Below are positions 1 to 64,000 of a stretch of 64,000 nucleotides of DNA, piece by piece. The stretch is from Phyllobacterium myrsinacearum (GTDB taxonomy: Bacteria > Pseudomonadota > Alphaproteobacteria > Rhizobiales > Rhizobiaceae). Both the position numbers and the translations under genes were made by a program. A model generated the notes under the pieces. The model ran no database searches, was not told the origin of the DNA, and saw nothing but the letters and a program-made list of their open reading frames with translations. Numbering within the stretch: the first letter of the stretch is position 1; each line of letters opens with the position of its first letter. The stretch is from NCBI RefSeq assembly GCF_002980555.1, contig NZ_PVBT01000009.1:124001-188000 (forward strand), given 5' to 3'.

Positions 1-313
1 TAATCCTGCCAAGGCATCCTTCCGGATAGGCATTGAAGGCCCTGGCGATTCCTTTTAGCGATGCCGCCACCATATCGCGATCGACCGGATCGAACACAAC
101 ACCCTCTACCGCAGCATCGGCCTCAATATAGGGCGGCGCGAAGAAGCTTTTGGGATTGCCAAAGCCAATGATGAGCCCTTGCCGCCGGCCAAGTGCATCC
201 GCCACACCCTCAAGATCACCGGCATCGTCTCCGGCCGGGCGCGTGATCAGATAGGCGCCGGCGCCAGCCAGCGCTACCGCCATGCCAAGGAGAACACGGC
301 GGGAAATCCTCAA
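1..313 (-). CDS. Membrane-anchored hypothetical protein, partial (runs off the left edge)
   Basis: The minus strand stays open from about 313 to the window edge (104 codons). The only sensible start is a TTG at 313 that overlaps the TGA of the upstream LysM gene as TTGA, which suggests translational coupling. The first 25 residues are Arg-rich and then hydrophobic (RRVLLGMAVALAGAGAYLI), as in a signal anchor or Tat/Sec-type leader. The visible remainder has GLIIGFGNPKSFFAPPYIEAD and no motif I recognise. The position at the end of the second hcp module suggests a T6SS-associated role, which is inference. The C-terminus is missing. Confidence 0.6.
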   Translation of the reverse strand, partial: MRISRRVLLGMAVALAGAGAYLITRPAGDDAGDLEGVADALGRRQGLIIGFGNPKSFFAPPYIEADAAVEGVVFDPVDRDMVAASLKGIARAFNAYPEGCLGRI

Positions 314-1440
314 TGCGCCAGCTCGAATGAATTGCGCATGACGAAACTAGCGGGCACAGCGGCGCGCGGAAGCACGGTTGCAGCGCGTGAAAACGCCGCC
401 AGGCCGCGGGAGAACAGTGCGGCGGCAGCGGCAAAAGAAGCTGGATCATCAGCCACACCAGCACCGGCAGTGAAGAAATCCTCCACTACCGTGGCAACGA
501 CAATCACGCCGGCGGTCGCTATCAAACCAACACCAATGGCTTTTCCCCAATCCCTGCCGGAGCCTGGTTGAGCCTGGGGCACTGTCGAAGGGACTGGCAA
601 CATGCGCGGAGAAGGCCCGCTTGTGGGGGGCTGCCGCTTCGGCGTAACCAGGACGACAAATTTTATGTCGACGGCGGTATAAAGGAAATTGTTGATGCGG
701 CCATTTAGTTTGGGCAGCCTCAGTTCGAAACGGAGTTTCGGTATGGGGCTGAGACTGCTCATTTCAACGCCAACGGCAGTCGCTGTTGTCGGCATGCCGG
801 GAGACGTGCTCTGGCTCACCAGCATCGACCTTATCGTACACTCATTCTTTTTTGGGTCGAAGATGAAACGGTTATCACTGACAAGCTCTCCGAACGCATG
901 ATGCATCGCCGATGTGGCTTTGACCTCGGTTTTCTGATCGCTCATGCTGTGAGTGAGGGTCGCACTGCTGCTTGCCATCAGCAAAACGTCACCGGTAAGC
1001 TGCACTTCAATCGTTGCAGCCGGCGTCTCAACGGTTTGCTGTTCCTTCAGCGTGTATTTGAGTGCCGCCGGTAATTTGACGCTTTTCAGTGCGCCCTTCA
1101 AGTCTCCTTGCTGCCCCGATGCGTGCGTGGTTTGTGTTCTAGGCTGCGAGCTGCGCCTCGACGGAACCGGCAATGAGGCGGTTTCCTGACGCGGATGAGC
1201 CGCTCCGCTCTTCGCGCTGCCCCTTGGAGCAATTTTCTGGCTTGGCAGAACCGGAATAAGGATCGTACGGCCGGCATGGATCAAATCCGGATCAGGAATA
1301 TCATGACCCGTGCTGCGTACCACTTCGCGGCGATTGTTGTAGCGCCAGATTCGCGGCCATTGCCCGCCACTCCCCAGTTGGTCCTGAGCAATAGACCAGA
1401 GCGTATCGCCCGACTTGATCACATACCGAGCACCAAGCAT
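310..1440 (-). CDS. LysM-domain protein of the T6SS accessory cluster
   Basis: The 376-residue protein begins with a canonical LysM domain (about residues 6-63: YVIKSGDTLWSIAQ, then WPRIWRYNN, ending AGRTILIPVLP). LysM normally binds N-acetylglucosamine polymers such as peptidoglycan. A long middle part without recognised motifs follows, then a Gly/Ala/Val-rich hydrophobic stretch at about 299-322 and an Ala-rich tail. The start is well supported by AGAGGAGG a few bases before the ATG. There is no signal peptide, so export would need another route, such as the Hcp/VgrG device. The gene sits downstream of hcp and a helical protein, and its stop overlaps the next start. It could be an effector, an adaptor that carries cargo to the wall, or a structural accessory; the sequence does not decide. 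Confidence 0.75.
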   Translation of the reverse strand: MLGARYVIKSGDTLWSIAQDQLGSGGQWPRIWRYNNRREVVRSTGHDIPDPDLIHAGRTILIPVLPSQKIAPRGSAKSGAAHPRQETASLPVPSRRSSQPRTQTTHASGQQGDLKGALKSVKLPAALKYTLKEQQTVETPAATIEVQLTGDVLLMASSSATLTHSMSDQKTEVKATSAMHHAFGELVSDNRFIFDPKKNECTIRSMLVSQSTSPGMPTTATAVGVEMSSLSPIPKLRFELRLPKLNGRINNFLYTAVDIKFVVLVTPKRQPPTSGPSPRMLPVPSTVPQAQPGSGRDWGKAIGVGLIATAGVIVVATVVEDFFTAGAGVADDPASFAAAAALFSRGLAAFSRAATVLPRAAVPASFVMRNSFELAH

Positions 1441-1700
1441 GGTACCTCCTCTGCCCCTGGAATGTTAAAATCCCCGCCACCCAAAACATGTGAATGAAAT
1501 CACCATGTTTTGACTACAATCCTGTGACACGGCCGCAACAAGGGGCCGCATCGCCATCATTTGACGCCAAAGGACTGGCCGTAACCTGGAAATGGCAAAC
1601 TCCATTGGCAAAACCTGAGATATTGCTGCCGGTGACAAACGGTGAAAGACAGGCGGATCATTGTGACAATCCCAGCCAAGATGACCCGATTGAATTTCTG

Positions 1701-2726
1701 TCAAGATACGTCAAGCATTTCCGGCCGACGATAGCGTGTCCCAAGATTGCGTAGTGACTGTATGGCATCACGTATGTTCTGCTCGGTGAGCGTCGAGAGA
1801 AACCAGCCATCCGCCACTAGGTCTTTGCCGAAAAACTTGCGGTGCAGCTCATTCAGCCGTTTATCCACCTCGCCGCCAAGCGGCTCTATCTCGACTTTGG
1901 CGTAGGCATAGACTTTCCGTGGGCCTGAATTGGGCGCAAGATCTTTCCGGTAGCCGCGCGGATATTCCGGAGAACCAGGCTCCGCATTGATCGCGGTCCT
2001 GGTGGGGGGCAACGGAAATCTGGATTCAACCCCCTTGACCAGTGTATCGCGGGTCGTGACGAAATTCAGGTACATCATTAGTTCGAGAGCATCGGCAAGG
2101 GCGGCATCATAAAGAAGGGAACGTGGCGGCTTCATGAGCGGAGCCTGACGTAAAATGTCCAGTGCCTTTCTTGCCTCGTCAGCGCTCGACCGGTTGTCAC
2201 GAATATCCAGCGCCGCAAGAGTGGCAAACTCAACCGCACGCCCCAGAACCTGCAGCATTGCCAAATAGACGTCGAACGCATCATTTGTGACCGTTGCTTC
2301 GGAAGGAACAGGGTTTTGAAGGCTCTTTTTGGCAGCGTCGGTCAGCGCTTTGCTTGCCGCATCAAGCAATTTTCCTGTAGCGAAACTCGCAACCGGACTG
2401 GAATCGAGTATTCCAACCAAATTGAATGTCCGCTCCATGCGCAAGTCGCAAATTTTCGCAATTACCTTGTCTTTTACGACAGTTCGGAGAGCAACTTTTC
2501 CTATGACGGCCGTGATCGCCGATCCACCAACAATTGAAAGACCGACAAACAGCAGCTCAGCTTTGGCAGCATTGGCCTTGTTCTGTTTGTCCAATACCCT
2601 GTTATACGCGGCATAGGCCTTGTTGTAGGCACGCGCATAGGGAAGGACAACATTGTTATCCCACTGTTTTCTCGCAAGCTCTACATCCTGGAGATAGCGC
2701 GTGACCAATTCAAGCTTTGTTTCCAC
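1701..2726 (-). CDS. Hypothetical alpha-helical protein of the second hcp module
   Basis: I chose a GTG start at 2726 because AGGAG lies 6 bases upstream; it gives 341 residues. An in-frame longer version exists, but its N-terminus is low in information. The protein is predicted to be largely helical: a charged first 55 residues (VETKLELVTRYLQDVELARK), one strongly hydrophobic segment at about 57-80 (LLFVGLSIVGGSAITAVIG), then long helical stretches. I do not recognise a family. It lies between hcp and the LysM gene on the same strand, so it is a candidate T6SS cargo or membrane-inserting toxin, or a protein that handles the LysM protein. This is inference from position only. Confidence 0.6.
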   Translation of the reverse strand: METKLELVTRYLQDVELARKQWDNNVVLPYARAYNKAYAAYNRVLDKQNKANAAKAELLFVGLSIVGGSAITAVIGKVALRTVVKDKVIAKICDLRMERTFNLVGILDSSPVASFATGKLLDAASKALTDAAKKSLQNPVPSEATVTNDAFDVYLAMLQVLGRAVEFATLAALDIRDNRSSADEARKALDILRQAPLMKPPRSLLYDAALADALELMMYLNFVTTRDTLVKGVESRFPLPPTRTAINAEPGSPEYPRGYRKDLAPNSGPRKVYAYAKVEIEPLGGEVDKRLNELHRKFFGKDLVADGWFLSTLTEQNIRDAIQSLRNLGTRYRRPEMLDVS

Positions 2727-2873
2727 CTTCTGCTCCTGATTTCGATTGTTAATCGGCAAGCCAAGTTGCAACTGCCTTTGAGGTGTAGCGTGGCCGACCC
2801 GGCAATGTATACTCAATGCAAATCTGCTGGTGCTGTGTTTGACGCAAAAGCAACCCGCTGCAGGTTCTTGCCC

Positions 2874-3350
2874 TTACGCCGCGCGCGTTGTGGCGAGATC
2901 GTAGGATGCAATCATGGGCGACTGCGGGCTCTGATTGGCATCGTAAGGTGTGTACTTCACTTCCATCTTGGTGAAGTTCAGGCGCAGCGTCTCGATCGGA
3001 CGGTCGCCGTTGGAATCAACCGAATAATTGGCAATCAACGTGTTGGTCAGCTTGTATTCGATATAGGTCTGGCCGGGATTGCCGGTGGTGACCAGATGAA
3101 TGGTTGCAAGCTTGCCGGAGCTGCCCGACACGGCTTCCTGAAACAATTTCGTTGAGGAAGAATCGCTCACCTTCGTCAGGACAACTTCACTGATCGTGGG
3201 TTCGGAGGCTTCGCGGTTGGCGGCTGAACCGGCGGACGTGCTCATCTTACGCCCCACATTCCAATGAATGGCTTCAATGTCCATCCAGCGCTTGTGCGTC
3301 TCCTGCGTCGCATCGCCCTGAATTCCATCAATCTGCAAGTAAATCGGCAT
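2874..3350 (-). CDS. hcp: Hcp-family T6SS tube protein, copy 1
   Basis: The 158-residue product starts MPIYLQIDGIQGDATQETHK, the typical opening of Hcp, whose hexameric rings stack into the inner tube of the T6SS and can carry effectors in the lumen. Other Hcp hallmarks are the WMDIEAIHWNVGRK segment and the C-terminal LRLNFTKMEVKYTPYD strand. The length fits the family. The nucleotide sequence equals that of 9474-9950 over the whole coding region except one third-position change (T at 2949, C at 9549; both give Thr), while the flanks differ at once on both sides. The gene probably heads the module with the helical and LysM proteins. Two transposase relics lie upstream. Confidence 0.93.
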   Translation of the reverse strand: MPIYLQIDGIQGDATQETHKRWMDIEAIHWNVGRKMSTSAGSAANREASEPTISEVVLTKVSDSSSTKLFQEAVSGSSGKLATIHLVTTGNPGQTYIEYKLTNTLIANYSVDSNGDRPIETLRLNFTKMEVKYTPYDANQSPQSPMIASYDLATTRAA

Positions 3351-3896
3351 GCTTGTCTCCCCCAATCACGTGTTGCCCTTCAAAAACCGCGAAACGCGGC
3401 AACAGTTGCGATAACAGAACGCGAAACTGACACTATAGATCATAGAAATCACGATACGCTGCCGGATACAACCACCCCTGACACTCCACTATACAGGGCA
3501 CTGGTTCGGACCGGCAAACGATCTGCCACTTTTGCATTTGCGGCCCGTTATGCCCCGGGGGCCATTATCGGCCTGTGTCACGGACCGAATGGCTCTACAG
3601 TGTGTCTTTTCACACCTGTACCAAGCGCCGATCTTCTCCCGGAACGGCAGTGACCGTAGGCACTGTGAAGGAATTGAGCCCAATGCCATTGCGTTCCGTC
3701 AAAAGCTCGATGACCGCCCCACAAATGCTTATGCTCCCCAGATCGGAGCCATGCCGTTGACGCCTTGGCTTGGAGAGACCAAGCCCTCTTGTTTCATCAC
3801 CCGCTACACAACCTTCTCAAAGATAGTAATGCACTCATTCAAACTCGAGCCAACTGACCCCTTGTTGCAGCCGGCCGCCGTGTTCACAGCCATCGG
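3351..3896. other. Intergenic region upstream of hcp copy 1
   Basis: About 550 bases with no reading frame that resembles a known family on either strand. It must hold the promoter of hcp copy 1, but I see no clear sigma-70 or sigma-54 element. The right end runs into the IS481-type relic, so part of it may be insertion-sequence debris. Confidence 0.4.
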
Positions 3897-4341
3897 CCTC
3901 AAGAGGTTGTCCTCGGTTAGACCGATTTTGGTGAAGGGTGGCCTTGAGTTTAGACTGCCATGGGGCCTGTGCCAATTGTAGGAGTGCAGCCATTGCGGCA
4001 ATCGGGCGGCGCGCAAGTCTGAGTTGGGATAGGCAACGGCATATGCCCATTCGTGAAGGGCAGTCTGGATGAAGCGTTCGGCCTTTCCATTGGTCTTGGG
4101 TGTATATGGCCGGATTCTGACGTGCTTGAGACCATATCGGCGGCATATGTGCGTGAATGCCTTGGAGGTATTATAGCAAGGCCATTGTCGGTCATGACGC
4201 GCTCGACCCAACGGGCAACCACCTTTGGCGTCACCCCATAGGTCCGCCCGCATGGGCTTTGGAATAACGGCTTTCAACAACGTTGCGGGCCATTTCCTCT
4301 CGACGCATCGGCGTCAAACAAGCATTCTTGTGAATGTTCAT
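3897..4341 (-). pseudogene. IS481-family transposase relic (frameshifts, core deleted)
   Basis: The relic starts at ATG 4341 with MNIHKNACLTPMRREEMARN, the usual N-terminus of IS481-family transposases. It then shifts frame near 4245 and continues GVTPKVVARWVERVMTDNG. That string joins the N-terminal helix-turn-helix directly to the DNG region of the DDE core, so most of the catalytic domain is missing. A further frame change near 4170 leads to KHVRIRPYTPKTNGKAERF and WLHSYNWHRPHGSL, the conserved C-terminal third, ending near NLLR. It cannot make an active enzyme. It marks an old insertion between the PAAR end and the second hcp. I did not identify its terminal repeats. Confidence 0.8.
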
Positions 4342-4452
4342 TCGGGGCGATCCTCGTGACTTGAAGTGTTGTAACTCCAGTCTCCTCGATCTGCCTCGAA
4401 TGGACAACCTGCTGAAAGCTCGCAGCTAGGTATCAGCCAACAGGCAGCGTGA

Positions 4453-5070
4453 CGTAGGGGGCATGCATTGCGTTTGCTGGTTGCTCGCAATGAGCAATTC
4501 GCCGGTACGATCGAAATCTACCAATTCTATTTCGGCACCACACCCCGCCTCGATGCAGACCGTCCGCGCTTGGGACGTGGCCGCAAAGGTCAACCTAACA
4601 CTTTGAAACCACCAGCTCTTGCTGTTGTCTAAAGACCTCAAATGCGCACCACCGGCTCCCGCGCCGGACATGCCCATGCCGCAGTCATCAACAATCTCTC
4701 AGAAGCAGAAGCGGACCGGGTCCTCAGTAATACGATAGACCAGAATTCGCATCTGATGAGCGACGCGCGGCAAGGCTTCATTTCCATCGGCACCGCATTC
4801 AGTGCCCACGACACTGTCAATCATTCCCAACGCGAGTATGCCCGCGGTCCTGTCCATCCCAACTCTGCGGAAGGGTATAATGACCGGGTGCGTCGTACGA
4901 TCTCTGGCATGTTTCACCACATCAGACCTCCTCACGCCAACCTCTACCTCAGTGAGATCAGCTTTCGGTGGTCACAACGGGTTGTCGCGACACAGGCTCG
5001 GCGCCGCACGCCAAAGGACATGAAACAGTTCGAACGCTTTGGTTACGAATTCCACCGGCGCTACAATTAA
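4453..5070 (+). pseudogene. IS1595-family (ISXO2-like) transposase relic
   Basis: On the plus strand the frame reads FAGTIEIYQFYFGTTPR, then RLGRGRKGQP and PPALAVV, is broken by a TAA at 4630, and resumes in the same frame with MSDARQGFISIG, HDTVNHSQREYARGPVHPNS and AEGYNDRVRR. This matches the ISXO2-like DDE transposase domain of IS1595 elements (the E-V/I-D/Y-x-YFG block, then HDTVNHSxxEYxRG and NxxEG). The N-terminus is missing and the stop codon interrupts the core, so it is inactive. It faces the IS481 relic, and together they separate the two T6SS accessory modules. The intact 142-codon tail frame should not be read as a gene. Confidence 0.8.
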
Positions 5071-5192
5071 TGGCGGTGTTTCGCACAGCTGTTGGCAGGT
5101 AAATTCGGTCAACCGAAAAACGCCAATAACATTCTTACCTTCAATACCGTCGCTGCCGGCAATCGGCAAAATTCCCCAATGATAGCGTTTGA

Positions 5193-5495
5193 CTAGTCGC
5201 CATTGATAAAGACGTTCTTCGAACCAGTGACAACTGTTCCGCCACAGTCTATAGGGTCGCCGATACGCCCAGCCTTCTTGCCGTTGACATAGACATTCGG
5301 TGAACCGTCTGCGAGTGTCCTGGAATGCACCGGTTTTGGGCACGTCGGACAGCCGTGGGATTCGAAATGATCGTCAACCCTCAGCACTTTCAGACCATTG
5401 ATCCAGACATTCGGGCTCCCCTCAATCGCGGGAGTCTCCGGGAAATGGCAGCTATGGCCTGAACCGATATCGGTCTTTCGTGCAGCTTTCGGCAT
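5193..5495 (-). CDS. PAAR-domain spike-tip protein
   Basis: The 100-residue protein starts MPKAARKTDIGSGHSCHFPE and has the PAAR pattern of repeated SPNVWINGLKVLRVDD and SPNVYVNGKKAGRIGDPI strands, with His and Cys residues (GHSCH, HGCPTCPK, CGG) suited to binding zinc at the cone tip. PAAR proteins sharpen the VgrG spike of the T6SS and often carry effectors. The length is that of a stand-alone PAAR with no toxin extension. An in-frame ATG at 5537 would add 14 residues without a typical PAAR start, so I use 5495. It is the last intact gene of the vgrG operon before the transposase relics. Confidence 0.9.
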   Translation of the reverse strand: MPKAARKTDIGSGHSCHFPETPAIEGSPNVWINGLKVLRVDDHFESHGCPTCPKPVHSRTLADGSPNVYVNGKKAGRIGDPIDCGGTVVTGSKNVFINGD

Positions 5496-5635
5496 TGTGC
5501 TTGTGCATTTCCCCGTTTCGAACACGGAGTATGTCACGCATACGCCGCAGAGGTTTATCGTCGTCGCTTCGATGTATCACATTGTCACAGATGACAGCTG
5601 AAGTAGCTTTTGAGAAAACAAATCATGGATACCTC

Positions 5636-6610
5636 CTAAGGCATGGAACTTCCCGGCTTGCCGTCGATCCGTAGGTGCAACTCATTGTCGGAATACCATC
5701 GTCGAATGAGGTTTCCTTTCGCGTCGTGATTGAGGTGCATCTTATTCCAGCCGCTCACATCAGTCGGTTTGGATCCGTATTCGTCGATGAGGTCGATTGG
5801 GCCGCCCGAATGCGTGGCGTAATCCCGTGCCCAATACGCGGTCAGGGCCGATCCAAACATGTCACCAGGAAAAGCGACGAGTGCAGACCCTGCAGCCATG
5901 GCGATGCGCCGGTTGCCATGTAACTGCCCACTTGCAGACCCGATACGCCGATGCACGACACAAAAGACCGCGCCTGATGAGGAATCCAACAAGAAGCTTT
6001 CGGCATTGGGGAAGCCATCGCCCACCATACGCGCAGCAAAGGACAGCGTTTGTTCCGAACGATTAACCATGATGTCAAGCGACATCGCAACGTCAAGGTC
6101 CGGAACAATCGTCTCAAATACATCGCGATTGGAGGGACCGGCGGAAAAGGGAACGGGTTGCAACCGTATACCCGGTCCCGGACCCGATCCGGGTCCGACC
6201 ACGGGTCCAACGACCGGTACGTCAATAGACCCCTCAATCATCTTCCTTTCCGGATTGTTCATGCCAGGCATGGCAAAGTTCTGACCACGATATGTAAGAA
6301 AGAGCTGGGCATGTTGATCACCATCTTTGCGATATGGATCTATTTGGCCCTGAACAGTCCCCGTCGGCTGCAATTTTGGATTCTTGTAGTTCTGGTCCCA
6401 ACCAAAAATCGCATTGCTGCTCGGGTCCGATGTAGTCGGTCCCTTTTCTATTCTTGCAGCCTCAAGATCAATATAATTCTCGTTTTTTATCCGTGATGTA
6501 ACTCCGGTTTTTAAAGAAAAATCCCTATCATCCCCTTTATAATAAAATCCACCCAGGCCAAAATTTGGCATCGGATGGAAAGACCGTGTGTGAAGTGTGA
6601 GCCTGCTCAC
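5636..6610 (-). CDS. Candidate T6SS cargo protein encoded between VgrG and PAAR
   Basis: The 324-residue protein has an N-terminal part starting MSRLTLHTRSFHPMPNFGLG with a GDDRDFSLKTGVTSRI motif, a Pro/Gly hinge around residues 130-148 (VPVVGPVVGPGSGPGPG), and a C-terminal part rich in aromatic and charged residues (ALTAYWARDYATHSGGP; NELHLRIDGKPG). There is no signal peptide. The two-part layout with a flexible hinge, and the place between a VgrG-linked gene and PAAR, are typical of T6SS effectors. The start overlaps the preceding stop by 4 bases (ATGA), so the two genes are probably coupled. I do not recognise a toxin fold. It could instead be a structural companion of the spike. DNA near 6300-6600 is more AT-rich than its surroundings. 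Confidence 0.65.
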   Translation of the reverse strand: MSRLTLHTRSFHPMPNFGLGGFYYKGDDRDFSLKTGVTSRIKNENYIDLEAARIEKGPTTSDPSSNAIFGWDQNYKNPKLQPTGTVQGQIDPYRKDGDQHAQLFLTYRGQNFAMPGMNNPERKMIEGSIDVPVVGPVVGPGSGPGPGIRLQPVPFSAGPSNRDVFETIVPDLDVAMSLDIMVNRSEQTLSFAARMVGDGFPNAESFLLDSSSGAVFCVVHRRIGSASGQLHGNRRIAMAAGSALVAFPGDMFGSALTAYWARDYATHSGGPIDLIDEYGSKPTDVSGWNKMHLNHDAKGNLIRRWYSDNELHLRIDGKPGSSMP

Positions 6611-7248
6611 TTGGAAAGTTCCCTTACGCTGCAGGAAACAACACCTTCAAATGGCGCGCAATTATAACGTTCCTCCAAATATCCAAGCTTCACCTCTGAC
6701 ACGAGGGCACGCGATTTTTCCTCATCGGCATCCGGCCCGATGATGGTGAACACCTGAAACTCAGGAATGAATTTCTCTTCTCGGGTTTTCGGGTGATAGT
6801 CATATGTATTGCCCGCCGTCACGAGAATCGATCCCTGCTTTTCCGGTGGAACCCCGCTTTCCAGCGATGGAAGGAAACGAAAATCATAGCTTCCTCCCTT
6901 GGGATAATCGAAGCGTACAACACTAACCTGACCGGATGCACGAGCAGAAAGCCGCCTGTCGCGCGCGGTTATCGGCACGCGAATATCCAGCCGCGGATCG
7001 GATCGAGCCGGATTGGGCTGATCGAGATGCGGTTTCCATTCATCGGCCGGAATTTCATTGGGAACGACGAAAACAGTTCCCCCCCGATCGAGTAGCGGCC
7101 TATCGAGATAAATAGTAACATCTGATTTCATGGAATAGTCTCGTGCTTCTACAATGCAAGCATTGATGAAAAGTGCCAAACAAGCTGCGCCAGCGACCAG
7201 GAATGCCGCAGAAATTTTTCGCCCGTTATTGCCCATTCGATTAAGCAT
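6607..7248 (-). CDS. Putative lipoprotein in the vgrG operon
   Basis: The 213-residue protein has a positively charged start, a hydrophobic segment at residues 12-30 and a possible lipobox INAC with Cys31, so it is likely anchored in the inner or outer membrane on the periplasmic side. The mature part (IYLDRPLLDRGGTVFVVPNE; GSYDFRFLPSLESG) looks beta-rich. I do not recognise it and it does not look like the TssJ lipoprotein. The start overlaps the end of vgrG by 8 bases and its stop overlaps the next start by 4 bases, so all three are co-translated. A periplasmic protein next to a candidate effector is a natural immunity-protein candidate. A ligand-binding accessory protein is also possible. 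Confidence 0.65.
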   Translation of the reverse strand: MLNRMGNNGRKISAAFLVAGAACLALFINACIVEARDYSMKSDVTIYLDRPLLDRGGTVFVVPNEIPADEWKPHLDQPNPARSDPRLDIRVPITARDRRLSARASGQVSVVRFDYPKGGSYDFRFLPSLESGVPPEKQGSILVTAGNTYDYHPKTREEKFIPEFQVFTIIGPDADEEKSRALVSEVKLGYLEERYNCAPFEGVVSCSVRELSK

Positions 7249-9349
7249 TCAGATCAATCCTGCCTGCCTTCATGTTGATATGATCTTTCTCCTCAACGAT
7301 AAGCTGCGTTCCCTTTAACGTGATCACACCGTCGGGTTTCATGATTATTTCAGATTTACCGCATCTTAGATGAATCTCGCCATGGGCATCGATCATGCGC
7401 TTACCGCCGACGACATCACGGTGGTCTCCACCGGCTGAATGAAAACTTGAGCCCCCGACATTTGTCGTCTTACTCACGCCAATCGTGGACATATGAATAC
7501 CGGTTACTTCCACGCTGTAAGAATTGGTGGTGTTCATGCTTATTGAAGATGACGAGTTAATGCTTAAATGTCCTGAACCCACACGCTCGTTGTTTGTAGC
7601 CTCCAAGTGATAAGCGGCAGGAAGCATCCCAAATATCCGATTCTTCAGGATTTCACCAACAATTGCACTACCACCCATCGTCCCAACATTGATCGTATAA
7701 TTGCGTCCAATATTCTCGGAATGTGATTGCTCTACCTCAAAATGGGACATGGCGCCAATCGAGCTAATGCGATTTGAATCGACCCTCTCGGTCAGGTGAT
7801 TTTCTACCTTGACCGTCAAATCCCTCTGAGCCCGCAAGAGAACTTCTTCACGACCTCGTTCATCCTCGAAGGACAGTTCGTTGAAACCATCGCCTTTGTG
7901 AGTCTGTGTGCGAAACACAGACTTTGTTTTATTCTCAGGCAATTTATACGGCACTTTCGTGCTTGGATTCGGCACGATGCCGGTAACGACGGGCCGATCC
8001 GGATCGCCTTCGAGATAGGTGACCATGACCTCCATACCGATACGGGGGATGACCTGCGCACCGAAACCGCCGCCCGCCCATGACTGCATCACACGGATCC
8101 AACAGGTATCTGAGCCGTCCTTTCGGGCGCGATTGCGTTGCCAAGGGAACCAGACTTTGATCCTGCCATACTCATCCGGATGGATTTCCTCACCAAGAGG
8201 TCCGGCGACGATCGCAACCTGCGAGCCGTCGACCCTCGGCTGCGGCGTTGACCGGTGCGGCGTTGCAGGAAGCCGTGAGGGAAGCGCGATAAAGTTGTTT
8301 GAATAATCGAGCGCACCGTCATCGGCGGTCTCGTAGGAATGATCGACGATCCGGTGAACAATCGCTGTGACCACATATTCTTCGAATACGTGGTCGGCAT
8401 GGGCTATTTCATAAGGCTTGAACTTGCGTCCTGCTGCCAGCGTTCTGACCGTGGACGAGCCTTCAATCTTCTCATGATCCGCTTCGACCGCTTGCATGCG
8501 CAGTTTCGACGCCTGTTCGTTGGACGATTGGTCAAGCGCCTTGGCCGGGTAATGGAACAACTCATACTCGGCATTCTTCGGCAGCGACACGAGCGATGGT
8601 GTCACCGAGCCCTGGGGTCCCTGCGGCTTTTCAAAGTTCCAGTCACCGCCAGCGCGTTTTCCCGGCGTGAACCGGTAATCTCTGGCAAATTCACTGATGT
8701 GGTTTCTGTCAGTCGAGCCCGCCGCAAACCGCACATCGGTTTCCGGGCCTTCCGTATAACCAAAGGGATGACTGGCAACATGAAGTGCATGCTGACCATC
8801 CTCATGTTCAAACCAGTAGAACAGCCCGTCTGCCTCCAAGCGGCGGGTAAGATAGGCAAGGTCGGTTTCATTCCACTGGACCGAATAATGCATTGGTGCC
8901 GTGGGAGTGATGACACCACCGGTCACGGCAGCCTTGATACCGTGCTCGCTCAGAAGCGTTTCGGCAATCTGCAATGTGGTCATATCCATGAAGATACGGC
9001 AATCGGAGCGCTGCGAGAGCAGCCACAATTGTGGACGAATGACTAAGCGATAGGACCGCAGCCCGCGAGAGACAGGCGGCCCTTCCCGAAACCCGGTAAT
9101 GAGGCCGTTCCACGGGCGGCGCTCGCCATAGGCAATCTCCAGGGATACGTCAGCCATTGTGCCAACGAGCTCTTCCGGTTTGATATCGGTGCGCTTTGAT
9201 TTGACATCCACGTGGATTTCAAAGAGACCATTGATTTCTTCGTGGATATCAACCTTCTCCGCCAGAAGCACGTCCAACCCAAGCGATGTCGAAATGCGAA
9301 GAATACGGTTAGCCTGGATCAACCCCGCGTCAAAGAACTCATATTCCAT
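7241..9349 (-). CDS. vgrG: VgrG-family T6SS spike protein
   Basis: The 702-residue protein is full length for VgrG. Residues 1-370 form the gp27-like part (LTRRLEADGLFYWFEHEDGQ is the classic signature). An OB-fold gp5-like part follows at about 385-470 (DEYGRIKVWFPWQRN; MEVMVTYLEGDPDRPVVTG), then a repetitive beta-helix shaft (FEDERGREEVLLRAQRDLTV; later GGDHRDVVGGKRM). It ends shortly after the shaft (INMKAGRIDLNA), so there is no C-terminal toxin domain and effectors must ride through adaptors, Hcp or PAAR. It trimerises into the spike that caps the Hcp tube. hcp copy 2 lies 125 bases upstream on the same strand. Confidence 0.96.
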   Translation of the reverse strand: MEYEFFDAGLIQANRILRISTSLGLDVLLAEKVDIHEEINGLFEIHVDVKSKRTDIKPEELVGTMADVSLEIAYGERRPWNGLITGFREGPPVSRGLRSYRLVIRPQLWLLSQRSDCRIFMDMTTLQIAETLLSEHGIKAAVTGGVITPTAPMHYSVQWNETDLAYLTRRLEADGLFYWFEHEDGQHALHVASHPFGYTEGPETDVRFAAGSTDRNHISEFARDYRFTPGKRAGGDWNFEKPQGPQGSVTPSLVSLPKNAEYELFHYPAKALDQSSNEQASKLRMQAVEADHEKIEGSSTVRTLAAGRKFKPYEIAHADHVFEEYVVTAIVHRIVDHSYETADDGALDYSNNFIALPSRLPATPHRSTPQPRVDGSQVAIVAGPLGEEIHPDEYGRIKVWFPWQRNRARKDGSDTCWIRVMQSWAGGGFGAQVIPRIGMEVMVTYLEGDPDRPVVTGIVPNPSTKVPYKLPENKTKSVFRTQTHKGDGFNELSFEDERGREEVLLRAQRDLTVKVENHLTERVDSNRISSIGAMSHFEVEQSHSENIGRNYTINVGTMGGSAIVGEILKNRIFGMLPAAYHLEATNNERVGSGHLSINSSSSISMNTTNSYSVEVTGIHMSTIGVSKTTNVGGSSFHSAGGDHRDVVGGKRMIDAHGEIHLRCGKSEIIMKPDGVITLKGTQLIVEEKDHINMKAGRIDLNA

Positions 9350-9473
9350 TCCACATGATACCTTTAATAGAGCTCAATTGTTGCCTTGGAGTGCAAGACG
9401 ACCGATTGCTTAAACGCTGCGGAGGAAGAGCCAACATTTCTCCTGCTCATTGAGGTCGTCGCGTGAGCCGATT

Positions 9474-9950
9474 TTACGCCGCGCGCGTTGTGGCGAGATC
9501 GTAGGATGCAATCATGGGCGACTGCGGGCTCTGATTGGCATCGTAAGGCGTGTACTTCACTTCCATCTTGGTGAAGTTCAGGCGCAGCGTCTCGATCGGA
9601 CGGTCGCCGTTGGAATCAACCGAATAATTGGCAATCAACGTGTTGGTCAGCTTGTATTCGATATAGGTCTGGCCGGGATTGCCGGTGGTGACCAGATGAA
9701 TGGTTGCAAGCTTGCCGGAGCTGCCCGACACGGCTTCCTGAAACAATTTCGTTGAGGAAGAATCGCTCACCTTCGTCAGGACAACTTCACTGATCGTGGG
9801 TTCGGAGGCTTCGCGGTTGGCGGCTGAACCGGCGGACGTGCTCATCTTACGCCCCACATTCCAATGAATGGCTTCAATGTCCATCCAGCGCTTGTGCGTC
9901 TCCTGCGTCGCATCGCCCTGAATTCCATCAATCTGCAAGTAAATCGGCAT
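9474..9950 (-). CDS. hcp: Hcp-family T6SS tube protein, copy 2
   Basis: The 158-residue product is identical in amino-acid sequence to copy 1 at 2874-3350. It starts MPIYLQIDGIQGDATQETHK at 9950 and ends DLATTRAA. Hcp forms the hollow tube expelled by the T6SS. AGGAG precedes the start closely (CTCCTT on the plus strand at about 9959-9964). It is the first gene of the hcp-vgrG-lipoprotein-cargo-PAAR set. Identity with copy 1 stops exactly at the start and stop codons, so this copy has its own promoter and leader, and the two could be expressed under different conditions although the protein is the same. Confidence 0.94.
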   Translation of the reverse strand: MPIYLQIDGIQGDATQETHKRWMDIEAIHWNVGRKMSTSAGSAANREASEPTISEVVLTKVSDSSSTKLFQEAVSGSSGKLATIHLVTTGNPGQTYIEYKLTNTLIANYSVDSNGDRPIETLRLNFTKMEVKYTPYDANQSPQSPMIASYDLATTRAA

Positions 9951-10119
9951 TGTCTAGCTCCTTTGCTGCAAAGCCCGACTTAGACTTCAAGGGACTACTT
10001 ATGACCCAACTGGAGCCGAAAGCAAATTCTCACGAGCTGAGTATGAATCCACGTATCTCCACAATCACAATGATCGATTTGCAGGCGTCAAGGAAATTGT
10101 GATGGTTTGCGCCTGCCCG

Positions 10120-10875
10120 TCAATACGGCGGATTTGACAGATCATTCATCAAAGCAAAGGAACTCAGATCCAGCGCCCTTGATACGGCATGGGTAATGTT
10201 AGCGGCCTTGAGTTTCACTCGCGCTCGATCTTGATAAAATCGAACGGTGCGTTCCGACAGTGAGAGAATATCTGCAATCTGTGCCGTGGTTTTACCTTTT
10301 GCTGCCCATTTCAGGCATTCGATTTCGCGTGGCGAGAGGTGCACCATTTCGGATTCTAATGTTGCTGACCGCATCAAAAACCAATGGAAATGATGAGCGA
10401 TCGCATGAAAATCACGTTTGTAGATATTCAAAGCGCCGTCCCACTCCTGATCGGAAGCTTCACCTGAAATAGTGAAAAGTGCCCGTTCCCCAAGTGGGCC
10501 TCTGACGGGGAAAGTTAAACCCTGTCTACCAACATTGAAATCCGCAGCCTCTCCAAACAGATTTCTCAGTCTGCTGCTTTTGTGGTCAAGGTCACGCCAA
10601 TCTATCGGCAGAATCGAGGAAAAGCCGGTTGAAAGAACCGGATCAATTTTGACATAGCGACATTCCTTGTAGTGATCTATCCATTCCTGTGAGTACGTGA
10701 CCGCCAGGAATGGCTCATCCCCGATGCCTGCCGGGAGATTAACCGCAAAGTAGGCGACGTTCTGCAACCCATACCGTTCCTTGATAAGGTCAAGGACATC
10801 GGGGAGTTCTGCCAATGAATCTGCAGTATCGATTTTATCTACCACACTATGAAACATTGTATCGATGCTGCTCAT
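10120..10875 (-). CDS. LuxR-family transcriptional regulator, solo type
   Basis: The 251-residue protein (ATG at 10875) has an N-terminal autoinducer-binding-type domain with the usual conserved Trp, Tyr and Asp (EWIDHYKECRYVKIDPV) and a C-terminal LuxR helix-turn-helix (LSPREIECLKWAAKGKTTAQ, then SERTVRFYQ). Such regulators bind acyl-homoserine lactones or related molecules and then control promoters. No luxI-type synthase is in the window, so it is a solo. A TTG start 30 bases upstream is possible but less likely. It lies 169 bases upstream of hcp copy 2 and reads the same way, so T6SS control is a reasonable hypothesis but is not shown. Confidence 0.9.
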   Translation of the reverse strand: MSSIDTMFHSVVDKIDTADSLAELPDVLDLIKERYGLQNVAYFAVNLPAGIGDEPFLAVTYSQEWIDHYKECRYVKIDPVLSTGFSSILPIDWRDLDHKSSRLRNLFGEAADFNVGRQGLTFPVRGPLGERALFTISGEASDQEWDGALNIYKRDFHAIAHHFHWFLMRSATLESEMVHLSPREIECLKWAAKGKTTAQIADILSLSERTVRFYQDRARVKLKAANITHAVSRALDLSSFALMNDLSNPPY

Positions 10876-11417
10876 ATCTTCAAGGCTCCAACAAGCGACG
10901 GTCAATTGTATAACATTGTCTCCAGGAGTGTATTGATTTCACACCTTTTCCAAATTCAAAAGTGGCGAGGGAACAATCGGTTGTACGCGCTGCGAAGGAC
11001 TCGTAAATCTTCCTGTGAAAATGCCCATCACAGGCGAATCTAGAGCATTTTTGATTGTAGCGTGAATGTCTACAATCCCATGAAAATCCGGTTATGGAGT
11101 AGCTATCCAATGTCCGTCTTAAGAGGATTCGAACCGAGAGCCATGCGATTGATAAAAGGCTTTGGCCGACCGATGCCAACCCAATCTCAGTACAAGATTT
11201 AGGGCACTGCGACACCTTATGAAGGGTCGCTTAGCACCATCATGACATTATTTCAGGCCTCGATTTTAGACGAGGAAGACCACGTGCAACCCTAGAAACG
11301 ACACGAAGGTTTCCCGCCGAACAAATGTCGTCGAGAACAAAGCCCGACAAACTCTATGTTCAAGCGAAAACACGAGCGCTATCGAGATAGTCCATCCTAT
11401 GTCCGAGGAAAGGACAG
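10876..11417. other. Intergenic region between LuxR-type and hydrolase genes
   Basis: About 540 bases without a convincing gene. A stretch near 11120-11135 resembles a tRNA T-arm (GGTTCGAATCC on the minus strand), but its stem does not pair and no acceptor or anticodon arm fits. The promoter of the LuxR-type gene must lie at the left end. Confidence 0.4.
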
Positions 11418-12158
11418 TTAGTTTACCGACTTCACGGCTTGAAGAATGACGTCTGCTGTTTCTTGCGGGTGAGACATGTAGACCATGTGGCTAGACTTGA
11501 TGTCTGTCGTTTTAGTTCCTGCCCGCTCGTACGTCCAACGCAGCAACTCTGGAGGAATAACCCGATCCTCGGTCGTTACGATGCCGAATGACGGTTTCTC
11601 ATGCCACGCCGCCTGGTTGAACCTTTCTTGATACGTCTCCACAGTCATCGGCTTTGAGGATGCGGACATGAAGTCGGTTACATCTTTGGGAAGGTCGGCG
11701 GCAATCGTGTCGTGATAGGTCGCCGGGCTGGGAACAAAAGTGTGAGCGTCGAGCATCTCCATGTCGATCTTCATCGGGTACCGCTGCGATAGCTCGGTCA
11801 GGTTCTCACCCTTGTCCGGCTCCAGGGCGGCCACATATACCAGCGCTTTTACCACCTCTTCGGTTCCTGCCTCCGTGATCACCGCTCCGCCGTAGCTGTG
11901 ACCAACGAGCACTGTCGGCCCCTTCTGCTGCTTCAGAATGAGCCGGGTGGCGGTGATGTCGTCTGCCAGACTGGTATGCGGCAGCTGGACGGCGCTCACT
12001 TTCAGGCCCTTCGCTCTTAGAATATCGTAAACTGGTCGCCACCCTGATGCGTCCATGGTCGCGCCGTGGACCAGCACGACGTTTGTGGCATCGGCGAAGG
12101 CGGGGGTAGCCATTGATGTCCCAATAAGGGCGGCCAGCATAAGTTTGCTCATCGTCAT
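11418..12158 (-). CDS. Secreted alpha/beta hydrolase
   Basis: The 246-residue protein has a signal peptide cut after about residue 22 (MTMSKLMLAALIGTSMATPAFA), so it acts in the periplasm or outside. The mature part is a compact alpha/beta hydrolase: oxyanion motif LVHGATMDASGW, nucleophile elbow GHSYGG with Ser88, acid in TTEDRVIP, and a C-terminal His in SSHMVYMSHP. It belongs to the group often annotated as alpha/beta fold hydrolase or esterase. The substrate cannot be told. It is divergent from a LysR regulator that starts 100 bases away and probably controls it. Confidence 0.88.
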   Translation of the reverse strand: MTMSKLMLAALIGTSMATPAFADATNVVLVHGATMDASGWRPVYDILRAKGLKVSAVQLPHTSLADDITATRLILKQQKGPTVLVGHSYGGAVITEAGTEEVVKALVYVAALEPDKGENLTELSQRYPMKIDMEMLDAHTFVPSPATYHDTIAADLPKDVTDFMSASSKPMTVETYQERFNQAAWHEKPSFGIVTTEDRVIPPELLRWTYERAGTKTTDIKSSHMVYMSHPQETADVILQAVKSVN

Positions 12159-12258
12159 CTCATACCTCTCAATTCAATTTCAGGATTTGGATATAGCGAA
12201 CTGGTGGCTTATCTATTAGATAGTATATTTTGCATGCCTCTATCGATGAGTTAGATAA
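12159..12258. promoter_or_regulatory. Divergent promoter region, hydrolase/LysR pair
   Basis: The 100-base, AT-rich gap between the divergent starts contains CTATTAGATAG (12213-12223), a short palindrome with a T-N9-A core, plus TTATCTA and TAGATAA as distant inverted halves near each end. This fits a LysR-type binding region, but the exact site is inference. Confidence 0.4.
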
Positions 12259-13149
12259 ATGGATCGCCTCGTGCTTCGTGACCTTGCTGCCTTCGAGACG
12301 GTAGCAAGACATCAAAGTTTTACGGCTGCCGCAGCCGAGCTTGGAATTTCGCAGTCGTCTCTCAGCTATGCGGTAAGCCAGCTTGAGCAACGTGTCGGCA
12401 TAGCGCTGCTTGCCAGGACCACGCGCACCGTCGCGCCGACGGAGGCGGGAAGGCAACTTCTCGGGACGCTTGTGCCATCCCTTCGGGACATCGGCCATGA
12501 ACTCGCCAACCTGCAGGAGATGCGTTCGACTGTTTCAGGTGCCGTTCGGTTGACGATGGTTTCCATCGCCTACGAGACCATTCTGCGTCCATCGCTCACG
12601 TCGTTTCGCGAGAAATATCCGAACGTCTCAATTGAGGTTTCGGTCGACGAGGGGTTCAGCGACGTCGTAGCCCAAGGATTCGATGGAGGTATCAGGTTTG
12701 GCAACCTGGTCGATAAGGATATGGTCGCAGTGCCTCTTACACGATCCGCACCTGTTGTGATCGTGGGCTCCCCGGAATATCTCCAAAAACACGGCCCGGT
12801 TCCCACGCATCCCGATGATCTCTCGGCGCATATCTGCATCGGATATCGCTTCGTCAGCTCGAAGAGACTCTATCGCTGGCCATTGTCAAAAAAGGGCAAG
12901 ACTGTCGAGCTCAAGACAAGCAGCCCACTGATTTTCAACGATGGCGAGGCGATACGTTCCGCCGCTGTTGATGGTTTGGGTCTCGCCTACCTTTTTGAGG
13001 CTCAGGTTCGCGAGGATATCAAGTCCGGGCGGCTTATCTCCGTCTTGTCAGACTGGCTTCCGGCTCTGCCGGGTTTTAGCCTGTACTATCCCAACCGGAC
13101 CAGGACATCTCCCGCGTTCAGGGCATTGATCAATCACTTGTGGCCTTGA
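12259..13149 (+). CDS. LysR-family transcriptional regulator
   Basis: The 296-residue protein has the LysR winged helix-turn-helix at residues 3-62 (LRDLAAFETVARHQSFTAAA, then SQSSLSYAVSQLEQRVG, then LLARTTRTVAPTEAG), followed by the two-lobed effector-binding domain from about 90 to 290. The length is normal. It most likely regulates the divergent periplasmic hydrolase and perhaps itself. The inducer is not visible from sequence. Confidence 0.93.
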   Translation: MDRLVLRDLAAFETVARHQSFTAAAAELGISQSSLSYAVSQLEQRVGIALLARTTRTVAPTEAGRQLLGTLVPSLRDIGHELANLQEMRSTVSGAVRLTMVSIAYETILRPSLTSFREKYPNVSIEVSVDEGFSDVVAQGFDGGIRFGNLVDKDMVAVPLTRSAPVVIVGSPEYLQKHGPVPTHPDDLSAHICIGYRFVSSKRLYRWPLSKKGKTVELKTSSPLIFNDGEAIRSAAVDGLGLAYLFEAQVREDIKSGRLISVLSDWLPALPGFSLYYPNRTRTSPAFRALINHLWP

Positions 13150-13444
13150 GCCCGACAACAATCCAGTGAACTGTCTAGACGACCGAGCATTCGGAAGTGA
13201 TGGGACAGAGGAACATGCAAGACAATACGGAAAGAACTGTGCTTAGCGAGCACACATCTTGCATATCGTGGGGTCGTTTGCCGTATCAGGCTCGGCCCCC
13301 GATGTGGCTCATTCCGATGAATGCTTGATGTCCAAAAAACAGCCGTCAATTAACAGCCTTTGCAGATGCCGATTATTCTGGCGATCGCGCCTCTCTTCTC
13401 GTGGACTAGTCCTGCAAATCAAGAGAGGTAACCCGCTTTCTCGA

Positions 13445-13714
13445 TCAAGGGGCGCGCTGCCCAGGTCCATTGGGCGCGTTTGTACTCTCATACTGGCCGC
13501 TGCTTTCACGGTGGCTTTGCTCCGCCCTCTTCAACGGCGTTAGCAACCGCTCACAATAGGAATCGGGCCAGCCGATATCCCATAAAATATGATCGGGAAG
13601 ATCATTTACATGCTTCTTTTTGCCCATTGTTTTCCGCAAGTTAACGACTGTGCTGAGCCATCGCTGTACTCTAGCTACCACTGCAAAACTCGTCTTAGTC
13701 AGAGCTTTCACCAT
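13445..13714 (-). CDS. DUF1127-like small protein
   Basis: The frame encodes up to 89 residues. Its middle (RVQRWLSTVVNLRKTM, then VNDLPDHILWDIGWPDSY) resembles the DUF1127 pattern of a basic amphipathic helix followed by LSDHxLxDIGL. Such small proteins are common in alphaproteobacteria and some bind RNA in phosphate or stress responses. The start is uncertain: ATG 13714 lies 4 bases after a strong hairpin that would hide its ribosome binding site, and an internal ATG at 13627 with GCGGAAA upstream is an alternative that would cut the helix. The C-terminal tail after residue 60 is low-complexity and polar. Confidence 0.5.
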   Translation of the reverse strand: MVKALTKTSFAVVARVQRWLSTVVNLRKTMGKKKHVNDLPDHILWDIGWPDSYCERLLTPLKRAEQSHRESSGQYESTNAPNGPGQRAP

Positions 13715-13718
13715 TTAC

Positions 13719-13748
13719 GTGCGGATACGTCTCGTGACGTATCCGCAC
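13719..13748 (-). terminator. Strong hairpin before the DUF1127-like gene
   Basis: A perfect inverted repeat: arms GTGCGGATACGTC and GACGTATCCGCAC (13 bp) with a 4-base loop. No T-run follows on either strand, so it is not a textbook terminator. It ends 4 bases before the possible ATG of the DUF1127-like gene and could act as an attenuator, translation block or processing site. Confidence 0.5.
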
Positions 13749-13794
13749 ACCGTTGTTATTCAATTGTTGATGTTGAACGACCTTCGATCAGGAC

Positions 13795-13827
13795 TGGCCT
13801 GCTTCACGAACGGTCGTAAGCAGGCCA
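13795..13827 (-). terminator. Hairpin just after the O-methyltransferase gene
   Basis: Inverted repeat TGGCCTGCTT / AAGCAGGCCA with a 13-base loop, starting 5 bases beyond the stop codon of the methyltransferase. The place fits a transcription terminator or an mRNA 3'-end stem. A clear U-tract is lacking. Confidence 0.5.
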
Positions 13828-13831
13828 ATGA

Positions 13832-14515
13832 TTAGGTGCGGATCATATTGATGCCCACCGCGGTTAAGCGAAGAGACAACTCCACGTCTGCAGCGAAAGG
13901 CACCGAGAGATAGCCATGTTTAACAGATCGGACCCGCGCGACGTATTCCGGACTTGCGTCCGCATTGTCGGCAATTATGAGCGCGCCAGTCCGCAACCGC
14001 CCTTCTAAAAGGGACAGCACGGAAGGATAGAGATTTTTAGCGCCATCCAGAAGTACGAGGTCGATCTGTTCTGGCAGATCGTGCGCGAATGTCTCCAGCG
14101 CGTCGCCTTCCCGAATCTCGACCAAGTCGGACAGGCCGGCGGTTTCAATATTCTGACGAGCGCGATTGACCTTCGAAGGCTCAAACTCGCTACCGATCAG
14201 GCGGCCGCCCCCATTGTCTCGTAGCGCCGAAGCAAGATGGATGGTCGATATCCCGAAAGATGTCCCGAACTCGATGATAGTACGGGCACCGGTAGCGCGC
14301 GCAAGCATATAGAGAAGGACACCGGTTTTGCGGGAGACCGCAAGTGGCTGCTCCTTGAGGCGCTCATAGAAACGCCGATAATCGGCCCGGTCCGCGTTGC
14401 GGACTTCGGGCGGGACATCTGCCATCTGCCGATCATAGGCCTCCTCGATAGCATCGGCATCCGCGAAGAGCCGGTCGATCAGGGAGGATATTGCGGATGA
14501 GGTAAAGTTTATCAT
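13832..14515 (-). CDS. Class I SAM-dependent O-methyltransferase
   Basis: With the ATG at 14515, which has GGAG 7 bases upstream, the protein has 227 residues. It shows the class I methyltransferase fold: motif I IIEFGTSFGISTIHLAS, an acidic residue after beta-2 (GSEFEPSKVNRARQN), and the LVLLDGAKNLYPSVL strand typical of the caffeoyl-CoA/catechol O-methyltransferase group. The likely substrate is a small hydroxylated molecule, which cannot be named. Further upstream ATGs in frame give a low-information extension and are rejected. No co-transcribed neighbour is evident. Confidence 0.85.
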   Translation of the reverse strand: MINFTSSAISSLIDRLFADADAIEEAYDRQMADVPPEVRNADRADYRRFYERLKEQPLAVSRKTGVLLYMLARATGARTIIEFGTSFGISTIHLASALRDNGGGRLIGSEFEPSKVNRARQNIETAGLSDLVEIREGDALETFAHDLPEQIDLVLLDGAKNLYPSVLSLLEGRLRTGALIIADNADASPEYVARVRSVKHGYLSVPFAADVELSLRLTAVGINMIRT

Positions 14516-14963
14516 TGCACGCTCCATAAGGTGGATGACCCCGAGACAATCGGCGGTTCTATGCAATGCGCTGAGATATGACGATGTGTGGAGGCGAGAG
14601 GGCAAGCAGCCCCTACCCTTGAGGCCCTCGAACCTATTTAATACCAGCACCGCCTTAGCGGTCGTTTCTGGAATGAGCGTCAAATCATCACCTAAGCGCA
14701 ATTGCAGAGAACCAACTGAGTCGGTCTCAGGCTTGCGCGTTGAGTGACGTTAACGCTTACGGTCGCCAGTGGTGCGACAGCTAGCTCTTAGCATTGCAGA
14801 TGTCTGGACTGCAAGCGAAAATGGGGATGCTGCCCCTTCTCGTCAATCTGGGGACGCTGCACCTGCCTTTAACAGCTATTGGCCACATGTTGGCTAACCG
14901 ATAGCGTGTGACTGATATAAATTTGGCCTCCGTCCCTTAACCGATGGACGAGGCTCTCAAAAC
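14516..14963. other. Intergenic region
   Basis: About 450 bases between two minus-strand genes. I see no gene-like frame, repeat or RNA. The right part (about 14830-14900) has a few short G/C-rich repeats of GGGGATGCTGCC / GGGGACGCTGC type, which may be mobile-element debris. Confidence 0.3.
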
Positions 14964-15563
14964 TTAGGAGTCCTGTAAGAAGCTATCGTCAAGCTCAGCC
15001 TCCAGCTCCAGCAAAGCTTGCTTTAGGGAGCCATCCTGATGATGGATGTCCGCAACCATATCCAGCGGTGCGCCCTCAATCGTTGAGCGGGGCAGTGTAA
15101 TACCAGGCATCGTTGCGATTATGCGCATCTTCAAGCCCTCTGCAACCTGCTTGAGCTGGGCCGCGCACTTGCCGCCACCGTGACCACCATAGGTAACGAT
15201 GACCAGTGGCTTGTTGCGCCACTCGGAATATAGATGATCGATCGCATTCTTGAGTACGGCAGGATAACCCCAATTATATTGAGGCGCTACGAACACGACT
15301 GCGTCGGCACCGGCAATCTTCTCACTCCAAGCCCTCGTGGACACTTGCTGATAGGCACCGGCTGCCGGAATGTCCGGCTCGTCATTCATTGGCAATGGCC
15401 AGTCAATCAAATCGACTAGTTCGGAATGGAAGTTGGTTTCGGCACGTGCAATGTCGATCACCCAAGCTGCAATCTGAGGACAAAGCCGGTTAGCTCGGAC
15501 GCTACCCATGATTACCAGGATGTTTGGTCTGCGCTTCTGTTCTGATGTATATGCGTGTATCAT
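14964..15563 (-). CDS. NADPH-dependent FMN reductase family protein
   Basis: Starting at ATG 15563 the protein has 199 residues. It shows the flavodoxin-like fold of the FMN-reductase family: phosphate-binding loop GSVRANRLCPQIAAWV near the N-terminus, APQYNWGYPAVLKNAIDHLY in the middle, and NKPLVIVTYGGHGGG for the isoalloxazine ring. Members reduce FMN, quinones, azo dyes or metal ions with NAD(P)H. The start lies 37 bases from the divergent MarR gene, so it is probably controlled by that repressor, a common arrangement for quinone or azo stress. Confidence 0.87.
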   Translation of the reverse strand: MIHAYTSEQKRRPNILVIMGSVRANRLCPQIAAWVIDIARAETNFHSELVDLIDWPLPMNDEPDIPAAGAYQQVSTRAWSEKIAGADAVVFVAPQYNWGYPAVLKNAIDHLYSEWRNKPLVIVTYGGHGGGKCAAQLKQVAEGLKMRIIATMPGITLPRSTIEGAPLDMVADIHHQDGSLKQALLELEAELDDSFLQDS

Positions 15564-15600
15564 GCACAGAACATAACAACTGCATGGAGGCTTGTAAATC

Positions 15601-16062
15601 GTGCAAGATACACACAATTCCGATGCGCTGGCTGCAGCCCTTATTGATCTGGTAGGCATCCTGAACAGCCCACGTCAAGATGACGTGCTGTTGAAAGAAG
15701 CCGGCGTATCGCTCGACCGGGCGTTGTTTCCATTGCTGGTTCGTATTGGAACAGCTGGCTCTATCGGCGTCGTTGAGCTTGCTGAACAGGTGGGTCGCGA
15801 TCATTCGACGATCAGTAGGCAACTAGCAAAATTGGAGATGTTGGGACTAGTCGATCGCCAAGCAGCAAGGGTAGATCAGCGTATCAATCAAGCCATCATC
15901 ACAAAGAACGGCAGTCAGAAGGTGCTTGCTATTGTGCGGGCACGACGAAAGCTGCTTGACGCATTGCTGGCGGACTGGAGTTCAGACGAACGCAAAGCCA
16001 TTGCACATCTTAACCGGAAGCTTGCCGATGCAATGAAGGCTGCGAGGAGCGCTAAAGCCTAG
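15601..16062 (+). CDS. MarR-family transcriptional regulator
   Basis: The 153-residue protein starts at GTG 15601 after GGAGG. It has the MarR winged helix (IGVVELAEQVGRDHSTISRQ, then LEMLGLVDRQAARVDQRINQ) flanked by dimerisation helices. No Cys lies in the DNA-binding part, so thiol switching is not indicated. It is divergent from the FMN reductase with only 37 bases between the starts. ATGCA and TGCAT at the ends of the gap form a weak inverted repeat that could be its operator. Confidence 0.88.
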   Translation: MQDTHNSDALAAALIDLVGILNSPRQDDVLLKEAGVSLDRALFPLLVRIGTAGSIGVVELAEQVGRDHSTISRQLAKLEMLGLVDRQAARVDQRINQAIITKNGSQKVLAIVRARRKLLDALLADWSSDERKAIAHLNRKLADAMKAARSAKA

Positions 16063-16164
16063 AGAGAAAAGATCCTGCCTGCGGCCCGCAAAATCACCTC
16101 TTCGGTAACGTCTATACGTGTTGATCTCCACGCGGAACTGAGCCACCACCGCACTCAGCCAACA

Positions 16165-16306
16165 TCAACAGCATACCTCCTTGTTGAGACGTTCCAAATG
16201 GGATCGTGATGTGCAGTTTGGCGCGCTGTTGTGCTGGGAACGTCATGTAGGCAAGCACATCCTGTTCCGACTCATCCATGAAATCTCCAACCGCAGCATC
16301 TGGCAC
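16165..16306 (-). pseudogene. IS256-family transposase fragment
   Basis: The minus strand reads MDESEQDVLAYMTFPAQQRA, then KLH, which matches the conserved segment of IS256-type transposases that continues as STNPIERLN. After a one-base shift the frame goes on as ERLNKEV and then stops. Only this short piece remains, with no full gene and no recognised ends. The rest of the 16063-16584 gap holds nothing I can name. Confidence 0.65.
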
Positions 16307-16584
16307 GGGTGAAGCCCACGGCGTTCAAAGAAAGAAACGCTCGGGAGCAATGCTGTTGGGCATCAGCGGTCTTAAAGGGGAGACTATTTCCGGCCTGCCA
16401 ACGAGCAAAACATCGATTGCCAGACGCTTGCTCGCTCTTGATCAGCACATTGCAATTGCGTGGGACGACCTTATGATTGAATCTACACAAAAGGGATTGA
16501 ATAAGCCGTCGGTAGAATGCAACGGCGTGTCAGATATTATCGCGCAACACCACTTCGGTACTCACTCAATGGCTTTCTGGCCGA

Positions 16585-18060
16585 TTATGTAAGACCAACT
16601 TCTGCACCCAATCTGCCAGCCCATACCGATGGTTGTCGTCCGATCCAAGGCAAAGCGCGCTCCAGCTGACCCGCGAGGCTAAAAAGCAGAGCCTCTTGAC
16701 CAAAGCCTGCGGTAAATTGCGACCCCACGGGCATACCGATTGCTGCATCAACAGATAAGGGCACGGACATCGCAGGTATACCGGCAACATTTGCTGCAGC
16801 GGTGAAGGGTGAATAACTGAACACCCGCTCCACCCACTCCAGGCCATCCAGGTGGTCTTGGCCGTTGTTGTATTCGCCAATAAGAGGCGGCAGGTTAGGC
16901 AAGGTTGGGGTTAACAGCACGTCATATTGGTCAAAAAAGGCTCCGAGGGAGCGCGTCACACTGTTTCTTGTATCAAGCGCCTCGAGCAGATTGAGGCCAC
17001 TTACTTTTTGTCCATAGGCATAAACGGCAGATGTTGCCGGCTCAAGTACGTCACGGTCAGGCTTTCTGCCGGTCAATCTCGCCACCAAATCGATCCAGGC
17101 AGCAGTATTTACCCCCCAGAACTGAGCATTGGCATGAACGAAAGCTTCCCACGAAACTCCGAGATCAAGTTGAACCTCCTCCACGTCGTGACCGAGATTC
17201 TCACAAAGCCTCGCAATTAGGCAAAGCTGATCTGCCACTGCAGGCGACGTTTGTGTGCCGTTGATCGGATGAAGCATAAACCCAACCCTGAGCGGTTGCG
17301 GATCGGCGTCCAACGCTGAAAGGAAGGTGTTTTCTGGCGATGGAATATAATACGGCTCACCCGTACCACCTCCATGAACGGCATCCAGAAGCGCTGCGCT
17401 GTCTCTGACTGTCCTACTGATACCGAACTGTACCGCCAGCCCGCTCCAAACCTCGTCAACAAAAGGACCGTTGGAAACCCTTCCCCGGGTCGGCTTCAAA
17501 CCGAATAAACCATTTACTGCAGCAGGCACACGAATACTGCCACCGCCATCAGTCGCATGGGCAAAAGGAACAATTCCAGCCGCTACCGCAGCTCCGGAAC
17601 CTCCACTTGAACCGCCCGCACTTCGGCTGGTGTTCCACGGATTTCGCGTCGGGCCAGTGGCAATACTCTCAGTGGTCGTGCTGATCGCAAACTCCGGTGT
17701 GGTCGTTCGTCCGATCGGTATCAGCCCACTTTGCCGAAACCGCTTCATCAGGTTCGAATCCGCCGGTGCAGCCATGCCGGCGGCGATACGGCTGCCAAGC
17801 TCACTCGCGCGCCCGGCTCGCGTTGCTCCTAGATCCTTGATCAAAAACGGCACATTCGAAAAGGCTGCGTTTGTTGCCAGCTCAGATTGCGGCATGATCA
17901 CCTCGTCCGGCCAAATCCCTACAACAGCATTTAAGTCTGGATTGACTAAGTTATACGCCTCCAAAGCCGCAGCCATAACTTCATGCGCTGCCACATCCCG
18001 ATTTTCAATCAGCTTCGCAAGCCCCAGAGCGTCCTGGACGGCATAGTCGTGCAGATTCAT
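16585..18060 (-). CDS. Amidase-signature-family hydrolase
   Basis: The 491-residue protein carries the full amidase-signature triad: Lys75 (FLIKDLGATR), cis-Ser151 in SAGGSSGGSGAAVAAG, and nucleophile Ser175 in TDGGGSIRVPAAV. The length and C-terminal layout fit aryl or aliphatic amidases that hydrolyse amides to acid and ammonia; the exact substrate is not clear. There is no signal peptide, so it is cytoplasmic. It is divergent from a TetR gene, and the 104-base gap carries two near-perfect palindromes, so it is very likely repressed by that TetR protein. Confidence 0.92.
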   Translation of the reverse strand: MNLHDYAVQDALGLAKLIENRDVAAHEVMAAALEAYNLVNPDLNAVVGIWPDEVIMPQSELATNAAFSNVPFLIKDLGATRAGRASELGSRIAAGMAAPADSNLMKRFRQSGLIPIGRTTTPEFAISTTTESIATGPTRNPWNTSRSAGGSSGGSGAAVAAGIVPFAHATDGGGSIRVPAAVNGLFGLKPTRGRVSNGPFVDEVWSGLAVQFGISRTVRDSAALLDAVHGGGTGEPYYIPSPENTFLSALDADPQPLRVGFMLHPINGTQTSPAVADQLCLIARLCENLGHDVEEVQLDLGVSWEAFVHANAQFWGVNTAAWIDLVARLTGRKPDRDVLEPATSAVYAYGQKVSGLNLLEALDTRNSVTRSLGAFFDQYDVLLTPTLPNLPPLIGEYNNGQDHLDGLEWVERVFSYSPFTAAANVAGIPAMSVPLSVDAAIGMPVGSQFTAGFGQEALLFSLAGQLERALPWIGRQPSVWAGRLGAEVGLT

Positions 18061-18098
18061 GCTTGCTTCCTCTTTTCAATGAACTACATTCGCAGAAT

Positions 18099-18137
18099 GA
18101 TACTGTGCAGTATCAATGATACTAAGAAGTATCATTG
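18099..18137. promoter_or_regulatory. Tandem palindromic TetR operator
   Basis: Two adjoining inverted repeats share the half-site GATACT/AGTATC. The first is GATACTGTGCAGTATC at 18099-18114 (7-bp arms, 2-base spacer). The second is at 18114-18137, with perfect 10-bp arms CAATGATACT and AGTATCATTG around AAGA. They fill the gap between the amidase and TetR starts and fit binding of two repressor dimers. Confidence 0.8.
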
Positions 18138-18164
18138 TCAAGATTGATTGTTTGAGAGGATCAG

Positions 18165-18716
18165 ATGTCTTCGCTGAAAGAACGCATTACCGCCGCCGCT
18201 TACAAACTGTTTGATGAGAATGGCATCCAGCATGTGACAATGGACGCCATCGCAGTTGAGGCGAAGACGACAAAAATGGGCATCTATAGGCATTTTGATT
18301 CACGCGATGCCCTCATCCAGGATTGGTTGACGGCAACCATTGATCGCTATCGCCATGCGCTGGACGAAATTGAACGAGTACACCACGATGACCCACGCGC
18401 GCAGCTTATGGCATTGGCCGAGTTTATTTCACGGGGTTTGAGGACAATATCCCACCGGGGCTGCCCGTTTGTGAATACAATCGCCGAGATCGAAGACAGA
18501 GAAAGCCCTCTGCGCCAGCAAATCGAGGCGCACAAGACCGCACAGGCCGGGCGCGTCTTACAGATGTGCCGCAAAGCCCACATTCCAAATCCGCAGCTCA
18601 CGACTGCGGAGATCACATTTCTGTTCGAAGGCGCTCAGGTTTCTGCTCAAAACGGGAGTATTCAACACATCGAACGCCACATCATGACGATTATGCGCAA
18701 AATCCTGGAACGATAA
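18165..18716 (+). CDS. TetR-family repressor
   Basis: The 183-residue protein begins MSSLKERITAAAYKLFDENG and has a TetR helix-turn-helix at about 8-55 (VTMDAIAVEAKTTKMGIYRH, then FDSR). The C-terminal ligand domain includes a Cys in SHRGCPFVNTIAEIED, a pattern common in TetR regulators of small enzyme genes. GAGAGGA precedes the ATG. It most likely represses the divergent amidase and itself through the palindromes at 18099-18137. Confidence 0.93.
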   Translation: MSSLKERITAAAYKLFDENGIQHVTMDAIAVEAKTTKMGIYRHFDSRDALIQDWLTATIDRYRHALDEIERVHHDDPRAQLMALAEFISRGLRTISHRGCPFVNTIAEIEDRESPLRQQIEAHKTAQAGRVLQMCRKAHIPNPQLTTAEITFLFEGAQVSAQNGSIQHIERHIMTIMRKILER

Positions 18717-19305
18717 AATGTGCGCGCGCAGGCCACCCCACGTATCATTCGGACTGCTGATAGGCGATTTTCCGCATGAGTGATGCTGAGATGCACGATA
18801 GTGTGTATCACCCGCGGACCTTTCAGGTTTTTACTGCATAACGCATCCGACCTCGCCGCAAGCCGCGGGATTGGCAAGCACCTTCATTAGATCCTAGCGC
18901 GACCGACGCAGGGTAGTGCAATAGACTCTGCTATGTGCCCTCCAAAATATCCGCTTCTGCAACACCTCTCTCTGACGCCTCTAGCGGCGGTGAACTAAGC
19001 AACATGTATATCACTGTAGAAGCGTGAGGCATCAGGAACTGGCGGTCCAAACATAGCCTCAATGCGAACCTCGCCAGATTGCCGCAACCCTCAGATCAGG
19101 ACGAGGCGATGCGGCCTGGCCGTGCTGCCCAAAGAGTTAGATACCGTGCATCCAAGAGACTCAGCGAGGAAAGGGATGGTCAGGCGTGATGGCACGGTCG
19201 AGCAGGATCAACCGCCCCAATCTCCGGTAGCATTTGGGCCGCCTTGCCAAATATTCCTTTTTAGCAGATGTTCAGCAACCAGCCGGGTGTGGCGCCCAAC
19301 CAGAC
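18717..19305. other. Intergenic region
   Basis: About 590 bases between the TetR gene and the 3' end of the ABC operon. Short frames occur on both strands, but none resembles a known family and none has a good ribosome binding site. No hairpin with a U-tract was seen. Confidence 0.35.
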
Positions 19306-19986
19306 TTAACGCCCCGGGATAGCGACTTTTATCTCGATAAAGCGGAAGATCCTTCCAAAGACTGCGCCCATAACCAGGTAAATAGTGCCGGCGATGAGGA
19401 AGGTTTCAAAAGGTGCGTAGGAGCGGGCGACGAAGACGCGAGCTGCACCAGTCATTTCGAGCACCGTTACCGCACTTGCGAGCGTCGAGCCCTTCATCAC
19501 CAGAACGAGTTCGTTTCCGATCGCAGGAAGAACCGAGCGATAGGCTTGGGGAAGGATGATTTTCAACAACAAGGCGGTCCTATGCAGGCCCAGCGCCCGT
19601 CCAGCTTCCCACTGCCCGGTCGGAAGTTGCCTGATCCCGCCCGCCAGAAGTTCCGCAGCGTAGGCGGCCGAGTTCAGACCGATAGCCAGAATTGCGCAGT
19701 AGACCGGACTGCGAAGCACAGGCCAAAGAAAACTGTTCCTTACAAGTTCGATTTGCCCGAGACCGTAATAGATTATAAACAGTTGTACCAGCAGCGGACT
19801 TCCGCGAATGAGAAAGGTATAGGTTGAAACGGGCACTCGGATTGCCTGCCGGGTCGACGTCAGGCCGAGTGCCAACGGCAACGCGAGAATCTGTCCCAGC
19901 GCAAAGCTGGCGATCGTGATCGCCACGGTCAGCAAGAATCCGTTCTTGACTGCGAGAAAGGCCGGAAGAAAAAGGTCTAATGACAT
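19306..19986 (-). CDS. Polar-amino-acid ABC transporter permease (HisM/ArtM type)
   Basis: The 226-residue inner-membrane protein has about five hydrophobic segments and the permease coupling loop ELLAGGIRQLPTGQWEAGRALGL, which contacts the ATPase. The pattern is that of His/Glu/Arg-family (PAAT) permeases. It follows the other permease by 4 bases and would form a heterodimer with it. An RBS-like AGGTGAC precedes the ATG. No ATP-binding subunit is encoded in this cluster. Confidence 0.92.
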   Translation of the reverse strand: MSLDLFLPAFLAVKNGFLLTVAITIASFALGQILALPLALGLTSTRQAIRVPVSTYTFLIRGSPLLVQLFIIYYGLGQIELVRNSFLWPVLRSPVYCAILAIGLNSAAYAAELLAGGIRQLPTGQWEAGRALGLHRTALLLKIILPQAYRSVLPAIGNELVLVMKGSTLASAVTVLEMTGAARVFVARSYAPFETFLIAGTIYLVMGAVFGRIFRFIEIKVAIPGR

Positions 19987-19989
19987 ACG

Positions 19990-20661
19990 TCACCTCATAT
20001 GCGGTATGAGGCGCGCTTCGTAAGCCTTCAGAAGAAGGGTCGAGACGCCGGTGACCATTATGTAAAGCGCTGCTGCTGTGAGGTAGAACGCTAAAGGCTG
20101 ATGAGTTGCCCCGGCCCCCACGACAGACTTGCGCATGAGTTCTTCAAGGCCGACGACGGAAACAAGCGCACTCTCCTTCAGCACGACGAGCCACTGGTTC
20201 CCAAGCCCCGGCAAAGCACGCAACATCATTTGCGGCAGAATGATCATCAAAAACGCACGCGGGCGGCGAAAGCCGAGAGACAACGCGCCTTCCCATTGCC
20301 CGTGCGCGACGCTCAAAAGCGCACCGCGCAGAATTTCGGTCAGGTAAGCTGCGGCAACGATCGAGAGCGAGGCGATGCCCGCAGTCAATGCATTGACCTC
20401 GATGTAGCGGCCTGCAATTTTGGTCATGAAAACCGTGCCGCCGTAGAAGATCAGGAATATCACCAGAAGCTCCGGCAAACCGCGTATAAGGGCGACATAT
20501 CCCATGATTGCGCGGCGTAAGAACGGCCCACCGTAGACCGCCAGAGGTGCAAGGACAGCCGCGATCAAAAATCCGATTACAAAGCTTGCTATGGCGACTG
20601 CCAATGTCATCCCAAGTCCATGAAGGAGCTGGTCCCGGTATTGATAGACCGCCTCAAACAT
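19990..20661 (-). CDS. Polar-amino-acid ABC transporter permease (HisQ/ArtQ type)
   Basis: The 223-residue membrane protein has the same PAAT-family layout, with coupling loop EILRGALLSVAHGQWEGALSLGF and LALPGLGNQWLVVLKESALVSVVG-type C-terminal helices. It overlaps the 3' end of the M20 peptidase gene by 8 bases, which suggests translational coupling. With the other permease and the binding protein at 22071-22856 it would import an amino acid or derivative. Confidence 0.92.
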   Translation of the reverse strand: MFEAVYQYRDQLLHGLGMTLAVAIASFVIGFLIAAVLAPLAVYGGPFLRRAIMGYVALIRGLPELLVIFLIFYGGTVFMTKIAGRYIEVNALTAGIASLSIVAAAYLTEILRGALLSVAHGQWEGALSLGFRRPRAFLMIILPQMMLRALPGLGNQWLVVLKESALVSVVGLEELMRKSVVGAGATHQPLAFYLTAAALYIMVTGVSTLLLKAYEARLIPHMR

Positions 20662-22024
20662 CGCGTGATCCCTCCGTTGATAGGCGAAAGCGATCGCTCA
20701 GGCTTGCGAAAAACTGCTCCGAAAACCAGATCATGTTTTCAAGATGAGAGACGAGAATGTTTTCGTCCGGGGAGTGAAGCATTGCGCCGTGATGTGTCAG
20801 GCCTGCCCCAAATAGTGTGCAACCGAACTTGTTAACGAACGGATGGGCGAGACCCGATGCTGCAGAGCTTGGTTGGATGATGGCCGGGCGTCCGAACGCT
20901 TGCAGCAAAAGGTCCACCCCTAAGTCGATTGCGAAATGCAAGGAGGAGCTTCGGACGCCAAGGACTTCCGCATCGAGGATTTTGAGCGAAATATCGTCGA
21001 ACCCGTTCAAGTCGAGATGCTGTCTCAACAATTCGGCGACCAGTAAAGGGTGCTGGCCTGGCGCAAGTCGGAAGTCCAGCTTAGCAACGCCCTCACACGG
21101 GAGCACTGTTTTTGAACCCTCCCCGCCGTAGCCGCCGTGGAAGCTGTTGACGTTTACGCATGGCTCGAAATTGATGTGCTCGTAGAATGTATCGGCATCG
21201 ACGCCTGCGAGTAGACGTTCGCCGCCCGTTTCCTGCTGAAGGTCGACAAGCGGGAATGGTGGAACCGCCGCCAACTGCTTACTGCGGTCATCTGGTTCGA
21301 CAACGTCGTCGTAGAAGCCCTTGATCAGAACACGTCCCTTATCGTCTCGAAGTGAGGATACGGCAGTTGCCAGACGCCAAAGAGGGTTGTCAAAGATCGC
21401 CCCGAGGCTCGAATGAAGGTCAGCCTTTGCGGTTCGACAACCGAGTTCGATCGCGAGAATGCCCTTGAATCCCATGAGAATAATCGGGCGTCCAGTCTTG
21501 TCGACCTCGCCGAACTCCCACCAGCAGAGATCGGCCGTGGTTTCGGGAAACCTGCGTTCGAGGAAACGCGCGAGCGAGGGGCTGCCAATTTCTTCTTCTC
21601 CGTCGACGATCCAGATGATTTTAAATGGAAGAGGTTCGACACATGACTTCCTAAAGGCACGCCAGCCTGCAAGACGGCTGACGAACTCGCCTTTGTCGTC
21701 GGCCGATCCGCGCCCATAGAGACGACCATCCCGCTCAGATAGAACGAACGGCGGTTCGGTCCAAAGATCGACCGGGTCCTCGGGCTGCACATCATAGTGG
21801 TTGTAGATAACCAGGGTGAACGGTCCCTCTCCCGTTTCGCCGACAACGAACGGTCCGACGTCACCGGGGTATTGGCCGGTATCGAAGCCCGCCCCAGAGA
21901 GAAGGTCTTCAACCTTGTCCGCGCAGGCTTCCAGGTCTTCAGCTCGAGCGCTGACGGATCGGATCGAAACGAGGTCTGCGAGATCTTGCTTGGCCGCGGC
22001 GAGGATTTCTGCTGCAATTTGCAT
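20654..22024 (-). CDS. M20-family metallopeptidase (dipeptidase/acylase type)
   Basis: With the ATG at 22024, preceded by AGGAG, the protein has 456 residues. Metal-binding motifs of clan MH are visible: YNHYDVQP, LYGRGSADDKGEFVSR and IVDGEEEIGS, with the later HGGYGGEG segment from the lid domain. M20 enzymes cleave dipeptides, N-acyl amino acids or carbamoyl compounds using two zinc ions. Its place between permease and binding-protein genes suggests that the imported ligand is a dipeptide or N-acyl amino acid hydrolysed in the cytoplasm. The longer frame upstream crosses a hairpin and is rejected. Confidence 0.9.
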   Translation of the reverse strand: MQIAAEILAAAKQDLADLVSIRSVSARAEDLEACADKVEDLLSGAGFDTGQYPGDVGPFVVGETGEGPFTLVIYNHYDVQPEDPVDLWTEPPFVLSERDGRLYGRGSADDKGEFVSRLAGWRAFRKSCVEPLPFKIIWIVDGEEEIGSPSLARFLERRFPETTADLCWWEFGEVDKTGRPIILMGFKGILAIELGCRTAKADLHSSLGAIFDNPLWRLATAVSSLRDDKGRVLIKGFYDDVVEPDDRSKQLAAVPPFPLVDLQQETGGERLLAGVDADTFYEHINFEPCVNVNSFHGGYGGEGSKTVLPCEGVAKLDFRLAPGQHPLLVAELLRQHLDLNGFDDISLKILDAEVLGVRSSSLHFAIDLGVDLLLQAFGRPAIIQPSSAASGLAHPFVNKFGCTLFGAGLTHHGAMLHSPDENILVSHLENMIWFSEQFFASLSDRFRLSTEGSRDV

Positions 22025-22038
22025 GTGCACTCCTGAAG

Positions 22039-22064
22039 AAGGGAGGCGGCGTGCCGCCTCCCTT
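22039..22064 (-). other. Intercistronic stem-loop after the binding-protein gene
   Basis: Perfect 12-bp arms AAGGGAGGCGGC / GCCGCCTCCCTT with a 2-base centre lie between the binding-protein stop and the M20 start. There is no U-tract. Such stems often protect the binding-protein mRNA so that it accumulates above downstream genes. Confidence 0.65.
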
Positions 22065-22070
22065 AAGACG

Positions 22071-22856
22071 TCACTTCTTGGACACATCGTAGCCGAAATA
22101 TTTCTCGGCAATCGTTTTGATGGTTCCGTCCTTGAGCATGGCTTCTACCGCAGCGTCGATCTTTCCCTTGAGTTCGGCCTTGCCCTTAGTCATTGCGACC
22201 CCCTGGCCTTTTCCGAACTCAGCAAAGTCGGCGCCCGTCAGCAACGGTCCAGCGTAGACGAGCTTGTCAGCGCCACGATCCTTTACGAGAGGCGCCCAAG
22301 CGGAGCGCTCCATAAGACCCGCTTCGATGCGGCCGGCAATAAGGTCGTCGGCGATCTGGTCAGGGCGCTCGTATGTGCGAACGTCCGCCTCCGGGAAATG
22401 CGCACGGATAACCTGCTCGTGTGTGGTTCCGCTCTGCACACCGATGGCGGCAGTCGCGAGCGCCTTAGGCAGATCAGCAGGCGTTTTGGCGGACGCAGCT
22501 TTGTTGCCGGGAGCGACGACGATCGAGTTCGGGGCATCGGCATAGGCCACTGAGAAGTCGACCTTCTGAGATCGCTCGTCGTTGATCGAGACACCTGAAA
22601 TGACGACGTCGAACTTGCCGACCTGCAATCCCGGAAGAAGACCGTCATAGGCTTGGTTCTGCCATGCGCATGTCGCAGCGATGCGCTTGCAAATCTCGTC
22701 GCCGACATCCTTGTCAAAGCCGACAATGTTTCCAGCACCGTCCACGGATTCCCAGGGTGGGTAATCAGCGCTTGTGCCAATGCGGAGGTCGTCCGCCGAT
22801 GCGGCGCTAGCCAGAAGAGCGGCACCAAGAGAGAGAATGACTGTCAATCGTTTCAT
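22071..22856 (-). CDS. ABC transporter substrate-binding protein (PAAT family)
   Basis: The 261-residue protein has a Sec signal peptide cut after about residue 21 (MKRLTVILSLGAALLASAASA) and a family-3 solute-binding fold: LRIGTSADYPPWESVD, GFDKDVGDEICKRI, LLPGLQVGKFDVVISGVSIN and VGVQSGTTHEQ-type motifs. It binds a polar amino acid or derivative in the periplasm and delivers it to the two permeases downstream. The aromatic/acid pattern DYPPWES is typical of cationic or neutral amino-acid binders but does not fix the ligand. Confidence 0.92.
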   Translation of the reverse strand: MKRLTVILSLGAALLASAASADDLRIGTSADYPPWESVDGAGNIVGFDKDVGDEICKRIAATCAWQNQAYDGLLPGLQVGKFDVVISGVSINDERSQKVDFSVAYADAPNSIVVAPGNKAASAKTPADLPKALATAAIGVQSGTTHEQVIRAHFPEADVRTYERPDQIADDLIAGRIEAGLMERSAWAPLVKDRGADKLVYAGPLLTGADFAEFGKGQGVAMTKGKAELKGKIDAAVEAMLKDGTIKTIAEKYFGYDVSKK

Positions 22857-22892
22857 GAATATTCCCCTTTTGTTAGAAACGAACTTCTCCTG

Positions 22893-22911
22893 CCGCCCTG
22901 GGAGAGGGCGG
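22893..22911 (-). other. Short intercistronic hairpin before the binding-protein gene
   Basis: CCGCCCT / AGGGCGG arms (7 bp) around GGGAG lie in the 79-base gap between the aminotransferase stop and the binding-protein start. This could be an attenuator or RNA-processing site. No U-tract is present. Confidence 0.45.
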
Positions 22912-22935
22912 TTGGAATTCTTGAATGGTTGAGGA

Positions 22936-24069
22936 TCAAGCGGCCAATGAAGCGGCCTCCCTAAGGAACGCCGACACGCGTTTCAGGCCTTCGCGCAAAA
23001 CAGCTTCGCCGTTCGTGTAGCCGATACGAAGGTACCCCTCCATATCCATCGCACTGCCTGGCGTAAACATGACCCCGGTCTTTTTCAGAAGGCGGATACA
23101 AAACTCTTCCGAGGAAATTGGCAGGTCGTATTTCAGGAGTGCGGTCGTGCCGGACTTCGGCTTGATCCACGAGATCAGCGGCTCAGCATCCACCCACTCC
23201 GACAGGATCGCAAGGTTTGTACGGGTAATCTCGTGGCTGCGCTTAAGGATCTTGTGCTTATTCTCCAATGCGATCGCAGCGAAATGATCGTCGAGCATGC
23301 CGACCGAGATCGTGTTGTAATCTCGGTGAACAGAGACCGCATGGATCAGTTCCACGGGGCCGGCGATCCAGCCGAGGCGAAGGCCGGCCAGCGAGTACGT
23401 CTTCGACATCGAGCCAGTGCTAATGCCTTTCTCGTAGAGGTCGGCGATGGATGCTGTCATGCCAAGTTCGCCCTCCTGGTCCGTGCCACGATAGACTTCA
23501 TCGCAGAGTATCCATGCGCCGCAATCCCGAGCGATCTCGACGATCTTCTCGAGATAGGCGCGGTCCATCAAGGAGCCGGTCGGGTTGTTTGGGTTATTGA
23601 TGGCGATCAGCTTGGTGCCGGGTGTCGCCATCGTCTTCAGTTCCTCGAGATCCGGCAGGAAGCGGGTCTTCTCGGTGAGCTTCAGGATTTGCGTGTCAGC
23701 GCCGATGCTCTCCGGTATCGAGTAGTGCTGCTGGTATGTCGGCAGAACGGAAACCACGCGGTCGCCCCGCTCCACCAGCGTCTGGTGAACAAGAGCGTTC
23801 GCGCCAATCGCACCGTGGGTGGTAACGACATTCTCCATCTTCTGCTTTTCGTACAGGTCGGCCACGAGGTTGCGAAGGCGGACGCTGCCCTCGATTTCGC
23901 CGTATGTCAGCTTCAGTGGATGAAGCTGCTGCGCGATGTCGTTGATACCCGCCATATCAAGCAGTTCGGCAACGGTCAGCGATTCAACGCAGGTTTCGGC
24001 GAGGTTGAGCTCGCACTGCGTCTCATATTTGTTCATCCAGATTTCGACGCCGAATTTGCGGATCTTCAT
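22936..24069 (-). CDS. PLP-dependent aminotransferase, class I/II
   Basis: The 377-residue cytoplasmic enzyme has the fold-type I features: NNPNNPTGSLMDR, ILCDEVYRG with the pyridine-binding Asp, and STGSMSKTYSLAGLRLGW with the Schiff-base Lys. It resembles the branch that includes amino-acid aminotransferases and capreomycidine-synthase-like proteins. The start at 24069 has GAGGAC upstream. It lies between the ornithine-cyclodeaminase-like gene and the binding protein, so it probably acts on the imported amino acid or its M20 product. Confidence 0.9.
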   Translation of the reverse strand: MKIRKFGVEIWMNKYETQCELNLAETCVESLTVAELLDMAGINDIAQQLHPLKLTYGEIEGSVRLRNLVADLYEKQKMENVVTTHGAIGANALVHQTLVERGDRVVSVLPTYQQHYSIPESIGADTQILKLTEKTRFLPDLEELKTMATPGTKLIAINNPNNPTGSLMDRAYLEKIVEIARDCGAWILCDEVYRGTDQEGELGMTASIADLYEKGISTGSMSKTYSLAGLRLGWIAGPVELIHAVSVHRDYNTISVGMLDDHFAAIALENKHKILKRSHEITRTNLAILSEWVDAEPLISWIKPKSGTTALLKYDLPISSEEFCIRLLKKTGVMFTPGSAMDMEGYLRIGYTNGEAVLREGLKRVSAFLREAASLAA

Positions 24070-24099
24070 GGCATTGTCCTCGTGTTTTCTGGTTCTTGT

Positions 24100-25041
24100 T
24101 CAGGCGCGTGCGGCAGCGAGCAGCGCGACGGCAGCGGCGATGTCTTCGAGGCCGAGGCCAATCGAACGGAAGAAAGCCGGACGCTCCCGGCTTGGCGCAG
24201 TCGCACGGCCGGAAAGCAGTTCGGGAAGGTCTCCCCGGATCGATTCCGCACTCCAGCTCCCTGCAGCCGCAGCAAGCTTCATCTCACCGGCCGATGCAGG
24301 CGTCGTCGCCCGATAGTCGCAATAGACGTCGAAGTCCTGGAGAGCGGCCGGGTCGACTTCGTGTGCGTTGGCGACGTTCGTGCTGATCGAGGTGACGACA
24401 GCAGCCTTCGACAATGACGTGGCGTTGATCACCGGTTTGCCGGAGGACGTGCACAAGAGCACGACGTCAGCACCGCGCACCGCCTCGTCGACGTTTGCGT
24501 ATTTCGTGATGGTGACGCCGTTCGTGGTCTTCTTAGGAATGCCGGTATGGCCGGCGATGTTCGGCGACGCTATCCTGACTTCCTTCCAGTCACGGATTCC
24601 TTCGGCATAGCCGAGATGCGCGAGCGCGATCGGGCCGGAACCTACGATCGTCAGCACAGAAGCATGCTTGGGCGCGAGAGCGTCAGCAGCGACGATGGAA
24701 GTCGCGGCCGTACGTTCGGTGGTGAGCTTCTTGGAATCGCACAGCAGGACCGGCGCGCCTGTTTCCATTGACATCAGCAGAGTCCAGGCCGTAACCAGCG
24801 CCTTTCCCTCGCCCGCAATGTAAGGGGAGAGCTTGACACCGAACACCTTTTCCTTGGCAAAGACGCCCAGGTACGTAATGAAGTCGCCGGTATCGTCTGG
24901 GAAGACGCTCAGAGTCTGAGGCGGCTGTACGGCCTGCCCGTCGGCAAGTGCGCGAAACATGCACTCAAGCGCACCACGGATGTCGACCTTGGGAAGGAGC
25001 GCCGTGATCTGGGTTTCATCGAGTACGATCTGTTGCGTCAT
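24100..25041 (-). CDS. Ornithine cyclodeaminase / mu-crystallin family protein
   Basis: With the ATG at 25041 (GGTGAGG upstream) the protein has 313 residues. The family signature is visible: FGVKLSPYIAGEGKALVTAW, then TERTAATSIVAADALA, then the Rossmann loop VLTIVGSGPIALAHLGY, a variant of GTGxQA. Relatives include ornithine cyclodeaminase, alanine dehydrogenase and Delta1-pyrroline-2-carboxylate reductase. It is the first gene of the operon. The set transporter-peptidase-aminotransferase-cyclodeaminase fits breakdown of an ornithine, proline or ectoine-like compound. The exact reaction is open. Confidence 0.88.
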   Translation of the reverse strand: MTQQIVLDETQITALLPKVDIRGALECMFRALADGQAVQPPQTLSVFPDDTGDFITYLGVFAKEKVFGVKLSPYIAGEGKALVTAWTLLMSMETGAPVLLCDSKKLTTERTAATSIVAADALAPKHASVLTIVGSGPIALAHLGYAEGIRDWKEVRIASPNIAGHTGIPKKTTNGVTITKYANVDEAVRGADVVLLCTSSGKPVINATSLSKAAVVTSISTNVANAHEVDPAALQDFDVYCDYRATTPASAGEMKLAAAAGSWSAESIRGDLPELLSGRATAPSRERPAFFRSIGLGLEDIAAAVALLAAARA

Positions 25042-25162
25042 AAGAAGCCTCACCTTTAACCATCCGGACAGCAGTGGACATGCGTCTCCATCCGCGCAAA
25101 TGGTTAACTGCGCGGTCGAATTCACTGTTGAAACGTCTGCCCGTTAAGAGTAGAGAGAACCT

Positions 25163-25729
25163 ATGAGCAATATATTGCACAGTCAAGAGCGCAGAGATGT
25201 GCTTTCTCACGTTTCAGGCAACCTGCGCCGCCTGAGGCAAGCGTCGGGTATGAGCCAAGTCGCACTGGCCGAGGCATCCGGCATCAGCCGCCGTATGATT
25301 ATCGGCGTTGAAGCAGGAGATGCGAACATCAGTCTATCGAGTCTCGACAAGCTCGGCGCAGCGATGGGTGTCACCTTTGTCGACCTTGTCAGGGATCCGG
25401 ACCGGTCGTCGACAGACATAGACGAGGTGACTTGGCGCGGACGGGGCGAGAACAGCGTTGGTGTCCTGCTCGGCACCGCGCCCGCCGGGCAAGAAACACA
25501 GATGTGGCGATGGTCGTTGGAAGCAGGCGAACGGTACGACGCCGAACCTGATCCTCAGGGGTGGCATGAGATGATCTTCGTCATCGAGGGCGTGCTCACG
25601 CTTGTCCGAAGCGGCATGGAGACCGACCATCCGGCCGGATCTTTCCAGATTTATGGCTCCGCGCAGGAGTATTCGTATCTGAATAAGACCATTGAAACGG
25701 TGCACTTTATCCGTAACGTGGTCGCGTAG
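25163..25729 (+). CDS. XRE-cupin transcriptional regulator
   Basis: The 188-residue protein has an HTH_XRE domain at residues 15-68 (LRRLRQASGMSQVALAEASG, then ISRRMIIGVEAG) and a C-terminal cupin at about 105-185 (LEAGERYDAEPDPQGWHEMI, VIEGVLTLVRSG, PAGSFQIYG). Such regulators sense a small ligand in the cupin barrel and often control adjacent amino-acid or polyamine genes. It is divergent from the cyclodeaminase gene with 121 bases between them, so it is the likely regulator of that operon. A small stem (TGGCTG-AAA-CAGCCA, 25736-25750) follows the stop and may help termination. Confidence 0.92.
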   Translation: MSNILHSQERRDVLSHVSGNLRRLRQASGMSQVALAEASGISRRMIIGVEAGDANISLSSLDKLGAAMGVTFVDLVRDPDRSSTDIDEVTWRGRGENSVGVLLGTAPAGQETQMWRWSLEAGERYDAEPDPQGWHEMIFVIEGVLTLVRSGMETDHPAGSFQIYGSAQEYSYLNKTIETVHFIRNVVA

Positions 25730-26109
25730 CGTCATTGGCTGAAACAGCCAGTTCATAAAAACAGGCTAGCATCGCCAGCACAAGGGACTGAACAATCGGG
25801 CAGAAAATTCGCATCAGCCGACACGGCGACGAGAAAGGATCGTGAAGCGCTTCAAATCATCAAGGCAGCTTCAGCGATTTGTCTCCATCCATGATCCTAT
25901 TGCCAATCTTCACCACTTTCCCCGCAACAAGTTCTCGTCAACAGCAGCATAACTGCGCTATCAAAGGCACCATTGTACCTGATCAGAACCAGCGGAAAGT
26001 TAAGGTTACAGTGCCGGGTTTAGTGTTGGTGCATGCTGGATTTGACCACAGCGCCAGCGACTGTTGGCTGACGAATGCGCCAAAGGCAGCCTGTGCAGGA
26101 AGCGAGATC
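25730..26109. other. Intergenic region
   Basis: About 380 bases between the convergent XRE-cupin and RidA genes. Apart from the small stem at 25736-25750, I see no gene, repeat or RNA. Confidence 0.4.
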
Positions 26110-26508
26110 TCAATTCCTGACTGGAATACGCGCGATCACCTTGATCTCGAAATCGAAACCGGCAAGCCAGTTAACCCCGATCGCTGTCCAGTTCGGATAA
26201 GGCGGTTCGGGGAAGACTTCGCTCTTCACCGCCATGATGGCTGCGAACTGGTTCTCGGGATCGGTGTGAAAACTCGTAACGTCGACAATGTCATCGAGGT
26301 TGCAACCACCAGCCGCCAGCGTCGCCCTTAGATTGGCAAAGGCCAGTCGGACCTGTTCAGCAAAATCCGGCTCAGGCGAGCCATCCTCGCCGCTTCCCAC
26401 CTGACCGGACACAGACAGGAGATCTCTGGAGGCAATGGCAGCCGAATAGCCGTGGGCATCGTAGAGCGCGTGACGGTTTGCGGGAAAAACGGCAGTGGGT
26501 TTCGTCAT
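26110..26508 (-). CDS. RidA-family (YjgF/UK114) protein, paralogue 1
   Basis: The 132-residue protein starts MTKPTAVFPANRHALYDAHG and has the RidA core: LLSVSGQVG, QVRLAFANLRATLAAGG, DDIVDVTSFHTDPENQF and a C-terminal EIKVIARIPV strand. RidA proteins form trimers. The canonical deaminases carry an Arg in a C-terminal RCxVE-type motif, which is not seen here (LAGFDFEIKVIAR), so this belongs to a variant subgroup. It lies 135 bases downstream of the hydrolase at 26644-27489 on the same strand. A close paralogue, about three quarters identical, is at 63488-63886. Confidence 0.88.
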   Translation of the reverse strand: MTKPTAVFPANRHALYDAHGYSAAIASRDLLSVSGQVGSGEDGSPEPDFAEQVRLAFANLRATLAAGGCNLDDIVDVTSFHTDPENQFAAIMAVKSEVFPEPPYPNWTAIGVNWLAGFDFEIKVIARIPVRN

Positions 26509-26643
26509 ATCAAGAGCCTTTCTCAACATTCGGCGCGCCCAGATGCTGGCAGACAGATCGGGCGGCGCCAGGATTTCGGTTTGGCATCGCAGCCGCCCTT
26601 GGCATGTTTTGCGGCGCCAGCATCTAGGGGGATATGGATTGCC

Positions 26644-27489
26644 TCAGAGGAAGGCGCGGATTCGCTCCGCGATTTCCGCAGCATGGGTCTCCAGTGCAAA
26701 ATGTCCGGCATCCAGCAAATGGATCTCTGCATCCGGAAGATCACGGCGGTAAGCTTCAGCCCCGGCCGGGATGAACGCCGGATCATGGCGCCCCCAAACC
26801 GCCAGCAGAGGCGGGCGATGCTCGCGGAAATAAGACTGGAAAGCAGGATAAAGCACGACATTGCTACGATAGTCGAGGATCAGGTCCAGCTGGATTTCCT
26901 CGGCTCCGGGTCGCGCCATATAGGCGATGTCGAGCTCATAACCATCGGGCGACAGCAAGTTAAGATCGGCCCCGGTGCCATATTGCCAGTGGCGGATTGT
27001 GTCCGGCGCCAGCGAGGGGCGGCAGTCTTCCCGGTTCGCGGTGCTCGGTTCGCGCCAATAGGTCTCCCACGGGCCCCACTGGTCGCTGAACCCTTCCACA
27101 TAGGCGTTGCCGTTCTGTGAGATGATGGCGGTAACCCGCTCGGGATGGCGTATCGCCAGACGCAGCCCCACCGGCGCACCATAGTCGAAGATATAGAGCG
27201 CGTATCGATCAAGCGACATGGCTTCGGTGAAGCCCTCGATCACGTCGGCAAGATGGTCGAACGTATAGTCGAATGCACCCCTTGGTGGTGCCTTGGTCTG
27301 CCCGAAGCCAGGCAGGTCCGGCGCAACGAGCCGAAAGCGATCGGCAAGGAGCGGGATCAGATCGCGGAACATGTGACTGGCGGTCGGAAATCCATGCAGC
27401 AGCAGGATCACCGGCGCATCAGTTGGTCCGGCCTCACGGTAGAAAACTTCAACATCGCCGATTTTCTTGGACCCGTAACGTATTGTCAT
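26644..27489 (-). CDS. Alpha/beta hydrolase of the epoxide-hydrolase/dehalogenase type
   Basis: The frame extends far upstream through the LysR gene, but the real start is the ATG at 27489 (AGGTG upstream), giving 281 residues. Motifs are HGFPTASHM for the oxyanion hole, FDYGAPVG in place of HDWG with Asp102 as nucleophile, VWGRHDPAF for the acid, and DAGHFALE for the His. The Asp nucleophile points to epoxide hydrolase or haloalkane/haloacetate dehalogenase-like chemistry rather than an esterase. It is divergent from a LysR gene 99 bases away and is followed by RidA. Confidence 0.88.
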   Translation of the reverse strand: MTIRYGSKKIGDVEVFYREAGPTDAPVILLLHGFPTASHMFRDLIPLLADRFRLVAPDLPGFGQTKAPPRGAFDYTFDHLADVIEGFTEAMSLDRYALYIFDYGAPVGLRLAIRHPERVTAIISQNGNAYVEGFSDQWGPWETYWREPSTANREDCRPSLAPDTIRHWQYGTGADLNLLSPDGYELDIAYMARPGAEEIQLDLILDYRSNVVLYPAFQSYFREHRPPLLAVWGRHDPAFIPAGAEAYRRDLPDAEIHLLDAGHFALETHAAEIAERIRAFL

Positions 27490-27588
27490 CGTGTGCACCT
27501 TTCTTTTGTTTTCAGAAATGTAGTGCATTTCAGTTTGGAGAATAATAAGAAGACTCTGAAAGTATTGATTACAGGATTGGAAACACTG

Positions 27589-28506
27589 ATGGATCGTCTC
27601 GAAGCCATGTCGATCTTCGTTGCTGTGGTGGAAGCTGGCTCCCTTGCCGGTGCTGCTCGCAAGCTTGGCCTGTCTCCGGCCTCGGTGACGCGGGCTGTCA
27701 CACAACTGGAAACCACAGCCGGTGAGCGGCTTCTCGAGCGCACGACGCGGCGCTTTGCCATCACAGAGGCGGGCGAGCGTCATGTGTCGACATACAGGCT
27801 CATGCTGGAAGAACTCGCACATCTTGAAACCCGGACACAGGACATGGACATCAGCGGCAGTGTGGTGATCACCGCGCCGGAACTGTTCGGACGCATGAAA
27901 GTGATGCCCGTGATCGAAAGCTTTCTGACGACGCATCCCCGCATACAGGTCCGGGTGCTTCTCCTCAATCGCCTGGTTGATCTCGTCGGCGAAGGTGTGG
28001 ACATCGCCGTTCGCCTTGCTGATCTGCCGGATTCGTCGATGCGTGCGATCCGGATAGGCGAGGTGCGCCGACTGACCTGTGCCGCCCCGTCCTATCTCAC
28101 CGAACGCACGGTGCCGACCCGTCCCACCGACTTGGCCAACCATTGGTGTATCGGCTTGAACGAAGCCGGGGCTCAGGAGCTGTGGCCTTACCGGGAAAGC
28201 GCATCGGCGCATCGGGTTCGGTCTGTACGCGTATCCTGTCGCATTGCACTCAACAGCGCAGGCGCGGCGATCGACGCCGCTGAACGCGGAATGGGCATTG
28301 TGCGCCCACTCTCCTATCAGGTTGAGCGCCAGATCGCAGAGGGCACTCTCATTGCCCTTCTCCCTGAATACGAGCCGGATCCGATCCCCGTGCATCTGGT
28401 CTTCCAGCCGCGACGTTTCGAAGGCGGCGCCCTACGCGCATTCATAGACTTCGCGGTGCCAATCTTGCGAAAATCGGTTAGCGGCACGGCGACATCGACT
28501 TCGTAA
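27589..28506 (+). CDS. LysR-family transcriptional regulator
   Basis: The start at ATG 27589 gives 305 residues, with the helix-turn-helix right at the N-terminus (MDRLEAMSIFVAVVEAGSLA, then LSPASVTRAVTQLE) and the effector domain behind it. The CrgA/AphB-like subgroup pattern is seen (ERLLERTTRRFAITEAGE; DVDIAVRLADLPDSS-type motif). The open frame upstream of 27589 is the shadow of the divergent hydrolase. It probably controls that hydrolase and the RidA gene. Confidence 0.92.
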   Translation: MDRLEAMSIFVAVVEAGSLAGAARKLGLSPASVTRAVTQLETTAGERLLERTTRRFAITEAGERHVSTYRLMLEELAHLETRTQDMDISGSVVITAPELFGRMKVMPVIESFLTTHPRIQVRVLLLNRLVDLVGEGVDIAVRLADLPDSSMRAIRIGEVRRLTCAAPSYLTERTVPTRPTDLANHWCIGLNEAGAQELWPYRESASAHRVRSVRVSCRIALNSAGAAIDAAERGMGIVRPLSYQVERQIAEGTLIALLPEYEPDPIPVHLVFQPRRFEGGALRAFIDFAVPILRKSVSGTATSTS

Positions 28507-28621
28507 AGTCATTGAGGCATTTAGACGCGACCGTAGCAACAGGACCATTACCGGCTCATCGTTAGACAGCCTTCGATATCCTTTCAACCAAGCTGCAAAC
28601 TCCGTCGTCATTTACCGTATT

Positions 28622-28647
28622 GACATATCGCTTATTTCCGATATGTC
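28622..28647. promoter_or_regulatory. Palindromic operator before the ArsR-family gene
   Basis: GACATATCG and CGATATGTC form a perfect 9-bp inverted repeat with an 8-base spacer, ending 6 bases before the ATG at 28654. TTGACA at the left end (from 28620) can serve as a -35 element. This is a strong candidate for autoregulation by the ArsR protein. Confidence 0.75.
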
Positions 28648-28653
28648 TTGTGC

Positions 28654-28956
28654 ATGGATTTGCTCGAAATATTCAAAGCTCTCTCAAATCGGACACGTCT
28701 TGAAATCGTGCAGGGTTTGAAGGACCCCGTGAAGAACTTTCCTCCGCAGGATGAAGGTGACGTTCATACTGTGGGCGTCTGCGTCAGTAGTATTCAGGAA
28801 GGCGTCGGACTGTCGCAGTCAACGGTGTCTGATTATCTCGCAACCCTGCAACGGGCTGGCCTGGTAGAAGTCAGACGCATAGGTCAATGGACTTACTACA
28901 AGCGGAACGAGGCGACTATCAGTGCTCTTGCCGAGATCATAGGGAAAGAACTGTGA
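28654..28956 (+). CDS. ArsR-family regulator
   Basis: The 100-residue protein starts MDLLEIFKALSNRTRLEIVQ and has the ArsR winged helix (VGLSQSTVSDYLATLQRAGLV, then GQWTYYKRN). There is no CxC metal site; a single Cys in HTVGVCVSSIQ could act as a redox switch. In-frame TTG at 28648 is an alternative start. It leads a three-gene set with a quinone-oxidoreductase-like gene and an ABM-domain gene, which suggests a response to quinones or electrophiles. A palindrome overlaps its promoter. Confidence 0.9.
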   Translation: MDLLEIFKALSNRTRLEIVQGLKDPVKNFPPQDEGDVHTVGVCVSSIQEGVGLSQSTVSDYLATLQRAGLVEVRRIGQWTYYKRNEATISALAEIIGKEL

Positions 28957-28970
28957 TCTTTTATCATAAC

Positions 28971-28990
28971 ATATCGAGAATTCTCTATAT
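28971..28990. promoter_or_regulatory. Palindrome before the oxidoreductase gene
   Basis: ATATCGAGAATTCTCTATAT is an inverted repeat with a perfect GAGAATTCTC core and ATAT flanks, in the 61-base gap between the ArsR and oxidoreductase genes. It differs from the first operator except for the ATATCG half. It could be a second binding site or an internal promoter operator. Confidence 0.55.
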
Positions 28991-29017
28991 TCCATATTAC
29001 CGAAACGAGGATCTGCA

Positions 29018-30007
29018 ATGAAAGCGATGACACTTAAATCATTTGGCGGCCCGGAATCGTTCGAGCTTTGCGACGTGCCAAAGCCTGTTCCGCATGCGGG
29101 ACAAGTCCTGGTGCGCGTACATGCCACGTCGATCAACCCATTGGATTATCAGGTTCGGCGCGGCGACTATCGCGACTTGGTACCATTGCCGGCCATTACC
29201 GGTCATGACGTATCCGGGGTTGTCGAAGCAGTCGGGCCAAGCGTGACGACGTTCTCTCCAGGAGACGAAGTCTGGTACACCCCGCAAATATTTGACGGGT
29301 CGGGAAGCTATGCTGAGTACCACGTTGCGAACGAAAACATCATCGGAAGGAAACCCTCCTCACTAAGCCATCTCGAAGCAGCAAGTCTGAGCCTGGTTGG
29401 CGGGACGGTGTGGGAGGCCCTTGTTGAGCGCGCAGCTCTAAGAGTGGGAGAAAGCATCCTGATCCACGGCGGCGCAGGAGGGGTCGGTCATGTGGCGATC
29501 CAGGTCGCGAAAGCCATCGGTGCGAAGGTATTCACGACTGTACGCGAAGATAACTTCGAATTCGTACGAAGTGTTGGAGCGAATGTAGTCATCGACTACG
29601 AAAAGGAAGATTATGTCAGCGCTATTGTGCGGGAAACAGATGGTCGCGGGGTCGATGTCGTGTTCGACACCATCGGCGGCAACACGCTGTCCCGCAGCCC
29701 CGACGCGCTCGCACAACTTGGTCGCGTTGTTACGATCGTGGACATCGCACAGCCGCAGAACCTTATTGAAGCATGGGGCAAGAACGCGAGTTATCACTTC
29801 GTTTTCACAAGACAGAACCGCGGCAAACTTGATGAACTGAGCACATTGGTAGAGCGTGGTCAGCTGCGGCCGCACGTTGGGGCTGTCTATTCGCTCGCTG
29901 ACCTCCCCCTCGCCCATGCCCAGCTTGAGACCCCGAACAACGGTATCCAGGGAAAAATCGCGATTGCAGTTGATCCATCGGCTGACTCTGCGCGGACGAG
30001 CTCATAA
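29018..30007 (+). CDS. Zinc-independent MDR-family NADP-dependent oxidoreductase (quinone oxidoreductase type)
   Basis: The 329-residue protein is a medium-chain dehydrogenase/reductase: GroES-like N-terminal part ([20 protein letters not shown], then [12 protein letters not shown]) and Rossmann part ([20 protein letters not shown]). The Cys ligands of the structural zinc loop are absent, as in quinone oxidoreductases and enoyl reductases. It would reduce quinones or activated C=C bonds with NADPH. It is co-directional with the ArsR gene before it and the ABM gene behind it. Confidence 0.92.
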
Positions 30008-30036
30008 ACGCTTCAATTCACTTTAAAGGTGCAACT

Positions 30037-30423
30037 ATGATTTATGAGATCGCTCTGCTGCCCGTTTACAAGGAACGTATTGAAACGTTCAGACAAGCAT
30101 TCACCGAAGTCGTTCCGTTACTAAGCCGCGCGCAGGGTTATCGCGGTCATCTTCTGGCGCAAGGGATCGAATCACCCGAAGTGTTCAACCTTATCGTGCG
30201 ATGGCACTCACTCGAAGATCACACACCGGGCTTCGAAGCGAGCGAAGACCATCGGATCTTCATGATGGGCTTACGGAAATATTTTTCGAATGAACCGACG
30301 GTCTATCATATCGAAGGCGGAGCTTTTTCGACAAGCGAGCATGATGCCAACAGCGCCGTCAGCACGGGCAATGCCACCCATCAGTCAGGAGTTGCGCGAA
30401 ACAGCCCCAGTGTTATGCCATAG
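30037..30423 (+). CDS. ABM-domain (antibiotic biosynthesis monooxygenase) protein
   Basis: The 128-residue protein has a ferredoxin-like ABM fold in residues 1-95 (IYEIALLPVYKERIETFRQA, then GYRGHLLAQGIESPEVFNLI). Such dimeric proteins oxidise quinol-type substrates or shield reactive ones without cofactors. The last 30 residues are polar and low-information and overlap a TetR-like relic on the other strand, so the C-terminus may have been altered by a rearrangement. It follows the oxidoreductase by 29 bases. Confidence 0.85.
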   Translation: MIYEIALLPVYKERIETFRQAFTEVVPLLSRAQGYRGHLLAQGIESPEVFNLIVRWHSLEDHTPGFEASEDHRIFMMGLRKYFSNEPTVYHIEGGAFSTSEHDANSAVSTGNATHQSGVARNSPSVMP

Positions 30424-30597
30424 CCCGTCAAGCAGCAGCGTGACCATTCGCTTGGTATGAGCGGCTCTCTCCTCCCCGCATGCAATGGAGAGATTACCGA
30501 TCGCCCGCAGCAGATGATAAGCTGCCACGCCGGCACGTATCCTCCTTCGACATCGCCCAGTGGATGCACGCTTCATGCCTGTCGCGTTGCGGAACAT
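30385..30597 (-). pseudogene. TetR-like C-terminal fragment
   Basis: The minus-strand frame ends with GVAAYHLLRAIGNLSIACGE, then RMVTLLLDGLW, which looks like the last two helices of a TetR ligand domain. No helix-turn-helix part is found upstream, where a different gene fragment begins. It overlaps the 3' end of the ABM gene. It is most likely a remnant left by a deletion or insertion. Confidence 0.5.
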
Positions 30598-30673
30598 CCC
30601 GGTCGCCCGTGTAGCCGAGGTCTGCTCGATCGAAAGACAGGTTGATATCTTCGGAGAAGCGGCGGATGGCGTC
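30596..30673 (-). pseudogene. AbiEii-type nucleotidyltransferase fragment
   Basis: A 26-codon stretch on the minus strand reads RRFSEDINLSFDRADLGY followed by TGDRD. This matches the conserved core of AbiEii/AbiGii toxins (abortive infection and toxin-antitoxin nucleotidyltransferases: RFSEDIDLSxDRxxLGFxGDRDP). It is preceded by a stop codon, loses similarity after DRD, and abuts the TetR-like fragment. It is therefore a scrap of a phage-defence or toxin gene. Confidence 0.55.
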
Positions 30674-30742
30674 TTAACGTGGAACCGCCACGACTTTCGG
30701 ACATGAGGTAATCAAACATGGGTCAACTGATTGGAAGAGGCC

Positions 30743-31126
30743 TCATGCAAATGCTTTTCGATAGGAATCTTTTAGCGTGAGAAAATTACCTCGAAACGCA
30801 AACACGTCAATGCCCTCGAAGGTTACGATTGATCCGTCCGGCATGCGCTGGTCAAGAGACCACAGCGCAAAACCGCGATCTCCGGCGATGCAGCAAGCTC
30901 CAGGCTTGAACGATCCGGCCTCCAGCGACTGGAAAATGCGCGCCAGTTCGTCTTGGATAGCTTGCCTTCCGGCAAAGATCGTGCCCGGCCCTGATCCGGT
31001 CGACGCGGCATACACCGCATCGTCGGTGAAATAGTGCATGCAGGCATCAAGGTCATGACGTCGCCAATCCTCGCCAAACCGGGCCAGCCGTTCCAGGCTC
31101 ATGACATCAGGAGAATTAGAAGGCAT
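30743..31126 (-). CDS. SnoaL/NTF2-like fold protein
   Basis: From ATG 31126 the protein has 127 residues with the cone-shaped NTF2-like pattern: LARFGEDWRRHDLDACMHYF, then TDDAVY, AGRQAIQDELARIF and the ending FRGNFLTLKDSYRK. Members isomerise, hydrolyse or bind small molecules; this resembles the limonene-1,2-epoxide-hydrolase-like/SnoaL set. It lies 64 bases beyond the deacetylase gene on the same strand and may be the last gene of the MarR-linked leftward operon. Its role there is unknown. Confidence 0.82.
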   Translation of the reverse strand: MPSNSPDVMSLERLARFGEDWRRHDLDACMHYFTDDAVYAASTGSGPGTIFAGRQAIQDELARIFQSLEAGSFKPGACCIAGDRGFALWSLDQRMPDGSIVTFEGIDVFAFRGNFLTLKDSYRKAFA

Positions 31127-31190
31127 TGCGTCAAGTCCTTTCGCCGGTGGTATCACTCTGTTATCCGGTTATCCGTGCCGCTGTTTGAGC

Positions 31191-32219
31191 TTAGCTATGG
31201 CGGTGCAGGAAGCCGGTCAGGAAGGCTTCGAAATTGTGCTCAAGCTCGGGTGATTGATACCCCCCCTCCTGCACAATAACCGTTGGCAGGCGCATGGAAC
31301 CAATTGCCTCCCCCATGCGCGCAAAGCCGGTCCGATCCACGCGCATGCAGGCAAACGGGTCGTCCGTCGATGCATCGAGACCAAGTGCGACAACCAGCAT
31401 CTCTGGGGCGTATTGGTGGATCACGCCGATCCCGCGATCCACGGCGGCGCAATAAACCGCATTGTCACTCATCAGCGGCACGGGCAGGTTCAAATTCGTC
31501 CCCTCGCCGGCGCCCCGCCCGCACTCATCGGCATAGCCGGCATAGAACGGATAGAGATCGGCGGGATCCCCATGCACCGAGACATGCAGGACATCGGGAC
31601 GTTCATAAAAGATTGCCTGCGTGCCGTTCCCGTGATGGACATCAATATCGATGATTGCAACACGGTTCACGCTGCCGCGTGCGACCTCAGCGGCGAGTGC
31701 CGTATTGTTGAGATAGCAAAAGCCGCCGGCCTTGTCGGCATAGGCATGGTGCCCCGGCGGCCGGCAGAGCGCATAGGCCGTCCGCGCACCGCCAAGAACG
31801 CGTTTCGTCGCATCAATCGCCGTCATGGCGCTCGCACGGCAAGCCGGCCACGTCCCTTCGACGATCACACAGCCAGCATCGGCCTGGTAATAGCCAGCGC
31901 GTCCGTAGAAATTGCGCGGCAAGCGGTTCATGTAGATATTCGGATGGGCGCTGACGCGCAGTTCCGGCCCGCTGTCCGGCATGGCCCGCCACTGGGCATA
32001 GCCAGTGGCGAGGAAATCGAGATACCCGGCATCATGCACGCTATGCAGGATTTCATCACCCGCATCGGCCGGGACCATGGTCGCAATGGACATCCGGCGC
32101 AGTGCATTCTGGAATGAGACGACACGATCCGCCTGCTCAAGATTCGGACGGAAGACGCCTCCAGCCAGCCGCGTCAACGGCTGGTGCAATTCTTGCCGGG
32201 GATCATAGATAGCCAACAT
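31191..32219 (-). CDS. Acetylpolyamine amidohydrolase / class II histone-deacetylase family
   Basis: The 342-residue enzyme has the arginase-deacetylase fold with all key motifs: CRPPGHHAY with the His pair 157/158, IIDIDVHHGNGTQ with zinc ligands Asp193 and His195, and GLDASTDDP with the third ligand. The long N-terminal loop and AHPNIYMNRLP segment fit bacterial acetylpolyamine amidohydrolases, which remove acetyl groups from acetylputrescine or acetylspermidine in the cytoplasm. Its place at the end of a PotABCD-type transport operon with an omega-type aminotransferase supports a polyamine or N-acyl-diamine substrate. Confidence 0.92.
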   Translation of the reverse strand: MLAIYDPRQELHQPLTRLAGGVFRPNLEQADRVVSFQNALRRMSIATMVPADAGDEILHSVHDAGYLDFLATGYAQWRAMPDSGPELRVSAHPNIYMNRLPRNFYGRAGYYQADAGCVIVEGTWPACRASAMTAIDATKRVLGGARTAYALCRPPGHHAYADKAGGFCYLNNTALAAEVARGSVNRVAIIDIDVHHGNGTQAIFYERPDVLHVSVHGDPADLYPFYAGYADECGRGAGEGTNLNLPVPLMSDNAVYCAAVDRGIGVIHQYAPEMLVVALGLDASTDDPFACMRVDRTGFARMGEAIGSMRLPTVIVQEGGYQSPELEHNFEAFLTGFLHRHS

Positions 32220-32284
32220 TCATAACACCCCTATTTTTGTATGGTTCAACTCCGGTCTGCCATTTGTCCGAATGCGCCATCACA

Positions 32285-33130
32285 TCACTTCGGCAATCGC
32301 TCTGCCCACGTTGCGATGGCTTCGGCGACGGCGGCCGGCTGTTCCGGAAATAAGGCATGCGACGCGTTGGCAATGGTGACTGTCGTCACCCGGTCACCGA
32401 ACTGCTGCCGCAATTCACCCCAGCGGTCGCGCGGTTTGAACGGATCTTCCTCGGGGATGAGTTCAAGAATCGGCGCGCTGCCCGCCGCCCACCAGACCGT
32501 CCGCGGAACCGGGTTTTCGGATTGCATCTTGATGACTTGAGGATACCAGCCCTGCAGCCACCGGGTGGCATCATGCCCCTTGGCAAAGAAAGCACCCTTC
32601 AGGGCTGCCAGCCGCATATCATCGGACAGGGAAAGTGTGGAGGCATAATCCGGCGCCCACCAGACCAGCGGATTTCTTTCTGCGGTATCGCTGGCAGCAC
32701 CCGCAGCAATCGTAACGCCGCGAACCCGCTCGGGATACTGGGTGGCAACCATGCGGGCGATGAAATGGCCATAGGCATGTCCGACGAGAACGGCCCTGCC
32801 ATCGCCCAGGGCATCAATGACATTGGCGGTGTCCCGGGCAAAATCGTAGAGGCTCACACCTTCCATCGCGCCCTTGGATTGCCCCACCCCCCTCGGCTGC
32901 GGCCGCAGGACTTTAAAGCCCGCTTTGGCCAGGTACTCTGCCGCCGCGTCATAGTCTTCATAACCGTCACGCCCCGTCGACGGCAGGATGACGATTGCCG
33001 GGCCGCTGCCTTCAACGATGGTTTCAATTTCGGTGTTGTCCTTCTTAACGATCTCCACCTGCCTGGCAGCCGCCGGAAAACCGGTGCCAAGCATAAAGAC
33101 CAGGCATAAAGACAGCTTTTGAACACGCAT
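32285..33130 (-). CDS. Secreted alpha/beta-hydrolase-fold protein with Ala in place of the nucleophile
   Basis: The 281-residue protein has a signal peptide (MRVQKLSLCLVFMLGTGFPAAA) and a clear alpha/beta hydrolase fold: VILPSTGRDGYEDYD, LRPQPRGVGQSKG, then the nucleophile elbow reads GHAYGH instead of GHSYG, so the catalytic Ser is Ala (codon GCC). The C-terminal His is present in ANASHALFPEQP. It is either non-catalytic, perhaps a periplasmic binding or scaffold protein, or uses another residue. It sits between the aminotransferase and the deacetylase genes, 65 bases from the latter. Confidence 0.85.
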   Translation of the reverse strand: MRVQKLSLCLVFMLGTGFPAAARQVEIVKKDNTEIETIVEGSGPAIVILPSTGRDGYEDYDAAAEYLAKAGFKVLRPQPRGVGQSKGAMEGVSLYDFARDTANVIDALGDGRAVLVGHAYGHFIARMVATQYPERVRGVTIAAGAASDTAERNPLVWWAPDYASTLSLSDDMRLAALKGAFFAKGHDATRWLQGWYPQVIKMQSENPVPRTVWWAAGSAPILELIPEEDPFKPRDRWGELRQQFGDRVTTVTIANASHALFPEQPAAVAEAIATWAERLPK

Positions 33131-33208
33131 GCTCTTTCCTCCCCCCCTGTTTTATGACAATCAAGACTTTGCAACATCGCCGGACATCAATCTGTCCGGA
33201 CACGCATA

Positions 33209-34594
33209 TCAGCTGCGGGTGATGCCACCCGACGCGCTGTAGGCATCCAGCGAAGCGTTGAGCGCCTGCGTGAAGCGGGCAACGATTTCGTCGATCTGTT
33301 CCTCCGTGCAGATCAGTGGCGGTGCCAAAGCGATGCCGGTGCCCAGCGACCGGCAGACAAGCCCTCTTTCGAACGCCCGGTTCTGCACGCCGAGACCAAA
33401 CTGCATGTCCGGCGCAAAGGCCTCCTTGCTCTGTTTGTCCCGCACAAGCTCGACGGCCCACATCAGCCCCACACCCCGTACTTCGCCGATCAGCGGGTGA
33501 TCGGCCAACGGCGCCATCGCCGCCTGCATCCGTGCAGCCAGCGCCGGGACATTGTCGATGATCCCGTCTTCTTCGTAGATGCGCAGCGCCTCGACACCGA
33601 CAGCACAGGCAACGGGATGTGCGCCATAGGTGTAGCCATGGCCGAACACGCCGATCTTCTCGCTTTGTGCCCGCATCCCCTGGTAGACCCGCTCGGATAT
33701 CAGCAATGCCGACAGTGGCATATAGGCCGCGGTCAGCGCCTTGGCGCAGGTCACGATATCGGGTTTCATGGCATAGGTCTGGCTTCCCCACCAGTTTCCG
33801 GTGCGGCCAAAGCCGGTGATGACTTCATCTGCAACAAGAAGAACGTCGTGCTTGCGCAAAACCGTCTGGATTTTCTCGAAATAGTCGGCGGGCGGCACGA
33901 TCACACCGCCAGTTCCCATTACGGGCTCGGCGAAAAAAGCGCCAACCGTTTCCGGTCCTTGGGCAACAATCAGTTGGTCCAGCTCTTCGGCAAGCCGGGT
34001 TGAAAACGCCTCTTCCGTTTCTCCTGGCAGGCCTTCCCGGTAGAAATGCGGACAGGTGACATGCAGGAAACCGTCCAGCGGCAGGTTGAAATCCCGATGC
34101 AGGTGCGGAAGTCCGGTCAAGCTGGCCGATGCAATTGATGTGCCGTGATAGCCGCGATGACGCGTGATGATCTTGCGCTTCTGTGTCTGGCCCTTGGCAT
34201 GGAAATAGTACCATACCAGCTTGATGGCGGTATCGTTGGCTTCCGAACCGGAGCTCTGGAACAGAACCTTTGACATCGCCACCGGCGCGACCTTGAGAAG
34301 GCGCTCTGCCAGTTCAATGGCTGGCTCCGTCGAACGATGGGCGAAATTCTGGTAGTAGGGCAATGTATTGAGCTGCCTTGTCGCAACATCGGCGAGCCGT
34401 TTCTCGCTCATGCCGAGTGCCGCGCACCACAGGCCCGACATGCCCTCCAGATACTGCTTGCCATCATCATCGTATACATAGGCGCCTTCCCCGCGCATCA
34501 TGATCGTCGGTCCCAGCGTTTCATGCAGCGCCAGATTTGTTTGCGGATGGATATGCGTGCTGATGTCGCGCATTCGAAGCGAGTTATATGTCAC
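33209..34594 (-). CDS. Class III PLP aminotransferase (omega-amino acid / putrescine type)
   Basis: The 461-residue protein starts at GTG 34594 after GGAAAG. Class III features are visible: FQSSGSEANDTAIKLVWYY (PLP phosphate loop), HRGYHGTSIASASLTG, LLVADEVITGFGRTGNW and the Lys in ITCAKALTAAY-type segment (VTCAKALTAAYMPLSA). It groups by pattern with omega-amine:pyruvate and putrescine/beta-alanine transaminases. It would turn an amino-terminal compound such as a diamine into an aldehyde, which an aldehyde dehydrogenase like that at 45639-47069 could oxidise. Confidence 0.92.
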   Translation of the reverse strand: MTYNSLRMRDISTHIHPQTNLALHETLGPTIMMRGEGAYVYDDDGKQYLEGMSGLWCAALGMSEKRLADVATRQLNTLPYYQNFAHRSTEPAIELAERLLKVAPVAMSKVLFQSSGSEANDTAIKLVWYYFHAKGQTQKRKIITRHRGYHGTSIASASLTGLPHLHRDFNLPLDGFLHVTCPHFYREGLPGETEEAFSTRLAEELDQLIVAQGPETVGAFFAEPVMGTGGVIVPPADYFEKIQTVLRKHDVLLVADEVITGFGRTGNWWGSQTYAMKPDIVTCAKALTAAYMPLSALLISERVYQGMRAQSEKIGVFGHGYTYGAHPVACAVGVEALRIYEEDGIIDNVPALAARMQAAMAPLADHPLIGEVRGVGLMWAVELVRDKQSKEAFAPDMQFGLGVQNRAFERGLVCRSLGTGIALAPPLICTEEQIDEIVARFTQALNASLDAYSASGGITRS

Positions 34595-34633
34595 GGTTTC
34601 TTTCCTTTTTTCTCAAACGCATCTTGCGGATGT

Positions 34634-35461
34634 TTAGTCTGGCGAAGGGCTGGCACGACTGCGCCGCTGTATGAATTGGCCGGCAACCAGGACTACAATC
34701 GACAACACGACGAGTATGGACGAGATTGCCGCGACCGTTGGGTCGACCTGATCGCGTATATTGGCGAACATTCGTTTGGTCAGGGTAGAGTTTGCGCCGC
34801 TCGACACGAAGATGGAGACCACCACTTCGTCGAAGGATGTCACAAAGGCGAACAGCATGCCCGACAGTACGGAAATATGGATCTGCGGCAGTGTTACGGT
34901 CAGAAAGGCGCGAACCGGCGATGCTCCAAGTCCCCTGGCGGCGCGCTCCAAATTCATGTCAAAGCCGGAAAGCCCATTCCCGACGGCAATCATGACGAAA
35001 GGAATAGCCAGCGTGGTGTGTGCCAATACAAGGCCGGTGATCGTATTGTTGAGGCCAAGCCGGGCGTAGACGAAGAAAACACCGATAGCCACGAAGATCA
35101 GCGGCACCATCATGGGCAGCATCAACGCGCTGCTGATGATGGGTTTCAACAGATTCCCGGACTTGTGCAGTCCGTAGCTGGCAAGGGTACCAAGAATGGT
35201 TGCCAGAATGGTTGTTGCCGCGCCGACCTTCAGCGACACCCATGTCGACTGGCGCCACTCCGACGAGAAGAAATAGGCCTCGTACCAGCGCAGACTCCAG
35301 ACCCGCGGTGGGAATTCCAGATATTGCGAATCCGAAAATGACATGGGCACAACGATCAGGCATGGGATAATGAGGAAGGCGATGACCAATCCGACAAGCC
35401 CGTAGAGCCATAACCGCTGGAGGTGGGTGATTTGTGTTGAGGTAGCGGGACGATGCAGCAT
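34634..35461 (-). CDS. Spermidine/putrescine-type ABC permease (PotC-like)
   Basis: From ATG 35461 the protein has 275 residues with six hydrophobic segments and the coupling motif NLERAARGLGASPVRAFLTV near the C-terminus, typical of PotC. The longer upstream frame runs through the other permease and is rejected. The start overlaps the upstream stop by 1 base (TGATG). With the PotB-like protein it would form the membrane channel. Confidence 0.92.
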   Translation of the reverse strand: MLHRPATSTQITHLQRLWLYGLVGLVIAFLIIPCLIVVPMSFSDSQYLEFPPRVWSLRWYEAYFFSSEWRQSTWVSLKVGAATTILATILGTLASYGLHKSGNLLKPIISSALMLPMMVPLIFVAIGVFFVYARLGLNNTITGLVLAHTTLAIPFVMIAVGNGLSGFDMNLERAARGLGASPVRAFLTVTLPQIHISVLSGMLFAFVTSFDEVVVSIFVSSGANSTLTKRMFANIRDQVDPTVAAISSILVVLSIVVLVAGQFIQRRSRASPSPD

Positions 35462-36363
35462 CAGGGCTTCCCTCCCCATGCGTTGGAGACGCGCATGAAA
35501 CGGTTCACGCCCCCAAGGATCGCTCCGGTCACGATGAGCAGCACCACGCTCAAAGCACTCGCCGCGCCCCAATTTGCGAATTTGGCCACCATGTCGGCAA
35601 TCTGGGTCGACCACATGGCGACGCGGCCGCCGCCAAGCAGGGCGGGCGTCAGATAAAATCCAAGGCAGAGGACGAAGGTCAGGGCGATACCAGCGGAAAG
35701 ACCTGACAAGGACAAGGGCAAAAAGACCTGCCGGAACGCCTGCGCCGGTGATGCACCGCAATTGGCTGCTGCACGCAGGAGAACCGGGTCAATCGCTTTC
35801 ATCGAGGCGTAAAGCGGCAGGATGAGGAATGGCAGCATGACATGCACCATCCCGATCACGGTTCCCGTCATGTTATGCACCAGTGGCAGCGGCTCGCTGA
35901 TAAGGCCGCTCGACAGCAGCCATTGATTGATGATGCCCTGCCGCTGAAGCAGGACGAGCCAGGCATAGGTGCGCACCAGAACGGAGGTCCAGAACGGCAA
36001 GATGACAAAGACCATCAGTATCTGGGCTGCGCGCTGCGGCAGTTGCGACAGGAGATAGGCAACGGGATAGCCAAGCAGGACGCAGATGGCGGTAACCAGT
36101 CCAGCAACCTTGAACGTGGTGAGAAAGCTTTCAACGTAAGCGGGGCGCAGCAGCCGCACATAATTCTCCGTCGAGAGGTTACCGGTGGCATCGAAGAGAG
36201 AAAGCCAGGCCAACCAACTGAACGGGATGATTAGAACCGCTGCCACCAGCATCGCGGCGGGCAGGGAAAGCCCGATAAAGGAGATACCCTGCAGGCTTCG
36301 GGAGCGCTGCAGCAGGGAATTGTTGATAATGGCCGGTTTCACTTCTTGCACCATGACCGTCAT
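35461..36363 (-). CDS. Spermidine/putrescine-type ABC permease (PotB-like)
   Basis: The start at 36363 overlaps the stop of the ATPase gene (ATGA), giving 300 residues. It has six transmembrane segments (for example FIGLSLPAAMLVAAVLIIPF) and the coupling loop LRAAANCGASPAQAFRQVFL. It belongs to the PotB family of inner-membrane permeases. Tight overlaps on both sides show that the four transporter genes are one transcription unit. Confidence 0.92.
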   Translation of the reverse strand: MTVMVQEVKPAIINNSLLQRSRSLQGISFIGLSLPAAMLVAAVLIIPFSWLAWLSLFDATGNLSTENYVRLLRPAYVESFLTTFKVAGLVTAICVLLGYPVAYLLSQLPQRAAQILMVFVILPFWTSVLVRTYAWLVLLQRQGIINQWLLSSGLISEPLPLVHNMTGTVIGMVHVMLPFLILPLYASMKAIDPVLLRAAANCGASPAQAFRQVFLPLSLSGLSAGIALTFVLCLGFYLTPALLGGGRVAMWSTQIADMVAKFANWGAASALSVVLLIVTGAILGGVNRFMRVSNAWGGKP

Positions 36364-37424
36364 TGGATCGCGTCTCCAACGACGACACTGGCTTCCGGGG
36401 TCAGCCACAGCTCAAGATCCTGTCCGGGCACGGGCAGTTCCTTTCCTTCCGACCCCGTGTGACGGATGGAAATTTCGTGGTCCCCCGCCAGGCTGATCGA
36501 GACGAGATGACTGTCACCGCGATAGACGATGTCCATGACCTTGCCGGATATCCGGTTGTCGCGTTGCGCGTTACCAGCCCAGCGCAACCGCTCCGGGCGT
36601 ACGATCAGCCAGCCATTGGCACCGCGATGCAGCGGTTCCGAAGCGAGGCGTAACGATCTGCTATCCAGATGATAACCGCTGTCGCGCCGTTCGACCGGCA
36701 GGAAGCGCGTTTCACCCATGAATCCGGCCACAAATTTGCAGTTGGGATGATCATAAATGTTCTGCGGCGTATCGAGTTGGATAACCTTGCCCCGGTCGAG
36801 CACGGCGATACGATCGGACATGGTCAGCGCCTCCTGCTGGTCATGCGTCACGTAGACCGTCGTCATCCCGAGGCGGTTATGCAGCCGCTTCAATTCCATC
36901 TGCATATGCTCGCGCAGGTTCTTGTCCAGAGCCGAAAGCGGCTCATCCATGAGCAGTATCCTGGGTTCGAACACGATGGCACGCGCCAAGGCCACCCGCT
37001 GGCGCTGGCCGCCTGACAGTTCCCCGATGCGCCGGGCCGCCAGCTTGTCCATATGAACGGTTTCCAGCGCACCCATGACGCGGCTGCGGATCGATGCCCG
37101 GTCTATCCCGCGCAGTTTGAGCGGATAGGCGACATTGTCGAAAACATCCATGTGGGGGAACAGGGCATAGTTTTGAAACACCATACCGAGATCACGCTTG
37201 TGCGGCGGCCGGGTGATGAATTCCACCTCGTCCACCATCAGACTGCCGCTGTCCGGCCGCTCAAATCCCGCTATTATATTGAGCAGCGTCGTTTTGCCAG
37301 AACCCGACGGCCCCAGAAGGGTGAGGAACTCCCCCGGCTGAATATCCAGTGAAATTCCATCAAGTGCCTTGAAGGCACCATAGGCCTTGTGAACGTGGCG
37401 AATGGAAACCTTACCTGCACCCAT
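36360..37424 (-). CDS. Spermidine/putrescine-type ABC ATPase (PotA-like)
   Basis: The 354-residue protein has Walker A GPSGSGKTTLLN, the Q-loop FQNYALFPHM, signature LSGGQRQRVALARAI, Walker B ILLMDEPLSALD and the switch His in VTHDQQEA. A C-terminal TOBE-type regulatory domain follows (about residues 260-345). It energises import through the two permeases. Its start is 26 bases beyond the binding-protein stop. Confidence 0.95.
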   Translation of the reverse strand: MGAGKVSIRHVHKAYGAFKALDGISLDIQPGEFLTLLGPSGSGKTTLLNIIAGFERPDSGSLMVDEVEFITRPPHKRDLGMVFQNYALFPHMDVFDNVAYPLKLRGIDRASIRSRVMGALETVHMDKLAARRIGELSGGQRQRVALARAIVFEPRILLMDEPLSALDKNLREHMQMELKRLHNRLGMTTVYVTHDQQEALTMSDRIAVLDRGKVIQLDTPQNIYDHPNCKFVAGFMGETRFLPVERRDSGYHLDSRSLRLASEPLHRGANGWLIVRPERLRWAGNAQRDNRISGKVMDIVYRGDSHLVSISLAGDHEISIRHTGSEGKELPVPGQDLELWLTPEASVVVGDAIQ

Positions 37425-37450
37425 GATGCCCTCCCGAAGTCATTTGCACG

Positions 37451-38497
37451 TCAGTTTGCCATCAAGAGACTATAGTCTTCGCGGACCAGATTGGTGTTGT
37501 CACGCCACCAATTCGCGTCAAGAAACACCTGCTTCTTGATGTTCTCGGGGGACATGTTGGACCGCGCCAGCACCTCCGGCGAGAATTTTCCGACCTTGAA
37601 AGCGAGACTGTTGGTTGGACCGTAATAGGGCATCATTTCCGGAATGCGAGCCTGGATTTCAGGCGAAACCACACCCGCAACCAATGCCTGCGCCGCCCTG
37701 GCATGCGGCGCTCCCTTGAGGATGGCAAGGCAGCCATAACCCAGAATGGCATCCTGATAGGTGTAGGAAACCGGCGCTCCATCGGCAATGACACTGGCAA
37801 CACGGCTGCCCCAGATCGCCATCATATCGACCTCGCCATCCTTGATCAGCTGTGAAGACTGAGCACCAGACGACCACCATACCGCGACCTTGCTCTTGAT
37901 CTTATCCAGCGAGCGAAAGGCGCGCTTGCTGTCCAAGGGATAAAGCTCGTCCTTCGGGACGCCGTCGGCCATCAGCGCCACCTCAAGCATTTCCTGCGGA
38001 TAGGTGCTCAATGCGCGGCGGCCGGGAAATTTTTCCGTGTCCCACAAATCCTTCCAACTTTGCGGCGCCTTGTCCTTATAGACATCTGTGCGCCACGCCA
38101 GCACGACAGAATAGGAATTCGTGGCGATCCAGTGCTCACCATACCCTCGCTTGTCGAAACCATCTGTGTTGATGACCTTGTAATCCAGGGGTTCAAACAG
38201 GCCCTCCTTACCACCAACCGCGCAGTCATCGGAGCCCAGATGAACCAGATCCCAGGTCGGAGAACCCGACTGAACCTGTACACGCACGGCCGCCAATCCG
38301 TCATGGGTTTCCTCCGCGATGGAAAGGCCGGCCTTGTCGGCGGCCGGCTGCCACAATGTGGCGCGAAGATCCTTTTGCAGATTTCCGCCGAAACCGGCGA
38401 TGGTCACGGTTTCGTTCGCGGCAAATGATCCTGACGCCATTGCCAGGGCAGCAGCCCCAACCAACAAGCCTGATAATGTAACATGCCTGATTTGCAT
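37451..38497 (-). CDS. ABC substrate-binding protein (PotD/PotF-like)
   Basis: The start at ATG 38497 gives 348 residues with a signal peptide cut near residue 26 (MQIRHVTLSGLLVGAAALAM, then ASGSFA). The mature part opens ETVTIAGFGGNLQKDLRATL and has the two-lobed family-1 binding fold (SPTWDLVHLGSDDCAVGGKE; VWWSSGAQSSQLIKDGEVDM). Related proteins bind polyamines, but some bind other cationic or acylated amines, so the ligand is open. It is the first gene of the leftward operon and lies just behind a MarR-type operator. Confidence 0.92.
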   Translation of the reverse strand: MQIRHVTLSGLLVGAAALAMASGSFAANETVTIAGFGGNLQKDLRATLWQPAADKAGLSIAEETHDGLAAVRVQVQSGSPTWDLVHLGSDDCAVGGKEGLFEPLDYKVINTDGFDKRGYGEHWIATNSYSVVLAWRTDVYKDKAPQSWKDLWDTEKFPGRRALSTYPQEMLEVALMADGVPKDELYPLDSKRAFRSLDKIKSKVAVWWSSGAQSSQLIKDGEVDMMAIWGSRVASVIADGAPVSYTYQDAILGYGCLAILKGAPHARAAQALVAGVVSPEIQARIPEMMPYYGPTNSLAFKVGKFSPEVLARSNMSPENIKKQVFLDANWWRDNTNLVREDYSLLMAN

Positions 38498-38597
38498 TGC
38501 TCGTTCTCCCGTTTGAGCTGACTGCTTCTCACGTCGCCCCGCTTCCCCTGCAGGGTCATCGACACTGTCGACAAATGTTTCGTATCGTGGCAATCTA

Positions 38598-38636
38598 GTT
38601 GATGAAATTAACTATCTAGTTTACATTGTCAACTAA
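38598..38636. promoter_or_regulatory. MarR operator/promoter, leftward operon
   Basis: Read leftward, this 39-base block matches the block at 39327-39365 at 30 of 39 positions. Both contain TTGACA as a -35 and the inverted repeat TAGTT-N9-AACTA; both end TCAAC. On the plus strand it also contains AACTATCTAGTT, another palindrome. It lies between the divergent binding-protein and MarR genes, so the MarR protein probably controls both. Confidence 0.75.
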
Positions 38637-38676
38637 TTTTTTGACATGAAAATCCAATGCATTTCATGGAGACTGA

Positions 38677-39309
38677 ATGAAACAGCCGCAAACCACCCAA
38701 ACGCACTGGGATGTGAGGCCCGACAGAATGGCGGCAGAGGATCAGCGCTCCATTCCTTCCCTTGCGGGAAGCGCCACGCATGAGTCCGCATCTGGCACAG
38801 TGCATGTGGGCCCGAGCCCGGATGGCGATATCCGTGATCTCTTCTCCTTTGAGCTTCAGCGTCTTGCCGGCCTTTCCACGCGGATTGCAGCTCTGTCGAT
38901 ACGCCCCAAATATGGCATTACTGCACGCGAATGGCGCGCCCTTGCAGTGCTGAAATATCTCGGAAAAGTGCCGTTACAGGAGCTTGCCAAGCATAGTGGT
39001 CTTCTCAAAAGCCAGATGAGCCGCACCGTCTCGGCGATGATCGATCGCGGCTATATAGAGAAGACCGCCAACCCAGGCGACGGCCGCAGCATCCTGCTGT
39101 GCCTGAGTGCCAAGGGCCTCGATCTGTCGGAACAGATTCTGGAAGATTCGTTTGAACGCAACGAGCACATGCTCTCTACGCTCAGCCAGGCCGAACGCCA
39201 TATACTGATCGAACTCCTGCAACGCGTAACGCGCAGCAGCACGCAGTATTACCACCACCTGAAGCAGACGGCGTCACAGGCCGACTTGCAGCAGCTTGAC
39301 GAGGAGTGA
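38677..39309 (+). CDS. MarR-family regulator of the catabolic island
   Basis: The 210-residue protein has a longer N-terminus than most MarR proteins, then the core: RIAALSIRPKYGITAREWRA, LQELAKHSGLLKSQMSRTVS and the wing IEKTANPGDGRSILLCL. GGAG precedes the ATG at 38677. It sits between the leftward transport operon and the rightward acyl-CoA operon, and similar operator blocks lie in front of both. It is the obvious local regulator. MarR proteins of catabolic clusters usually release DNA when an aromatic or acyl-CoA ligand binds; the ligand here is unknown. Confidence 0.92.
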   Translation: MKQPQTTQTHWDVRPDRMAAEDQRSIPSLAGSATHESASGTVHVGPSPDGDIRDLFSFELQRLAGLSTRIAALSIRPKYGITAREWRALAVLKYLGKVPLQELAKHSGLLKSQMSRTVSAMIDRGYIEKTANPGDGRSILLCLSAKGLDLSEQILEDSFERNEHMLSTLSQAERHILIELLQRVTRSSTQYYHHLKQTASQADLQQLDEE

Positions 39310-39326
39310 CTAGACCTACGTGAAAT

Positions 39327-39365
39327 TTAGTTGACATTATGAACTATATGGTTCACTTACTCAAC
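39327..39365. promoter_or_regulatory. MarR operator/promoter, rightward operon
   Basis: TTAGTTGACA at the left end provides a -35, and TAGTT-N9-AACTA (39328-39346) is an inverted repeat with the same halves and spacing as in 38598-38636. The start of the lyase-like gene is 24 bases downstream. Confidence 0.75.
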
Positions 39366-39388
39366 CAAATAAAGATGGAGTGAATCGA

Positions 39389-40315
39389 ATGGAGCGAACG
39401 GTAGTCATCTGTGAATGCTTCGCTCGGGACGGCCTGCAACACGAAACGGTGACGGTCCCGACCGACATAAAGATTGAACTGATCAATGCCTTCACCGCCG
39501 TAGGCTTTGATCGCATAGAAGCGACCAGTTACAGCAACCCCGTTCGCATCCCCTCATTTGCCGATGCCCCCGCTGTCCTGGCGGGGATCACGCGCCGGCA
39601 GAGCAGTCACTATAAGGCCACATGTCCCAATAGGCGCGCCATCGAGCGCGCCATTGCGGATACAGAGGCCGGATATGGCGCCGACGAACTGAGCCTTCTC
39701 GTATCGGCGACGGAAAGCCACACGCAACGCAATCTCGGCACGACACGGGATCAGCAATGGCAGAACATTGCTGATATGGTGAAACTGTCCGATGGACGCT
39801 TTCGCCTTGTCGGCGTCCTATCCATGGCTTTCGGCTGTCCGTTTGAAGGCAAGGTCGACGAAACCAGCGTCCTCACAGATATCGGACGTTTCGCCGCGCT
39901 TGGCGTCACCCATGTTTCAGTCTGCGACACCACCGGACATGCAACACCGTCACATGTAAAGCGGCTCTTCCGACGCATCGCGGATGAAATGCCTGACATC
40001 ATACCCATAGCACATTTTCATGACAGCCGCGGCAGCGGAATTGCAAATTGCGTGGCCGCCTTTGACGCGGGCTGCCGCTGGTTTGACAGTGCGTTTGGCG
40101 GTGTTGGCGGCCATCCCGCGCAAATCCGGTACGGACAGGGCTATACCGGCAATGTCGCCACCGAGGACCTCGTCAACCTTTTCGAAGCCGAGGGCATCCA
40201 TACCGGCCTTGACCTTACCCGCCTCAGCCATACCTCGCAGCTGTGCGAAAAGGTGCTGGGCCGGGAATTGCACAGCCGCGTCGCCCGTGCCGGCTTCGGC
40301 CATCTCGCAGCATAG
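39389..40315 (+). CDS. HMG-CoA-lyase-like (DRE-TIM) protein lacking the catalytic Cys
   Basis: From ATG 39389 (GGAG upstream) the protein has 308 residues. DRE-TIM metallolyase features are present: CFARDGLQHE with the Arg-Asp pair, SVCDTTGHATP, and the metal-binding HFHDSRGSGIANCVAA. The late loop that in HMG-CoA lyases reads GGCPYA is GGHPAQ here, so the catalytic Cys is replaced; TGNVATEDLVNLF, which normally follows, is conserved. It may cleave another 3-hydroxyacyl-CoA or act by a Cys-free mechanism. It opens the rightward operon directly behind the MarR operator. Confidence 0.85.
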   Translation: MERTVVICECFARDGLQHETVTVPTDIKIELINAFTAVGFDRIEATSYSNPVRIPSFADAPAVLAGITRRQSSHYKATCPNRRAIERAIADTEAGYGADELSLLVSATESHTQRNLGTTRDQQWQNIADMVKLSDGRFRLVGVLSMAFGCPFEGKVDETSVLTDIGRFAALGVTHVSVCDTTGHATPSHVKRLFRRIADEMPDIIPIAHFHDSRGSGIANCVAAFDAGCRWFDSAFGGVGGHPAQIRYGQGYTGNVATEDLVNLFEAEGIHTGLDLTRLSHTSQLCEKVLGRELHSRVARAGFGHLAA

Positions 40316-40324
40316 GATCACACG

Positions 40325-41074
40325 ATGCAGCAAACCACCCAATCAGCCGTCCTGCTTGTCGAGGATCGCGGCGTAGTCCGCATCATAACGCTCAACCGCC
40401 CGGATAAATTGAATGCCCTCAACACGGCATTGACACAGGCTCTGCACGATGCCCTGATGGCCGCAGACCACGACGATGCCATTCGTGCCATCGTCCTTGC
40501 AGGAAACCAGCGCGGCTTCTGTGCCGGCGCCGATCTTTCCGAATTCAGCACCCTGACCCCGGCAAATCAGGATCTTGTCGACAAGCGTGCCGACCTGACC
40601 TGCCGCACGCAGGCCATGATGCAGGGTCTGTCGAAGCCCGTGGTGTCAGCTGTGTGCGGAGCGGCCGTCGGCGGCGGTGCCGGGCTTGCCATCGGCGCGG
40701 ATATGATGGTCGCTGGCACCAATCTCAAATTCGGTTATCCCGAGCTCAAACACTCGATCGTCCCGGCACTCGTCATGACCGGCCTGCAGCGTTCGCTTGG
40801 GCGCAAGGCCGCCTTTGAAATGGTCAGTCTTGGCCGCCTGATCGGCGCTGACGAAGCCTTGCAGCTGGGCCTTGCCAATCGTGTGGTTGATCCGGAAGCC
40901 GTTCTTGAAACCGCTCTCGGGATTGCGCAACAATGGGCCAGCGCCAATCCGCAGGCCATGGCCGCCGTCAAGACTCTCTATTACACCGTGGCCGATCTTC
41001 CCTATGACCAGGCAATGGCAGCGGGCCGCGCGGTCAATGCCCGGATGCGCGGTTTTAGGGAAACGCAATCGTGA
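40325..41074 (+). CDS. Enoyl-CoA hydratase/isomerase (crotonase) family protein 1
   Basis: The 249-residue protein has the crotonase core: RIITLNRPDKLNALN, GFCAGADLSEF for the first oxyanion-hole residue, and VCGAAVGGGAGLAIGADM for the second. It would hydrate or isomerise an enoyl-CoA, or hydrolyse a CoA thioester. It follows the lyase-like gene by 9 bases and overlaps the next gene by 4 (GTGA), so translation is coupled. Two different crotonases in one operon suggest two sequential steps. Confidence 0.92.
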   Translation: MQQTTQSAVLLVEDRGVVRIITLNRPDKLNALNTALTQALHDALMAADHDDAIRAIVLAGNQRGFCAGADLSEFSTLTPANQDLVDKRADLTCRTQAMMQGLSKPVVSAVCGAAVGGGAGLAIGADMMVAGTNLKFGYPELKHSIVPALVMTGLQRSLGRKAAFEMVSLGRLIGADEALQLGLANRVVDPEAVLETALGIAQQWASANPQAMAAVKTLYYTVADLPYDQAMAAGRAVNARMRGFRETQS

Positions 41075-42258
41075 AGCCGCTTGAAGGGGTTCGCATTCTC
41101 GATTTCTCCCGCGTTCTCGCCGGCCCGATGGCAACCCAAATCCTCGCTGAACTGGGTGCTGACGTCACCAAGGTGGAACGGCCCGGAAATGGGGATGAAT
41201 CGCGCTCCTTCGAACCACGTCTGCCCGAGGGCGAGAGTGCCTATTTCTTCGCCTTCAATCGCGGCAAGCGCTCGCTGACACTCAATCTGAAATCCCGCGA
41301 GGGTCAGGAGATCGCCGCGAAGCTGGCGGCGCAATCGGACGTGATCGTTGAAAACTTCCTGCCAGGCGATATGGACAATTTCAATCTCGGCTATGACGAG
41401 CTGTCGGCAAGCAATCCGGGTTTGATCTATGTCTCCAACACCGGGTTCGGCCAGACCGGCCCCTATCGTCATCGCCACGGCTACGACACCATCTTTCAGG
41501 CCCTGTCCGGCGTGATGCAACTGACCGGTCATCCCGATACGCCGCCAGCAAAGGCGGGCATTCCCATTGCCGACATGTCATCGGGCTTGTGGATCGCCAT
41601 TGCCATATTGACCGGTCTGGTCGGACGCGGGAAGAGCGGCAAGGGATGTCACATCGATCTGGCGATGATGGATGTGCAGGCAAGCCTGCTGGCGCTTGCC
41701 GCTGCCCGCCTCTTCGCGCTGGACGAGGACATAACCCGTGCAGGCACCGAACATCCCGGCCGCGTGCCTTCGGCAGCCTTTCAATGCCGTGACGGCGATT
41801 GGCTGCATGTCAGCGGAAGCGACCAGCACTGGCCCGCATTATGCACCATTCTCGGTCTTGATGCGCTTGCTGCCGATGCCACGCTTGCAACCAATAGTGG
41901 CCGCGTCGCCGCACGTGAGCAAGTGATGGTATCCATGCGCGGCGCCATTGCCGTACGGGAACGCGGAGCGCTGGCGCAAGAGCTGCGAGCGGGCGGCATA
42001 CCTGCCGGGGAAGTCAATACGGTACGCGAAATTCTCAATGATGCCCATATGACCGACCGGCAGGTCGTCGGTGCATTTGATCACCCGACCGCCGGGCGTT
42101 TTCCTGCTCTGCGCACGCCGATCCGCTTTGCGGGGTTCGATAATCCGCAGATCGGTTGCCCGCCGCCGCTCGGTGGGGACACGTTTGATATTTTATCCGG
42201 TGAACTCGGGTTCAGCGACGAGGCCATCACCAAGCTCAAAGAGGATGGAGTGATTTGA
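41071..42258 (+). CDS. Family III CoA-transferase (CaiB/BaiF type)
   Basis: The 395-residue enzyme starts at a GTG inside the preceding stop. Family III signatures include LEGVRILDFSRVLAGPMATQ, the ADVTKVERPGNGDESR loop, LNLKSREG and catalytic-Asp region GIPIADMSSGLWIAIAI. Such dimers move CoA between carboxylic acids, which activates the substrate without ATP. The operon also has an ATP-dependent acyl-CoA ligase, so either two acids are activated or CoA is recycled from a product. Confidence 0.93.
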   Translation: MKPLEGVRILDFSRVLAGPMATQILAELGADVTKVERPGNGDESRSFEPRLPEGESAYFFAFNRGKRSLTLNLKSREGQEIAAKLAAQSDVIVENFLPGDMDNFNLGYDELSASNPGLIYVSNTGFGQTGPYRHRHGYDTIFQALSGVMQLTGHPDTPPAKAGIPIADMSSGLWIAIAILTGLVGRGKSGKGCHIDLAMMDVQASLLALAAARLFALDEDITRAGTEHPGRVPSAAFQCRDGDWLHVSGSDQHWPALCTILGLDALAADATLATNSGRVAAREQVMVSMRGAIAVRERGALAQELRAGGIPAGEVNTVREILNDAHMTDRQVVGAFDHPTAGRFPALRTPIRFAGFDNPQIGCPPPLGGDTFDILSGELGFSDEAITKLKEDGVI

Positions 42259-43043
42259 CAATGGACGCCACAGCACCGGTCACCTGCCATCACGACGGTC
42301 CGATAGCCCACGTCATCCTCAATCGGCCTTCGGCGCGCAATGCCTTGAACTTGCCGATGTGCCTCAAACTGCGCTCGGTCTTCGAACAGCTGGATGCCGA
42401 CAATGCGACGCTCGTCATCCTGCTTTCGGCCAATGGCCCGGTCTTTTGCGCCGGCGCCGATCTGAAGGAACGCGCCGACAAGGATGAAACCTGGATGATC
42501 GCCCGCAGGCGCGCTTCCTTCGCCGCCTATGACGCCATCGCCCGCTGCCGCAAGCCTGTCGTCGCCCTGACGCAGGGGCCCGTTGTCGGCTCCGGCGGCG
42601 AAATCCTGATGAGCTGCGATTTCGTCATCGCATCGGAACTCACCACATTCCGCTTCCCCGAACCGCAATGGGGGACCGTTGGCGCGACTCAGCGCCTGCA
42701 ACGCGTCATCGGCAAGATGCGCGCCAAGGAACTTCTGTTCACCGGACGCACCATGCCGGTCGATGAAGCCTATGAGCGAGGGCTGGTTGCCCGCATCGTT
42801 CCACCCGATCAACTGGCTGCAACGGGACAGGAAATCGCGGCGGGCATAGCGGCCGCGCCCGCCCTTGCCATGTCCCTCACCAAGCAGGCAGTCGACCTCG
42901 GTCATGAAACCGATCTCGGCAATGGCATCCGCATCGAGATGGCGGCCATAGAGCGGTGTCTTGCCGATGGCGGATGGCGCAATGGCATTCAAAAATTCAA
43001 CGACCGGATGGGTATGGAAAGGACTGCCGATGAGCAGGGGTGA
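42255..43043 (+). CDS. Enoyl-CoA hydratase/isomerase family protein 2
   Basis: The protein has about 260 residues. It starts either at TTG 42255, which overlaps the previous stop as TTGA and has GGAG just before, or at ATG 42261. Crotonase motifs: HVILNRPSARNALNL, PVFCAGADLKERADKDE and LTQGPVVGSGGEILMSCDFV, then FPEPQWGTVGATQRLQ. It differs clearly from the first crotonase and is closer to 3-hydroxyacyl-type hydratases by layout. It overlaps the acyl-CoA ligase start by 14 bases. Confidence 0.92.
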   Translation: MTMDATAPVTCHHDGPIAHVILNRPSARNALNLPMCLKLRSVFEQLDADNATLVILLSANGPVFCAGADLKERADKDETWMIARRRASFAAYDAIARCRKPVVALTQGPVVGSGGEILMSCDFVIASELTTFRFPEPQWGTVGATQRLQRVIGKMRAKELLFTGRTMPVDEAYERGLVARIVPPDQLAATGQEIAAGIAAAPALAMSLTKQAVDLGHETDLGNGIRIEMAAIERCLADGGWRNGIQKFNDRMGMERTADEQG

Positions 43044-44652
43044 TATCGATCTTAAGGCAATCTGTCCTTTGACCGTCGCTTCCGCCCTTGCCCGTGCGGC
43101 GGCCAGCGCTCCCGATGTGGAAGCGATTGTCGCCGGTGACGGCCGCATCACCTATGACCAGCTTGCCAGGGACGTGGCAATCATCCGCAAGGGGTTGCAT
43201 GCTCAGGGTGTAGGCAAGGGAGACCATGTCGGCCTGTGTCTTGGCAATTCGGTGCGCTGGGTGACAACATTTTTGGCGCTCGGTTCGCTCGGTGCGGTGA
43301 CGGTTCCCATCAACACCCGCTTTGTCGCTCCGGAAATGGCTTATGCGCTGGATCAGTCGCAGGTCAAAATGCTCATTATTTGCGACCGTTTCCTCAAGGT
43401 CGATTTCATTGCCCTCCTGCGACAAATCTGTGCCGGAATCGACAAAGCACTTCCCGATGCTGCCCTGCCTTTCCTTGGCAAGATCATCGTCATCGGGACC
43501 GACGTTCCCGCCAGCGCCATCAGCTGGGATGAAATGATTCAATCCGGCGTCAGGGGACCGGGCCACGAACTATCGGTTGCGGAACCGGATGATCCGCTGC
43601 TCATACAATACACCTCAGGCACCACCTCATTTCCGAAAGGTGTCTTGCTGACCCACCGCAACATGTTGGCGAATGCCTATTTTTCCGGTCTGCGGATGGG
43701 ACTGCGCCCTGCCGACCGCTTTCACAGCGCCCGGCCCTTCTTCCACGTCGCGGGAACAACATTGTCGATTCTTTCGGCCCTGCAGCAAATGGCAACATTG
43801 GTGAGCATGGACCGCTTTGAACCAGGCGAAGCCCTCCGGCTCATGGAGGCCGAAAAATGCACGCATTTTTCCGGCAACGACACCATGGCCCTGATGCTCC
43901 TTAATCATCCGGACCTGCCGGCGCGAAAACTCGTCCTGCGTGGTGCATGGCTTGCCGCGTCGCCGACCATCGTTCGCCGCGTCATTGATGAACTCGGCGC
44001 GCGCGAATGTGTGGTCGGCTACGGCCTTTCCGAAGCGTCGCCCAATGTGGCGCAGTCCTGCTTCTGGGAAGCGGAGGAAATCCGGGCCAGCGCCGCCATG
44101 CGCATACAGTCCGGAGTCAGCGTCCGCATTCGCACGGCGGATGGGGGCGAGGCTCCGGCAGGTCAACCCGGCGAAATTCTGGTGTGCGGCTGGAATGTCA
44201 TGCAAGGCTATTTCAACAAGCCGGAGGAAACCACCGCCGCGCTCGACACGGACGGGTGGCTTTCGACCGGCGATCTTGGGCAATGCGATGATGCGGGCCG
44301 CCTCACCTTTCTTGGCCGCGTCAAGGATATCGTGCGTGTCGGTGGAGAAAATGTCTCACCTGCGGATGTCGAAAATGTGCTGCACCGCAATCCCGCCATC
44401 CGGCAGGCCGCCGTTGTCGGCGTTCCCGACGAGCGCCTGGTCGAGGTAACCGCAGCTTTTGTCATTCTCAATGATGGGGTGACTGCAACCGCTGAGGAGA
44501 TCATGCAATGGTCAAAGGGTGAAATGGCGGGTTTCAAGGTGCCGCGCCACATATGGATCGTGGACGGCTTCGAGACCATCGGCATGACCGCCAGCGCCAA
44601 GATCCAGAAGAAGCAGCTTGCGGAACATGCTCGCACGCTTCTCGGCCTGTGA
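43030..44652 (+). CDS. Acyl-CoA synthetase (AMP-forming, ANL superfamily)
   Basis: From ATG 43030 (AAAGGA upstream) the enzyme has 540 residues. ANL motifs: IQYTSGTTSFPKGVLLTHRN for ATP binding, YGLSEASPN, STGDLGQCDDAGRL with the adenylate-binding Asp, and GRVKDIVRVGGENVSPADVE at the hinge; KIQKKQL near the end carries the catalytic Lys. It activates a carboxylic acid to acyl-AMP and acyl-CoA. In-frame ATGs upstream lie within the crotonase gene and are rejected. Confidence 0.94.
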   Translation: MSRGDIDLKAICPLTVASALARAAASAPDVEAIVAGDGRITYDQLARDVAIIRKGLHAQGVGKGDHVGLCLGNSVRWVTTFLALGSLGAVTVPINTRFVAPEMAYALDQSQVKMLIICDRFLKVDFIALLRQICAGIDKALPDAALPFLGKIIVIGTDVPASAISWDEMIQSGVRGPGHELSVAEPDDPLLIQYTSGTTSFPKGVLLTHRNMLANAYFSGLRMGLRPADRFHSARPFFHVAGTTLSILSALQQMATLVSMDRFEPGEALRLMEAEKCTHFSGNDTMALMLLNHPDLPARKLVLRGAWLAASPTIVRRVIDELGARECVVGYGLSEASPNVAQSCFWEAEEIRASAAMRIQSGVSVRIRTADGGEAPAGQPGEILVCGWNVMQGYFNKPEETTAALDTDGWLSTGDLGQCDDAGRLTFLGRVKDIVRVGGENVSPADVENVLHRNPAIRQAAVVGVPDERLVEVTAAFVILNDGVTATAEEIMQWSKGEMAGFKVPRHIWIVDGFETIGMTASAKIQKKQLAEHARTLLGL

Positions 44653-44662
44653 GGTGGTCCCC

Positions 44663-45649
44663 ATGCGCATAGAAACATCCGTCACCCGGCTTCTTCGTAT
44701 TGACCTGCCAATCATTCAGGCCGGCATGTCGTGGGCTTCCTCTAATGCAGCGCTTCCACTGGCCGTCTCCCAGGCAGGGGGGCTCGGTGTCATTGCCGCC
44801 GGGCCGATGTATCGCGACGATCTGGCCGTAGCGATTGACGAGGTGCAGGCGGGCACTGACCGGCCTTTCGCCGTTAATTTGCCGCTCTATCGCAAAGGCG
44901 CCGATGAGATAATCGACCTGCTGGTCGAAAAGCGTATTCCGGTCCTCATTGCATCGCAGGGCGGCCCTGGGAGATACCTGCATCGTTTCAAACCGATTGG
45001 CACGGTATGCCTTCACGTCGTGGCAGGCGAGGACCATGCCCGCAAGGCGGCCGATGCCGGCGTTGACGGACTGATTGCAGTGGGCGGCGAAGCTGGCGGT
45101 CATCCGCCGCCGGATCTGGTTTCAACATTGGTGCTTGGGCGCGCCATCGCCAAGGCTGTTCCGCATGTGCCGCTTGTACTCAGCGGCGGATTTACCGATG
45201 GCCAGGGGCTGGCGGCAGCGCTGTCGCTTGGTGCAGGCGCGGCACAGTTCGGCACGCGCTTCATGCTGTCGCGAGAAGCCCGGCTTCATGACGCCTATAA
45301 GGACTGTCTGCTGCAGGCGCGCATCGGCGATACGGTTATCGTGGGGCGCGACCTAGGCATGATCCGCGTGCTTCGCAATGTCTTTGCCGACCGCATGATG
45401 GAAATCGAGCGCCAGGATACGGCGGAAGATGTCAGGCGCGCGTTTTTCCAAACTGCCTCCCTGAAAGCTGCGGCCTTCGGCGGCGACACACAAATGGGCA
45501 AGCTTGAGGCAGGCCAGAGCGCTGGCCTGGTTTCGGATATTCTCCCGGCGGCAGACATCGTGCGGCGGGTCGCACTCGAATATGCGGCAACCGTCAACGC
45601 GCTGCCCATTCCCAATGAAGACGAGGAAAGAAAACTCCATGCTGGATAA
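44663..45649 (+). CDS. Nitronate monooxygenase / enoyl-reductase-II-like flavoprotein
   Basis: From ATG 44663 (GAGGTGG upstream) the protein has 328 residues and the FMN-dependent TIM barrel of the 2-nitropropane-dioxygenase family: LPIIQAGMSWASSNAALPLA, GGLGVIAAGPM, GGEAGGHPPP with the family His, then LSGGFTDGQGLAAALSLGAG. Class I members oxidise nitronates such as propionate-3-nitronate; relatives reduce enoyl-ACP. In this operon it may detoxify a nitronate or reduce an enoyl-CoA. Confidence 0.9.
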   Translation: MRIETSVTRLLRIDLPIIQAGMSWASSNAALPLAVSQAGGLGVIAAGPMYRDDLAVAIDEVQAGTDRPFAVNLPLYRKGADEIIDLLVEKRIPVLIASQGGPGRYLHRFKPIGTVCLHVVAGEDHARKAADAGVDGLIAVGGEAGGHPPPDLVSTLVLGRAIAKAVPHVPLVLSGGFTDGQGLAAALSLGAGAAQFGTRFMLSREARLHDAYKDCLLQARIGDTVIVGRDLGMIRVLRNVFADRMMEIERQDTAEDVRRAFFQTASLKAAAFGGDTQMGKLEAGQSAGLVSDILPAADIVRRVALEYAATVNALPIPNEDEERKLHAG

Positions 45650-47069
45650 ACCACTCTTGATTGACGGCACCTGGCGTGCGCCCTCCGGAACCCGTGCGGG
45701 CGAAGTCAGGAATCCTGCAACTGGCCAAACGATCGCCCGCCTGCCCTTCTGTGAAAAGGCCGATCTCGATGACGCCCTCGCGGCTGCCGCCAAAGGTTTT
45801 CAAACATGGCGCAAGATGACAGCGCTGGAACGGGCCAAGATCATGCAACGCGCTGCGGCGCTTCTGCGCGAGCGGGCCGATGCGATTGCGCACCACATGG
45901 TTCGTGAACAGGGCAAGCCGCTGGCCGAAGCCCGCGGTGAAGCCAACGCCGCACCGGAACATGTCGAATGGCATGCGGAAGAAGGGCGCCGCACCTATGG
46001 CCGCGTCATTCCCTCCCGCATTCCCGGCGCGCGCCAGATGGTGATCAGGGAGCCAGTCGGCCCGGTTGCCGCTTTTTCACCGTGGAATTTCCCCGTCAAC
46101 CAGCTGGTGCGCAAAATCTCTGCAGCCCTGGCCGCCGGATGTTCGATCATCGCCAAACCACCCGAGGAAACCCCGTCGGCCTGTATTGAGCTCGCCCGTG
46201 CATTTCAGGATGCTGGCGTGCCCGATGGTGTCATCAACATCGTCTTCGGCGTTCCCGCGGAAGTATCCGAGTATCTGATCGCATCGCCGGTCATCCGCAA
46301 GATTTCCTTTACCGGCTCGGTGCCCGTCGGCAAGCATCTGGGCGCATTGGCTGCCGCTGGCGTCAAACGCGCGACAATGGAACTGGGCGGACATGCACCC
46401 TTCATCGTTGCCGAAGACGCGGATATCGAGGCTGCCGTCCGTCTTGGCGTCATGCTCAAATTCCGCAATGCCGGGCAGGTGTGCGCGTCACCAACCCGCT
46501 TCTATATTGAAGAGCCCGTGTACGACGCGTTTCGCACGGCCTTCGTCACCGCAGCCAAGAACCTGATGATCGGCGATGGTCTCAACCCGTCCACGCAGAT
46601 GGGCCCACTGGCCAATCCGCGCCGGCTCGACGCCATGGACGACTTTGTCGAGGATGCCATCGCGGCGGGCGCACATCTGGATTGTGGCGGGCGGCGGGTC
46701 GGTAATGCCGGCTTCTTTTTCGAGCCGACGGTATTATCGAATGTCCCCGAAAGCACGCGCATCATGAATGACGAGCCTTTCGGTCCCATCGCCGCATTGG
46801 CGAAGGTCGCATCCATCGACGAGGCCATCGCGCGCAGCAACCGGCTTGACTTCGGCCTCGCGGCTTTTGCATTCACCCGCTCGCTTGCGACCGCCAACCG
46901 GTTCTCGGATGAGCTGCAAGCAGGCATGGTGTCGATCAACCATTTCGGCATTGCAGCGGCAGAAACACCCTTCGGCGGCATCAAGGAGAGCGGCTACGGC
47001 AGCGAGGGCGGCGCGGAAAGCCTCGATGCGTTCATGACCGTGAAATTCATCAGCCATATCGGAGCCTGA
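45639..47069 (+). CDS. Aldehyde dehydrogenase (succinate-semialdehyde type)
   Basis: From ATG 45639, overlapping the previous gene by 11 bases, the enzyme has 476 residues. Key parts: AFSPWNFPVNQLVRKISAAL, ISFTGSVPVGKHLGA, ELGGHAPFIV with the general-base Glu, and FRNAGQVCASPTRFYIEE with the nucleophile Cys. The layout is closest to succinate-semialdehyde and related omega-semialdehyde dehydrogenases. It could oxidise the aldehyde made by the class III aminotransferase across the MarR gene. Confidence 0.95.
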   Translation: MLDKPLLIDGTWRAPSGTRAGEVRNPATGQTIARLPFCEKADLDDALAAAAKGFQTWRKMTALERAKIMQRAAALLRERADAIAHHMVREQGKPLAEARGEANAAPEHVEWHAEEGRRTYGRVIPSRIPGARQMVIREPVGPVAAFSPWNFPVNQLVRKISAALAAGCSIIAKPPEETPSACIELARAFQDAGVPDGVINIVFGVPAEVSEYLIASPVIRKISFTGSVPVGKHLGALAAAGVKRATMELGGHAPFIVAEDADIEAAVRLGVMLKFRNAGQVCASPTRFYIEEPVYDAFRTAFVTAAKNLMIGDGLNPSTQMGPLANPRRLDAMDDFVEDAIAAGAHLDCGGRRVGNAGFFFEPTVLSNVPESTRIMNDEPFGPIAALAKVASIDEAIARSNRLDFGLAAFAFTRSLATANRFSDELQAGMVSINHFGIAAAETPFGGIKESGYGSEGGAESLDAFMTVKFISHIGA

Positions 47070-47102
47070 GCAAGTCAAATCTAGCGGGGAGGAGGAATCC
47101 CG

Positions 47103-48698
47103 GTGCAAACCTATGACTACATTGTCGTTGGCGCAGGATCTTCGGGCTGTGTTCTGGCGAACCGGCTGGTGACGGCTGGCAAGAGCGTGCTGCTGCTCGA
47201 AGCCGGAGCACGCGACAACACGCCATTCATCCATATTCCCGCCACTTTCGTTCGCGTGCTCGGCACGAAGCGGACATGGATGTACCGCACTGAACCGGAG
47301 CCCGGCGCCAATGGCCGGGTGCTCACGGTCCCGCAAGGGCGCACGCTTGGCGGTGGCTCCTCCGTCAACGCAATGATCTATATTCGCGGGCAGGCGGAAG
47401 ACTATGATACGTGGCGCGATCTGGGCTGCGCGGGCTGGGGTTACAGCGAGGTTCTGCCGGTCTTCCGCCGCTCGGAAGACAATGAAACGTTTTCCGATGC
47501 ATTCCATGGCACAGGCGGCGCGTTGAAAGTATCCGAACCGCGCCATCGCCACCCCATCAGCTCGGCCTTCGTGCGCGCAGCACAGGAAGCGGGCCTGCCC
47601 TACACCGCCGATTTCAACGGCGCGACGCAGGAAGGCATCGGGTTCTATCAGACAACAACCTTTAACCAGAAGCGCGCCTCCACCGCTGCGACTTTTCTGA
47701 AGGCGGTCCTGAAATCACCTTTGCTGACCGTCCGGACGGAGAGTGAAGCACACGGCCTCATTCTTGAAAATGGCGCGGCTGCCGGCATTTGTTACCGCAC
47801 ACGCGACTGCACCATGCACACCGCGCGCGCCAGGGAGGAAGTTGTCCTGAGCGCTGGTGCACTGGCCACGCCCAAACTGCTGATGCTCTCGGGTATCGGC
47901 CCTGGCGCGGAGTTGCAGCAGCATGGCATAGCAGTGATGCGCAACCTTCCGGGCGTAGGCGAAAATTTCCAGGATCACATCACCGCTTCAGTATACGGCG
48001 TAACCGACAGTCCCATCTCGCTCAAGGGACAGGACAGGGGCTTTCGCGCCATCGCAAACGGCCTGCAATATATGGTCACCAGGTCCGGCCTGCTGACATC
48101 GAATGTCGTGGAAACCGGCGGCTTTGTCGATACGTCCGGCAAAGGCAGACCCGACATCCAGTTCCATGTGACGCCAGCGCTTGTCGGCGATGCGCTGCGC
48201 GGACAGATGGAAGGACACGGTGTGTCGATCAATCCCTGCATCCTGCGTCCGCTATCGCGTGGCAAGGTTTCGCTGCGCAGCCCTGATCCGCAGGACCCGA
48301 TTGTCTTTATCGGCAACAACCTGACGCATCAGGACGATGTCGACACGCTCGTGCGGGGCATCCGGCTGGCCCGCCGCATTCTGGCAGCCCCATCCATGCG
48401 TGCCCTGGGTTTCCGCGAATTTTTACCAGGGCCAGGGGCGGAAAGCGATACACAACTGGTGCAACACGCCCGCTCTATGGCCAAGACGGTCTATCACCCG
48501 GCTGGCACCTGCAAGATGGGAAATGATTCACTGGCGGTCGTGGACAACAGGTTGAGGGTCATTGGCGTGCCGCGCCTGCGCATTTCCGATGCCTCGGTCA
48601 TGCCGACCCTTGTCAGCGGCAACACCAATGCCCCCTGCGTCATGATCGCTGAACGTTGTGCCGATTTCCTCCTCGGACGGGACAACGGCCAGTCATGA
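47103..48698 (+). CDS. GMC-family FAD oxidoreductase (choline-dehydrogenase type)
   Basis: The 531-residue protein starts at GTG 47103 after GGGAGGAGG. The FAD-binding motif YIVVGAGSSGCVLANRL, GGGSSVNAMIYIRG, and the active-site His region VYHPAGTCKMG mark a glucose-methanol-choline oxidoreductase. It oxidises an alcohol to an aldehyde and passes electrons to the respiratory chain. It is placed before the amidohydrolase and after the aldehyde dehydrogenase, so a substrate with a hydroxyl group is likely. Confidence 0.94.
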   Translation: MQTYDYIVVGAGSSGCVLANRLVTAGKSVLLLEAGARDNTPFIHIPATFVRVLGTKRTWMYRTEPEPGANGRVLTVPQGRTLGGGSSVNAMIYIRGQAEDYDTWRDLGCAGWGYSEVLPVFRRSEDNETFSDAFHGTGGALKVSEPRHRHPISSAFVRAAQEAGLPYTADFNGATQEGIGFYQTTTFNQKRASTAATFLKAVLKSPLLTVRTESEAHGLILENGAAAGICYRTRDCTMHTARAREEVVLSAGALATPKLLMLSGIGPGAELQQHGIAVMRNLPGVGENFQDHITASVYGVTDSPISLKGQDRGFRAIANGLQYMVTRSGLLTSNVVETGGFVDTSGKGRPDIQFHVTPALVGDALRGQMEGHGVSINPCILRPLSRGKVSLRSPDPQDPIVFIGNNLTHQDDVDTLVRGIRLARRILAAPSMRALGFREFLPGPGAESDTQLVQHARSMAKTVYHPAGTCKMGNDSLAVVDNRLRVIGVPRLRISDASVMPTLVSGNTNAPCVMIAERCADFLLGRDNGQS

Positions 48699-48720
48699 TC
48701 CCACGAAGGAGAATGGAAGC

Positions 48721-50415
48721 ATGGCAGCCGGACAGATATTGCATAACGGAAGAATTCATACACTCGATACGGCCTCCAGCGTTGTTGATGCCATCGCCTT
48801 CGGCCGGGACGGCAAAATACTTGCGCTCGGCCGACTGCACGACATGCAGTCGTTGATCGATGAAACAACCGAAGTGTTTGACCTGCAAGGCTGTTTTGTG
48901 ATGCCGGGTCTCATTGATTTTCATCTCCATGCGCTGCCGGGCATGATCGTCAAATTGTACAGCACCCGGCTTAAGCCGACTGACAATTTTGCGGCCGTTC
49001 TTGAGCGTATCCGGCTTGCCGCTCTTGAACCGGGGGAACGCGAATGGATTGTCGGCAGTGCGTTCGGGCCATCGGCACTGGCGGACATGCAGCAACTGGG
49101 CGCCCAGGCGTTGCATATGCTCGATGCCGTCAGTAATGGACGACCGGTCGTCCTCGAACATGTCAGTGGGCACGGCATCTTTGCCAATTCAGCGGCCTTG
49201 GTCCGTGCTGGTATCACCGCGCATACGCCCAATCCGCCGGATGGCGAAATCGTCAAGGTGGCCGGCCAGGTGACTGGCTTGCTGCATGAAACTGCCGCAT
49301 GGCTAGTACAGGACAAAATTCCAGCCCTTACCCCGCAGCAGATGATCGATGTCGCCGGAAAGGCTGTTGCATTGTTCAACAGTGTGGGAATGACCGGCTT
49401 TTGCGATGCCAGCAGCACGATAGACATGCTGAACACATTTCGCGCCCTGGATGATCAGGGCCGCCTCACCTGCTGGGCGGGCTTTACCCTTGCGCTGAGC
49501 AGCACGTGCCCGGGCTACGATCCGGCGGCGGCCGAACACCTGCTGGCCGAACACCGGAACATTTGCGGGGAACATATGATCGCCGGCGCAGCCAAGATTT
49601 TTCTTGACGGTGTTCCCTCCCTGCGTACGGCAGCCATGATCGACCCTTACCCGTCCGATGATCCCGATGTCCTGCCGGATCATCGCGGTGCCATGGCTCT
49701 TTCACCCGAGGAGTTGGAAGAGGAAATTGCGCGCTTCGACAGGCTGGGGTTGAGTGTCAAGGTACATGCAATCGGAGACCGTGCTGTTCTCACGGTTATC
49801 GACGCGGTCGAAGCGGTTCGGCGAACAAATGGCCCCAATGGTCCACAGCATCACATCGCGCATGGCCAGTTCATTCGGCCGGACGATATCGCGCGTCTGT
49901 CGCAGTTGAATATCCTTGCCGATCTCAACCCACCCTTGTGGTTTCCCAGCAGCGCAAGTCTGACGCATAAAGGGATCGTCGGTGATCAGCGGTACGCCTC
50001 AACGTGGCCGGTGCGCAGCCTGCTCGACACCGGTACAGACGTTGCCGTCGGGTCGGACTGGTTGACCATCTTTGCGGATATCAATCCGTGGCTCGCACTT
50101 TCCGGCTTGCTCACACGCCGCGACCCCACCGGAAAATTTCCCGGTGTCCACGCGCCGGAGCAGGCTATCAGCCTTCACCAGGCTCTTCCGCTTTTCACCA
50201 GAAACCCTGCCCTGGCCATGCGGCTTGGCGAGAAAACCGGCCAATTGGCCGTTGGCCTTTCTGCCGATCTGATTGTGCTCGATCGCGATCTGACCACGAT
50301 ATCTCCCGAACATATTGCCGGCACAAAGGTCCTGGCTACATTCTTTCAGGGGCGACTTGTTCATCCTGCCGATAAGCATGTAAAAGGAATCTTCAGACTA
50401 ACAACCCATGTATAG
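48721..50415 (+). CDS. Amidohydrolase of the YtcJ type (metal-dependent hydrolase superfamily)
   Basis: From ATG 48721 (AAGGAG upstream) the protein has 564 residues. It has the composite beta-sandwich start (ILHNGRIHTLDTASSVVDAI), the HxH metal motif MPGLIDFHLHALPG, later HAIGDRAVLTVIDAVE, HHIAHGQFIRPDD and VAVGSDWLTIFADI with the metal Asp. YtcJ-like enzymes hydrolyse amides or N-formyl/cyclic ureido bonds. It ends the rightward chain, 22 bases behind the GMC gene. Confidence 0.92.
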   Translation: MAAGQILHNGRIHTLDTASSVVDAIAFGRDGKILALGRLHDMQSLIDETTEVFDLQGCFVMPGLIDFHLHALPGMIVKLYSTRLKPTDNFAAVLERIRLAALEPGEREWIVGSAFGPSALADMQQLGAQALHMLDAVSNGRPVVLEHVSGHGIFANSAALVRAGITAHTPNPPDGEIVKVAGQVTGLLHETAAWLVQDKIPALTPQQMIDVAGKAVALFNSVGMTGFCDASSTIDMLNTFRALDDQGRLTCWAGFTLALSSTCPGYDPAAAEHLLAEHRNICGEHMIAGAAKIFLDGVPSLRTAAMIDPYPSDDPDVLPDHRGAMALSPEELEEEIARFDRLGLSVKVHAIGDRAVLTVIDAVEAVRRTNGPNGPQHHIAHGQFIRPDDIARLSQLNILADLNPPLWFPSSASLTHKGIVGDQRYASTWPVRSLLDTGTDVAVGSDWLTIFADINPWLALSGLLTRRDPTGKFPGVHAPEQAISLHQALPLFTRNPALAMRLGEKTGQLAVGLSADLIVLDRDLTTISPEHIAGTKVLATFFQGRLVHPADKHVKGIFRLTTHV

Positions 50416-51134
50416 TATCAGTTTTCTACATATGGCGCATTCAGGCGTTCGTTTGACAATGCCGATAATAAGCAAATTTCGAGCATTTGAGATGGTAGCT
50501 CAAATGTCTACAAACATAGCCGACCATCAAGCGGCAAAAGTCGCATGGTCATGAAGTGGTGTTTTGCAGCGAATTCGCGGGATGGCTGTGAAAAGCTTGA
50601 ATTGACGGCTTTCAGTGGTGCGGCGACACTTGCAGTCCATAGCAATACACGAGGGAAAACGACGGATGAGCCAAACCGCTGGCGCCACATGGCAAACGCA
50701 CCGAAAGACGGTAGCCGAATCCTCGTAACGATCCGTCCATCCGAACAGGGGCAGCCCCCAGTGGATGGATACTGAAAGACAAACCATCAGGACAGCAGGA
50801 TAAAAGCCCAATTTAACCTGGGTACCTCAATTTTACGATATCCGGTTAGCTTTTCTCGCGGGTTGACTTTAGGGATTGCTTACCCAACTATACCGAGATG
50901 AAATATACTGCTAAAACCATTTGCGATTATCTATATCGGGTTTTCCCCATCGCGGGATATTAACCCCCGGCTCGGTTGCCCATGCTTCGAGTCGAGGGGC
51001 GCCACATAACGACTGCGATCAGGATGAAAGGGGCTTTGGGCTCCCGCGTCCATGACACATTCATAATAAAATAGTTACACTGAAAAGCCGGCACTGAATC
51101 CCCACCCTAAGGGCGATGTGCGGATCGAAAAGAG
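50416..51134. other. Intergenic region with one doubtful small frame
   Basis: About 720 bases. Apart from the small frame at 50545-50775 I see no gene. The region before 51135 must hold the promoter of the Rnk-like gene; CATAATAAAATAG near 51063-51075 is AT-rich and could include the -10. No clear terminator for the long rightward operon was found. Confidence 0.4.
50545..50775 (+). CDS. Small hypothetical protein with a WxxM-AP-DG-RILV segment
   Basis: The 76-codon frame contains RWRHMANAPKDGSRILVTIR followed by PSEQGQ, similar to the start of small rhizobial/phage-type proteins (WxPxxTAPxDGTxILV). It stops where those usually continue, so it may be a truncated relic with an unrelated N-terminal extension. 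No good ribosome binding site is seen. Confidence 0.3.
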   Translation: MVMKWCFAANSRDGCEKLELTAFSGAATLAVHSNTRGKTTDEPNRWRHMANAPKDGSRILVTIRPSEQGQPPVDGY

Positions 51135-51602
51135 ATGAGCATTGAAATGCAGCACATGCGACAGACCAAACGCAAACCCAACATCCGTATATCGCAGACT
51201 GATCATTCAAGATTGACTGCGTTAGCGAGTAGCTCGATGACAGAAAATCCGGAAGTTTCCGAGGAATTGCTAGACGAACTTGATCGCGCCAAGGTTGTCG
51301 CCGACGGATCCATTGCTGCCAAAGTGGTGCAGATGGGCTCGACCGTCACGTACAAAGCTTCGACCAATGACACAAAAACCGTCAAGCTCGTCTTCCCGGG
51401 AGAAGCGGATATAACCCAAGGCAAGGTCTCTATTCTCACGCCGATCGGGACGGCGTTGATCGGCTTGTCCATCGGGCAATCCATTTCGTGGACTGCCCGC
51501 AACGGGCGTAGTCATGAACTGACGATCCACGACGTCATTCACCCACTCAGCGTGGACCAACAACCAATCTCGGAAAAATCCGTTAGGCCCTCCAACGAGT
51601 AG
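51135..51602 (+). CDS. Rnk-like nucleoside-diphosphate-kinase regulator / GreA-GreB family protein
   Basis: The 155-residue protein has a short N-terminal helical part and a GreA/GreB-type C-terminal domain at about 60-140 (VVQMGSTVTYKASTNDTKTV, then PGEADITQGKVSILTPIGTA, then LSIGQSISW). Such Rnk proteins bind RNA polymerase at the secondary channel without the long Gre coiled coil. In-frame ATGs at residues 5 and 8 are alternative starts. It stands alone between the two catabolic regions. Confidence 0.9.
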   Translation: MSIEMQHMRQTKRKPNIRISQTDHSRLTALASSSMTENPEVSEELLDELDRAKVVADGSIAAKVVQMGSTVTYKASTNDTKTVKLVFPGEADITQGKVSILTPIGTALIGLSIGQSISWTARNGRSHELTIHDVIHPLSVDQQPISEKSVRPSNE

Positions 51603-51754
51603 TAGAGAGGGGATTGCTGCAAGACGAATCCGCACAGACTGTTCTAGCGGCAGTCTGGCAATGTCGTTCCCCGGCTGACGGAGGTAATGGCTACCCGGCA
51701 AACCCGGTGCGGTTCACTTGCTCGTACCAGGAACAACTTATTGAGGATCCGCAT

Positions 51755-53305
51755 CTAATTCTGCAGACGCTCGCTCAATCGACAGAGGAAACAAAGCTCG
51801 CTATGCACTGGTGCCGTTAGTCCTGCAAAAATGATCGCCCCATCATAGGGCATCAAAATCTCGCTGCCATCCGCACGTTTCCCGATGAGTTCACCCTTGT
51901 TGACGGGTTCGCCAGCTGCAAATTGTTTTACCAGATGGTCCTCATCATGATCGGCGAGGATGGCATCGCATATTTCCAGCACACGCGGTGTTTGGGCTCG
52001 TGGCCGCGCGTCCGCAACCATACCCAGAGATGCCATGCCATTGACGAGACAGTCATAACCAACCTGTGGTCCCTTTGGGTCCAGATGCTGGCCACATTCA
52101 ACCGTAACCCCATAGCCGCCGGTAAAGCGCATATATTCGGTTGTGCCTATACCATGCAGTGATGACAGGCCTTCGATTACGCCTGCATCGCGTTTTTGCT
52201 TTAGTGCTTTTTCATGCGCAGGCAGCCAGCCATGCACAACGAGCGGAAGATCGAGTGCTTTCGCCAGTTTAGTCTCTGCCGCTTCATGGGCAAAAGGTTC
52301 GAGCGATCCGTTGTTATCCCGTGGGCCGATCAGTGCGAAAGCGTCACCTTCCGAGCTGAAAGAATGCAAATCCATCAACACATCATGAGCCCGTAGCAGC
52401 GGGCACATGATATTGGCCACGCGATCTTCATTGTCCTGCGGCATGGCACTTTCCGCAAGATTGCGATTAAAGTTGCGATCTCCGATGCGCGTATTCCTGC
52501 GGAAGGCAAGCCCGTTGACCACCGGCACAAAAGTAACCATGCCGCATTCCAGTTCTCTTTGTCCTGTGCGAAACTCATTGATCAGACGGCTGATCGCATA
52601 AGGGCCGGCTGGCTCGTTGCCATGGACAGAACCTGTAACAATCAAACGCGGCCCAGGTTTCATACCGTGAAACGTAACGCTCTCAATGGATTTTGGCGGC
52701 GCGCTAACAAAGGGTGCGAGCAGCGTCACCGGATCGTCAATTGAAGCGATGTCGACGACCATACCGGGGCACAGACGCCGCGCCAGTTCGATCAAATGCT
52801 CATGTGCCACGACCACGCAGCCGGATGTGCCGCTGTAATCCGGTCGTGCCGTGTGCATGAAAATGGCTGAACCGCCGCGAGCCTCAGGCAGCGCATCGTT
52901 CCAGCCAACAGGTATGATCAGATCAAACAGTCTCTCGCCACGGCGTGAAGCTTGTGTTTCGTCTGTTTCGAACACCAGCTGATTATAGAAGGGGCTGTCG
53001 GCATCTTCGATCCAGCGGTAATTTTCAGGCTTGGGCAAAAACGGAAAATCAAAGCCACGAGGCTCGTCACCGAAAACCGTCGGATCATAAAACCCATAAC
53101 GCAAGGGATGACGGCCACGCGGCGTTTTACCGTCGCCTTCCCGTTTCAACTGCGGATCCACCAGGCCGTTACGGCCGATGGCGCACTTGACGGTCCAGTC
53201 ACCTATGGTCAGCAGACCAATATGCGGGGTTTGTGGATCATACCCTGTACGCACGACAATTGTGGGTTGTTCGAGTGTTCCGACCATAAACGGGTTTTGA
53301 CTCAT
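51755..53305 (-). CDS. Fusion of an L,D-transpeptidase (YkuD) domain and an AstE/AspA-type zinc deacylase
   Basis: The 516-residue protein has two domains. Residues 15-200 are a YkuD-type L,D-transpeptidase: CAIGRNGLVDPQLKREGDGK, TPRGRHPLRY, then GGSAIFMHTARPD and SGTSGCVVV with catalytic His151 and Cys163. Residues 205-510 are a succinylglutamate-desuccinylase/aspartoacylase domain: VTGSVHGNEPAGP with His228 and Glu231, DRNFNRNL, and MDLHSFSSEG with His314, then a beta-rich tail (KGELIGKRADGSEILMPYDG). No signal peptide is visible, so it is probably cytoplasmic, odd for a wall transpeptidase. It starts 4 bases after the last ABC ATPase gene and ends the peptide-import operon. A role in trimming imported wall-derived or D-amino-acid peptides is inferred. 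Confidence 0.88.
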   Translation of the reverse strand: MSQNPFMVGTLEQPTIVVRTGYDPQTPHIGLLTIGDWTVKCAIGRNGLVDPQLKREGDGKTPRGRHPLRYGFYDPTVFGDEPRGFDFPFLPKPENYRWIEDADSPFYNQLVFETDETQASRRGERLFDLIIPVGWNDALPEARGGSAIFMHTARPDYSGTSGCVVVAHEHLIELARRLCPGMVVDIASIDDPVTLLAPFVSAPPKSIESVTFHGMKPGPRLIVTGSVHGNEPAGPYAISRLINEFRTGQRELECGMVTFVPVVNGLAFRRNTRIGDRNFNRNLAESAMPQDNEDRVANIMCPLLRAHDVLMDLHSFSSEGDAFALIGPRDNNGSLEPFAHEAAETKLAKALDLPLVVHGWLPAHEKALKQKRDAGVIEGLSSLHGIGTTEYMRFTGGYGVTVECGQHLDPKGPQVGYDCLVNGMASLGMVADARPRAQTPRVLEICDAILADHDEDHLVKQFAAGEPVNKGELIGKRADGSEILMPYDGAIIFAGLTAPVHSELCFLCRLSERLQN

Positions 53306-53309
53306 GGGA

Positions 53310-54332
53310 TTAGCCTTGTTCTAACAAATGGCAACGGGCGCGGTGGAAATGCGCCCCGGACGAATTGATAAATGACGGAATATCGCCCTCGCGGCATTTG
53401 TCGAATGCGGAAGGGCAACGCGGATTGAACGCACAGCCAGGCGGGGGATTAAGCGGTGATGGTGCTTCACCCTGCATCCGGCGCTGGCGCGCCATGGGGG
53501 CCAGTGGATCGGGGATGGCGGCGATCAAGGCCTGCGTATAGGGATGCAGCGGGCTCGTGAAAATATCACTCCATACGCCCTCTTCAACGATGCGGCCCAG
53601 ATACATCACTGCGATGCGGTCACTCATATGTTCAACGACGCCGAGATCGTGCGAAATCATCAAAAGCGCGATACCGAGTTCGTCTTTCAATTCCAGCAAC
53701 AAATTGATGATCTGTGCGCGTATGGATACATCAAGAGCAGAAACAGGTTCGTCGCAGACAAGCAGTTTCGGTTGAACAATCAAGGCACGCGCGATGCAAA
53801 TACGCTGCCTTTGGCCGCCAGAAAACTCGTGTGGCTTGCGATCCGCCGCTTCAGGTTTCATACCAACCTTAGCCAACATGTCCGTCACGCGGACCTCGAC
53901 CTCGGCACTATCTTTCATACCATGGAGACGCAATGGCGCGGCAAGAGCCTCGCGCACGGAACGGCGCGGATTGAGCGACGCAAACGGATCCTGAAATACC
54001 ATCTGCACATTGCGGGCCTGAGCGAGTGGATCGTTTTTAACAGCTGTCGGCACATCCTGCCCTGCCACATGCACCGATCCGGAAGTGATGGGGACAAGTC
54101 CCATAATGGCGCCGGCAAGCGTGGATTTTCCACAGCCGCTTTCGCCGACCAGACCGAGGCATTCGCCGGCTTTGAGAGAGAGATCAATTCCGTTGACAGC
54201 TTTCAGTGTCTTTTTTCGAAAGCCTTCGCGAACAGAATAATGAATGCACAGATCTCGAATGGCGAGTACTTCGGCAGTGCTGCCGTTCTTGCCGCCATCT
54301 GTTGGTGGCAACGCGATGCTCTGCTCAGTCAT
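53310..54332 (-). CDS. Oligo/dipeptide ABC ATPase (DppF/OppF-like)
   Basis: From ATG 54332, overlapping the previous gene by 8 bases, the protein has 340 residues: Walker [14 protein letters not shown]-loop FQDPFASLNPR, signature FSGGQRQRICIARAL, Walker B LLVCDEPVSALD and the C-terminal oligopeptide-ABC tail with CAFNPRCPSAFDKC cysteines, the Fe-S-type motif of Dpp/Opp ATPases. It pairs with the DppD-like ATPase. Confidence 0.94.
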   Translation of the reverse strand: MTEQSIALPPTDGGKNGSTAEVLAIRDLCIHYSVREGFRKKTLKAVNGIDLSLKAGECLGLVGESGCGKSTLAGAIMGLVPITSGSVHVAGQDVPTAVKNDPLAQARNVQMVFQDPFASLNPRRSVREALAAPLRLHGMKDSAEVEVRVTDMLAKVGMKPEAADRKPHEFSGGQRQRICIARALIVQPKLLVCDEPVSALDVSIRAQIINLLLELKDELGIALLMISHDLGVVEHMSDRIAVMYLGRIVEEGVWSDIFTSPLHPYTQALIAAIPDPLAPMARQRRMQGEAPSPLNPPPGCAFNPRCPSAFDKCREGDIPSFINSSGAHFHRARCHLLEQG

Positions 54333-55305
54333 GATGGAAACACCTAATCGAACCCAGCTCATCAAGGGACGCTACGGGCGGCATAGCCTCCCTGCACGCG
54401 TCGGTGACACGCGGACAACGCGAAGCAAAACCACACCCGATATCGCGCTCCATCAAGCCTGGAACGACACCTTTGATTTCGGTTAATCGGGAGCGGCCTT
54501 CCCGCAAACGACGGCCGAGGAGCGGCAAAGAGGCTACAAGCCCATGCGTATAAGGGTGGCGCGGATCGGTAAAAATCTCACTGGCAGGACGCTGTTCTAC
54601 AATGTGGCCAGCATACATAACCGCCACCCGATGACACATGCGCGCAACAAGCCCCAGATCATGCGAAATCATCAGAACTGCTGTGCCCCGGGCTGTGCAC
54701 AAATCAAGAATGAGTTCAACAATTTCTGCCTGAATGGTCACATCCAGTGCGGTCGTCGGCTCATCGGCAATCAGCAACGCCGGGTCGCAAGCCAGCGCGA
54801 TCGCAATCATCACACGCTGGCGCATGCCACCGGAAAGCTGATGCGGATAATCCTTGATGCGCCGTTCCGGGCTTGGAACCTGTACCTGCTCCAGTGCCTC
54901 TATGGCTTTGAGCCGGGCCTGACGAGTGTTCATGCCTTTATGCAGCACGAACATTTCGCCGATCTGGTCACCGATTGTCATCAGAGGATTGAGCGAGGTC
55001 ATCGGCTCCTGAAAGATCATGGCGACGCGGTCGCCGCGCAGGCGGCGCAAATCTTTGTTGGGCAAGCGGTTTATATCCTGCCCCTCCAGGAGTACGCATC
55101 CCTGCGTGACATTCATCGGGGCGCGCAGCAAACCCGCAATCGTCAGCGCACACAGACTCTTGCCGCAGCCGGACTCTCCAACAAGCCCGAACACTTCACC
55201 GGCTTGGATAGAAAAATCAATCTGGTTGACCGCCGGAAAGTTTCGTCCTTGAGCGCGCAGCGCAATCGAAAGATTTTGGACCTGCAGAATAGATTTGTCA
55301 GCCAT
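54325..55305 (-). CDS. Oligo/dipeptide ABC ATPase (DppD/OppD-like)
   Basis: The 326-residue protein has Walker [16 protein letters not shown]-loop [14 protein letters not shown], signature [15 protein letters not shown], Walker [13 protein letters not shown], and the Cys-containing tail [16 protein letters not shown]. Its start overlaps the DppC stop by one base. It acts with the DppF-like protein to drive peptide import. Confidence 0.94.
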
Positions 55306-56120
55306 CAGCGTTTTGACCTCCCGTGCGGATCAAGCAGGTCACGCAAGCCGTCGCCCAGCATATTGAAGCCAAGCACGGTGATGAAGAGCGCCATTCCCGG
55401 AAAAATCGCAACCCATGGCGCAACCATGAGCTGCTCGCGTGCCCGTGCCAGCATACCGCCCCAACTCGGTGCAGGCGGAACAACACCCAACCCCAGAAAG
55501 GACAGTGATGCTTCTGCCATAATGGCCGATCCGATACCCATTGTGGCCACCACAATGAGCGGCCCGCCAATATTCGGCAGGATTTCACGCAGCATGATGT
55601 AGAATTTACCGAAGCCAAGCGTGCGGGCCGCCTGCACATAGTTTTGTGATTTTTGAGTGAGAACCTGCGCCCGCGAAATACGGCAGCTATAGGCCCAGTC
55701 CGTCAAACCAAGGGCTATCAGCAGACTGAGCAGTCCGGGTCCAAGAACCGCCATGAGAGCCAAGGCAAACACAATGGTCGGAATGGATAGCATCAGATTT
55801 GTCAGGCCTTGCACAAACTCGTCCCACCAGCCGCCGAGATAACCGGCGGAAAGGCCAAGCAGAACGCCTATGCACGTGTTCATCGTCTGAACAGCAAGTC
55901 CGATCATAAGCGAGATCCGCGCCCCATAGGCAATGCGTGAGAAAATGTCCCGGCCCTGCTCATCGGTACCAAACCAGAACTGCGCACCTGGTGCTTCTTC
56001 TGCATAAAGAAGATTGGAGTTGGAAACCGGATCGTAATGGGCAATCCACGGCGCAAACAGCGCCACCAGAATGATGGTCACGAAGATTGTGAGCCCTATG
56101 ACAAGATTGGAGCGGAACAT
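55305..56120 (-). CDS. Dipeptide-type ABC permease (DppC-like)
   Basis: The 271-residue membrane protein starts MFRSNLVIGLTIFVTIILVA and shows the DppC N-terminal helix, FGTDEQGRDIFSRIAYGARI and the coupling segment YVQAARTLGFGKFYIMLREI, then EASLSFLGLGVVPPAPSWGG. These are diagnostic for the Dpp/Opp second permease. It lies 62 bases behind the DppB-like gene. Confidence 0.94.
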   Translation of the reverse strand: MFRSNLVIGLTIFVTIILVALFAPWIAHYDPVSNSNLLYAEEAPGAQFWFGTDEQGRDIFSRIAYGARISLMIGLAVQTMNTCIGVLLGLSAGYLGGWWDEFVQGLTNLMLSIPTIVFALALMAVLGPGLLSLLIALGLTDWAYSCRISRAQVLTQKSQNYVQAARTLGFGKFYIMLREILPNIGGPLIVVATMGIGSAIMAEASLSFLGLGVVPPAPSWGGMLARAREQLMVAPWVAIFPGMALFITVLGFNMLGDGLRDLLDPHGRSKR

Positions 56121-56182
56121 CAGTGCTGCCTGTTCTGTTCAGAATATTTGCATGATTGCAAAGAACGCTTTCCCATAAGCAC

Positions 56183-57127
56183 TCAGCGGTATCGAATGCG
56201 CGGGTCGATCGCGAGATAAGCGATATCGACAAGCGTGTTGATGATGAGAAAGAAGAGCACGATCACAAGAATGCAGCCTTGAACCGTTGGTATGTCGCGC
56301 ATGGAGACCGATTGCGTCAAAAGCGAACCGATACCCGGCCACGCAAACAAGTTCTCAATGACGACCGAGCCACCCAGCATGGAGCCGAATTGCAGGCCGA
56401 TTGTCGTCAGCACCAATACAAAGGCGTTGCGTGCCATATGTTTGGTAACAATGCGGAATTCCGAGTTTCCTTTTGATCTGGCCGTGCGGACAAAATCAGC
56501 ATTCATGGTTTCCAGCACAGCTGCGCGGGTCGTGCGCGCCAAAAGCGCCATAGGGGCGATACCAAGCGTCAGGGCAGGCAGCACCAGATTCCTGATATTG
56601 CCGTTGCCATAGCCAAAAGTGGGCAACCAGCCCAGTTTGAGCGATATGAAATACATGGCCAGCAAACCAAACCAGAAACCGGGCAGCGAGAGACCGGAAA
56701 CGGCTGTGATCATGGCCGTTGTATCCAGCCATGTGCCCTGTCGTACGGCTGCCAGAAAGCCAAGCGGCAAACCGATGACGATGGCAAAGGCAATCGCCGC
56801 AACGGCGAGTTTGAATGAGGCGACTATGCGGGTGGATAGCATCGTGGTGACAGGGCGTTGTGTGGAAAAGGACGTGCCGAGATCACCTGTTGCAAGCCCG
56901 GAAATATATTTGCCGAACCGCTGTGGCAACGGATCTTTCAAACCCAGTTCCTTTTCAAGGCGTTCAGCAACCGCCGGATCAATGTCGCGTTTGTCGCTGG
57001 AGAGCGAAGACACAAATGTGCCTGGCATGACGCCGAATAGAAAAAAGATCAGCGTTATTGCAGCAAAAACCGTGACCAGAGATTGTAGCAGTCGCCTGCC
57101 AATCACCACCAACATAGGAATATCCAT
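56183..57127 (-). CDS. Dipeptide-type ABC permease (DppB-like)
   Basis: The 314-residue protein has the DppB layout: MLVVIGRRLLQSLVTVFAAI at the N-terminus (an internal ATG at 57115 is an alternative start), PLPQRFGKYISGLATGDLGT, and the late coupling loop FVRTARSKGNSEFRIVTKHM. It forms the membrane pore with the DppC-like protein. Confidence 0.94.
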   Translation of the reverse strand: MDIPMLVVIGRRLLQSLVTVFAAITLIFFLFGVMPGTFVSSLSSDKRDIDPAVAERLEKELGLKDPLPQRFGKYISGLATGDLGTSFSTQRPVTTMLSTRIVASFKLAVAAIAFAIVIGLPLGFLAAVRQGTWLDTTAMITAVSGLSLPGFWFGLLAMYFISLKLGWLPTFGYGNGNIRNLVLPALTLGIAPMALLARTTRAAVLETMNADFVRTARSKGNSEFRIVTKHMARNAFVLVLTTIGLQFGSMLGGSVVIENLFAWPGIGSLLTQSVSMRDIPTVQGCILVIVLFFLIINTLVDIAYLAIDPRIRYR

Positions 57128-57227
57128 AAATTGTGGTTAGAGGGACCCGGCCGATGTTACGGCGGCTTGGAAAATCGACCCTTGTCGGGAAATGTCGAAC
57201 CCAGGGTCTTTCAGCTTGTTTCGTGAT

Positions 57228-57264
57228 GTTCTGGCAGTTCGGCATATTGCCGGACTGCCAGAAC
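57228..57264 (-). other. Long stem-loop after the peptide-binding-protein gene
   Basis: Arms GTTCTGGCAGT / ACTGCCAGAAC pair perfectly, with an inner CGGC-ATATT-GCCG stem, between the binding-protein and DppB genes. There is no U-tract. It probably protects the abundant binding-protein transcript or reduces read-through into the permease genes. Confidence 0.7.
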
Positions 57265-57279
57265 GGAGCAACAGCTCGA

Positions 57280-58881
57280 TTAACGGCCAGGCGCGTTGGC
57301 GTCGAGCCAAAGCGAATCCACTTCGATGATGGCGGCTTCGGTCACGTTGCTGTCAACGCCGTGAATCCACGGCTGGGTTGCCACTACTGCCTTATTGTAG
57401 TTGTTGAACCAGACCGGCGCCTTTTCAAAAATATAGGCATCCGCTTTCTTCAAAAGCTCAATGCGTTTGGCCGGATCCGATTCAGCCGAGGCCGCGTCCA
57501 GAATTGCGTCATAAGCGGGGTCTTTGAAGGCACTGCGGTTACAGCCCGGACGGCTGATACGGCTGTCGAAGCAGCGCAAAGCGGTGAGCGGATCAGGTCC
57601 CGTGCCCGCAGAACGAAACCATGCCATGGCCGATCCCTGATTCATTTCATCAACAAGCGTGTTGGAATCCACGACCTTGGCTTTGGCGGTGATGCCTACC
57701 TCTTTGAGAAATGGCATCATGGCTTCCAGAACACCGAGGCTCGATGTACCTTCCGTCACGGATATTGTCACTTCAAAGCCATTGGGATAACCGGCTGCCG
57801 CCAGTAGTTCCTTGGCTTTCGCCGGATCATATGGATAGGGCGCGCGGTCTTTGTCAAACGCCGGGGATGTTGTTGGTAGCCAACCCGTCGCCTTATACGC
57901 TTTGTCTTTGAGAAGTTTGTGGATGATGATGTCACGGTCAACAGCATAGTTGATTGCCTGCCGCACACGCACATCGTCAAATGGCTTCTTTTCAGTGTTG
58001 AGGCCCATATGGCGGGTGAACACCTCCGAAATTTCAATCAGGCCCTTGGAAAGTTCTGGGTCCGCCTTGTAAAGAACATAAGCGTTTTCTGACAGAACGG
58101 TGGCGTCCAGCTCGCCAGCGCGAAACGCCATATCAAGCGCGCTGTTATCACCGGATATGGTGAAATCCACTGCATCAGCATAAGGCTTGCCCTGTTTGTA
58201 ATATTTGTCGAATTTTTTGCCCGAGATTTTCGAACCTTCGACGTGATCCCCAAAGGCAAACGGTCCAAGACCAACAGGGTGGCTGAGGAAATTGCCGCTT
58301 TCTACTTCTTCTTTTGGCAGAATAGCTGTGATGGCTTCGAAGAACTGCGTGCCCGGATCGACTAGGTCTTTGAATGTGAGCGAGAAGGTGCGGTCATCGA
58401 TCTTTTTAATGCCGCCGATTTCTTTGACTTCACCCTTGGAATATTCCTGCGCACCGACGAGTGTACCGACCTGCACTGCGCCCGGATAGCCCTTCGTCGG
58501 GTCCATGATACGCGTATAGGACCAGACCACATCATCTGTGGTCAGCTTACGACCATTGTGGAAATAGATGTTGTCAAACAGTTTGTAAGTGAACGTTTTA
58601 CCGTCATCACTGGTTTTAACCAATTCAGCCAGATCAAGAGCAGGCGCGTTTTTGGCTGAATCCCATGTATAAAGGGAGCGGTGAAACGCTTTGGAGACCA
58701 CCATGTCCTGTGAGTTGTAAGTTGCATGCGGGTCAAGACTTTTGAGGGCCGCGCCATAGGGCGCTGCCAAATGCAGCGTCCCGCCGGGCTTCGGCTCATC
58801 GGCCCAAGCTGAGCTTGCAGGAACAGCCGCGGACAATGCGGCGGCAATCAATGCAGCTTTTATGATCGAGCGATAGTTCAT
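57280..58881 (-). CDS. ABC peptide-binding protein (DppA/OppA family 5)
   Basis: From ATG 58881 (GGGGA upstream) the protein has 533 residues with signal peptide MNYRSIIKAALIAAALSAAV, then PASSAWA. Family-5 solute-binding features: GGTLHLAAPYGAALKSLDPH, DVVWSYTRIMDPTKGYPG, and VRQAINYAVDRDII. It binds peptides or similar ligands in the periplasm. Family members also bind nickel, heme or murein tripeptide, so the ligand is open. It lies 34 bases behind the serine hydrolase gene. Confidence 0.93.
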   Translation of the reverse strand: MNYRSIIKAALIAAALSAAVPASSAWADEPKPGGTLHLAAPYGAALKSLDPHATYNSQDMVVSKAFHRSLYTWDSAKNAPALDLAELVKTSDDGKTFTYKLFDNIYFHNGRKLTTDDVVWSYTRIMDPTKGYPGAVQVGTLVGAQEYSKGEVKEIGGIKKIDDRTFSLTFKDLVDPGTQFFEAITAILPKEEVESGNFLSHPVGLGPFAFGDHVEGSKISGKKFDKYYKQGKPYADAVDFTISGDNSALDMAFRAGELDATVLSENAYVLYKADPELSKGLIEISEVFTRHMGLNTEKKPFDDVRVRQAINYAVDRDIIIHKLLKDKAYKATGWLPTTSPAFDKDRAPYPYDPAKAKELLAAAGYPNGFEVTISVTEGTSSLGVLEAMMPFLKEVGITAKAKVVDSNTLVDEMNQGSAMAWFRSAGTGPDPLTALRCFDSRISRPGCNRSAFKDPAYDAILDAASAESDPAKRIELLKKADAYIFEKAPVWFNNYNKAVVATQPWIHGVDSNVTEAAIIEVDSLWLDANAPGR

Positions 58882-58915
58882 AATTTTCCCCTTTTTCATT
58901 GATTGGCTGGTCAGC

Positions 58916-59818
58916 TTATTTTTGGAAGGCATATCGGTAAAAGTGCTGCGCGAAATTGGGCAGAAAACTTTTGTCATTCGCTGACCATTCCCCATCGCAC
59001 ATCACACAGAGAACAAAACTTTTCCCGTCAGGCGTTTCCCCGTAGACCAGATCGTGCCTGGTCCAGGACGTATGACCCGCTTTCGACCACGTCATGACAT
59101 CCCGCGGCAAACCCTCAACCAAAAAACCACGGACCTGATCACCCTCAGGATCGCCATCATTGGAATGGCGCTGAAACTCACGGTTCATCAGCCCCATCAT
59201 CCAATCGGAGCGCGCATGCGCACCGCGCGCAATGTCGTGCATCAAAGCTGCTGCGGATAAGGCGGTGAGACGATTTCCATTTTTGCCATTGCGGATCTGC
59301 TGCGCGCGGCCATACGGGCTGTCCTCATATGTGCCATGCAATACGTTGATACCCGCAAATTCCGGACGGTTCTGCGATTCATACCATTGCTGAACGCGGT
59401 GGCGCGCCGCGCACCATTCTTCAAGCGCTTTTCCCTGCAATGGCGCGCCATCATCAGCACCGGTCAAACGTCCCACGAGATAAACCGTCGCCTCGTTGGA
59501 GGAAATGGCCATCATCTGTTCGGCGGCACGATCATCTTCCGCGTGTTCAGCCAAGCGGCCTTCTTCACGGAAAGCCGCCAACGCATTGAGAAAAAACAGC
59601 TTCACGACACTTGCCGGATAAAGCGGTTTGATTGCCCGATGTCCAAACCATGACAAATTCAGGAATGCGCCGGGATCAACCAGGCGCAAGGGAGCATCGA
59701 AGAGACAGCCAGCCAGACTGACACGGCTTTCATCACGAGCGCCATTTGTCGATTGCAATGCGTCTGACAGCGCGCGTGACGCCGGATGCGTCTTCGGCAT
59801 TTGGGCAGTGGCGTTCAT
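58916..59818 (-). CDS. Class-A-beta-lactamase-like serine hydrolase
   Basis: The 300-residue protein has the penicillin-recognising fold: Ser70-x-x-Lys73 in LYPASVVKLFFLNAL, Ser-Asn in ISSNEATVYLVGRL (S106/S107-N108), and WSKAGHTSWT in place of the KTG motif. No signal peptide is visible, which is unusual for a beta-lactamase and suggests a cytoplasmic peptidase or amidase role. It is the first gene of the peptide-import operon, divergent from a LysR gene. Cleavage of D-amino-acid-containing peptides is one plausible role. Confidence 0.85.
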   Translation of the reverse strand: MNATAQMPKTHPASRALSDALQSTNGARDESRVSLAGCLFDAPLRLVDPGAFLNLSWFGHRAIKPLYPASVVKLFFLNALAAFREEGRLAEHAEDDRAAEQMMAISSNEATVYLVGRLTGADDGAPLQGKALEEWCAARHRVQQWYESQNRPEFAGINVLHGTYEDSPYGRAQQIRNGKNGNRLTALSAAALMHDIARGAHARSDWMMGLMNREFQRHSNDGDPEGDQVRGFLVEGLPRDVMTWSKAGHTSWTRHDLVYGETPDGKSFVLCVMCDGEWSANDKSFLPNFAQHFYRYAFQK

Positions 59819-59891
59819 TTATGTTCCCTATTTTTAAAACAATTTAGTCATGAAAATTTTTTCGTTGATATAGAAATATCATTGGAACTTC

Positions 59892-60899
59892 ATGCAGCTA
59901 CGATATGATCTGGCAAAAATTGCAGCAATTTCAGAGGGTAAAAAGGTGAGATCTGGCAAAGATCATATCAGTTTGCGCCAAGTAGAGATTTTTCGCGCGA
60001 CCATGAAGTTTGGCACCGTCACAGCTGCCGCAGCGGCCCTTGGTTCTTCGCAGCCAACCATTACGCGCGAGTTATCACGGCTGGAGGAACATATCGGCTT
60101 TCGCCTGTTTGAACGGCGTCTGCAAAGACTGGTGCCAACGGCCAGAGCGCTCAAGCTTTTTGAGGAAGTGCAAGCCTCATTCATCGGTCTGGACCGTATC
60201 AATGATTTTATCGATCGTCTGCGCGATGCTTCGGAAGAAGTGCTGACGGTCGCTTCTCTGCCGGCCTTTGCACAGGCGATTTTGCCTGAAGCGGTCGCGC
60301 GATTAAATGCTACCCATCCTGATTTGACACTGCAAATCAGTACGGTCGACCCCCGCAATCAATCAAGTATCTCCGGCTTCAATTTTGATGTCGGCCTGAT
60401 CGAGGGTGTTTATACCGAAAGAGATGCGGAATCGCGAATATTATGGGTGTTCCAGCTCGTCGCCATCATGCATCCAGATCATCCTCTGGCGCAACGAAAC
60501 TATGTTGAGCCGCACGACTTTGAAGGCGTCAATTTCATCAGTCTCGGTTCTCAAGACCCGTACCGGCTGAGTGTGGAACGTGTATTCGACACGGCAGGCA
60601 CGCAAAGACGGCTGTTCCTGTCATCGCAGTCGGCCAGCAGCGTGTGCGAATTGGTGCTAAAAGGGTTGGGTATTTCAATAATCAATCCGCTTACCGCGTT
60701 AAGCTATGAAAAACACGGCCTTGTTCTAAAGCCTTTTTTGCCTGCACAGGATTTTGTCCTGTCCGTTTTACGTCCAATCAATCGCCCTGTCGTCGCCAGT
60801 TCTGATGCGCTCGTGATGCATCTGTCCCAAATATGTGCGCAAAGACATCACAATCTGGTCCAAAAACGCTTGGCTGTGGACGATAGAGGACGGCATTGA
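59892..60899 (+). CDS. LysR-family regulator of the peptide operon
   Basis: The protein has 335 residues from ATG 59892; a GTG at 59946 after GAGGG would give 317 and a more typical LysR N-terminus. The helix-turn-helix reads LRQVEIFRATMKFGTVTAAA, then GSSQPTITRELSRLEEHIG. The effector domain follows (VLTVASLPAFAQAILPEAV; FDVGLIEGVYTERD). It is divergent from the serine hydrolase with a 73-base gap and probably controls the whole dpp-like operon. Confidence 0.92.
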   Translation: MQLRYDLAKIAAISEGKKVRSGKDHISLRQVEIFRATMKFGTVTAAAAALGSSQPTITRELSRLEEHIGFRLFERRLQRLVPTARALKLFEEVQASFIGLDRINDFIDRLRDASEEVLTVASLPAFAQAILPEAVARLNATHPDLTLQISTVDPRNQSSISGFNFDVGLIEGVYTERDAESRILWVFQLVAIMHPDHPLAQRNYVEPHDFEGVNFISLGSQDPYRLSVERVFDTAGTQRRLFLSSQSASSVCELVLKGLGISIINPLTALSYEKHGLVLKPFLPAQDFVLSVLRPINRPVVASSDALVMHLSQICAQRHHNLVQKRLAVDDRGRH

Positions 60900-61263
60900 T
60901 GAATGGCAGGCTGGTGACTGGGCCGAATCCAGGATCCGCCAAGGCAACCGTTGAGACGATAGCAGATCTCCTCCGACTCAGAGGCAAAAGGCCGTTGCAT
61001 TAGTCGATCGCAGAACTCAAACTTGAATCGGCATATTTCAATAAGCAATTGGCGATCCGGTCTCGATTGTTTGGTGTCTTCAGGACAATGGCGGGCAGAT
61101 ACAGAACGATTTGGTATATTTTTCCAGCCTGCTTGATCCTCCCGCTGCCATCAAGCAGCGTCATGCCCTTGAGGAGCTATAACTGCCACATTTCGTTTCA
61201 TCCTGCCGTCCATTGTTGTACCAATGTAAAAACAGGCACCTTTAACTTTAGGGACGGACGACC
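60900..61263. other. Intergenic region
   Basis: About 360 bases after the LysR gene. Only very short frames occur. A 34-codon frame at its left end has no known relative. Nothing else can be supported. Confidence 0.35.
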
Positions 61264-61752
61264 ATGATACGCTACCGCCATTTCATAAGCTTCATTGCTG
61301 CCGCTTCGCTGAGTGCGTTCATGGCACAGGGTGCCCTCGCCCAATCGAACGGGAAAGCAATGCCAACGAACAACCCCCGTGCTTATCTCGCAGTGTCGAA
61401 CGGTACTTCGGCAACGCTTGGAGACACAATGAAACTCAGCCGCACCTCTGCACATTTCTCCCTGTTAAAAGGACAAATGATACTTCGGTATTCCGACGTG
61501 TGGAAAAGCGGCAGCGATACAGAATTCGGTGGAGATGTCTATCAGGTGCTGAATGCCGACAAGTTTTTTTCACTGAACAAAGGCAAGAACGGCTTTTGTG
61601 ACAAGCCGGTTCGATGGATCACCATCAAGAATTCAGAAAATACCCTGGGTGAAGGGACTATTCGCCTTGGCATGCTGAGCATCGATGACTGGCGCAAATA
61701 TAATCCCAATGCACTCGGTGCGTGCAGTGCGGATTCCTTCCAGCTCAAATAG
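61264..61752 (+). CDS. Small secreted hypothetical protein
   Basis: The 162-residue protein has a clear signal peptide (MIRYRHFISFIAAASLSAFM, then AQGALA) and a mature part of about 135 residues with two Cys (GFCDKPV and LGACSADSF) that could form a disulfide bond in the periplasm. I recognise no family. It is a single gene, followed convergently by an ABC-exporter fragment. Confidence 0.7.
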   Translation: MIRYRHFISFIAAASLSAFMAQGALAQSNGKAMPTNNPRAYLAVSNGTSATLGDTMKLSRTSAHFSLLKGQMILRYSDVWKSGSDTEFGGDVYQVLNADKFFSLNKGKNGFCDKPVRWITIKNSENTLGEGTIRLGMLSIDDWRKYNPNALGACSADSFQLK

Positions 61753-61775
61753 CCCTCGTTCGGCGGGCGTACCGG

Positions 61776-62095
61776 TTAGGCCGAGCGGCGATTGAGTTTT
61801 GCCAGACACAATATGGCATCGGCATAGGCGTGGCCAAGCCGGCTGCCGAGTGCATCTTGCAGTGGGGAAACCACTGACGCACCCAAAAGCACAGCGTAAA
61901 GAACAAAGACCCAGAACCAGTCTCTGTGGAACGATCCGTAGTGAAGTCATCGAGTTGTCGAGAAAATATGTATGGCACGATGACCGACAGCGCAGAGCTG
62001 ACAAAAATTGTGAGCGTGATCATTGCAATAGAAAAGGCAGAGCTGCGCAAATATTGAACCAGTATCGCTTGGAGTGGTTGTAGAACGATCCTCAT
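61776..62095 (-). pseudogene. ABC-exporter transmembrane-domain fragment, frameshifted
   Basis: From ATG 62095 the frame reads MRIVLQPLQAILVQYLRSSA, then IAMITLTIFVSSALSVIVPY, like the first helices of an ATM1/MsbA-type exporter. Near 61895 the sense shifts to another frame (LLGASVVSPLQDALGSRLGH, then AYADAILCLAKLNRRSA) and stops at 61776. The rest of the membrane domain and the whole ATPase are missing, so it is a relic. Confidence 0.5.
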
Positions 62096-62329
62096 ACTTG
62101 GTCGTCCAAAGTGAACACTTAACGGACGGTTACGTAGATCCAATAGAGCGGCAAGAAAATTCGCCGTCTTCTCTCCGGTTGTACGAGCAGGTGCTATATA
62201 TTTTTTTCTAACGTGGGAAAGGCAAGATCGATTAGCGTCAGACTGCGTCTGCACGAACGCTCCGCAATTTTTGTGTTGTGAGGACTAACTTAGTTATCCT
62301 CGAGCATACTTCACCACGGCGGTATTTTA

Positions 62330-62523
62330 AAGGACAGCGAGTATTTTATTCCCGTCATGCCAATCAGGGTGGTCTTCTTCTCGGCGCAAAAGAGTTTGTC
62401 GCCAGTGGAGCGCTGCTTCGGATTTCAGATGGCCTAAACATTACGGTGGCGGCTGTCTCACAGCCTGGTTTCGGCGCTTCTGATGGGCCCCTAAACATTA
62501 AAGGGGCACAAATATGCGGTTGA
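62330..62523 (+). pseudogene. Alpha/beta-hydrolase N-terminal fragment
   Basis: The frame includes ITVAAVSQPGFGASDGP, which matches the strand and loop after the oxyanion region in alpha/beta hydrolases (VAVSQPGYGxSDGP). It ends after ICG, without an elbow or His. It lies close to the TetR/RidA pair, whereas the other RidA paralogue has an intact alpha/beta hydrolase as neighbour. The remaining bases of 62096-62737 show nothing else. Confidence 0.35.
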
Positions 62524-62737
62524 AAGCTCAAATCATAAACATCGGCCCGTTTCGGGCCCCAGTCCCGCGCGAAATCGAAGGGCGCAGAAGGGTGGGGAGC
62601 AGCCACTCAATGCGATGAGCACGAAGCGGAAGTTGCTCCAGTCGCAAGCCTCCGCAGTCTTGAAGGCTGTAGCTTCAACCGAGCATTCCGCGACGCCAAA
62701 GTCTCAGTCTGAAAGCTCGACTTCCGCCTTTAGTAGG

Positions 62738-63331
62738 TCACAAACGCTCCAAAAGCAGACCTGCCGCCAAGGCGTGAAAAGCCGCGATCGCCTTCGGCAG
62801 CACGCTCTGCGGGTTTTCGCTCGCGGCGATCCAGAGAGCAGCATTGAGAGCCGCGCCACTAAGCAATCGGGCCGCCGCCTCTGCGTCAAGTGGCTTGAGG
62901 ATGCCTTGTACGATTAGGCGCTCCACAGTGCTCTTGGTCACCTGTAGACAACTGTTCTGGCTCGGCCACTGCGAGGGATCACCTAACTCCGCAGGTCCGT
63001 CGAGCAGAACGATGCGTTGGACTTCCGGATTTAGCGCCATCTCGATATAGGCCACCCCCTCGGCAAGCAAGCCCTGCCAATCGTTACCCGCCCGAGCCCC
63101 AATCTCTTTAGCGCGCACCGCCATTTCCATGTCAATCTGATCGACAACCGCCGCCAGGAGCCCGCGCTTGTCACCGAAGCTGTGGTAAAGCGCACCCCGT
63201 GTCAGACCGACGTCAGCCGTCAACTCGTCCATTGACGCTGCGGAGTACCCCTTTTCCGCAAAAGCCTTTCGCGCAGCCGCTATCAACTTGACGCGGTTTT
63301 CCTGCATCGTTTCGCTGCGTGTTTTCGCCAT
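62738..63331 (-). CDS. TetR-family repressor
   Basis: The 197-residue protein has the TetR helix-turn-helix at about 10-57 (LIAAARKAFAEKGYSAASMD, then LTRGALYHSFGDKRGLLAAV) and a ligand domain with the VQRIVLLDGPAELGDPSQWP segment common in this subgroup. It is divergent from the second RidA gene, and the gap carries three copies of its probable operator. Confidence 0.93.
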   Translation of the reverse strand: MAKTRSETMQENRVKLIAAARKAFAEKGYSAASMDELTADVGLTRGALYHSFGDKRGLLAAVVDQIDMEMAVRAKEIGARAGNDWQGLLAEGVAYIEMALNPEVQRIVLLDGPAELGDPSQWPSQNSCLQVTKSTVERLIVQGILKPLDAEAAARLLSGAALNAALWIAASENPQSVLPKAIAAFHALAAGLLLERL

Positions 63332-63349
63332 TCAATCCCTCTTATTCAT

Positions 63350-63413
63350 ATACGAAGCGTATATGGACTTGACATACGATACGTATGTCGAATACCCAAC
63401 ATACGTATCGTAT
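63350..63413. promoter_or_regulatory. Triple ATACG-N3-CGTAT operator
   Basis: Three inverted repeats share ATACG-N3-CGTAT: ATACGAAGCGTAT at 63350-63362, GACATACGATACGTATGTC at 63371-63389 (8-bp arms), and ATACGTATCGTAT at 63401-63413. Centres are about 24 and 27 bases apart. They lie between the divergent TetR and RidA genes and include TTGACATAC, a possible -35. Confidence 0.85.
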
Positions 63414-63487
63414 ATCAAATGAGGTGCGAGCTTGTGAAGCGTTACTCCGGGCTCAGCGGCCGTTGCCAACAATAAAGAGAGATCAGA

Positions 63488-63886
63488 ATGACCCAACGCG
63501 AAGCAATCTTTCCTGCTAACAGGCACACTCTTTACGAGGAGCATGGCTATTCCGCTGCTATCAGATCCGGTGATCTGCTATTTGTGTCCGGACAGGTTGG
63601 CAGCCGTTCCGATGGAACACCCGAACCCCATTTTGAACGCCAAGTACGGCTGGCCTTTGAAAACCTGAAGGCCACGCTGGACGCAGCGGGCTGCACGATG
63701 GATGATATCGTGGACGTAACCACCTTCCACACTGACCCTGAAAACCAGTTCGGAACTATTATGGCTGTCAAGCAACAGATTTTCAGCAAGCCGCCCTACC
63801 CGAATTGGACTGCGCTCGGCGTAAACTGGCTCGCCGGCTTCGACTTTGAGATAAAGGTCATCGCCCGTATTCCGGTAAATACTTGA
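63488..63886 (+). CDS. RidA-family (YjgF/UK114) protein, paralogue 2
   Basis: The 132-residue protein starts MTQREAIFPANRHTLYEEHG and shares the core of paralogue 1 (26110-26508), with LLFVSGQVG, DDIVDVTTFHTDPENQF and the same final EIKVIARIPV. About 96 of 132 residues agree, and both are the same length. It lacks the canonical Arg of deaminating RidA proteins at the usual C-terminal place. It is divergent from a TetR gene with a triple operator, so it is likely under tight ligand-dependent control. After its stop (63887-64000) no further complete gene is visible; an ATG at 63980 could start the next one. Confidence 0.88.
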   Translation: MTQREAIFPANRHTLYEEHGYSAAIRSGDLLFVSGQVGSRSDGTPEPHFERQVRLAFENLKATLDAAGCTMDDIVDVTTFHTDPENQFGTIMAVKQQIFSKPPYPNWTALGVNWLAGFDFEIKVIARIPVNT

Positions 63887-64000
63887 CATCGCCACACCCC
63901 TGCTGCCCGGGAAATTGCCATATTCTGTCGCACGCGCGTTCCCGAAGAAGGCTCTTGCGATGGAGTTTGCGAAAGCTCGATGACCGCTATGGGACTCAAT

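What the first reader, a model, noticed from the sequence alone, without database searches (positions are those of the whole stretch)
51755..53305. L,D-transpeptidase domain fused to an AstE/AspA zinc deacylase
Catalytic His151/Cys163 of the YkuD part and zinc ligands His228, Glu231 and His314 of the second part are all present, so both domains could be active. Neither a signal peptide nor a wall-binding domain is seen. I know of no described enzyme with this layout; it may cut and deacylate small wall-derived or D-amino-acid peptides in the cytoplasm.
Basis: partly seen in the sequence, partly recalled or inferred. Interest (0 to 1): 0.75.

Follow-up and report, generated by a model that had tools for sequence, protein, structure and literature searches.

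The report
Two-step cytoplasmic wall-peptide trimming enzyme
A soil bacterium carries one protein made of two different peptide-cutting enzymes, encoded next to a peptide importer, that probably takes imported cell-wall peptides apart from one end in two successive cuts inside the cell; if so, it shows one way such bacteria could use old wall material without the usual enzymes.

Summary
In detail: 51755-53305 (-) is one 516-aa ORF with a YkuD domain and an AstE/AspA zinc-hydrolase domain, catalytic residues present. It is a real conserved gene: 20 loci were examined (19 fused, one split into two back-to-back ORFs), and both halves are under strong purifying selection. No signal peptide is apparent. 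It is the last gene of an operon: divergent LysR regulator, leaderless beta-lactamase-fold serine hydrolase, peptide-binding protein, two permeases, two ATPases, then the fusion (complete in 12 of 20 loci). The YkuD half belongs to a leaderless subfamily whose profile finds only LD-carboxypeptidase structures (Pgp2, Bd1075), very weakly. The zinc half is a separate branch of AstE/AspA, weakly related also to a structure I recall as the wall-peptide carboxypeptidase Csd4. The genome gave no match to LdcA or M14/MpaA models and none above cut-off to Mpl. Best explanation (0.45): a bifunctional cytoplasmic carboxypeptidase for imported murein peptides; YkuD removes D-Ala from the tetrapeptide, the zinc domain then removes diaminopimelate, like Pgp2 plus Pgp1 (or LdcA plus MpaA) in one chain. 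Main rival: other D-amino-acid peptides. Activity is untested; both structure predictions failed. New variant of a known kind.

The parts
51755..53305 (-). YkuD + AstE/AspA fusion gene, 516 aa
   Evidence: ORF; both Pfam domains above cut-off; ATG 4 bases after the stop of the upstream ATPase ORF
52748..53197 (-). YkuD domain (aa 37-186), His151 and Cys163
   Evidence: PF03734, 45.8 bits; residues kept in 16 of 16 fused or split proteins
52343..52657 (-). AstE_AspA catalytic domain as matched by Pfam (aa 217-321), His228, Glu231, His314; the conserved domain runs on to aa 516 and includes Glu403
   Evidence: PF24827, 48.9 bits; residues kept in 30 of 30; alignment along most of its length with AstE 2g9d
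53310..54365 (-). Dpp/Opp-type ABC transporter ATPase (OppF/DppF-like); start codon uncertain
   Evidence: ABC_tran and oligo_HPY
54325..55305 (-). Dpp/Opp-type ABC transporter ATPase (OppD/DppD-like)
   Evidence: ABC_tran and oligo_HPY
55305..56120 (-). ABC transporter permease (OppC/DppC-like)
   Evidence: BPD_transp_1 and OppC_N
56183..57127 (-). ABC transporter permease (OppB/DppB-like)
   Evidence: BPD_transp_1
57280..58881 (-). Peptide-type solute-binding protein with a hydrophobic leader (start codon chosen by eye; ORF begins at 58995)
   Evidence: SBP_bac_5; nearest solved chain 8upi, 1.1e-56; leader
58916..59818 (-). Leaderless beta-lactamase-fold serine hydrolase, first gene of the operon
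   Evidence: Beta-lactamase2, 33.8 bits (cut-off 22); SxxK and SSN motifs in 12 of 12 loci, KAG found in 10 of 12
59892..60899 (+). LysR-type regulator, divergent from the operon
   Evidence: HTH_1 and LysR_substrate

Best explanation
A bifunctional cytoplasmic carboxypeptidase that ends an import-and-degrade operon for murein (cell-wall) peptides. Inferred course: the binding protein and Dpp/Opp-type ABC transporter bring in L-Ala-gamma-D-Glu-mDAP-D-Ala(-D-Ala) peptides; the beta-lactamase-fold hydrolase may remove the last D-Ala of pentapeptides; the YkuD half (Cys163 nucleophile, His151) cuts the L,D bond mDAP-D-Ala, tetrapeptide to tripeptide, with water rather than a second peptide as acceptor; the zinc half (His228/Glu231/His314, base Glu403, carboxylate anchors Arg273/Asn280/Arg281) then cuts gamma-D-Glu-mDAP, freeing mDAP and L-Ala-D-Glu. 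Shown: the gene, domains, intact residues, constraint on both halves, operon, no match for LdcA and M14 models in the genome. Inferred: location, substrates, order of cuts, any channelling.
For: Complete operon with a peptide-type importer in 12 of 20 loci. Fusion and serine hydrolase lack a hydrophobic leader. YkuD subfamily: Cys 12 positions after His in 32 of 32, Phe two before His in 31 of 32, no Arg after GC[VI], unlike 5 other YkuD proteins of the genome. The subfamily profile lists three PDB chains at E<=10, Pgp2 (0.023, 0.024) and 7o21 (0.046); PMC10653827 (passages) treats 6XJ6 (Pgp2) and 7O21 (Bd1075) as LD-carboxypeptidases. In Csd6 the Trp two before the catalytic His is essential and holds the D-Ala side chain (PMC4599014, passage). 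Zinc-domain profile matches 4wcm/4wck/4q6m at 4e-5 to 2.4e-3, recalled as Csd4, which cuts gamma-D-Glu-mDAP (function: PMC4599014). Known precedent of the two cuts in series: Pgp2 provides the substrate for Pgp1 (PMC3961634, title and abstract). M55 D-aminopeptidase near the fusion in L046 and L079. Own genome: no S66 match, no M14 match, Mpl model not above cut-off. Split form L048 keeps the two halves as adjacent ORFs.
Against: No activity data. Both structure models failed (pLDDT 28.9 and 30.6). The structural matches of the YkuD half are very weak: no Pgp2 stretch is significant alone and the best Bd1075 stretch has i-E 1.1, and the single-sequence search found only unrelated chains (0.0069, 0.42). 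One of the 5 comparison YkuD proteins (L006) has an aromatic residue (Tyr) two before His, so that feature does not separate cleanly. The stand-alone leaderless YkuD relative is near-universal in the family (277 of 297 genomes match), although A. tumefaciens is reported to lack cytoplasmic LD-carboxypeptidase activity (PMC9790009); whether that species carries the relative was not checked. Conversely, if it is such an enzyme, the genome does not lack one. The zinc half scores better with DoeB, AstE and AspA structures than with 4wcm, and its stand-alone relatives occur in other settings (L099, a biosynthesis-like cluster; L083-L088). In L063-L065 the zinc domain sits with the same kind of transporter and no adjacent YkuD gene. 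6 of 20 loci have no such transporter nearby. LdcV-type enzymes were not searched for.
Confidence: 0.45

Rival explanations
1. Same architecture and place, but the imported substrate is another class of D-amino-acid-containing or N-acylated peptide (antibiotic-like, nonribosomal, opine-like or D-Ala dipeptides) used as nutrient. The YkuD half cuts an L-D bond, the zinc half frees an amino acid from its acyl or peptidyl partner.
For: Neighbours point to D-peptides in general: M55 in L046 and L079, S58, class IV aminotransferase and amine oxidase in L079, an S12 beta-lactamase-fold enzyme in L046, an M81/MlrC-like protein and an Amidohydro_3 protein beside the stand-alone zinc domain in L064. 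The fusion is accessory: 8 of 297 family genomes.
Against: Pgp2, Bd1075 and Csd4-type relatives, though weak, all act on wall peptides. No neighbour names another specific substrate.
Confidence: 0.3
2. The zinc half is an N-acyl-amino-acid deacylase as in AstE, AspA or DoeB, and the YkuD half is unrelated to its substrate or only structural or regulatory.
For: Best sequence and structure matches of the zinc half are DoeB, AstE and AspA; it occurs alone in 15 examined loci.
Against: No equivalog model comes near its cut-off (27.8 of 402.7, 23.3 of 180, 18.9 of 170 bits). The YkuD catalytic pair is kept in 16 of 16 and the YkuD half is the slower-evolving one.
Confidence: 0.12
3. The YkuD half is a true L,D-transpeptidase (wall cross-linking, or exchange of D-amino acids onto peptides).
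For: Pfam YkuD hit with Cys and His present.
Against: No leader; His-Cys spacing 12 instead of 16-19; Thr, Ala or Ser after His and no Arg after the Cys pair; the motif H(S/G/D)X14-19C given for this domain in PMC4599014 is not met; no transpeptidase structure in the profile hits.
Confidence: 0.08
4. A sequencing or assembly error joined two genes.
For: In L048 a stop codon separates the halves.
Against: 18 other in-frame fused homologues from 17 assemblies, three of them annotated as one CDS on complete plasmids (L095, L096, L097). The L048 stop lies in the linker, is followed at once by ATG, and that sequence lies inside the fused clade.
Confidence: 0.01

Closest known systems
Pgp2 + Pgp1 (Campylobacter jejuni) / Csd6 + Csd4 (Helicobacter pylori)
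   Same: Works like: a YkuD-fold LD-carboxypeptidase followed by a zinc DL-carboxypeptidase (PMC3961634 title and abstract; PMC4599014 passages). Profile hits to Pgp2 and to chains recalled as Csd4.
   Different: Those act on wall peptides in the periplasm as separate proteins (Pgp2 periplasmic: abstract start); here one leaderless chain with an importer; similarity is weak.
ElsL, cytoplasmic YkuD LD-carboxypeptidase of Acinetobacter baumannii
   Same: Leaderless YkuD enzyme with a catalytic Cys acting on murein tetrapeptides in the cytoplasm (PMC8649774, abstract and passages).
   Different: Stand-alone; its ortholog set was limited to 105-200 aa, so fusions were left out. Its sequence was not held, so homology was not tested.
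LdcA + MpaA of Escherichia coli
   Same: Would do the same two cytoplasmic steps (LdcA: PMC9790009 passages; MpaA recalled).
   Different: Other families (S66, M14); neither model matches this genome.
AstE / aspartoacylase / DoeB family
   Same: Second half passes Pfam AstE_AspA_cat; zinc site and Arg/Asn-Arg/Glu set kept.
   Different: Far below all equivalog cut-offs; fused to YkuD.
YejBEF-YepA muropeptide recycling in Agrobacterium tumefaciens
   Same: ABC-importer-based uptake of wall fragments in the same bacterial group; degradation of the peptide proposed (PMC9790009, discussion).
   Different: Different gene set in the description read; no enzyme named for the peptide breakdown.

Membership tests
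YkuD superfamily (PF03734) | Profile score above the curated cut-off | tested here: met
   45.8 against 23.4 bits
YkuD superfamily (PF03734) | Catalytic His and Cys | tested here: met
   16 of 16 fused or split proteins
L,D-transpeptidase proper | H(S/G/D)X14-19C motif (PMC4599014) | tested here: not met
   Thr, Ala or Ser follows His and Cys lies 12 positions after it in 16 of 16
L,D-transpeptidase proper | Export to the periplasm | tested here: not met
   No hydrophobic leader by hydropathy; no dedicated predictor run
Csd6/Pgp2/Bd1075-type LD-carboxypeptidase | Aromatic residue two before the catalytic His (Trp158 in Csd6) | tested here: inconclusive
   Phe in 31 of 32 relatives, but one of 5 other YkuD proteins of the genome has Tyr there
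Csd6/Pgp2/Bd1075-type LD-carboxypeptidase | Sequence relationship | tested here: inconclusive
   Only these structures hit by the profile, at E 0.023-0.046; single sequence gave no such hit
ElsL-class LD-carboxypeptidase | Leaderless protein with YkuD Cys | tested here: met
ElsL-class LD-carboxypeptidase | Stand-alone domain of 105-200 aa, as in the published ortholog set | tested here: not met
   516 aa with a second domain; criterion from PMC8649774
ElsL-class LD-carboxypeptidase | Homology to ElsL itself | not tested
AstE/AspA family (PF24827) | Profile score and zinc ligands HxxE...H | tested here: met
   48.9 against 25 bits; 30 of 30
DoeB / aspartoacylase / succinylglutamate desuccinylase models | NCBIfam score above cut-off | tested here: not met
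   27.8 of 402.7, 23.3 of 180, 18.9 of 170 bits
MpaA / Peptidase M14 (PF00246) | Pfam M14 match | tested here: not met
   Not among the families found at E<=0.001
Two-step murein peptide carboxypeptidase (functional claim) | Tetrapeptide to tripeptide to dipeptide conversion | not testable with these tools
   Needs purified enzyme

The most novel reading that the evidence does not exclude
One cytoplasmic polypeptide performs the two consecutive carboxypeptidase steps of murein stem-peptide breakdown (LdcA and MpaA equivalents from unrelated folds), possibly handing the tripeptide from the Cys site to the zinc site, as the last gene of a regulated scavenging operon with its own importer: a catabolic route for wall peptides in Rhizobiales relatives without LdcA, MpaA and Mpl.
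Probability: 0.4. Interest if true: 0.75.

Novelty: new variant of a known kind. Interest (0 to 1): 0.6.

Why it matters
A. tumefaciens imports muropeptides but is reported to lack LD-carboxypeptidase and Mpl orthologues; the fate of the peptide is open, with degradation proposed (PMC9790009, discussion section read). This operon supplies a concrete candidate for such degradation in part of the group, and a fused enzyme in which two-step trimming and possible channelling can be tested directly. Records name it only a succinylglutamate desuccinylase (or desuccinylase/aspartoacylase family protein), which hides the YkuD half.

Tried and rejected
Structure prediction: full length with five homologues gave pLDDT 28.9, the YkuD half alone 30.6; neither was used and no fold search was made. 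Viral-contig searches for more diverse relatives of either domain found none. A tree of YkuD domains was spoiled by comparison rows cut badly in my script (3 of 8, L003, L005 and L008, lacked a readable motif) and is not relied on. The motif comparison uses the 5 readable rows out of 13 other YkuD matches in the genome besides the fusion and its stand-alone relative; four of the five show a signal- or lipoprotein-type N-terminus by eye, the start of L001 is unclear. Literature searches for the fusion: 11 papers listed; 13 listed; 0; the listed papers were judged by title and start of abstract, none was opened for this. A search for a paper on the closest solved binding protein (8upi) found nothing. 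The single-sequence PDB search of the serine hydrolase found no relative. Assembly error, export and transpeptidation were considered and rejected as argued under rivals. A quorum-sensing link (acyl-homoserine-lactone synthase near L097 and L099) was seen in 2 of 35 loci carrying the zinc domain; the other loci were not searched for such genes, and the idea was set aside.

Full report
What is there. The ORF at 51755-53305 on the minus strand (516 aa) carries YkuD (aa 37-186) and AstE_AspA_cat (aa 217-321), both above their curated Pfam cut-offs. An alignment of 30 sequences (16 fused or split, 14 with the zinc domain alone) keeps His228, Glu231, His314, Arg273, Asn280, Arg281 and Glu403 in 30 of 30, and His151 and Cys163 in 16 of 16. 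Codon comparison with Phyllobacterium calauticae gives dS/dN of 0.236/0.013 for the N half and 0.328/0.027 for the C half: both halves are maintained.

Is it real and how widespread. The genome-contig scan gave four named relatives: P. calauticae (96%), Neorhizobium xiangyangii (88%), a Brucellaceae MAG (84%) and Brucella tritici (81%). In 297 genomes of the same family, own genome included, the eight best matches span both domains; 277 of 297 have some match at E<=1e-10, and the further rows that were listed cover only, or almost only, the YkuD half (the list was cut by the tool). With the zinc half as query, 9 of 397 genomes of the order, 8 of 385 of the class and 7 of 398 of the phylum match at E<=1e-25, own genome included each time (some genomes recur between samples). 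Among these, three order-level genomes (G603, G441, G616) and one of another order (G1365) carry the fusion; the others look like the zinc domain alone, by neighbourhood or, for G1027, by reading-frame length only. In plasmid records 17 matched; I looked at six: four fused genes (Rhizobium daejeonense, Rhizobium sp. ACO-34A, two in Ensifer canadensis), one YkuD half alone (R. jaguaris) and one zinc half alone (Sulfuriferula nivalis). In all 20 loci with both halves were examined: 19 fused, the window included, and one split.

The split case. In the tree of the zinc domain (35 rows) this sequence lies inside a clade of 18 fused or split rows (100/99), so it is a later split; two other fusions (L049, L097; L097 is a long branch) group with five stand-alone zinc domains (91/86), which means either two fusions or one fusion and a loss.

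The operon. On the minus strand: serine hydrolase (58916-59818), peptide-binding protein (57280-58881), permeases (56183-57127, 55305-56120), ATPases (54325-55305, 53310-54365), fusion (51755-53305), with a LysR-type regulator divergent at 59892-60899. The same order is complete in 12 of 20 loci (window, L009, L010, L011, L012, L043, L044, L047, L079, L095, L096, L098). L045 is cut by its contig end but has both ATPases and both permeases. L046 has a different peptide transporter, an S12 beta-lactamase-fold protein, a BioF/Kbl-like protein and an M55 D-aminopeptidase upstream. L048, L049, L060, L061, L062 and L097 have no such transporter in the stretch read. In L096 the hydrolase and binding protein are labelled hypothetical; the first shows the hydrolase motifs, the second is placed by position and length. 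In L079 the operon is followed by a flavin amine oxidase, M55, a class IV aminotransferase and an S58 peptidase. Stand-alone zinc domains sit with binding-protein homologues of 47-52% identity in 3 of 15 loci (L063-L065), without a YkuD neighbour there. The serine hydrolase keeps SxxK and SSN in 12 of 12 loci and a KAG triad in 10 of 12 by pattern, without a hydrophobic leader.

What the YkuD half is. Of the other YkuD matches in the genome only a leaderless 177-aa protein (contig C3) matches it at E<=1e-10. In 16 fused or split and 16 stand-alone relatives, Cys lies 12 positions after His; the residue two before His is Phe in 31 of 32 (Leu in L079); GC is followed by [VI][VA]. In 5 other YkuD proteins of the genome the distance is 16-19 and the ending GC[IV]R; the residue two before His is Arg in four and Tyr in one. 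A profile of the subfamily lists three PDB chains at E<=10: Pgp2 (6xj6 0.023, 6xj7 0.024) and 7o21 (0.046), with no Pgp2 stretch significant on its own and i-E 1.1 for the best 7o21 stretch. PMC10653827 (passages and one section) names 6XJ6 as Pgp2 and 7O21 as Bd1075 and treats both, with Csd6, as LD-carboxypeptidases. Bd1075 reads GSGIWLH...GCVVV where the window reads GSAIFMH...GCVVV. In Csd6 the Trp two before His is essential and holds the D-Ala side chain (PMC4599014, passage). The single-sequence search did not find these structures; its hits (0.0069 and 0.42) are unrelated proteins. So the resemblance is a pointer, not proof.

What the zinc half is. Its profile matches the uncharacterised Mlr6093 (8.5e-18), DoeB (1.7e-11), AstE (1.9e-11) and aspartoacylases (7.3e-7 to 2.1e-5), aligning along most of its length with AstE 2g9d; further down come 4wcm, 4wck and 4q6m (4e-5 to 2.4e-3), labelled conserved hypothetical secreted protein, which I recall as H. 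pylori Csd4, the zinc enzyme that cuts gamma-D-Glu-mDAP (function stated in PMC4599014). No equivalog model reaches its cut-off. Arg273, Asn280-Arg281 and Glu403 fit a hydrolase that holds the carboxylate of the released amino acid and activates water (family knowledge, recalled).

Setting in the genome. No S66 (LdcA) match and no M14 match at E<=0.001 in an assembly rated 99.6% complete; three Mpl-model matches, all below cut-off (best 185 of 389 bits), presumably other Mur ligases. LdcV-type enzymes were not searched for, and the stand-alone YkuD relative could itself be an LD-carboxypeptidase. One M55 enzyme exists elsewhere, in another peptide-transporter cluster. A. tumefaciens is reported to import muropeptides through YejBEF-YepA, to lack cytoplasmic LD-carboxypeptidase activity and Mpl, and perhaps to degrade the peptides (PMC9790009, passages and discussion).

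Mechanism and confidence. The most economical reading is a two-step cytoplasmic carboxypeptidase for imported murein peptides, equivalent to Pgp2 then Pgp1, or LdcA then MpaA. I put 0.45 on this with the stated substrates and about 0.75 on the wider claim of a cytoplasmic hydrolase of imported peptides. Against it stand the lack of any assay, the failed structure models, very weak structural matches of the YkuD half, a near-universal stand-alone relative in a family whose studied species shows no such activity, and zinc-domain relatives in other settings.

Known or new. No paper on this fusion was found in the open library (listings). The ElsL study limited its ortholog set to 105-200 aa (PMC8649774, passage). 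I rate it a new variant of a known kind: known folds and probably a known pair of reactions, in a new single-chain, importer-coupled, cytoplasmic form.

Noticed in passing
L050:5644-6177 (G000 contig C3) and relatives L021-L042: A leaderless stand-alone YkuD protein with the same short His-Cys spacing as the fusion; matches of this kind occur in most of 297 family genomes, also in small genomes of about 1.5-2.4 Mb (genus g91).
   Followed up: partly
L090:1365-10348 (G000 contig C2): A second peptide-transporter cluster of the same genome with an MlrC-like protein, an M55 D-aminopeptidase and a creatininase-family protein.
   Followed up: partly
L048:12088-13653: The two halves as separate ORFs with the stop of the first followed directly by the ATG of the second, inside the fused clade.
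   Followed up: partly
L094:9890-10597: Rhizobium jaguaris plasmid with the YkuD half alone (48% identity); no zinc-domain match in the 20 kb around it.
   Followed up: partly
L099:7998-8978: Sulfuriferula nivalis plasmid: the zinc domain alone at the end of a run of biosynthesis-like genes (cysteine synthase family, two ATP-grasp, argininosuccinate lyase, PhzF), next to an acyl-homoserine-lactone synthase; L097 also has such a synthase some 6 kb away.
   Followed up: no
L096:15841-20405: Beside the operon in Rhizobium sp. ACO-34A, a second peptide transporter with a C45 acyltransferase/hydrolase annotated as acting on 6-aminopenicillanic acid.
   Followed up: no
window 48658-50415 (+): 585-aa ORF 28-30% identical to proteins encoded beside the transporter and stand-alone zinc domain in L063-L065; the L064 one is Amidohydro_3 by Pfam. 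The window protein itself was not scanned.
   Followed up: no
window 51135-51602 (+): Rnk/GreA-type gene (nucleoside diphosphate kinase regulator model, 156 bits, cut-off 109), convergent with the fusion gene.
   Followed up: no
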